A DNA stretch of 20,688 nucleotides from a virus: the IMG/VR virus record IMGVR_UViG_3300046533_001021, positions 1 to 20,688 of that record, one strand, 5' to 3'. Below, piece by piece: positions 1 through 20,688 of the stretch (position 1 is its first letter; each line of letters starts with the position of its first letter). Position numbers and translations under genes: made by a program. A model generated the notes under the pieces. It was not told the origin of the DNA. It ran no database searches and saw nothing but the letters and a program-made list of their open reading frames with translations.

Positions 1-989
1 CAGCGTATCAAAGATTGAAGCTTGTATTGGTATAAGTCGTATTCACTCTCATAGCAAGGAGTGAAACCGACGAAAGGATAGCTTGTCAGGTTATATGGGT
101 TATCATCTTCATGCACGACCTCGTTATTGATCATGCAATAGAATTTCATTACCTTCTTTTGTCTCTTGTAAGAAACAACACCAGGGATGCGCATGATTTC
201 AGCCATGATCTTGGCATTGTCGCTTGAGACTTCGATTTCTTTAAGAGTAAGAGGGTTAATAACAACGTCAACTTCCTTGTATTGCTGCTCCCAGTATTCT
301 GTATAGCAGAGTAAATCTTGAGACTGATAGATGCGCTGCTGAGGCAAGAAGGTAAACAATTCATCTCGCATGTTGCCTTGCATCTGATCAAGTATGGCTT
401 TTTTCCTTGGAAATTTGGATATAGCCTCTTGTTTGGACATATAAGCCCGACGAATTAGAAAATCACAATCAGTTAACCCAACTAAATCAGTGCAGAACGG
501 GTCAATGATTATTGAATTCCAAGGGTAATATCTATATTTTACGTCCCCATTCAATGGATCAAAGCGATAGTCCATTTCAAGGCCAAGATACCCAATGCCA
601 GATACGAGACCGCCCTTAAACATGTCCGAAGCTGCATAATGACCACGACCCGTTCTCATTGTGTGATAGAGGCATTTTGTGAAAATATCTGCTGTTTCTG
701 CTGACGAATCTTCTATCGGTTGTGCTATAATAGACGTGCGATTCTTCCGCTCATAGCCTTGAACCATGTTCACGCAAGCACGGGTCAAGTTAAAACAATA
801 ATCTGGCCTCTGCTCTTGCTGCAAATACCTGCGCTCTTCCGGAGTCCATTGGTTATTGAGATAAAAGCTTTGGTCGCGATAAGCTTCAACCCAAAAAGCT
901 TGCCAATTTACAAAGGCACGGTTATAGGCTGTACGTATTTTTTCGACAGGTGTAACGGGAGTAGGGGTAAATAAATCGCGTGAATCCAT
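1..989 (-). CDS. P22-type phage portal protein, N-terminal part (truncated by window edge)
   Basis: An open minus-strand frame runs from the ATG at 989 past base 1, giving 329 residues with no stop. The portal is the dodecameric ring at one capsid vertex through which DNA is packaged and ejected. Features match the P22-like portal family: an N-terminal helical part rich in Tyr and Trp, then NLTRACVNMVQGYERKNRTS, a run like AETADIFTKCLYHTMRTGRG, and GYLGLEMDYRFDPLNGDVKY followed by YPWNSIIIDP. The last part in view (KFYCMINNEVVHEDDNPYN, then YPFVGFTPCYES) fits the wing region. An in-frame ATG at 1016 would add nine residues; neither start has a clear Shine-Dalgarno. The portal normally sits right after TerL, yet here a 4-kb block of opposite-strand genes separates them. 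The family call is from remembered motif patterns, not a search. Confidence 0.85.
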   Translation of the reverse strand, partial: MDSRDLFTPTPVTPVEKIRTAYNRAFVNWQAFWVEAYRDQSFYLNNQWTPEERRYLQQEQRPDYCFNLTRACVNMVQGYERKNRTSIIAQPIEDSSAETADIFTKCLYHTMRTGRGHYAASDMFKGGLVSGIGYLGLEMDYRFDPLNGDVKYRYYPWNSIIIDPFCTDLVGLTDCDFLIRRAYMSKQEAISKFPRKKAILDQMQGNMRDELFTFLPQQRIYQSQDLLCYTEYWEQQYKEVDVVINPLTLKEIEVSSDNAKIMAEIMRIPGVVSYKRQKKVMKFYCMINNEVVHEDDNPYNLTSYPFVGFTPCYESEYDLYQYKLQSLIR

Positions 990-1113
990 GTGCCGAGTAA
1001 AAAATTTAATTACCATTACGGTAAGGCTATATAATTTTGTTGTCAAATAGGCAAAAATTAATTTTTATTTAATGGGTAGGTTTGTTATGGTCGCCGTTTT
1101 AAAGAGGTGCGCT

Positions 1114-1323
1114 ATGAATTGGATATCAATTGAAGACTTGTTTCCGCCAGAGGGCGAAATAGTGCTATGTTGCGATAAGCATAATGAGTTTGTAACGATT
1201 GGCCGCATGAATATGGATGAAGATGGGCAACAAGGATGTTTTGAGCTTATGTGGATAGAAGAGGTTCAACTTGATGCTCAGATTACCCACTGGATGCCAA
1301 GGCCTAAGCCTGCAAGAGGATAG
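1114..1323 (+). CDS. DUF551-type small protein, copy A
   Basis: This 69-residue protein opens with MNWISIEDLFPPEGEIVLCC and ends THWMPRPKP. The pattern WIS-x-D-x-x-P-x-x-G at the start and HW-M-x-x-P-x-P at the end is the signature of DUF551, a family of small phage-encoded proteins of unknown function. The ATG at 1114 was preferred over upstream codons because AGAGGTG lies just before it and because the copy at 1673 starts with the same MNWIS. It is first in a tightly packed plus-strand operon: its TAG touches the ATG of the next gene. A possible promoter (TTGTCA at 1040-1045 with an AT-rich stretch around 1064-1069) lies upstream, weakly supported. Confidence 0.75.
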   Translation: MNWISIEDLFPPEGEIVLCCDKHNEFVTIGRMNMDEDGQQGCFELMWIEEVQLDAQITHWMPRPKPARG

Positions 1324-1491
1324 ATGATTAACGATATTATGCCGCCTTGGATTTTTCCAACAGTTCCAGTCGTTAAAGTATTCGATAAAAACAAAAATGG
1401 TTACATCGAAGGGTACTATTGCTTTGAGACACAAGCATGGAAAAACACGAAGGGAATCAAGGTTATGACAACAGGATGGAAATACAAATGA
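1324..1491 (+). CDS. 55-residue hypothetical protein
   Basis: A short frame starts at an ATG directly after the previous stop, with AGAGGATAG as ribosome binding site. It encodes 55 residues beginning MINDIMPPWIFPTVPVVKVF and ending TTGWKYK, rich in aromatic residues. Its TGA overlaps the next ATG as ATGA, so translation is probably coupled on both sides. No family is recognised. The clean spacing, good ribosome binding site and overlaps support a real gene despite the short length. Confidence 0.6.
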   Translation: MINDIMPPWIFPTVPVVKVFDKNKNGYIEGYYCFETQAWKNTKGIKVMTTGWKYK

Positions 1492-1673
1492 AAGACAAGA
1501 TTAACGAAGTCTTAGAGGTATTGGATGAAATCGCGTCGATACTACATGAAATGAATGTTGATGAAACTCCTATCCTGAAAGAAATCTGGAAAGCAGAAAA
1601 GATCCTTGACGATATGAAAGGAGAATTTGTTTCTCATTCATTGCCAGATGCGCCTAAAGAGGAAGTGAAATAA
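1488..1673 (+). CDS. 61-residue acidic helical hypothetical protein
   Basis: The frame could start at 1437, but the ATG at 1488 is favoured: it forms an ATGA overlap with the previous stop and has AGGATGG upstream. The product starts MKDKINEVLEVLDEIASILH and is a charged, amphipathic helical protein, probably a short coiled coil, ending in a Pro/Glu-rich tail. Its TAA overlaps the next ATG as TAATG. No known family is recognised. It sits between the two DUF551 genes, a typical place for small early phage proteins. Confidence 0.6.
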   Translation: MKDKINEVLEVLDEIASILHEMNVDETPILKEIWKAEKILDDMKGEFVSHSLPDAPKEEVK

Positions 1674-1888
1674 TGAACTGGATTAGCGTTAAGGATAGAT
1701 TACCTGATTTTGGAAAAGAATATATTTTCTTCACAGGCAAGCAAGAAGTAACTGTCGGATCAGTTTTTGCACATGAAGAGGCTGGGGGTTACGCATGGAT
1801 TAGTGACTCGCTTTCAGAAAAAATAGAAATAGCTCGCTACTGGATGGAATTACCGAAACCTCCAGAAGATAAAGAGGGGACGGGATGA
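1673..1888 (+). CDS. DUF551-type small protein, copy B
   Basis: This 71-residue protein begins MNWISVKDRLPDFGKEYIFF and ends with ARYWMELPKPPED. This is a closer match to the DUF551 consensus (WISVKDRLP at the start, a W-x-x-LP-x-PP end) than copy A. The function of DUF551 is unknown; members are common in tailed phages and prophages. The start is fixed by the TAATG overlap with the previous gene, and the end overlaps the methyltransferase start by four bases. It is probably a diverged tandem paralogue of the gene at 1114. Confidence 0.8.
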   Translation: MNWISVKDRLPDFGKEYIFFTGKQEVTVGSVFAHEEAGGYAWISDSLSEKIEIARYWMELPKPPEDKEGTG

Positions 1889-2631
1889 ATGGCTTGGATT
1901 TGTTCAGTGGAATCGGAGGGATGTCACTTGCATTGCAACCCTGGGTTAACCCAGTCGCTTACTGCGAAATCGACCGCTATTGTCAAGCGGTATTGTTGTC
2001 TCGAATGGCACACGGAGATTTACAACCCGCTCCAATTTGGGACGATGTGCAAACACTCGGAAAAGAATCAGGGACATTTCCTAAATCTTTCGTTGATATC
2101 ATATATGGCGGCTTTCCATGCCAGGACATTAGTATTGCAGGTCATGGAAAAGGCTTGGAAGGAGAGCGAAGCGGCCTTATTTATGAAATATTCAGACTGG
2201 CCAGAGAACTTAATCCCTCCTTCATTTTCTTGGAAAATGTCCCGGCAATCACAACCAGAGGCGGTTTGGCATTGGTCAAAGAAATTACCTCGATGGGGTA
2301 TGATTGTCGATGGTGTATTATATCCGCTGCAAGCATTGGAGCGTCACATAAAAGAGAAAGATGGTTTCTCTTGGCCCACACCCCGAGCGAGCGATGCAAA
2401 AAGACAAGACAGCCCCTGCGATCGAAAGCGAAACAGTCCGAGCTTATCAACAAAATTGAATATAGTAAGTGGGACCAAGAACCAGAAAATAAATTTGAAC
2501 TGGCTCGAGTGGTTAATGGGTTACAAGACAGGACACACAGAATTAAAGCCCTGGGCAATGCAGTGGTTCCGGCTCAGGCCAAAGAAGCCTTCAAAATCCT
2601 GATGGGTTTAGATGACGAGGGGATGGGATGA
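1885..2631 (+). CDS. DNA (cytosine-5-)-methyltransferase
   Basis: The enzyme transfers a methyl group from S-adenosylmethionine to C5 of cytosine. It most likely protects phage DNA from host restriction, since no partner nuclease is adjacent. All key motifs are visible in 248 residues: motif I LDLFSGIGG (4-12), motif IV GGFPCQ with catalytic Cys79, motif VI ENV (117-119), motif VIII KRERW (156-160) and motif X ALGNAVVP (222-229). The target-recognition region between motifs VIII and X is short, about 55 residues, as in compact phage enzymes, so specificity cannot be read. The start is set by the ATGA overlap with the DUF551 gene and a GAGGGGACGGG stretch upstream. A second frame in the same DNA stays open for 238 codons and also resembles a phage protein family. 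Confidence 0.93.
   Translation: MNGLDLFSGIGGMSLALQPWVNPVAYCEIDRYCQAVLLSRMAHGDLQPAPIWDDVQTLGKESGTFPKSFVDIIYGGFPCQDISIAGHGKGLEGERSGLIYEIFRLARELNPSFIFLENVPAITTRGGLALVKEITSMGYDCRWCIISAASIGASHKRERWFLLAHTPSERCKKTRQPLRSKAKQSELINKIEYSKWDQEPENKFELARVVNGLQDRTHRIKALGNAVVPAQAKEAFKILMGLDDEGMG
1889..2602 (+). CDS. Overlapping open frame inside the methyltransferase gene, WPTP/EWLMG-type
   Basis: In the second frame of the methyltransferase gene an ATG four bases downstream opens a 237-residue frame without a stop, across almost the whole gene. Its C-terminal 105 residues carry LPRWGMIVDGVLYPL (133-147), WPTPRASDA (162-170) and LNWLEWLMGYKTGHTELKP (203-221). These resemble a phage protein type with LPRSGM, WPTPxASD and LNPxWVEWLMG motifs that I recall from many phage genomes next to or inside dcm-like genes. 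The same DNA in the methyltransferase frame encodes motifs VIII and X, so both frames look constrained. Whether the frame is translated is unknown: it shares one ribosome binding site with the methyltransferase, and residues 1-100 resemble nothing. Treat it as a possible overlapping gene. Confidence 0.35.
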   Translation: MAWICSVESEGCHLHCNPGLTQSLTAKSTAIVKRYCCLEWHTEIYNPLQFGTMCKHSEKNQGHFLNLSLISYMAAFHARTLVLQVMEKAWKESEAALFMKYSDWPENLIPPSFSWKMSRQSQPEAVWHWSKKLPRWGMIVDGVLYPLQALERHIKEKDGFSWPTPRASDAKRQDSPCDRKRNSPSLSTKLNIVSGTKNQKINLNWLEWLMGYKTGHTELKPWAMQWFRLRPKKPSKS

Positions 2632-2671
2632 AAGTCTGATAAAGTAAAAAATTGATAGTAAGGTTGTTGCA

Positions 2672-2887
2672 ATGAGTGATTTTGAAGAAACAAATAAAAA
2701 AATATGCCGCGCCCTGTTAGAGAAACATGGAAAAATATCTTCTTCGCTTGTTCAGTTGAAATGCCGCGTGTCTTTTCATTATGCTAAAATCCTGATTGCA
2801 CAGATTCATCAAGAACGAGCAATCGAACGCTGGAAAGACAAAATTAGCTCTTGCGAAAAAGAAGGAGTTTTGATCGGGCAAAAATGA
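2672..2887 (+). CDS. FtsK-gamma-like winged-helix DNA-binding protein
   Basis: The 71-residue product contains KHGKISSSLVQLKCRVSFHY followed by AKILIAQIHQERAIE. This matches the FtsK gamma domain pattern, in which SxSxLQRxFxIGYNRAxxLxxxLE forms a winged helix. In FtsK that domain reads KOPS sequences and contacts XerD; stand-alone copies occur in phages and plasmids with unknown roles. Here the domain makes up the whole protein, with no motor or membrane part. AAGG sits seven bases before the ATG. It follows the methyltransferase after a 40-bp gap and may be a transcriptional regulator or a DNA-marking factor. The fold call is from pattern only. Confidence 0.5.
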   Translation: MSDFEETNKKICRALLEKHGKISSSLVQLKCRVSFHYAKILIAQIHQERAIERWKDKISSCEKEGVLIGQK

Positions 2888-3003
2888 AAAAATGCAACAG
2901 AAGATATATTATCAGACTGTGAAAAATATATCTATGTCCTTTCTTCAACTTCGCTTTTTGACTGTCATGGGAATAATTTAACAATAACATATTTTGGAAT
3001 TTT

Positions 3004-3402
3004 ATGGATCTAGAATTTATTGCACGTGCCAACGAAATGGCAAAACCTGTTTGGGATGAGTTTAGAGAAAATCGACGTCTTATAATCGCTAAATGGAATG
3101 ATGACAATCGTGTTAAATTACGAAAACTTATTAAAGAATATTCTCAGACTGAAAAAGGGAAATTAGCTTCTAAAAAAAGGTCAATAAATCGTCGACTTCG
3201 CTTTAAGAAAGCATCTGAGGGTTTGAGTAAACAAGAAAAAAGAGATATAGCGGAATTTTATAAAAATTGCCCTGAAGGTTACGAAGTAGATCATATTGTA
3301 CCAATCTATAAAGGTGGGATACATCACTTAATCAACCTTCAGTATTTGACCCCAGAAGAAAATAGAAAAAAACACATCACATGTGAAGAATGGATTGATT
3401 AA
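3004..3402 (+). CDS. HNH endonuclease
   Basis: The 132-residue protein has a basic helical N-terminal half (KLASKKRSINRRLRFKK region) and a C-terminal HNH motif. In the motif EVDHIVPIYKGG supplies Asp96-His97, HHLINLQYL supplies Asn111, and ENRKKH supplies His124. HNH enzymes cut DNA using one metal ion. Those in phage genomes are either homing nucleases or packaging partners. This one lies in the accessory block rather than beside TerS, so a free-standing homing-type nuclease is plausible. No clear ribosome binding site precedes the ATG at 3004, so a later start (the next Met is residue 12) is possible. A 116-bp gap with an AT-rich 8-bp stem (2903-2932) precedes it. Confidence 0.8.
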   Translation: MDLEFIARANEMAKPVWDEFRENRRLIIAKWNDDNRVKLRKLIKEYSQTEKGKLASKKRSINRRLRFKKASEGLSKQEKRDIAEFYKNCPEGYEVDHIVPIYKGGIHHLINLQYLTPEENRKKHITCEEWID

Positions 3403-3421
3403 AGAAATACCCTGAGGAAAT

Positions 3422-3643
3422 ATGCAAAAAATAATTCAGAAACTTGAATACGACTTATCGTTGGTTTATCGAAATATCGATGATACAGAGCATTCAATCG
3501 TTGTCGCTTTAGAGGATAACAAGATGAGAGAAGAACACTTGGTTAAATATCATCTGGAGGCTAGAGACTTAGAGAAAGCCCTTGATATGCTATCAGGAAA
3601 CACATTAACCCAACCCCAGGAACAAGATGCAAGACAAGAGTAA
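3422..3643 (+). CDS. 73-residue helical hypothetical protein
   Basis: The ATG at 3422 has TGAGGA six bases upstream. The product starts MQKIIQKLEYDLSLVYRNID and is charged and almost entirely helical, with a polar Gln-rich tail. It looks like a short coiled-coil protein. No family is recognised. It overlaps the next gene by 17 bp. Good ribosome binding site and overlap support expression. Confidence 0.6.
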   Translation: MQKIIQKLEYDLSLVYRNIDDTEHSIVVALEDNKMREEHLVKYHLEARDLEKALDMLSGNTLTQPQEQDARQE

Positions 3644-3863
3644 ACAATGTGACGAACTGTACACGAAGTTAAAAGAACACTTTATGGAATACGAAAATGA
3701 GATAACAATGGAAGTGCTTTGCTCGACCCTTGGTTTTTGTATTACCCAGTTTAGTAATCAGCAAGAGGCATTGGGCGGAGTACTTGGCAAGATCGTTTAC
3801 TATCTCAGCTCGTACCAAAGAGACCAAGAACTAGAACGTCTTACAGAAAAACCAGAAGTCTAA
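3627..3863 (+). CDS. 78-residue hypothetical protein upstream of parA
   Basis: The ATG at 3627 is preceded by AGGAACAAG and lies inside the end of the previous gene. The product begins MQDKSKQCDELYTKLKEHFM and has a hydrophobic middle (VLCSTLGFCITQF, then LGGVLGKIVYYLSSY). It could be an amphipathic helical bundle rather than a true membrane protein. No family is recognised. The gene ends just before the palindromic region upstream of parA. Confidence 0.6.
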   Translation: MQDKSKQCDELYTKLKEHFMEYENEITMEVLCSTLGFCITQFSNQQEALGGVLGKIVYYLSSYQRDQELERLTEKPEV

Positions 3864-3880
3864 TATTTGTATCTCTAGTG

Positions 3881-3911
3881 ATATCGGTATGGATACCGAT
3901 ATATCTATCGG
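3881..3911. promoter_or_regulatory. Candidate parS/operator upstream of parA
   Basis: ATATCGGTAT at 3881-3890 and ATACCGATAT at 3893-3902 form a perfect 10-bp inverted repeat with a 2-bp centre. It overlaps CGATATATCTATCGG at 3897-3911. A 14/15 match to that second element occurs in reverse orientation just after parA (4604-4618). Such sites around ParA/RHH cassettes usually serve as centromere and autoregulatory operator bound by the small partner protein. The assignment to partition is inference. Confidence 0.5.
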
Positions 3912-3974
3912 CATGACCATCACTATGGCTATTTATATTTGTCCTTATTTATACTCCGTAAAAACGGAGGATAT

Positions 3975-4610
3975 ATGATAACGGTAGTAGGTGGAACTAA
4001 AGGTGGAACGGGCAAAAGCACCACAGCAATAAACTTAGTTGTTTTGCTATCCCAAGCGGGTAAGCGCGTCTTGTTAGTTGATGCGGACGAACAAACAACC
4101 TCATCGATTATAGTTAATCAGCGCATAGCCAATGGCACGCCTTATCAGTGGGTTACTCTTCGTCTGACAGGCAAGGACATGCATAAGCGTTTACTTGAGC
4201 TTGAGCCTAAGTATGACCACATCATTATTGATGTTGGCGGGCGAGATACGAATAGCCAGCGTTCTTGTCTTTGCGTTGCTGATAAGTATGTGATTCCCTT
4301 TAGGCCAAGATCTCTAGACTTGTGGAGTGTTGAGGATATCAATAAAATGCTTGATGATGTTTTGAAAGCCAACCCAGATTTAACAATCTATGCTTTCATA
4401 AATCAAGCGGACACAAGCGGAAAAGAAAACGAAAATGCCTTGGAATTCTTAAAACAATCTGATCGTTTCATTTGCCTGGAATCAATGGTCGCTAATAGAA
4501 AAAGCTTTGGTTACTCACTTGACGATGGGTTAGGGATAAACGAAATGAAAAAGAAAGACAAAAAAGCCGTGCAAGAAATGACGGACTTATATAAATGTAT
4601 CTACCGATAG
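3975..4610 (+). CDS. parA: ParA-family partition ATPase
   Basis: ParA ATPases bind DNA non-specifically in their ATP form and move plasmid DNA bound by a partner to opposite cell halves. The 211-residue protein starts MITVVGGTKGGTGKSTTAIN, giving the deviant Walker A KGGTGKST (9-16) with both signature lysines. The switch-type VLLVDADEQ follows, then HIIIDVGGRDT, a Walker B region typical of the subgroup found on plasmids, integrative elements and phage-plasmids. The ATG at 3975 has CGGAGG six bases upstream; a longer frame from a TTG at 3939 lacks such support. There is no N-terminal DNA-binding extension, so this is a small ParA (type Ib-like), which normally pairs with a ribbon-helix-helix protein; one is encoded next. 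Inverted motif copies flank the gene. Confidence 0.88.
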   Translation: MITVVGGTKGGTGKSTTAINLVVLLSQAGKRVLLVDADEQTTSSIIVNQRIANGTPYQWVTLRLTGKDMHKRLLELEPKYDHIIIDVGGRDTNSQRSCLCVADKYVIPFRPRSLDLWSVEDINKMLDDVLKANPDLTIYAFINQADTSGKENENALEFLKQSDRFICLESMVANRKSFGYSLDDGLGINEMKKKDKKAVQEMTDLYKCIYR

Positions 4611-4623
4611 AGATATCGATATC
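4604..4623. promoter_or_regulatory. Candidate second parS/operator after parA
   Basis: CCGATAGAGATATCG at 4604-4618 is the reverse complement, with one change, of the motif at 3897-3911. It overlaps the perfect palindrome GATATCGATATC at 4612-4623. The site covers the parA stop and lies 17 bp before the start of the ribbon-helix-helix gene, a good position for autoregulation or for a centromere half. Function is inferred. Confidence 0.45.
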
Positions 4624-4639
4624 AATATAGGAAATGGAA

Positions 4640-4936
4640 ATGGTCAAAGCGATTCAAAAAGTAATTGATCCTAAGTGGATAGAACACGCAGTTAATGGCG
4701 GTGCAGATATTAAGTCTGATAGGCAAGAGCAACTTGAAAAAGAACTGCTCGAAGCGAAGAAAGAATTATTAAAGTTGAAGACCAGGAAGTCTAAGTTTGT
4801 TCATTTGCGTCTACCTAGTGAGCTGCTTGCTGAAATAGATAGGCAGGTCAACGAGGATCAATATGAATCACGCAATCAATGGATGATCGACGGATTAGAA
4901 TCGCTGTGTACTTCTAAGAAATCACGGAAAAAATAA
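4640..4936 (+). CDS. Ribbon-helix-helix partition partner of ParA
   Basis: The protein of about 98 residues has a lysine/glutamate-rich helical N-terminus, then KFVHLRLPSELLAEIDRQV and a second helix around SRNQWMIDGLESL. This is a ribbon-helix-helix fold: a beta strand with alternating residues, PSELLAEIDR helix, and S/R-N-x-W-x-x-x-GL helix. Small RHH proteins such as ParG-like factors bind the centromere, activate the ParA ATPase and repress the operon. An ATG at 4634 is also possible; 4640 has better spacing from AGGA. The gene lies 29 bp after parA and next to the GATATCGATATC palindrome. The family is clear; the partition role comes from context. Confidence 0.75.
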   Translation: MVKAIQKVIDPKWIEHAVNGGADIKSDRQEQLEKELLEAKKELLKLKTRKSKFVHLRLPSELLAEIDRQVNEDQYESRNQWMIDGLESLCTSKKSRKK

Positions 4937-5235
4937 TGATATTGACGGGTTTAGCTATAGCAACAATTGGGTTTTTCAATGTTTTGGTATTGTATAAAGC
5001 AGGTAAAAACCTAGAGAAAGAACTTTATTCAATGCACGCTGCTATTTTAGAAACGAAAGCAGCTTACAGAAACATAAGATGCTCGATAGAATACATTGAA
5101 AGACATCAGCAAATGATCTACTCCTCTATTTCTAAATTCTCCGACCGTGAGTGCGGAAATAAGAATCCGCCTGCGACTGAGTTACCGACTGAGACTCATC
5201 CGTGCAAAGAGAAAGACCTAAACAGAGATATCTAA
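4936..5235 (+). CDS. 99-residue single-pass membrane protein
   Basis: The ATG overlaps the previous stop as TAATG. Residues 1-20 (MILTGLAIATIGFFNVLVLY) form one hydrophobic membrane segment. A charged helical stretch follows to about residue 67, then a Pro/Thr/Glu/Cys-rich tail. No family is recognised. Its last 104 bp overlap, on the opposite strand, the end of the terminase nuclease gene, so the two operons run into each other. Confidence 0.55.
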   Translation: MILTGLAIATIGFFNVLVLYKAGKNLEKELYSMHAAILETKAAYRNIRCSIEYIERHQQMIYSSISKFSDRECGNKNPPATELPTETHPCKEKDLNRDI

Positions 5236-5932
5236 ATGCGTCACAACAATGGCTATGCTCATCATGAGAAGGCCTACCGGACCACATTCCCAGGGATGAA
5301 TCCCATTTCTGGGTATAGTTTTCTAGATGATGGACAAGCTTTAAAACATTGTCATTGTTGTGAAAGAAAAACTTAGAAAAATTATTTCTAACGCAATCGA
5401 TGCCATCAGCTAAGGAAACGTCTGGCACTAAAACAAACTGGACTCCGAGTTTTGCTGCGGTGTCTATACGTGATACACCTGTGCTATATTCATGGACTTT
5501 CAAGTCATGTGGGCCTAAATGCGTGCCTAAATGATAATCCTTCTTGTGCACCATCTTGCAATAATCAGCTAGTGAATGGCCTGAGCCTTCAATAAAATCT
5601 ATTATGTGAACTTCTTTGCCAACTATCTGAAAGAAGATAATGCAATTATGATCTGAGAAGCCTAAGTCCCAACTTGTATGAACTCTAAGCGTGGGTTCTT
5701 CAGGAATATGCAATATTCTTTTAGAGTTACGCGCTGCGCTAACATGAGCGGCATAGTAAAGGCCATTCATGTTAACTTCAAAGGCTTCTTCTGGAAAGCT
5801 AGGATACTCTTTTTTCATGGCATCTTGAAGCACTTCATGCTTCTTGATGTACCATGACTTTTGAGCATCCGTTAGCTTAATGCCACGCTGAGCTAAGGAC
5901 TCGAAGTAAGCTTTGTAATAGTCTGTTGTCAT
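5132..5932 (-). CDS. Terminase large subunit, nuclease half (separate gene)
   Basis: This 266-residue protein corresponds to the C-terminal RNase H-like nuclease domain of TerL, which cuts concatemeric DNA at packaging start and end. After a helical linker (TTDYYKAYFESLAQRGIKLT) come YPSFPEEAF (43-51), SWDLGFSDHN with acidic Asp89, VHIIDFIEGSG with Asp112, and HCCDAFRYL with Asp231: the expected three-acid arrangement. No Walker motifs are present; they are in the gene at 7239-7940. An in-frame TAA sits directly before the ATG, so this is not one interrupted frame. The start overlaps a 30-residue peptide gene as ATGA. Together the halves total 499 residues, a normal P22-like TerL length. The last 25 residues or so extend past the conserved fold. 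Confidence 0.88.
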   Translation of the reverse strand: MTTDYYKAYFESLAQRGIKLTDAQKSWYIKKHEVLQDAMKKEYPSFPEEAFEVNMNGLYYAAHVSAARNSKRILHIPEEPTLRVHTSWDLGFSDHNCIIFFQIVGKEVHIIDFIEGSGHSLADYCKMVHKKDYHLGTHLGPHDLKVHEYSTGVSRIDTAAKLGVQFVLVPDVSLADGIDCVRNNFSKFFFHNNDNVLKLVHHLENYTQKWDSSLGMWSGRPSHDEHSHCCDAFRYLCLGLSLCTDESQSVTQSQADSYFRTHGRRI

Positions 5933-6021
5933 TTAAGAATCTTATAGCTCAGGTAAAACCAACTCAAACTAATCAGTGTAAATAGAAGCATCCCTGAAAA
6001 GATTAGATCATTGGTTACCAT
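5929..6021 (-). CDS. 30-residue membrane peptide
   Basis: A tiny frame starts MVTNDLIFSGMLLFTLISLS and ends YKILK, one hydrophobic helix with a basic C-terminal end. TGGAGAACAG precedes the ATG, one of the better ribosome binding sites in the window. The TGA overlaps the start of the terminase nuclease gene as ATGA, and the start overlaps the end of the gene upstream. It may serve as a leader that couples translation into the nuclease gene, a holin-like peptide, or both; this is inference. Confidence 0.5.
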   Translation of the reverse strand: MVTNDLIFSGMLLFTLISLSWFYLSYKILK

Positions 6022-6268
6022 CTGTTCTCCACTCTTCCATTATGCCAAGTCCTATTGCAGGCTCTTCAACTTTCACCGCTGGGTAACCATTCTCTTCAAC
6101 AACTATTGCGCATATGCGATCTTTAACAATGCACATATTAGCTAAATGGATATACTTATTGTTTCCTATCAGCAGCTCACTAAATATCTGCTCATTGCTC
6201 ATATTCTCACGCGGGGTCGCAGTAAGAACCTGATTGTTCTCTAGGTATATCACTATTCTTGGCGTCAT
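6008..6268 (-). CDS. 86-residue hypothetical protein in the terminase-splitting cassette
   Basis: The frame is open from 6325, but the ATG at 6268 (MTPRIVIYLENNQVLTATPR) has AAAAAGGC upstream and shortens the overlap with the preceding gene. The product looks like a small alternating-strand fold with an acidic end (EEPAIGLGIMEEWRTDGNQ). No signal or membrane segment is seen. No family is recognised. It is the fourth gene in the cassette between the terminase halves. Confidence 0.5.
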   Translation of the reverse strand: MTPRIVIYLENNQVLTATPRENMSNEQIFSELLIGNNKYIHLANMCIVKDRICAIVVEENGYPAVKVEEPAIGLGIMEEWRTDGNQ

Positions 6269-6422
6269 CGAATGCCTTTTTAATTTGTTTAAAATCTCTT
6301 TCAATTTGTTGCTGTACATATCCACGAGCTACATCCCATTTAATGCCGCAACTAGATATTTTTTTCTGAAGTTCTAGATAGGTTATCATTAAACGACCAA
6401 TATCATGATCTAAGTTAATCAT
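6207..6422 (-). CDS. 71-residue helical hypothetical protein in the terminase-splitting cassette
   Basis: Its ATG overlaps the stop of the coiled-coil gene as TAATG. The product starts MINLDHDIGRLMITYLELQK and is polar and helical, ending in a flexible SGSYCDPA tail. No family is recognised. It overlaps the following gene by about 60 bp if that gene starts at 6268. Confidence 0.5.
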   Translation of the reverse strand: MINLDHDIGRLMITYLELQKKISSCGIKWDVARGYVQQQIERDFKQIKKAFDDAKNSDIPREQSGSYCDPA

Positions 6423-6973
6423 TACTTCTTAGCCTTTGGCTTTGATCCAAAGCCTTTGAAGTATGCGTCTACTCGATCAATATGATTCTCAAATTGACGT
6501 TGTATTGATTTAACGTGTTCAAGGGACGCTTTGTCGGATATCACATTCTTTAAGCTTTCAATGTCCTTTTCTATTTTCTTAACAAAGATGCCTGCTGCGG
6601 GCAAAATGTCATCACAGAATTCATCAAATTCTTTTAGCTTTTCCTTTTGCTTATTGACTTCACGCCAGATAGTTTCCAAGTCTTTCTTGAGTTTATCTTC
6701 GTCTTCTTTTTCCCAGATATCTCGTTCTTTAAGATATTTATCTATGTAAGAAACTTTATTGCAATCTGCTTCTAAAAGATCCAATCTATCTCTGTGATTT
6801 TTAGAAGAATACTCCAAGTTTTGAAAAGAATACTTGTTAACTCCATTTAATATACTTGTTAAATAATCATAGTTTTTCTTTAGCTTTTCGATCTCGTTCA
6901 AACGATTAGTCATCATATTGAATAGCGTAGCAATACAGACAATACAGACAACAAAAGCAAAGGCTTCTAACAT
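6422..6973 (-). CDS. Membrane-anchored coiled-coil protein (possible inner-membrane spanin)
   Basis: The 183-residue protein begins with one hydrophobic segment (LEAFAFVVCIVCIATLFNMM). About 150 residues of charged heptad-type sequence follow, ending in a basic GSKPKAKK tail. One N-terminal anchor plus a long periplasmic coiled coil is the plan of Rz-type inner-membrane spanins, which act at the last lysis step. The ATG has GGAGAAACA upstream and overlaps the end of a lipoprotein gene by seven bases. The spanin idea rests on this pairing only; gene order is lipoprotein first, unlike lambda Rz/Rz1, and the coiled coil is long. It could equally be a structural or superinfection-exclusion protein. 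Confidence 0.6.
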   Translation of the reverse strand: MLEAFAFVVCIVCIATLFNMMTNRLNEIEKLKKNYDYLTSILNGVNKYSFQNLEYSSKNHRDRLDLLEADCNKVSYIDKYLKERDIWEKEDEDKLKKDLETIWREVNKQKEKLKEFDEFCDDILPAAGIFVKKIEKDIESLKNVISDKASLEHVKSIQRQFENHIDRVDAYFKGFGSKPKAKK

Positions 6974-7218
6974 TGTTTCTCCACTTTTTCTTCTTGGACT
7001 TGGGCTTCTACTTCAGTAGTTTCATCACATTCAGGTGCTGGATAAGAAAAAACATTCAGATGAATGATCGTGCTTTTCTCTTTTGGATCGGACTTTTGCT
7101 GTACAGTTAGGTCAACCACTTCTTCAATAGATGGTCTTTCGTTAACTGTTCTGGTATGGGGCAAGGACATGCAACCTGATAGGATCAGTGTTGATATAAC
7201 TAAACATAATTTAAGCAT
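6967..7218 (-). CDS. Small outer-membrane-type lipoprotein (possible outer spanin)
   Basis: The 83-residue product starts MLKLCLVISTLILSGCMSLP: a short signal sequence ending in the lipobox LSGC, so signal peptidase II should cleave before Cys16. The mature part is acidic, Pro- and Glu-rich, and ends in Cys. AAGGAG stands ahead of the ATG, 18 bp after the stop of the terminase ATPase gene. A short phage lipoprotein overlapping a membrane-anchored coiled-coil gene suggests an outer spanin, but the homology cannot be read by eye. Confidence 0.65.
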   Translation of the reverse strand: MLKLCLVISTLILSGCMSLPHTRTVNERPSIEEVVDLTVQQKSDPKEKSTIIHLNVFSYPAPECDETTEVEAQVQEEKVEKQC

Positions 7219-7238
7219 TTAAGATTCTCCTTATTTCT

Positions 7239-7940
7239 TTAGGTATTGGATTCAAGCATATATTGCGGGTGTTGCCACCACGGTAGAAAGAATAGTTTAA
7301 AGTCCAGAGCGGTAAGAGCCTTGCCTTGCGCCTGCGCGTCTTGGCATTTTTTAACCATGTTATAGAAGTGTCCCTCTCTACCCTCGGCCGTCGATTCAAT
7401 CGTAATAAACTGGCCAACGTCGACCGTGTTGAGCGCACCTTCGATGATCTCATTTGCTTTGGTGGGAAACTCTCTGCATATCTTGCCGAATTCACTAATG
7501 TGAAGCAGTTGGACCGTACCAGATCGCAAGGAGTGTGATACGCGGTAGACAGACCCGTTACTAAAACGTAATTCGTTAGTATTGTCTCGATAAGCTTGCA
7601 CAAGGCCTTTGATGCGGGGATGTAAAGAGTCATAGGCATATTTCACTTTGTCTTTGAAAATTTCTCTTGAATTTTCCGCTCGGTCTGTAACAATAGCTGC
7701 GTTAATGTTTGTGTTCCAAAGGCAGTGATCAAGGTAGTAGATTGCAAAGAAGGTGGTAATTCCCAATTGGCGAGCTTTGAGTATGATGTTGAAATTGTGC
7801 ATATCGTTGAACAGAATCTCTTGCGCCCAATTGAGATTAAACTTAACTTTTTGGCCTTTCTTATTCTTGATATAATAGAGGTTTTCGAGTCTCCATCGTC
7901 TATCTTTAAGCAATACCTTTTCTTCATCAGTGAACTTCAT
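7239..7940 (-). CDS. Terminase large subunit, ATPase half (separate gene)
   Basis: This 233-residue protein is the packaging-motor ATPase domain. It shows an N-terminal adenine-binding region (FNLNWAQEILFND), a Walker A-type KARQLGITT (55-63), Walker B LLHISEFG (145-152) with catalytic Glu, and the coupling motif ESTAEG (182-187). It ends FLPWWQHPQYMLESNT and stops exactly where the linker to the nuclease domain would begin. The linker resumes in the gene at 5132-5932. The start overlaps the TerS stop as ATGA, so it is coupled to TerS. The gene is clean, with no sign of a frameshift near the end; the break looks like an insertion fixed as two genes. Confidence 0.9.
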   Translation of the reverse strand: MKFTDEEKVLLKDRRWRLENLYYIKNKKGQKVKFNLNWAQEILFNDMHNFNIILKARQLGITTFFAIYYLDHCLWNTNINAAIVTDRAENSREIFKDKVKYAYDSLHPRIKGLVQAYRDNTNELRFSNGSVYRVSHSLRSGTVQLLHISEFGKICREFPTKANEIIEGALNTVDVGQFITIESTAEGREGHFYNMVKKCQDAQAQGKALTALDFKLFFLPWWQHPQYMLESNT

Positions 7941-8329
7941 TTGTTAACGGGATTGCGGTTGGTATCAAACAAGTCGTCATTCGTATCGGTTACTATTACT
8001 TCTTTAGTTTCGCGTTGGCCAAGGTAAACTTTTCCAAGCCAAATAAGCATAGTTACGTTGCCTTTCATGGCTGCTTTGTATTGCAAGCGTCTAAGGGATT
8101 GTTTACCAACTTCCCTCCCTTCTTTTAATATCTCTGAAAAGTGGTTGTCTAGGGTGTCGGGATGACACTTAACGACTGCCGCTATTTCTTCTCTTGTGCA
8201 GAGTATTGCAGCCAAAGCCCTAACTTGCTCAGCATCGATCTTATCGGCCTTATGACAAATAATCCGTTTCTTAGCATTAGCATCTAGTTTCTCGCGCTCT
8301 TCCTTGGTTGCTCTGTGTCTTTTAGGCAT
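7937..8329 (-). CDS. Terminase small subunit
   Basis: TerS recognises the packaging site and passes DNA to TerL. The 130-residue protein starts MPKRHRATKEEREKL, then has a helix-turn-helix (LAAILCTREEIAAVVKCHPD) and the pattern SLRRLQYKAAMKGNVTMLIW followed by LGKVYLGQRE, typical of small terminase subunits. The start at 8329 has GGAGGAAA ten bases upstream and a sensible basic N-terminus; an upstream start at 8359 has no such support. It lies directly before the ATPase half of TerL, the usual order. The ending TNDDLFDTNRNPVNK is likely the flexible TerL-contacting tail. Confidence 0.88.
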   Translation of the reverse strand: MPKRHRATKEEREKLDANAKKRIICHKADKIDAEQVRALAAILCTREEIAAVVKCHPDTLDNHFSEILKEGREVGKQSLRRLQYKAAMKGNVTMLIWLGKVYLGQRETKEVIVTDTNDDLFDTNRNPVNK

Positions 8330-8699
8330 ATCGCTTAAGTTTCCTCCGACCATTAACAAAGACTTTTTTGTATCGTCGAGATCCTTTCTTAAAGAGCTTC
8401 ATGATTTCATATGCGCGGCCCCAGGCGAGAAATTTATATCCTATTGTTCCTACTGCATTAAGATATTTGATGGAACAGGGAGACTTAATTATTTCTTGGT
8501 AGTGTCTCTGTTCAAATTGTGGATATTTAAGTTTAATCTCGGAGAAAGAGAAGCGCAAAATTTTCAACCCCTCTTGATAGATGGGATTTGTATCGTCTTC
8601 ACCAGAAAAATGATTTCCTGGAATATAAATAAATCTTCCGCACCAAGTTCCAAAGTGTGGCTTTCCGTTAATTACTTCTCTTTCAATTTTCTCACACAT
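8322..8699 (-). CDS. 125-residue hypothetical protein upstream of TerS
   Basis: Start at the ATG at 8699 (MCEKIEREVINGKPHFGTWC) gives an 8-bp overlap with the previous gene; a longer frame from 8768 would overlap by 77 bp. The protein is rich in aromatic and basic residues, with a strongly basic end (KKGSRRYKKVFVNGRRKLK) suggesting nucleic-acid contact. No family is recognised. It is embedded in the packaging operon between a ParB-like gene and TerS. Confidence 0.6.
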   Translation of the reverse strand: MCEKIEREVINGKPHFGTWCGRFIYIPGNHFSGEDDTNPIYQEGLKILRFSFSEIKLKYPQFEQRHYQEIIKSPCSIKYLNAVGTIGYKFLAWGRAYEIMKLFKKGSRRYKKVFVNGRRKLKRYA

Positions 8700-8949
8700 T
8701 TGCGTGGAATGCCTCTTCGTTTCGTTTCCAATAATGGACCTTGGCTTTCTCAGGTAGCCTATAGCCATCCCAATTATGGCCTGTCCACCAGCCTTTTACG
8801 GTTTTCGTTATGTCTGTCTTTAGATCAAGCAGGTCAAAGTCTTCAGGGAGCCATGTTGTTGCATCAACCCATCCGTCGTAATCTTTCTCGCAATCACCAT
8901 ATTGCCAAAGTTTGCCCTTAGACTTGGGAGTTCCGACCTTGCGAATCAA
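8692..8949 (-). CDS. 85-residue hypothetical protein with TTG start
   Basis: A TTG at 8949 overlaps the previous TGA, and GGAGAG stands seven bases upstream, so a TTG start is well supported. The product has a Trp-rich middle (YDGWVDATTWLPEDFDLLDL, then GWWTGHNWDGYRLPEK). The alternating Trp and acidic residues suggest a compact fold. No family is recognised. The gene is between the ParB-like gene and another unknown in the packaging operon. Confidence 0.55.
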   Translation of the reverse strand: MIRKVGTPKSKGKLWQYGDCEKDYDGWVDATTWLPEDFDLLDLKTDITKTVKGWWTGHNWDGYRLPEKAKVHYWKRNEEAFHANV

Positions 8950-9602
8950 AGAAGCTCTCCGTTTTTCTTAATCGTGTATTCTTTACCATTAGACTCCATG
9001 TAGTTCCGCCAACGTTCAATAACTGCTTCTGCTATCTCCGCACTTGTCATAAGCAAAACAGGGAATTCACCGCGGATACTAGGATCGAAAACAGAAACAT
9101 CAGTGCAATCAACACAAGCAAGTGCATGCTCGTTGAGATGGTAAACATCGCCAACAGAACAGCTCTGTTCGGATTCGATACTCTCCTCCAGAATTGTATT
9201 ATCTTCTTTTTCAAGGCTATCAATCTTAAGATCATTTTCGGTCATCCCTAGTTCTAATAGTTCGGCAGGATCACATAACGCAGACAGCAAGTCCCAATCA
9301 AATTCACCATGATGTACGTTGTCTTGGATGGAACGCTTTTTAATGATTGCTCCATCTAAAGAAAAATCAACAATGCACGGTATGGTCTTAAATCCGAGTT
9401 TCTTGGCGGCACGGACACGTTGCGAACCAGCATAAACAGTATGAAGACCATTGACTAGATTGACAAGCACAGGCCGCTTGTTTAGGAAGTCGGGATCTTC
9501 TTTGATGCTTTTGCAAAGCTTCTCGAATTGATTCTTTGTAATCTTACGGGGGTTATCATTCGGTAATGTTAGTATGGATATATCTATTGGTTCAATCGTC
9601 AT
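8946..9602 (-). CDS. ParB/Srx-domain protein with collapsed DNA-methylase remnant
   Basis: Residues 1-110 form a ParB-like domain: NPRKITKNQFEKLCKSI, then PVLVN and the nucleotide-binding-type box VYAGSQRVRAAKKLGFKTIP. In many phages this domain is fused to an N4/N6 DNA methylase located just upstream of terminase. Here the linker SVGDVYHLNEHALACVDCTD matches the usual GDVYxLGxHRLLCGDCTD lead-in. The sequence then jumps to the usual last helix, AEIAEAVIERWRNYMESNGK, so the SAM-binding fold and catalytic DPPY motif are missing. The frame is intact and 218 residues long. It may have kept only the ParB function (DNA binding or nuclease). The ATG at 9602 has no clear ribosome binding site. Confidence 0.8.
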   Translation of the reverse strand: MTIEPIDISILTLPNDNPRKITKNQFEKLCKSIKEDPDFLNKRPVLVNLVNGLHTVYAGSQRVRAAKKLGFKTIPCIVDFSLDGAIIKKRSIQDNVHHGEFDWDLLSALCDPAELLELGMTENDLKIDSLEKEDNTILEESIESEQSCSVGDVYHLNEHALACVDCTDVSVFDPSIRGEFPVLLMTSAEIAEAVIERWRNYMESNGKEYTIKKNGELL

Positions 9603-9826
9603 ATGTGTTTAAAATGTCTAAAGCATTACCGTTAAGAACTCCGATATATCAAATTTTAAACTTAACAATCAATGTAAAGTTTTATCTTTTTTGCTTTGAC
9701 TTCTTACAGCGGTTTATTTAAGATGTTGCGTTGTTATGTTAGTTGAAGGGTTCGAAAATTCTTTTTTGTTGATATATAATTTGTTTTGGTTAGAGTTAAT
9801 GGCAGTTAGTTAAGTTGGGGGATGAA
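9603..9826. promoter_or_regulatory. Divergent promoter region
   Basis: This 224-bp AT-rich gap separates the minus-strand packaging operon from a plus-strand operon and must hold promoters for both. On the plus strand TATAAT at 9775-9780 is a good -10 candidate, but no strong -35 lies at the right distance. On the minus strand TTGATT followed 17-18 bases later by ATATAT/TATATC, around 9640-9675, is a moderate candidate. No operator-like palindrome stands out. Confidence 0.35.
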
Positions 9827-10057
9827 ATGAACGCGGTTCAACAAAGTCTTTTTGGGGATAATAGCCCTGTTGGTCTACTCAAAGAAGAGGTTCGCAAAGT
9901 AAAGGAATCAAGTGATAATGTCCGACGAGGTGTTTTTGCTCGGCAGAACGAAATTATGAAAATATGTCTTAAACAACAGGCGGAAATAGATGAACTCAAA
10001 CGAATCATCAAAGATGGTGTCTCTAGACCAGAATTACAATTTGTCCTTGTTGGATGA
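9827..10057 (+). CDS. 76-residue coiled-coil hypothetical protein
   Basis: The ATG at 9827 follows GGGGGATGAA; an in-frame TTG at 9815 is less likely. The product starts MNAVQQSLFGDNSPVGLLKE and is charged and helical up to the C-terminal SRPELQFVLVG. The start (QQSLFGD) resembles short phage and plasmid proteins but is not diagnostic. First gene of the plus-strand operon that leads to the DciA-like gene. Confidence 0.55.
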   Translation: MNAVQQSLFGDNSPVGLLKEEVRKVKESSDNVRRGVFARQNEIMKICLKQQAEIDELKRIIKDGVSRPELQFVLVG

Positions 10058-10310
10058 TGAGAACTTCAAGGCTGGGGTTACCTTTGCCCAGATGCGATTA
10101 CTTCATTATGTGGAACGTGTAAGTGAGACGATGATCACATCGCATATACCGCTTCAGTTGAATGATGAGGAAAAATACAATATGGCTATGACTGCTGGGT
10201 TTGAACTTATTCAGGACAAACTAAAAGAAATTGTACTAACAGACAATCAAGCTATCCAAGATAATCCTTTTTTACAGATGGCATTTAACGACTTTTGGCC
10301 TAAGGAATAA
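9990..10310 (+). CDS. Hypothetical protein upstream of the DciA-like gene
   Basis: The frame from the ATG at 9990 (GGCGGAAATAG upstream) gives 106 residues and overlaps the previous gene by 68 bp. An ATG at 10014 would shorten the overlap but has no ribosome binding site. The body, from LLDDENFKAGVTFAQMRLLH to FNDFWPKE, is helical and acidic. No family is recognised. It ends three bases before the DciA-like gene. Confidence 0.5.
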   Translation: MNSNESSKMVSLDQNYNLSLLDDENFKAGVTFAQMRLLHYVERVSETMITSHIPLQLNDEEKYNMAMTAGFELIQDKLKEIVLTDNQAIQDNPFLQMAFNDFWPKE

Positions 10311-10313
10311 TTC

Positions 10314-10643
10314 ATGCAGAAAACTCATAATCCCTTTGATACATCTTTTATTCAACCTACTGCTAAAAGTGCCGAATTCGTTATGGATAGGGTTTGGAAA
10401 AAAATTCAATCTAAATATCACGATCGACCTGACTTAATCCTTGTAGGATGGAAAGAAATTGTCGGTGAGCGCATAGCTCCTATGACAGAAGCTAAAGAAT
10501 TTGTTGATGGCATATTATATGTGAAAGTGCACAACTCTTCAACTTTGCAAAACTTTCATATGACAAAACAACATTTACTTCAAAAAATACGGCAACGTTT
10601 TAAAAGCGTTAAGATAGATGATATAAAATTCTCAATGAAGTAG
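10314..10643 (+). CDS. DciA-like (DUF721) replicative helicase loader
   Basis: The 109-residue protein fits DUF721: a helical start, DLILVGWKEIVGERIAPMT matching W-x-x-x-VG-x-x-x-A-x-x-T, then VDGILYVKVHNSSTLQNFHM matching the DG-x-L-x-V-x-V strand pair. It ends with IDDIKFSMK. DUF721 proteins are DciA, the ancestral bacterial factor that loads DnaB onto single-stranded DNA; most phages carry DnaC-type loaders instead. AAGGA lies seven bases before the ATG. A DnaB helicase is encoded at 18184-19638, so the element may bring its own helicase-loader pair. The short domain-only form with an N-terminal NPFDTSFIQPT segment resembles DciA of chlamydia-like bacteria, from memory. Confidence 0.75.
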   Translation: MQKTHNPFDTSFIQPTAKSAEFVMDRVWKKIQSKYHDRPDLILVGWKEIVGERIAPMTEAKEFVDGILYVKVHNSSTLQNFHMTKQHLLQKIRQRFKSVKIDDIKFSMK

Positions 10644-10686
10644 CTATATTTTCTGTACCGCAGAAAAAGCAACAAAAAGGTAAATG

Positions 10687-11043
10687 CTATTCATCGATGT
10701 TTGTGTTTTTAAAATTCGAGGTTATTTCTAAAATATTTTTATCGTTTTCATACAAGAGATTGTATGTTATTTCACCCATTAAAGTTTGAGATTCTTCTTG
10801 ATTGTTACATAAGATTTCATGACAAAACCCGTCGTTCATAACTATTTTTACAATTCTAGATCCGCAAACAATGTTACAATTAGTGTCGTAAATATGACTT
10901 ATATGTTTTAAATTAATTATAACATTCAAATCTATTAAAATTACTTTTTCTAGATTTCCACTACATGAATTTAAAATTGGTGTTGGGAAAGCTTCTGAAA
11001 GTTCTCGAGTTTCACTTTTACAATTCTCTTCACATAATTCCAT
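10687..11043 (-). CDS. 118-residue hypothetical protein, end of replication operon
   Basis: The ATG at 11043 overlaps the RusA-like gene by 14 bp. The product starts MELCEENCKSETRELSEAFP and is rich in Cys, Asn and Ile, with a strand-rich middle (KVILIDLNVIINLKHISHIY). No signal sequence, membrane helix or family is recognised. The operon ends here facing the DciA gene; a 7-bp hairpin (TTTTCTG 10649-10655 and CAGAAAA 10661-10667) lies in the 43-bp gap but has no proper U-tract. Confidence 0.5.
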   Translation of the reverse strand: MELCEENCKSETRELSEAFPTPILNSCSGNLEKVILIDLNVIINLKHISHIYDTNCNIVCGSRIVKIVMNDGFCHEILCNNQEESQTLMGEITYNLLYENDKNILEITSNFKNTNIDE

Positions 11044-11470
11044 ATGATTTCACTTCTATCCTTATTCCATTTGGTTTTTTTATCTCTTGGGCATATTCCC
11101 ACTGGATGCGAACATCATCGTCGGCTTGACCAACAGCGCGACCAGGTATTAGCATTTCAGCGCAGGCATCGCGGATCCACTTAAATGCGGCACGCAAGTT
11201 GTCATCATCAAGCTTTCTTGCACCAAGCCGCGTCAACTTGACGATACATGGTAGCACAATCTCGGGATTTTCGGAACTCCATTTTAGCTTCACCACATGC
11301 TTTTGAGTCTTGTGCCGCAGAGATGCTACTTTCCATCCAGGAATGAAATATGACTTACCATTTTTAAACTTCCGTTGTGGCTTGTCTTTTTGGTTTAGCT
11401 CCGAAACCGTTAGAATTGGCAATTCCCAACAAAAGTATGGGGGGGTGCTACCTTGATATTCCTCGATCAT
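11030..11470 (-). CDS. rusA: RusA-family Holliday junction resolvase
   Basis: RusA dimers resolve four-way junctions left by phage recombination. The 146-residue protein carries the family core: LTRLGARKLDDDNLRAAFKW with the DDDN acidic cluster, IRDACAEMLIPG, GQADDDVRIQWEYAQEIKKP and GIRIEV. These include the conserved acidic residues that bind magnesium. The N-terminus has PILTVSELNQKDK and a basic patch. The start overlaps the preceding 48-residue gene as ATGA. It sits downstream of Rep in the replication operon and would complement Bet and the exonuclease encoded at 14685-16677. Confidence 0.85.
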   Translation of the reverse strand: MIEEYQGSTPPYFCWELPILTVSELNQKDKPQRKFKNGKSYFIPGWKVASLRHKTQKHVVKLKWSSENPEIVLPCIVKLTRLGARKLDDDNLRAAFKWIRDACAEMLIPGRAVGQADDDVRIQWEYAQEIKKPNGIRIEVKSYGIM

Positions 11471-11613
11471 TTTTTTGCTCGCTGAAGGGCTGCTATTGTT
11501 TTCTTGCGCTTTTCTATCACGCGCTTCTTTTGAGGCTTGGCATGGCCCGTGCGAAATAACGCCTGCGCTTGCTCAAAACTAACTTCATCTTGAAATGTTT
11601 GATTGAAACTCAT
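11467..11613 (-). CDS. 48-residue basic hypothetical protein
   Basis: A short frame starts MSFNQTFQDEVSFEQAQALF and ends in a lysine/arginine-rich helix (KRVIEKRKKTIAALQRAKK). AGGAGG stands nine bases ahead of the ATG, the strongest ribosome binding site of this operon. It overlaps both neighbours as ATGA, linking Rep to RusA. Its acidic start and basic helix suggest binding to nucleic acid or a partner. No family is recognised. Confidence 0.6.
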   Translation of the reverse strand: MSFNQTFQDEVSFEQAQALFRTGHAKPQKKRVIEKRKKTIAALQRAKK

Positions 11614-12665
11614 GTTTTTAATCCTCCTCTTCGATAGCCCAATTTTTCTAATGCGGTCAAAAGCTCCTCGGCAAAGTTTTCCACGCTTTTATCTTTTTTG
11701 ATTGTGAAGTTGCCCACTTTTACGAAACGCGCTTTGATGTCGATTACTTTTTCTAAATTGTTTTCGCCCTGTACTATTCTTGCGTAAAGTTCATTTTGGA
11801 ATTCTTTGTCAGCTTTTGAAGCCATGTTGTTGTTTATTGCCCACTGCAAGTATTGCTCGTGAGAGGTCTTGATCGAACGGCACGCGCCAGAGTCGAGTTG
11901 ATTTTCATACCAGAGAATGTTTGAGATTAGCTTGTCTCGATCTTCGGCAGAATACTTTTTGATAGCATTCACCATCCATGGAGTGAATCGGCTCCCATCG
12001 CGGAATATGTACTGTTTAGGATCAAAAAAGACGATAACATTTTGCCTTTTGATCAACGATAAATCGACAGGGTTCTTATCGTTAATAGATGTTTTATAGA
12101 TATCGTCTTTCTTATCGTTAGTGGTGCCATTAGGACCCACCCCTAGGTCCAATTGGACCATGGTCCTGTTTTCGACCTTGGCTTTCAATGACTTACGAAA
12201 CGTCTTTTTTTGGTCGTTTTTGTGCACGTCTTCATTTGGCTTATTTGAAAAAAGCCACGTAACGATTTGTTTTATGTCCAAAAAGTAATAATTGCTTGAG
12301 TCGCCAGGAACTTTGTAGACCTTCAAAAATTTCAATTCAGCGAATAGCTTGATCGCACCCACAAAGGTTTTTTTACAGACGTTGGCTTTTTCGTAGGCTT
12401 GTTTACTGGTAAAGTACATAACTGGGTTGTTTTCGGTTCTCTTGCCGAAAATATTCAAGCTGTTTTGGGACTTTAGATAATGCCACTGTTCAATAAGAAC
12501 GCTAAGGATTATTGCATAATCATTGCAACCGAGCAGTTTTGCCGTGGATCGATTAACTTGAATATAGGAACTTGGCTTTAAAAGAGAAGTTATCCCTTCT
12601 ATGATTTGATCAACGCTTAGGTTTAATTTTTTTATTTCTTTTTTTACAGGTGCTCTTCTTGCCAT
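11610..12665 (-). CDS. Phage/plasmid replication initiator-type protein (winged helix)
   Basis: The 351-residue protein has an N-terminal domain (about 40-135) with a helical core (AKLLGCNDYAIILSVLIEQW), then VMYFTSKQAYEKANVCKKTF and LKVYKVPGDSSNYYFLD. This looks like the winged helix of replisome-organiser proteins, which read origin DNA. A polar linker (150-215) leads to a C-terminal helical region that ends with EELLTALEKLGYRRGG. There is no Walker motif and no primase signature. GAGGTG lies five bases before the ATG. The position downstream of a hairpin-rich gene-free region and upstream of rusA supports a replication role, with the DnaB and DciA genes as likely partners. The exact family is not certain. 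Confidence 0.6.
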   Translation of the reverse strand: MARRAPVKKEIKKLNLSVDQIIEGITSLLKPSSYIQVNRSTAKLLGCNDYAIILSVLIEQWHYLKSQNSLNIFGKRTENNPVMYFTSKQAYEKANVCKKTFVGAIKLFAELKFLKVYKVPGDSSNYYFLDIKQIVTWLFSNKPNEDVHKNDQKKTFRKSLKAKVENRTMVQLDLGVGPNGTTNDKKDDIYKTSINDKNPVDLSLIKRQNVIVFFDPKQYIFRDGSRFTPWMVNAIKKYSAEDRDKLISNILWYENQLDSGACRSIKTSHEQYLQWAINNNMASKADKEFQNELYARIVQGENNLEKVIDIKARFVKVGNFTIKKDKSVENFAEELLTALEKLGYRRGGLKT

Positions 12666-12751
12666 GATTACACCTCAACAAAAAATATTTTAAATGAAGC
12701 CGTAAAAGAAAGGAGTTTAGTGAGATTAGGGTAAGTCATGAGACAAAGCCT

Positions 12752-13018
12752 TTAATTTTTCTTGTTTTGTTTTGCGCAAAACCGTACTATAAAGGCATAT
12801 GCGCATGCGTCGCTGCTAAGCAGCACAAAGCCTTCTAGATTCGGTGGTTGGTAGCTTGTTAACCAGCCCTTTTTATTTGGCGGTTCATTAGAAACCTTTG
12901 CGTGGTTTTTAATGTTCTTCGGTCCGTTGGACTCGTGGTTGTTGCGCGTTCTGTTACTTGTTATAAACGCGTCTGGTTTCCAGATGCGTTTTTTTTTCTC
13001 TACAATACAAAAACTCAA
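12752..13018 (-). CDS. Possible 88-residue Asn/Lys-rich protein with TTG start
   Basis: A TTG at 13018 overlaps the previous TGA (TTGA), and GGAGAA lies six bases upstream, so coupled translation is possible. The product (start MSFCIVEKKKRIWKPDAFIT) is rich in Asn, Lys and Pro and resembles nothing known. A strong intrinsic terminator and several hairpins read from the other strand in the same DNA, so the region may be structural RNA instead of a gene. Confidence is low for that reason. Confidence 0.35.
   Translation of the reverse strand: MSFCIVEKKKRIWKPDAFITSNRTRNNHESNGPKNIKNHAKVSNEPPNKKGWLTSYQPPNLEGFVLLSSDACAYAFIVRFCAKQNKKN
12794..12997 (+). ncRNA. Candidate antisense RNA opposite the rep leader
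   Basis: On the plus strand, opposite to all nearby genes, a TATAAA box (12788-12793, -35 weak) is followed by a chain of inverted repeats. These are AAGGC/GCCTT closing a stem near 12792-12835, GCTGC-TAA-GCAGC inside it, TGGTT/AACCA around 12845-12866, and GTCC-GTT-GGAC near 12921-12931. Last comes a terminator hairpin with nine Ts. The RNA would be complementary to the leader of the rep transcript. Antisense RNAs of this kind set plasmid copy number. The start point and function are inference; only the hairpins and terminator are seen. Confidence 0.3.
12966..12997 (+). terminator. Rho-independent terminator on the plus strand
   Basis: AACGCGTCTGG (12966-12976) and CCAGATGCGTT (12980-12990) pair over 11 positions with a single G-T, around a TTT loop. 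Nine Ts follow from 12989. The U-tract exists only in plus-strand orientation, although every recognised gene here is on the minus strand, so it must end some other plus-strand transcript. Confidence 0.6.
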
Positions 13019-13338
13019 GATTCTTCTCCAGTCTTAAGATGCACCTTGCGATTCGCGCAAAATTCATGAACCTCGTCGTCTAAATCATAGATATGACCAC
13101 AAGGCTTAATTGAGAGAATATCTTCGTCTGATTCTGTTGTTACAACATAACTGTGTTTTTCCAAGTAGTTGATCAGGGTGCTTCCGGCACCATTTAAACC
13201 AGACTTTGCAAGACACTGTTGGCCCAATACATATTGAGTGCAAATGTCTATGTAAGATTTTAACAAGATAGCCCCTTGCTCGTTTAGCGCATCATGACAC
13301 GTGCGACAAAAGCGAACGCGGTTAACGTGCATTTTCAT
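13015..13338 (-). CDS. 107-residue Cys/His-containing hypothetical protein
   Basis: The ATG at 13338 overlaps the previous stop as ATGA and has GGGAG six bases upstream; an ATG at 13350 is less likely. The product begins MKMHVNRVRFCRTCHDALNE and contains CRTCH early and CGH...FCANRKVH near the end. These could form a zinc site, perhaps a small zinc-binding DNA or replication factor. The middle (TQYVLGQQCLAKSGLNGAGS) is helical. No family is recognised with confidence. Confidence 0.6.
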   Translation of the reverse strand: MKMHVNRVRFCRTCHDALNEQGAILLKSYIDICTQYVLGQQCLAKSGLNGAGSTLINYLEKHSYVVTTESDEDILSIKPCGHIYDLDDEVHEFCANRKVHLKTGEES

Positions 13339-13610
13339 TGTGTCTCCCATTCCATCAATTCAATGACAAATCGTGTTTCGTACTCATCGATGACAACAAC
13401 GCCTTCCCTGATTAACAGCATTAAGTTGTGCTTGAATGTGTGAACCGTTGTCAGGTAAGCAATCGTTACGTCGTCTTTGTTAATTTCAATTTTGTTGTTT
13501 TTGTCGCGGTTTTTCCAGAGAGCTAAATATAAGCTGCAAGCCTTAGACGCGTGCATTGCGATGGCTTCGAGATATGGATAGGGCGGATAATCCCAGAGTA
13601 TCAAGCTCAT
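13335..13610 (-). CDS. 91-residue winged-helix-like protein, first gene of replication operon
   Basis: The ATG at 13610 opens the minus-strand operon. The product starts MSLILWDYPPYPYLEAIAMH, and its middle (LYLALWKNRDKNNKIEINKD, then AYLTTVHTFKHNLMLLIREG and VVVIDE) has the helix-helix-wing pattern of small winged-helix domains such as those in phage replisome organisers. The link to DNA binding is inferred from this pattern. The ribosome binding site is weak (AAAG). It lies next to the hairpin-rich gene-free region. Confidence 0.55.
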   Translation of the reverse strand: MSLILWDYPPYPYLEAIAMHASKACSLYLALWKNRDKNNKIEINKDDVTIAYLTTVHTFKHNLMLLIREGVVVIDEYETRFVIELMEWETQ

Positions 13611-13634
13611 ATTTTACTTTCTTTTTTGTAAACC

Positions 13635-13698
13635 GCTCTGCTAAGCTAAGGCTGTAAATTTATAACTTTACAACAAGCCTTACCGTTTAGCAAGGAGC
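13635..13698. repeat. Long imperfect hairpin upstream of the replication operon
   Basis: Four paired blocks nest inside one another: GCTC/GAGC, TGCTAA/TTAGCA, AAGGCT/AGCCTT and GTAAA/TTTAC, around a TTTATAAC loop. Small bulges separate the blocks. The structure lies in the probable 5' leader of the minus-strand operon, so it could act in RNA (leader control) or in DNA (origin). No U-tract follows it on either strand. Confidence 0.55.
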
Positions 13699-13870
13699 TA
13701 AAAGGTTTTAAGTTCTAGTTTCTAACTTGATTGGATAGACTGGTAGAACTTTTATAACTTAGTAACTTTGAGTAGTTGATTTTTTTGACTATTGAATCCG
13801 TCGTTTAGTTTTAAATAAAATTTTTAATAACTACGCGGCATTTAGTCAAAAATGCTGAGGGCGTATGACA

Positions 13871-13915
13871 AATTCGACGGTGTAGCGATTAGTCAAAAAA
13901 GCTACACGTCGAATT
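13871..13915. repeat. 15-bp inverted repeat with TTAGTCAAAAAA loop
   Basis: AATTCGACGGTGTAGC (13871-13886) and GCTACACGTCGAATT (13901-13915) pair along their length except one missing base. The 14-base loop contains TTAGTCAAAAAA. A smaller hairpin just before it (GCATT 13838-13842 and AATGC 13850-13854) presents the same loop sequence. Conserved loops on unrelated stems suggest the loop is what a protein or RNA reads. Confidence 0.6.
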
Positions 13916-14060
13916 CTGCCATTCTTTCTAACATGCAAACCAAAAAAAATCTATAAAAAAATATAAAGGAATGTTTAATGGGGGTAATTTAAAGTTTTAT
14001 TTTAACATTACACATTATGTAAGGTGTGCTTGTTCAACTGTTAAAACAAATAATTTATAG

Positions 14061-14285
14061 CTAAACTGCACGTTTCTTTTTTACCGGAATCCCGCGCTGC
14101 CGTGTAGGTTTTAAATCCTGGCAAGTAACTTCGCCTTGCGTGATTTCAATGATCTTCAAAGCCACGCTAAGTTTAATGTCAAAGCCTTTCAAGACATTAT
14201 GAATAGTAGCTTCGCTTATCTTTGCGCTGCGGCTAAACTTCCTAATGTTGATCCCATATTTATCGATATAGTGTCTTAACATCAT
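14061..14285 (-). CDS. XRE/Cro-type transcriptional regulator
   Basis: The 74-residue protein is little more than one helix-turn-helix: NIRKFSRSAKISEATIHNVL is followed by KGFDIKLSVALKIIEITQGE, matching the XRE/Cro fold with its A-x-x-x-G-like turn (SRSAKISEATI). The C-terminus is basic (PVKKKRAV). Start is at 14285 or at the adjacent ATG (14282). It is transcribed away from the early plus-strand operon, with a 190-bp gap containing inverted repeats between them. This is the layout of a phage switch: the protein is the likely Cro or repressor of that operon. It is too short to carry a self-cleavage domain. Confidence 0.8.
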   Translation of the reverse strand: MMLRHYIDKYGINIRKFSRSAKISEATIHNVLKGFDIKLSVALKIIEITQGEVTCQDLKPTRQRGIPVKKKRAV

Positions 14286-14334
14286 AAAATTTTACCCATT
14301 TTAATATTTTCGCTTGCGTCGATGTGTGTAATAT

Positions 14335-14356
14335 GTTACAGTGTTTAGTGTAACAA
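14335..14356. promoter_or_regulatory. Operator-like inverted repeat in the switch region
   Basis: TGTTACA (14335-14341) and TGTAACA (14350-14356) form a perfect 7-bp inverted repeat with an 8-bp centre, 50 bp upstream of the XRE gene start. TTACACATTATGTAA at 14008-14022 has a related TTACA/TGTAA form on the other side of the gene. GTGTGTAATATGTT (14325-14338), overlapping it, recurs as GTGTGTAAGATGTT (14431-14444). A dimeric XRE protein would bind such sites. Confidence 0.55.
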
Positions 14357-14441
14357 GATAGCGCACTTTATATAACAAAGTCAATAACAAATGCATTGTT
14401 TAAAGAGCAATGGTTTTTTTTTGTCTGCGTGTGTGTAAGAT

Positions 14442-14453
14442 GTTCTATAGAAC
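14442..14453. promoter_or_regulatory. Perfect palindrome before the early operon
   Basis: GTTCTATAGAAC is a perfect 12-bp palindrome 22 bp before the first gene of the plus-strand early operon. It overlaps the second GTGTGTAAGATGTT copy. TTGTCT at 14421-14426 with CTATAG/TATAGA about 18 bp later could be the early promoter, placing the palindrome on the -10 box, a natural repression site. The promoter call is weak. Confidence 0.4.
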
Positions 14454-14475
14454 GCTATAACAAGTAGAGGAACCT

Positions 14476-14676
14476 ATGGACTATAAACGAGACAACGCCA
14501 AAAGAAAAGACATTATAGCTGTACGCAAAGCGATAACACAAATTATCGACGCAGCCGAAATGTTGAAGGACAAATTGTACGATCTTGAAATGACATTGTT
14601 GGATCAAGAGGAAGAAGCTTGGAATAAAGTAACCTTATCGCTTAAAAACAAACTTTTAAATTCGCATAACCGATAG
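14476..14676 (+). CDS. 66-residue helical hypothetical protein, first early gene
   Basis: AGAGGA lies five bases before the ATG. The product starts MDYKRDNAKRKDIIAVRKAI and is charged and fully helical, probably a two-helix coiled coil (AAEMLKDKLYDLEMTLLDQE). No family is recognised. It precedes bet by eight bases; small helical proteins ahead of recombination genes are common in phages and some act as nuclease inhibitors, but nothing here shows that role. Confidence 0.6.
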   Translation: MDYKRDNAKRKDIIAVRKAITQIIDAAEMLKDKLYDLEMTLLDQEEEAWNKVTLSLKNKLLNSHNR

Positions 14677-14684
14677 GTGAACAC

Positions 14685-15488
14685 ATGACTATGACTGTAC
14701 AAACTCAAGATTACAAACCTGCACACACAATAGAATTCGATGAAAAGAAGCTCAAGCTTCTTAAAGACACGATTTGCAAGGGTGCGACAGACGATGAACT
14801 TAGTCTCTTTATGCATGTATGTAAAAGAACGGGTTTAGACCCGTTCATCAAACAGATACACCCAGTGCCGCGCTGGGATAGTAAGCTTGGTCGTAATGCC
14901 ATCACGTTTCAAGTTGGCATTGATGGGTTTCGCTTAATTGCCGATAGAACGGGCAAATATGCCCCAGGACGCGAGCCAACGTTTACACATGATGAATCAG
15001 GAAACTTGATATCTGCGACAGCATATGTAAAAAAATTGACGGCTGATGGAACATGGCATGAAGTGGCTGCCACAGCTTTTTATAATGAGTATGTCCAGCG
15101 CAAAAAAGATGGCAGACCTAACCCAATGTGGGAGGCAATGAAATATTCCCAGTTGGCTAAGTGTGCGGAATCGTTATCTATTAGAAAAGCGTTTCCAGCC
15201 GACTTATCTGGAATCTACAGCGTTGAGGAAATGAAACAAGCTGATGTTGAAGTTATTGAAGAAGTTAAGCCATTGATAACAATCGAGCAAGTGCAAGAGC
15301 TTGATGACATGATCGGTGAAGATACTGTCTATAGAAAACGATTCATGCAGCATTTGCTTAAAAGCAAAAAGATCACATGCCTTGAGCATATGCCTGTCGA
15401 TATGTTTGATGGGGCACTTAACAGCGCAAAGGCTAATCACGAAGCTAATATTAGAAAAATGGAACAAAATAAAGAGGAAATTGCATAG
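14685..15488 (+). CDS. bet: Redbeta/RecT-family single-strand annealing protein
   Basis: The 267-residue protein anneals complementary single strands during phage recombination and concatemer formation. Family landmarks: TICKGATDDELSLFMHVCKR, TGLDPFIKQIHPVPRWD, ITFQVGIDGFRLIADRTGKY, WHEVAATAFYNEYVQ and MWEAMKYSQLAKCAESLSIR with KAFPADLSGIYSVEEM. This is the lambda Bet type rather than the E. coli Rac RecT type. AGGTG is five bases before the ATG. The matching exonuclease gene follows one gene later, so the pair forms a two-component recombination system. The C-terminal third (from about 195) is variable, as usual in the family. Confidence 0.93.
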   Translation: MTMTVQTQDYKPAHTIEFDEKKLKLLKDTICKGATDDELSLFMHVCKRTGLDPFIKQIHPVPRWDSKLGRNAITFQVGIDGFRLIADRTGKYAPGREPTFTHDESGNLISATAYVKKLTADGTWHEVAATAFYNEYVQRKKDGRPNPMWEAMKYSQLAKCAESLSIRKAFPADLSGIYSVEEMKQADVEVIEEVKPLITIEQVQELDDMIGEDTVYRKRFMQHLLKSKKITCLEHMPVDMFDGALNSAKANHEANIRKMEQNKEEIA

Positions 15489-15490
15489 GT

Positions 15491-15811
15491 ATGGACACCA
15501 AATTTATCAACCCAGCGTTAACAAGAATTTTAGAAAAGAAAAAGGCACATGCCAAGAAAATCTTAGACGAAGCGGATATGTTCTGTGACGACATAAAGAC
15601 AGCGGAGAAAATTCTAAAATCATATGGCAGGCCAGATTTTAGGTTAATGCTTGAAGCTGAATCTTTGGAATGGGACGCAGAAAATAAACGCATCGTTTAC
15701 GAAAGCTATCAAGAGAAGATTAAGCTGCCTCTCATCAGTTCAAAGTTGAAAGTCAGACAGCGTTTGAACAACCAATTTGAATTATTTTTTGATGGAGCAA
15801 TGGGCGAATGA
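15491..15811 (+). CDS. 106-residue hypothetical protein between bet and exonuclease
   Basis: The ATG follows the bet stop by two bases, with GAGGAA and TAGGT upstream. The product starts MDTKFINPALTRILEKKKAH and is helical and charged, with WDAENKRIVYESYQEKI in the middle and KLKVRQRLNNQFELFFDGAM at the end. No family is recognised. Its stop overlaps the exonuclease start as ATGA. Location suggests a recombination accessory, but nothing in the sequence proves it. Confidence 0.6.
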   Translation: MDTKFINPALTRILEKKKAHAKKILDEADMFCDDIKTAEKILKSYGRPDFRLMLEAESLEWDAENKRIVYESYQEKIKLPLISSKLKVRQRLNNQFELFFDGAMGE

Positions 15812-16677
15812 AACTAATCGATATAGAACAAAACAGCCTTGATTGGCACGAATACAGAAAAAACAAAATTGGGGCTTCCATAGCCCCCATTATCATGGGT
15901 GTAAGCCCATATAAAACTCCTTTGCAGTTATACGAAGAAATTATGGGTTATACTGGAAAATCATTCGAACATATAGGAATGAAGCAAGGGCACTTGAACG
16001 AAGAACGGGCACGGTATCTTTATCAAGAAAAATACAAAATGCCGATGTTCACCCAAGTTGTTGAGCATGATAATTTCTCTTGGATGAGTGCATCCCTCGA
16101 CGGTCTAAGCGTTGATAATTGTCAGTCGATAGAAATCAAATGCTTGAGCCTTGAAGATCATTCCTTGGCAAAAAAGGGGCATTATCCAAGTCATTATTAT
16201 CCTCAAATGCAGCATCAGATGGCGATTACAGGGCATGAGTTTATGCACTACGTGAGTTATTATAGGCAGGAAGGTGACAAGGAAGAAATTGAGGTTGTCA
16301 AGGTCGAGCGCAACGAGGACTACATTAAAAAACTTATTGATAAAGAAAAAAAATTCTTGGATTGCCTACTCACTTTTAATCCGCCCGACTTGATTGACCG
16401 TGATTATGTCAGCAAGGAAGAGGACAAGGATTGGCTTGAGTATTCGACTCAATGGGGCATTCTTCAAGCACAGAAAAAATTTATTGAGAAGCAGGAAAAG
16501 GAACTCAAAGAAGCTATTGTACAATCAAGCAACGGGCGCAACTGCAAAGGATTCGGTTTAACATCACTAAAGATAGTGCGTAAAGGCAACGTTGATTATA
16601 CTGCTATCCCTGAACTTAAAACGATAGACCTAGAACAATATAGAAAAGCTCCGAGTGAGTATTGGAAGATAGCATGA
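15808..16677 (+). CDS. YqaJ/lambda-exonuclease-type 5'-3' exonuclease
   Basis: This PD-(D/E)XK exonuclease resects double-strand ends to give the single strands used by Bet. In 289 residues it shows LDWHEYRKNKIGASIAPIIM and GVSPYKTPLQLYEE (substrate arginine and serine region), GHLNEERARYLYQ (Glu65-Glu66), SASLDG with Asp98, SIEIKC with Glu109-x-Lys111, and YPQMQHQMAITG. These are the catalytic elements of the YqaJ family in the expected order. From about residue 205 a helical extension follows. The start overlaps the previous gene as ATGA. No key residue is missing, so it should be active as a toroidal trimer, as known for lambda Exo. Confidence 0.92.
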   Translation: MKLIDIEQNSLDWHEYRKNKIGASIAPIIMGVSPYKTPLQLYEEIMGYTGKSFEHIGMKQGHLNEERARYLYQEKYKMPMFTQVVEHDNFSWMSASLDGLSVDNCQSIEIKCLSLEDHSLAKKGHYPSHYYPQMQHQMAITGHEFMHYVSYYRQEGDKEEIEVVKVERNEDYIKKLIDKEKKFLDCLLTFNPPDLIDRDYVSKEEDKDWLEYSTQWGILQAQKKFIEKQEKELKEAIVQSSNGRNCKGFGLTSLKIVRKGNVDYTAIPELKTIDLEQYRKAPSEYWKIA

Positions 16678-16961
16678 TCAATAAAGAAGACCTGTGGACG
16701 GCTGAGATTAATTTGAACGCTGATCCTACAAACGAACTGTCCTATCATGTTGATAGGCTTGACAGAACTTTAGAATCTAATTTTAAAAGAGCTTTGATAC
16801 CAGGTCCGAAAACAAATTGGATGATATTTAATATTTGCTCTTCGCATGATGAAGCAAGTCAAAGTATTAAACATTTAAAGGAATCTCTTTGTCGAATGTA
16901 CGATAAAAATCCAAGCGGAATGCACGAAGCATATGATCAAATAGAGGAAAACAAAGAATGA
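16674..16961 (+). CDS. 95-residue hypothetical protein after the exonuclease
   Basis: The ATG at 16674 overlaps the exonuclease stop as ATGA, with GGAAG six bases upstream. The product begins MINKEDLWTAEINLNADPTN, with YHVDRLDRTLESNFKRALIP and a C-terminal helical acidic end. No family is recognised. The end overlaps the next small gene as ATGA, so it belongs to the same early transcript. Confidence 0.55.
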   Translation: MINKEDLWTAEINLNADPTNELSYHVDRLDRTLESNFKRALIPGPKTNWMIFNICSSHDEASQSIKHLKESLCRMYDKNPSGMHEAYDQIEENKE

Positions 16962-17131
16962 GCCTATCAACTGTAATATTACCATTGCTAAGCCTAGCTT
17001 GTTTCTTTTTTCTAGGTATATTCAACTTAGCTTCTGGGGATTCATTGGGAGCTTGTTTCTTTGGATTATGCGCCATTTCAATGGCCATATATCAGGGAGC
17101 TTTTTTGATTGCATCAAGGAGAGGGGATTAA
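16958..17131 (+). CDS. 57-residue membrane protein with two hydrophobic segments
   Basis: The frame starts MSLSTVILPLLSLACFFFLG and ends AFLIASRRGD. Two membrane segments (about 5-22 and 30-50) are joined by a short polar turn (NLASGDS), with a basic C-terminus. The ATG overlaps the previous stop as ATGA, and an intrinsic terminator spans the stop. Small two-helix membrane proteins of phages include holins and superinfection-exclusion factors; the sequence does not decide. Position at the end of an early transcript argues against a holin. Confidence 0.55.
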   Translation: MSLSTVILPLLSLACFFFLGIFNLASGDSLGACFFGLCAISMAIYQGAFLIASRRGD

Positions 17132-17143
17132 ACCCCTCTTTTT
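17120..17143 (+). terminator. Rho-independent terminator after the recombination genes
   Basis: AGAGGGG (17120-17126) pairs with CCCCTCT (17133-17139) around ATTAAA, followed by a run of five Ts. It overlaps the stop codons of both the plus-strand membrane gene and the minus-strand 45-residue gene. The reverse direction lacks a U-tract. Confidence 0.7.
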
Positions 17144-17265
17144 CCTTTCATAGGCTTTGGATTAGACACGCGCTTCTCCGGAATAGGATTTTGTTTATCC
17201 CGTTCATATTCTTTAGGCATCTTTGCTTTGTGAGGTACTGATGGTTTCATTGGACTGTTTTTCAT
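17128..17265 (-). CDS. 45-residue basic Pro/Lys-rich peptide
   Basis: The ATG overlaps the stop of the histone-like gene as TAATG, with AAGG about nine bases upstream. The product starts MKNSPMKPSVPHKAKMPKEY and ends NPKPMKGKRGV: no hydrophobic core, strongly basic, many prolines. It is probably disordered and may bind DNA or RNA like its neighbour. No family is recognised. It is convergent with the 57-residue membrane gene, and their ends overlap by four bases. Confidence 0.5.
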   Translation of the reverse strand: MKNSPMKPSVPHKAKMPKEYERDKQNPIPEKRVSNPKPMKGKRGV

Positions 17266-17444
17266 TATTTCTTACCTTTTGCTTTATAGGCTTCTTGTTG
17301 CATCTTTGCTTTCTTAACCGCTGTTGCAACAGGTTTTTTTGTAGCGATTTCTTTAACAGTTTCTTTAAGCTTTGTGGATGCTTTCCCCACTGCCTTAACT
17401 ACTTTTTTAACTTCTTTTTTTGCTTTAACTGGTGCCTTTGCCAT
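17265..17444 (-). CDS. Histone H1-like lysine-rich protein
   Basis: The 59-residue product starts MAKAPVKAKKEVKKVVKAVG and ends EAYKAKGKK; about one residue in three is lysine, the rest mainly Ala, Val and Thr. Such KKxxKA-type repeats mark bacterial histone H1-like proteins (chlamydial Hc1/Hc2 tails, Bordetella BpH1), which compact DNA. An upstream in-frame Met gives a hydrophobic leader, but CGGAG seven bases before the ATG at 17444 fixes the start. It is transcribed against the early operon together with a second basic peptide. Possible roles are compaction of phage DNA, a virion DNA-bound protein, or control of host chromatin. Low complexity prevents a firm family call. Confidence 0.65.
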   Translation of the reverse strand: MAKAPVKAKKEVKKVVKAVGKASTKLKETVKEIATKKPVATAVKKAKMQQEAYKAKGKK

Positions 17445-17565
17445 GATTAACTCCGTTTGTAAAGAAAAGATAGATAACAGACATAACATTTTCAAACAAT
17501 AAGTTTGTGTGAAATTTTGAATTTAATATATGAATGCTTACTGGCATTACACAAAAAGGAAACCC

Positions 17566-17835
17566 ATGACAATCAATCCGACAAAAGACAATGTTTTAAT
17601 AGAGACGATTCCAACCCCAAAAAATACCACACTCATCATGCTTGAACCTAAGCAAGCGGACACAGACAATATGTCCTATCGCGTTTTAGCATGTGGACCC
17701 GAAGTTAAAACTGTAAAGGTTGGCGATAAAGTATTAGCACCGCCACTCGGTGGCTATGTGCTTAGAGAAGACAAAAACAAAGAGACAGTCAAAAGAATAT
17801 TTTCAGAATCATTCATTTTGGCTGTTGTAACTTAA
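17566..17835 (+). CDS. GroES-like co-chaperonin
   Basis: The 89-residue protein fits GroES: start TINPTKDNVLIETIP (the strand of the beta barrel), a mobile-loop region (TPKNTTLIMLEP), YRVLACGPEVKTVKVGDKVL (GxG-VKVGDxV pattern) and end SESFILAVV, like the GroES C-terminal strand. The start at 17566 follows AAGGAAA; an upstream in-frame ATG at 17530 is less likely. GroES caps the GroEL ring during folding; phage versions such as T4 gp31 change chamber size to fold the capsid protein. The hydrophobic tripeptide LIM in the loop could be the GroEL contact. No GroEL gene is present, so it would work with the host chaperonin. Confidence 0.85.
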   Translation: MTINPTKDNVLIETIPTPKNTTLIMLEPKQADTDNMSYRVLACGPEVKTVKVGDKVLAPPLGGYVLREDKNKETVKRIFSESFILAVVT

Positions 17836-17844
17836 GGAGTGCAA

Positions 17845-18147
17845 ATGATCGCATCAATATTTTTGACGACCGCAGCCGTTGCAGATTGCAATGCCGCAAC
17901 TGCGGCTAATACAAATATCAATATCGATAGTGCTATCTGTATGCCTAGGTATGTCTTTCTAAAAGATTACAATGGTGTTTATTTTAATCTTGGAGGCACA
18001 CGGTCAGTTAACATTTATGAATATGAATGTGAAAAATTTTACTTAAGATTTTATTCAGGTACTGGGGATTTTTGGTATCATAAGATTTTCAAAACCAGGC
18101 AAGAAGCTTTGGAAGAACTGAAAAAACTAGTCGAAATAAGAGACTGA
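17845..18147 (+). CDS. 100-residue hypothetical protein with hydrophobic N-terminus
   Basis: The ATG at 17845 has GGAG five bases upstream. The N-terminus (MIASIFLTTAAVADCNAATA) could be a weak signal sequence, with cleavage near Ala. The rest has YVFLKDYNGVYFNLGGTRSV and FYLRFYSGTGDFWYHKIFKT, an aromatic strand-rich fold, then a short helix (QEALEELKKLVEIRD). No family is recognised. It sits between the GroES-like gene and dnaB. Confidence 0.55.
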   Translation: MIASIFLTTAAVADCNAATAANTNINIDSAICMPRYVFLKDYNGVYFNLGGTRSVNIYEYECEKFYLRFYSGTGDFWYHKIFKTRQEALEELKKLVEIRD

Positions 18148-18183
18148 ATTTGTAATAATGTCAGCAAACAATATAGGAATGAT

Positions 18184-19638
18184 ATGAACTTAACAATGCC
18201 CACAGCCACAAAAGCTGAAGAGGTTTTGCTTGCGCGTATGCTGAAATCAGTAAACGCGGTTAACCTAGCGATCAATTCTTTAAACGAAAACGATTTCTTC
18301 GATTCAAGGAATAAAGCAATTTTTTCCTGCATGTTCATTGCTTATCAAAACAATCAAAAGATCGAGCCGCTTAGTATTGTGGCCTCTCTTGAGCAGAAGT
18401 TTCCTAAGCTTTCCGATCCTCAATATGTCATTGGCCTTCCATTAATGCACGGCTGGGGGGATGAAGATGAAGTTAAGGAATTCATTGATCAGATAAAGAA
18501 AGCTTCGCAATATCGGCAGATGATGCAGATTGCAACCCTGACTTTAAAGAAAGCTGCGGAAGGCGACGATAACCCCGAAGACGTTCAAGCATTTGCAATG
18601 CAAGAGATGGAGCGCGTTTTTTCTGAATCTGCAAGCGCAACAACACGAACTCTTGAAGCTGAAGCCGACTTTATGGATTCTGGACTTGGATATCTTGATT
18701 TCATTAAGAAACAACAGATCAATAGCGCAAAGGGAATGCACACCTATCAAGGTATGCCGACCGGTTTTACACAATTAGACGATGCGTTATCGGGTATTTG
18801 CCGTGGGCATTTTATTATTATTGGTGCGCGTCCTGGCGTTGGAAAGACTACCTTTGCCTTAAACCTTATTCATCAAATGGCATTGATGGGAATTAAAATA
18901 GGATTTTTCTCTTTCGAAATGACAGCAGATGAAGCGATGCACAAGCTTATCTGCTTGCAAGGTCGAGTCGATCAGCAAAAAGCGATGCGTGGCATGATTA
19001 ACAGCATGGAATACAACGAGGTAATGAACTCTTATCATGAATGCAAAAGACTGCCGATTTATATTGAAGACCAATCACCTCTAAAAATAAGCCAAGTAGT
19101 TGCAAGAACCAAGCGCATGATAGCAACATTTGGGATACAGGTTCTTTTTGTCGATTACTTAGGTGAGATAAAGGGAGATGGTAAATTTACAAATAAGCAA
19201 GAAGAAATACAAATGGTATCGCGGGGGCTTAGGCAATTAGCTAAGGCTATGCGTATTCCTATAGTTTGTATTTGCCAGCTTAACCGTGAAGCCGAGAAAG
19301 AACAGCGTGCACCAAGAAAATCAGATTTGCGAGAATCTGGACAGATCGAGGCGGATGCTCACAGCATTCTTATGCTTCATCAAGAGGCTAAACAACAAGT
19401 GGGACATGTCACGATTCCTAAACAGAATAAAATCAGTGAAGATGATTATGCAATGGAAGGAAAGCAGCTCGACATTGACAATACCGTAAGCTCAAAGATG
19501 ATACTTTACATAGTAAAAAATCGTTTTGGTGCTCAAAGGAAAATAGAATATCAATTTGATGGATCTAAAGGACGCTTTACAGAAATGTCAAGCATGAAAG
19601 AAAATATCAATGAACTAAGAAATAGATTTTCTGAATAG
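18184..19638 (+). CDS. dnaB: Replicative DNA helicase, DnaB family
   Basis: The 484-residue protein is a hexameric 5'-3' helicase that unwinds DNA at the fork. The N-terminal domain (1-150) starts AEEVLLARMLKSVNAVNLAI and FFDSRNKAIFSCMFIAY, as in DnaB. A linker follows, then the RecA-like motor: Walker A GARPGVGKT (214-222), FFSFEMTADE, Walker B VLFVDYL (320-326), CQLNRE (364-369) and DLRESGQIEADAHSILML (381-398). The length is normal and all motor motifs are intact. AGGA lies six bases before the ATG. It ends the early operon, and with the DciA-like protein (10314-10643) and Rep it makes a nearly complete initiation set. Confidence 0.95.
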   Translation: MNLTMPTATKAEEVLLARMLKSVNAVNLAINSLNENDFFDSRNKAIFSCMFIAYQNNQKIEPLSIVASLEQKFPKLSDPQYVIGLPLMHGWGDEDEVKEFIDQIKKASQYRQMMQIATLTLKKAAEGDDNPEDVQAFAMQEMERVFSESASATTRTLEAEADFMDSGLGYLDFIKKQQINSAKGMHTYQGMPTGFTQLDDALSGICRGHFIIIGARPGVGKTTFALNLIHQMALMGIKIGFFSFEMTADEAMHKLICLQGRVDQQKAMRGMINSMEYNEVMNSYHECKRLPIYIEDQSPLKISQVVARTKRMIATFGIQVLFVDYLGEIKGDGKFTNKQEEIQMVSRGLRQLAKAMRIPIVCICQLNREAEKEQRAPRKSDLRESGQIEADAHSILMLHQEAKQQVGHVTIPKQNKISEDDYAMEGKQLDIDNTVSSKMILYIVKNRFGAQRKIEYQFDGSKGRFTEMSSMKENINELRNRFSE

Positions 19639-19644
19639 GATGTT

Positions 19645-19899
19645 GTGGCTAACTACGAGAAATTTGTTATAGGCAATTGCTTGGAATCCGAGGCTTTTAG
19701 GATAGGACATAAGAACTATCTCAATCCGAAGAAGATCACAGAATCCAAGCTTCAAAGGGTTTGTGAGCTTCTAAAAGAGGATGACTTTAGCTTTGAAATG
19801 CTTTTAGAAAAAACTAATAGAGAAACAATTCTCTTAGCTATAGAATTGTCGAACTGGGCAGCCAATCATAACATAAATTTAAGGAATGATAAGAAATGA
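19645..19899 (+). CDS. 84-residue hypothetical protein with GTG start
   Basis: A GTG at 19645 has AGGA five bases upstream and no ATG alternative nearby. The product starts MANYEKFVIGNCLESEAFRI and is helical, with SKLQRVCELLKEDDFSFEML and LAIELSNWAANHNINL. No family is recognised. It lies seven bases after dnaB and overlaps the next gene as ATGA. Confidence 0.55.
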   Translation: MANYEKFVIGNCLESEAFRIGHKNYLNPKKITESKLQRVCELLKEDDFSFEMLLEKTNRETILLAIELSNWAANHNINLRNDKK

Positions 19900-20123
19900 A
19901 AAAACTATTTTTGGTGTTCTTGTGTTTATCTAGCTCTTTACTTGGAACAGATGCTAAGTTCATTATTGATGAAATACATAACTTTGTTGACACGCAGCAA
20001 ACGAGGGCGTGGTTGTTATTTTCTTCATCTAAACCTGATACGATTGAAAGAGCTTATTACCACGGAAGATTATCAGCTTTGATGGAAATAGACGGTTATA
20101 TTCATTCTAATCCACCTGATTAA
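19896..20123 (+). CDS. 75-residue secreted hypothetical protein
   Basis: The product starts MKKLFLVFLCLSSSLLGTDA, a classical Sec signal peptide likely cut after Ala20. The mature part (from KFIIDEIHNFVDTQQTRAWL to YIHSNPPD) is short and helical. It overlaps the previous gene as ATGA and is followed at once by a strong terminator. A small exported protein at the end of an early operon could alter the host envelope. No family is recognised. Confidence 0.6.
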   Translation: MKKLFLVFLCLSSSLLGTDAKFIIDEIHNFVDTQQTRAWLLFSSSKPDTIERAYYHGRLSALMEIDGYIHSNPPD

Positions 20124-20152
20124 AAGGAGCGGCTTTTAACCGCTCCTTTTTT
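20122..20152. terminator. Bidirectional Rho-independent terminator
   Basis: AAAAGGAGCGG (20122-20132) and CCGCTCCTTTT (20140-20150) form a perfect 11-bp stem with a 7-base loop. It is flanked by Ts on the plus strand and gives Ts on the minus strand as well. It ends the early operon and the collagen-like gene, which meet here. Confidence 0.85.
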
Positions 20153-20153
20153 A

Positions 20154-20688
20154 TTATGTTAGATCTTTCAGTAAGAAAATTTTGATGTTTCCTACTGTGA
20201 TAGGGAACGCTAGTTCTGGATGAACTGCTTTGCACAATAACCCTTGTCCAACAATGATATTGCGCATTTTCAGCACTGATCCGGCTTGAATTTCTACCAG
20301 AATTTGTCCCGCAGAATTTTCAGTGTCATCATCAGGCGATTGGCTGAAGCCACCGATTGATGTTGCGGCTAAACGAACGCCATCAACAAAAAGCGCGACT
20401 GCCCAGCTTGGAACTGGTGCCGGAAATGGGGGATTTAACCCTGCTTGTACGCAAAATTCGATTGAATAAATACCATGTTTCAAAAATCTAATTTCACCAG
20501 CCAAAGCCGCGTTGCTGACGTCAAATTCAGGCGATGCGAATACTAAGCCTTCGAAATTCATTTGGTCACCCAGATTGTTCCAAGGCGCAAGAACTTGATT
20601 GACTTCGCTATAAACTTCACATGCCGCATATGGGCATTTATGGTGATGATGTGGCTCGCAGTCTTTACCTGGTGCGCCCTGAAGACCC
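20154..20688 (-). CDS. Collagen-like protein with C1q/TNF-like head, C-terminal part
   Basis: The frame enters from the right edge and runs 177 residues to the stop at 20154. The first residues GLQGAPGKD are Gly-X-Y triplets, the end of a collagen-like stalk. A His/Cys-rich segment (CEPHHHHKCPYAAC) follows, then a strand-rich domain from about residue 30: VLAPWNNLGDQMNFEGLVFA, AALAGEIRFLKHGIYSIEFC, PSWAVALFVDGVRLAATSIG, GQILVEIQAGSVLKMRN. The F/Y-x-V/I and GxY pattern fits a C1q/TNF-like jelly-roll head as in BclA and many phage tail fibres, which form trimers on collagen stalks. It probably is a tail or surface fibre that binds a host receptor. The N-terminal part is outside the window. Confidence 0.75.
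   Translation of the reverse strand, partial: GLQGAPGKDCEPHHHHKCPYAACEVYSEVNQVLAPWNNLGDQMNFEGLVFASPEFDVSNAALAGEIRFLKHGIYSIEFCVQAGLNPPFPAPVPSWAVALFVDGVRLAATSIGGFSQSPDDDTENSAGQILVEIQAGSVLKMRNIIVGQGLLCKAVHPELAFPITVGNIKIFLLKDLT

Follow-up and report, generated by a model that had tools for sequence, protein, structure and literature searches.

A 20,688-nucleotide stretch of viral DNA (IMG/VR record IMGVR_UViG_3300046533_001021), hereafter the window, carries the gene for the large terminase subunit (TerL) in two pieces with small genes between them, all on the minus strand. The split terL is known from one metagenome contig of a tailed phage. The features of the locus, from upstream to downstream on the coding strand, are as follows:

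7937–8329 (−): candidate gene for the small terminase subunit, 130 aa; coupled to chain A and matching phrog_309 (E 1e-6)
7239–7940 (−): TerL chain A, ATPase core, 233 aa; TAA stop after ...YMLESNT
5933–7238 (−): insert between the two TerL chains, 1306 nt, G+C 35%
7216–7224 (−): one copy of the direct repeat TCTTAAATG, located at the lipoprotein start and the 5′ end of the insert
6967–7218 (−): small lipoprotein, 83 aa, lipobox LSGC; good ribosome-binding site AAGGAG
6422–6973 (−): coiled-coil protein with a membrane anchor, 183 aa; its gene overlaps that of the lipoprotein
6207–6422 (−): 71-aa ORF, coding-like codon usage
6008–6325 (−): ORF of up to 105 aa with a GTG start, possibly a later start; coding-like codon usage
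5929–6021 (−): possible 30-aa membrane peptide; stop overlaps the nuclease start (ATGA)
5930–5938 (−): other copy of the direct repeat TCTTAAATG, located at the nuclease start and the 3′ end of the insert
5132–5932 (−): TerL chain B, 266 aa; predicted fold of lid helices (~1–53) and RNase H-fold nuclease (~55–245)

We found that TerL chains A and B are encoded by separate ORFs 1306 nt apart, not as one polypeptide, and together amount to 499 aa. An earlier note on this DNA had described terL as split into an ATPase and a nuclease gene, and its coordinates, lengths, strand, motifs, order and coupled starts were all reproduced. When chains A and B were placed end to end and aligned with fused TerLs, zero residues were missing or extra: ESNT/MTTDYYKAYF at the split junction corresponds to DPVE/QLPERLCEYF in a fused TerL, and the spacer at the break point is 0–1 residues long in 210 of 264 fused loci. 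The gene ends are well formed at both junctions (TAA-AAGGAG-ATG and the ATGA overlap), with the ATG of chain B overlapping the stop of the preceding 30-aa ORF and an in-frame TAA lying immediately upstream. Codon usage is coding-like in both TerL halves. Among columns conserved in at least 90% of sequences, 45 of 49 are kept in the ATPase and 31 of 36 in the nuclease, which ranks the two halves at 10% and 9%, respectively, among intact relatives, at the low end but inside the range.

Each half alone also matches TerL homologues in the profile searches that the note had proposed. The ATPase half matches phrog_2 (E 2.5e-23), and the nuclease half matches phrog_6672 (E 8.7e-6) and phrog_2472 (8e-51), the latter profile also spanning the end of the ATPase half. 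Chain A has the elements of an ASCE ATPase fold, namely a deviant Walker A motif (K55-ARQLGITT) that lacks the lysine after the glycine, the catalytic glutamate E150 of Walker B and motif III (ESTAEG, residues 182–187), all of them conserved. The predicted model of a fused relative aligns with the T4 gp17 ATPase domain over 246 residues (Z 19.8, rmsd 3.5). Consistent with an RNase H-fold nuclease, chain B keeps the acidic residues D89, E115, D143, D224 and D231, and its model aligns with the D6E TerL nuclease over 168 residues (Z 19.2, rmsd 2.5) and with the P22 nuclease (Z 17). These results support the view that, at the level of sequence, the split terL is real and consists of two well-formed cistrons, each of which retains its conserved motifs.

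Searches for relatives with the same split, another check that had been suggested, returned fused genes instead. tblastn with the TerL halves gave matches in hundreds of phage records. Of 267 related loci with both halves, 264 encode TerL in one reading frame, the nearest relative L291 among them; the remaining three comprise one frameshift and two loci with TGA translated as Trp. The split did not recur among the 347 loci fetched, in 60 evenly sampled of the 447 matching phage records (all one-piece) or in 234 genomes of one Parachlamydiales order. The fused TerLs of the same clade (L291, L178, L097 and Hafnia phage Pocitis76) are homologous to both halves and share their motifs but, unlike the split terL, each forms one polypeptide of about 496–499 residues with no internal genes. 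The relatives' orthologues are thus fused, whereas the split copies are complete and jointly full-length, the arrangement of genes-in-pieces. Foldseek and VIA lists held many unrelated DEAD-box rows, which reflect the shared ATPase core only. An isolated nuclease ORF, L383, was rejected as a second split, being a remnant cut near residue 219, a different break; by our reading of its sequence, it adjoins an acetyltransferase-like ORF.

The ATPase half had been thought to end exactly at the inter-domain linker. We found instead that the break, between residues 233 and 234, lies about 53 residues earlier, before the lid helices and between the ATPase core and the lid subdomain. The ATPase-domain structures of T4 gp17 and P74-26 cover residues 1–286 of the predicted fused relative, and nuclease-domain structures start at 286–290; the break falls between strand 216–219 and helix 237–248 of the fused model, in a loop whose length varies among relatives. 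Because the break precedes the lid, the lid subdomain travels with the nuclease chain in this structure alignment, and a division into a motor chain and a nuclease chain does not hold. ATP-driven movement would therefore depend on the nuclease chain as well, and cutting and translocation are less likely to be dosed separately, at least in the simple form suggested earlier. Models of DNA translocation give a central role to coupling between the two parts of TerL. The natural cut point is of interest because T4 gp17 that was split at the linker retained its ATPase and nuclease activities but lost translocation (PMC3012670).

The insert is AT-richer than the TerL halves (G+C 41–43%) and is coding almost end to end. 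It had been described as a five-gene cassette; four of the ORFs bear this out with coding-like codon usage, but the 30-aa ORF does not. No clear homologue of the insert genes was found: searches with the 105-aa ORF gave none, no homologue of the lipoprotein was found in the phages collection, and the sole exception was a weak match of the coiled-coil protein in one relative (E 8e-4). The lipoprotein and coiled-coil genes resemble an outer and inner spanin pair in architecture, and a spanin profile was matched weakly (E 0.038); the gene order of this putative pair is reversed relative to the usual Rz/Rz1. A lipoprotein gene lies beside TerL in 4 of 31 related loci, compared with 3 of 31 in an antisense control, so the idea that it is a usual TerL neighbour is unsupported. 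A homing endonuclease domain, which would mark an inserting element, was not found in the insert. An HNH gene is present at 3004–3402, about 1.7 kb away.

One explanation for such a locus is a divergent self-splicing intron that carries small genes, with splicing restoring one TerL. TerL introns are known from the ICP1 and Jug phages, where splicing by a group I ribozyme yields a single chain (PMC10448857, PMC12363816); the exons here fit exactly, and annotated stops and starts can fall inside introns. However, Rfam searches gave no group I or group II match in the insert. A wide search had missed the ICP1 TerL intron, and for this reason narrow searches, which found it, were also run on the window; in these group I controls the ICP1 TerL and TMP introns were detected with E values of 1.6e-9 and 3.5e-19. 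Moreover, because coding is nearly continuous, there is no gap of about 200 nt in which a ribozyme core could lie, and the insert is without an endonuclease. We consider an intron very unlikely. An intein or split intein was rejected as well, as all insert frames contain stops and neither half carries extra residues or tails; neither an intron nor an intein, either of which the earlier note had said would undo its reading, was thus detected in the insert. Recoding or readthrough was rejected given a TAA followed by 1.3 kb. For translational bypassing, of which the gene 60 hop is the yardstick, the insert is far too long. DNA excision between the 9-nt repeats would not restore one chain, because the TAA and two cistrons would remain.

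We asked whether the two halves share one ancestry. The closest relative of the nuclease is L178 (46%), that of the ATPase is L291 (68% identity between chain A and the fused TerL), and trees of the halves disagree on the nearest relative. In a quick tree, grouping the window with L291 was rejected for the nuclease (AU p 0.007), but the quick AU tests were unstable and were superseded by fuller IQ-TREE searches, in which this grouping, and hence one ancestry for both halves, was not rejected (AU p 0.32). Relatives do swap nucleases, at residue ~284. It is conceivable that the nuclease chain and cassette came from another phage, to supplement or replace the original nuclease and act with the resident ATPase. 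This domain swap would account for the different nearest relatives and the quick-tree result, but the fuller search does not reject grouping the window with L291, and the exact fit at 233/234 is not the site of the observed swaps; we regard it as improbable. An assembly chimera, in which two phage genomes or strain variants were misjoined, might likewise explain the discordant trees and the lower G+C of the insert in a metagenomic contig. We judge it more improbable still: the junctions lie exactly at gene ends with overlapping start and stop, all genes are on one strand, no residue is changed, and one ancestry is compatible with the fuller search.

The main rival is that the insertion destroyed TerL, leaving a recently dead gene in a decaying prophage or defective particle genome. 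TerL is essential and found in almost all tailed phages, T4 gp17 in split form does not translocate, and truncated TerL remnants are present in chlamydial chromosomes (L383). If the window and L291 are held together, the nuclease branch is 0.79 compared with 0.33 for L291, whereas the ATPase branches are about equal (IQ-TREE); this faster evolution of the nuclease half, which is absent with some outgroups, could reflect relaxed constraint. Against a dead gene, both frames are open, motifs are conserved, starts and stops are neat, codon usage is coding-like, and the window's remaining phage genes are intact to the extent that they can be seen. The nuclease frame contains no stop even though it has probably undergone many changes; after 60 neutral amino-acid changes, it stayed open in only 3% of simulations. 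Overall, a dead gene appears unlikely, albeit the strongest of the rivals.

We therefore favour, at a probability of roughly 55%, a fissioned ('genes-in-pieces') TerL whose two chains are made from one operon and assemble non-covalently. This explanation is supported by the exact fit, retained motifs, chain B fold, loop position, clean gene ends and open nuclease frame, and by the existence of working natural split phage enzymes; it is weakened by the single contig, the failure of split T4 gp17 and the faster evolution of the nuclease half. The analysis demonstrates the gene structure, the exact fit, the retained motifs, complete predicted folds for chain B and the fused relative, and a coding insert in which no intron was detected; that the chains come together and work, and how the split came about step by step, we infer. 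A fused ancestor like L291 would have been broken in the variable-length loop between ATPase core and lid, perhaps first by a stop codon, ribosome-binding site and start codon arising in the loop, after which a cassette of small accessory genes would have lodged at the nuclease start codon. Both chains may be made from one operon, with chain B translated by coupling to the preceding ORF. The lid would then dock on the core, and ATP-driven lid movement would reach the nuclease/translocation domain through the unbroken linker. More tentatively, the product may be a working packaging motor cut between core and lid, in which lid, linker and nuclease move as a single unit docked non-covalently on the core and chain B output is set separately by coupling downstream of the accessory genes. 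A split before the lid predicts that lid–linker–nuclease must stay whole and that the core–lid contact can be non-covalent. If the fission reading is true, gene fission is tolerated by the packaging motor as it is by other phage enzymes, and an essential gene can gather accessory genes within it with neither an intron nor an intein involved.

Several known systems resemble this locus. The experimentally split T4 gp17 is also a two-chain TerL, but was cut after the lid rather than before it; if the chains described here work together, nature has produced a two-piece form of a motor whose T4 counterpart stops packaging once cut. The terL genes of ICP1 and Jug likewise appear as two ORFs with a stop and a start between them; a ribozyme is present there, whereas none was detected here. 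In the Parabacteroides phage phiPDS1, the two TerL domains are also reported as separate CDS, for which its authors suspected the genetic code or assembly (PMC10773633), and an inserted cassette is not described in its text. Of the same kind are NrdA of Aeromonas phage Aeh1 and phage 25 gp43A/43B, which have been shown to work as two chains (PMC2988022), and T4 topoisomerase: in each, an essential enzyme is likewise divided into two cistrons by inserted DNA. Their inserts are homing endonucleases or untranslated spacer, whereas here it is a packaging motor that is divided, by small orphan genes. On the best reading, the split terL is a variant of these genes-in-pieces phage enzymes.

The packaging genes of this virus record, 20,688 bases long, lie on the minus strand in the following operon order.

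8946-9602, minus strand: ParB-like gene, first in the order
between the ParB-like gene and the small-terminase candidate, minus strand: two ORFs with no assigned role
7937-8329, minus strand: small-terminase candidate (phrog_309, E 1e-6)
7239-7940, minus strand: TerL ATPase, 233 aa, directly after the small-terminase candidate
between the ATPase and nuclease genes, minus strand: five small ORFs
5132-5932, minus strand: TerL nuclease, 266 aa, last in the order

The division of TerL into ATPase and nuclease genes, noticed in the earlier note, is real: each half matches TerL families, and the two jointly fit fused TerLs. In profile searches, the ATPase half matched terminase family phrog_2 (E 2.5e-23) and the nuclease half matched phrog_2472 (8e-51), a family whose first positions cover the end of the ATPase half as well. 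Matches by tblastn covered 276 phage records for the ATPase half and 323 for the nuclease half, and TerL was a single gene in all relatives read out in detail. With the halves put end to end, alignment with fused TerLs shows neither loss nor gain. The spacer between the extrapolated ends was 0 or 1 residue in 210 of 264 fused loci and ranged from -5 to 8 residues, indicating that the loop at the break varies in length. The ATPase gene stops with TAA, and a lipoprotein gene preceded by AAGGAG starts 20 nt past this stop. The nuclease start overlaps the stop of the last small ORF (ATGA); because an in-frame TAA lies upstream of its ATG, no earlier start is possible.

Both halves share one open frame in 264 of the 267 loci where both were found, a set that includes duplicate views of one contig and holds 206 distinct complete fused proteins. 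Of the remaining three, L029 has a frameshift, and L100 and L313 read TGA as Trp. TerL was likewise in one piece in all 60 phage records drawn evenly down the ranking of 447 matching records. Within one Parachlamydiales order, 22 of 234 genomes gave a match, and most of the well-matched ones carry a fused TerL; one nuclease ORF that stands alone (L383) is broken at another place and is a remnant in a chromosome. No second example of the split was found among the 267 loci, the 60 of 447 sampled records or the 234 genomes, and, as far as these sequences indicate, it is known from a single example on one contig.

Several of these loci have features of their own. In L029, a viral contig from IMG that is related to the window, the TerL (4267-5759) carries a frameshift downstream of the ATPase motifs, either a sequencing error or real. 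The TerLs of L100 (1669-3138) and L313 (141-1586), with ATPase identity of 58-60%, contain 4 and 6 in-frame TGA codons, several at sites that are Trp in relatives; in these phages UGA appears to encode tryptophan, and the clade otherwise uses the standard code. The L383 fragment (5479-6898, minus strand), which directly follows an acetyltransferase-like ORF and has an RHS-like gene nearby, is a prophage remnant. Because many relatives of the window's TerL (L244, L245, L247, L248 and L351-L363 among them) lie in Parachlamydiales-order genomes, this phage may infect chlamydia-related bacteria.

The earlier note had put the break at the inter-domain linker, and this placement proved wrong: the break comes about 53 residues before that linker. 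The nearest relative, the fused TerL of L291, is 68% identical over the ATPase, where its numbering equals the window's, and 44% over the nuclease. In its predicted structure (mean pLDDT 83), residues 1-286 align with the ATPase-domain structures of T4 gp17 and P74-26, and nuclease-domain structures align from 286-290 onward. The break, between residues 233 and 234, falls in the loop joining strand 216-219 to helix 237-248. Since it precedes this helix while the ATPase domain runs to 286, the model places it inside the crystallographers' ATPase domain, with the core on one side and the lid helices on the other. Consistent with this placement, similarity to the window ends at residue 284 in many Vibrio and Stx phages, whose nuclease beyond that point is a different one, and in other phages it begins only at 284-289. 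The nuclease-gene product is predicted to form lid helices followed by a TerL nuclease fold (mean pLDDT 87; Z 19). Relatives also swap nucleases, their ATPase-plus-lid modules carrying differing nuclease modules joined at residue 284-289.

Both halves have coding-like codon usage and keep most strongly conserved columns (45 of 49 in the ATPase, 31 of 36 in the nuclease), which ranks each of them at about the 10th percentile among intact relatives. ATPase branches were about equal for the window and L291 (0.32 and 0.34), and the nuclease branch, with the two held together, was longer (0.79 versus 0.33); relative-rate tests gave a faster nuclease with most outgroups, not all. When 60 neutral amino-acid changes were simulated, the frame stayed open in 3% of runs, and with 114 changes in none. 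Neutral extra changes should thus have introduced stops, which argues for selection on the nuclease frame, an argument that hinges on the age of the split. FastTree and quick trees placed the nuclease near that of L178, and a fuller search did not reject L291 as its partner (AU p 0.32); the two halves may have different histories.

The 1,306-nt insert between the halves (5933-7238, minus strand) has 35% G+C, compared with 41-43% around it, and sliding codon-usage scores successively track its lipoprotein, coiled-coil, 71-aa and 105-aa frames. Homologues were sought among phages, plasmids, viral contigs and the collected relatives of the phage; a single weak match, to the coiled-coil protein, was the one result, and no endonuclease, recombinase or ribozyme was recognizable. 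One possible explanation is that a self-splicing intron carries the insert, as terL is spliced in ICP1 (PMC10448857) and Jug phages (PMC12363816). Rfam searches detected the ICP1 TMP introns, and a narrow search detected the ICP1 TerL intron (E 1.6e-9) that a wider one missed, but narrow searches of both insert ends and a search of the whole insert returned no intron match. The insert also has no room for a ribozyme, since no non-coding stretch of about 200 bases is left in it, and an intron is unlikely. Each end of the insert has one copy of a 9-nt direct repeat, TCTTAAATG. A shared 9-nt match occurs in about 0.4% of pairs of random segments, but the repeat was spotted after the fact and is no more than suggestive. 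A notional deletion between the two copies would leave a tidy bicistron, ATPase-TAA-AAGGAG-ATG-nuclease, an arrangement that suggests that the gene was split before the cassette arrived.

A free-standing HNH endonuclease gene (3004-3402, plus strand) matches phrog_1035, endonuclease VII (E 3e-9). It is separated from the end of the split TerL by about 1.7 kb and is a possible remnant of homing history. About a dozen opposite-strand accessory genes (1072-5235, plus strand), including a cytosine methylase, this endonuclease and a ParA-like ATPase, sit between the nuclease gene and a P22-like portal gene, a second interruption of the packaging module. The phage also encodes a DciA-like protein of the DnaB loader family (10314-10643, plus strand; Pfam E 2e-13) alongside a DnaB helicase (18184-19638). 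Another gene (17530-17835, plus strand; E 1e-5) encodes a GroES-like protein.

The earlier interpretation, a working two-chain motor, is partly supported: two chains are the best reading of this TerL. In known TerLs, ATP hydrolysis makes the lid move against the core, and linker or lid transmits this motion to the other domain (PMC7617512). Cutting T4 gp17 at the linker preserved both catalytic activities and abolished translocation (PMC3012670), whereas the window's TerL is cut between core and lid, with the linker unbroken. Because the covalent path from lid through linker to nuclease would be intact and the core-lid connection alone severed, we infer that non-covalent contact between core and lid could suffice. 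Functional fission of essential phage enzymes has precedents (PMC2988022), and the TerL of phiPDS1, like this one, is reported in two CDS, without explanation there (PMC10773633).
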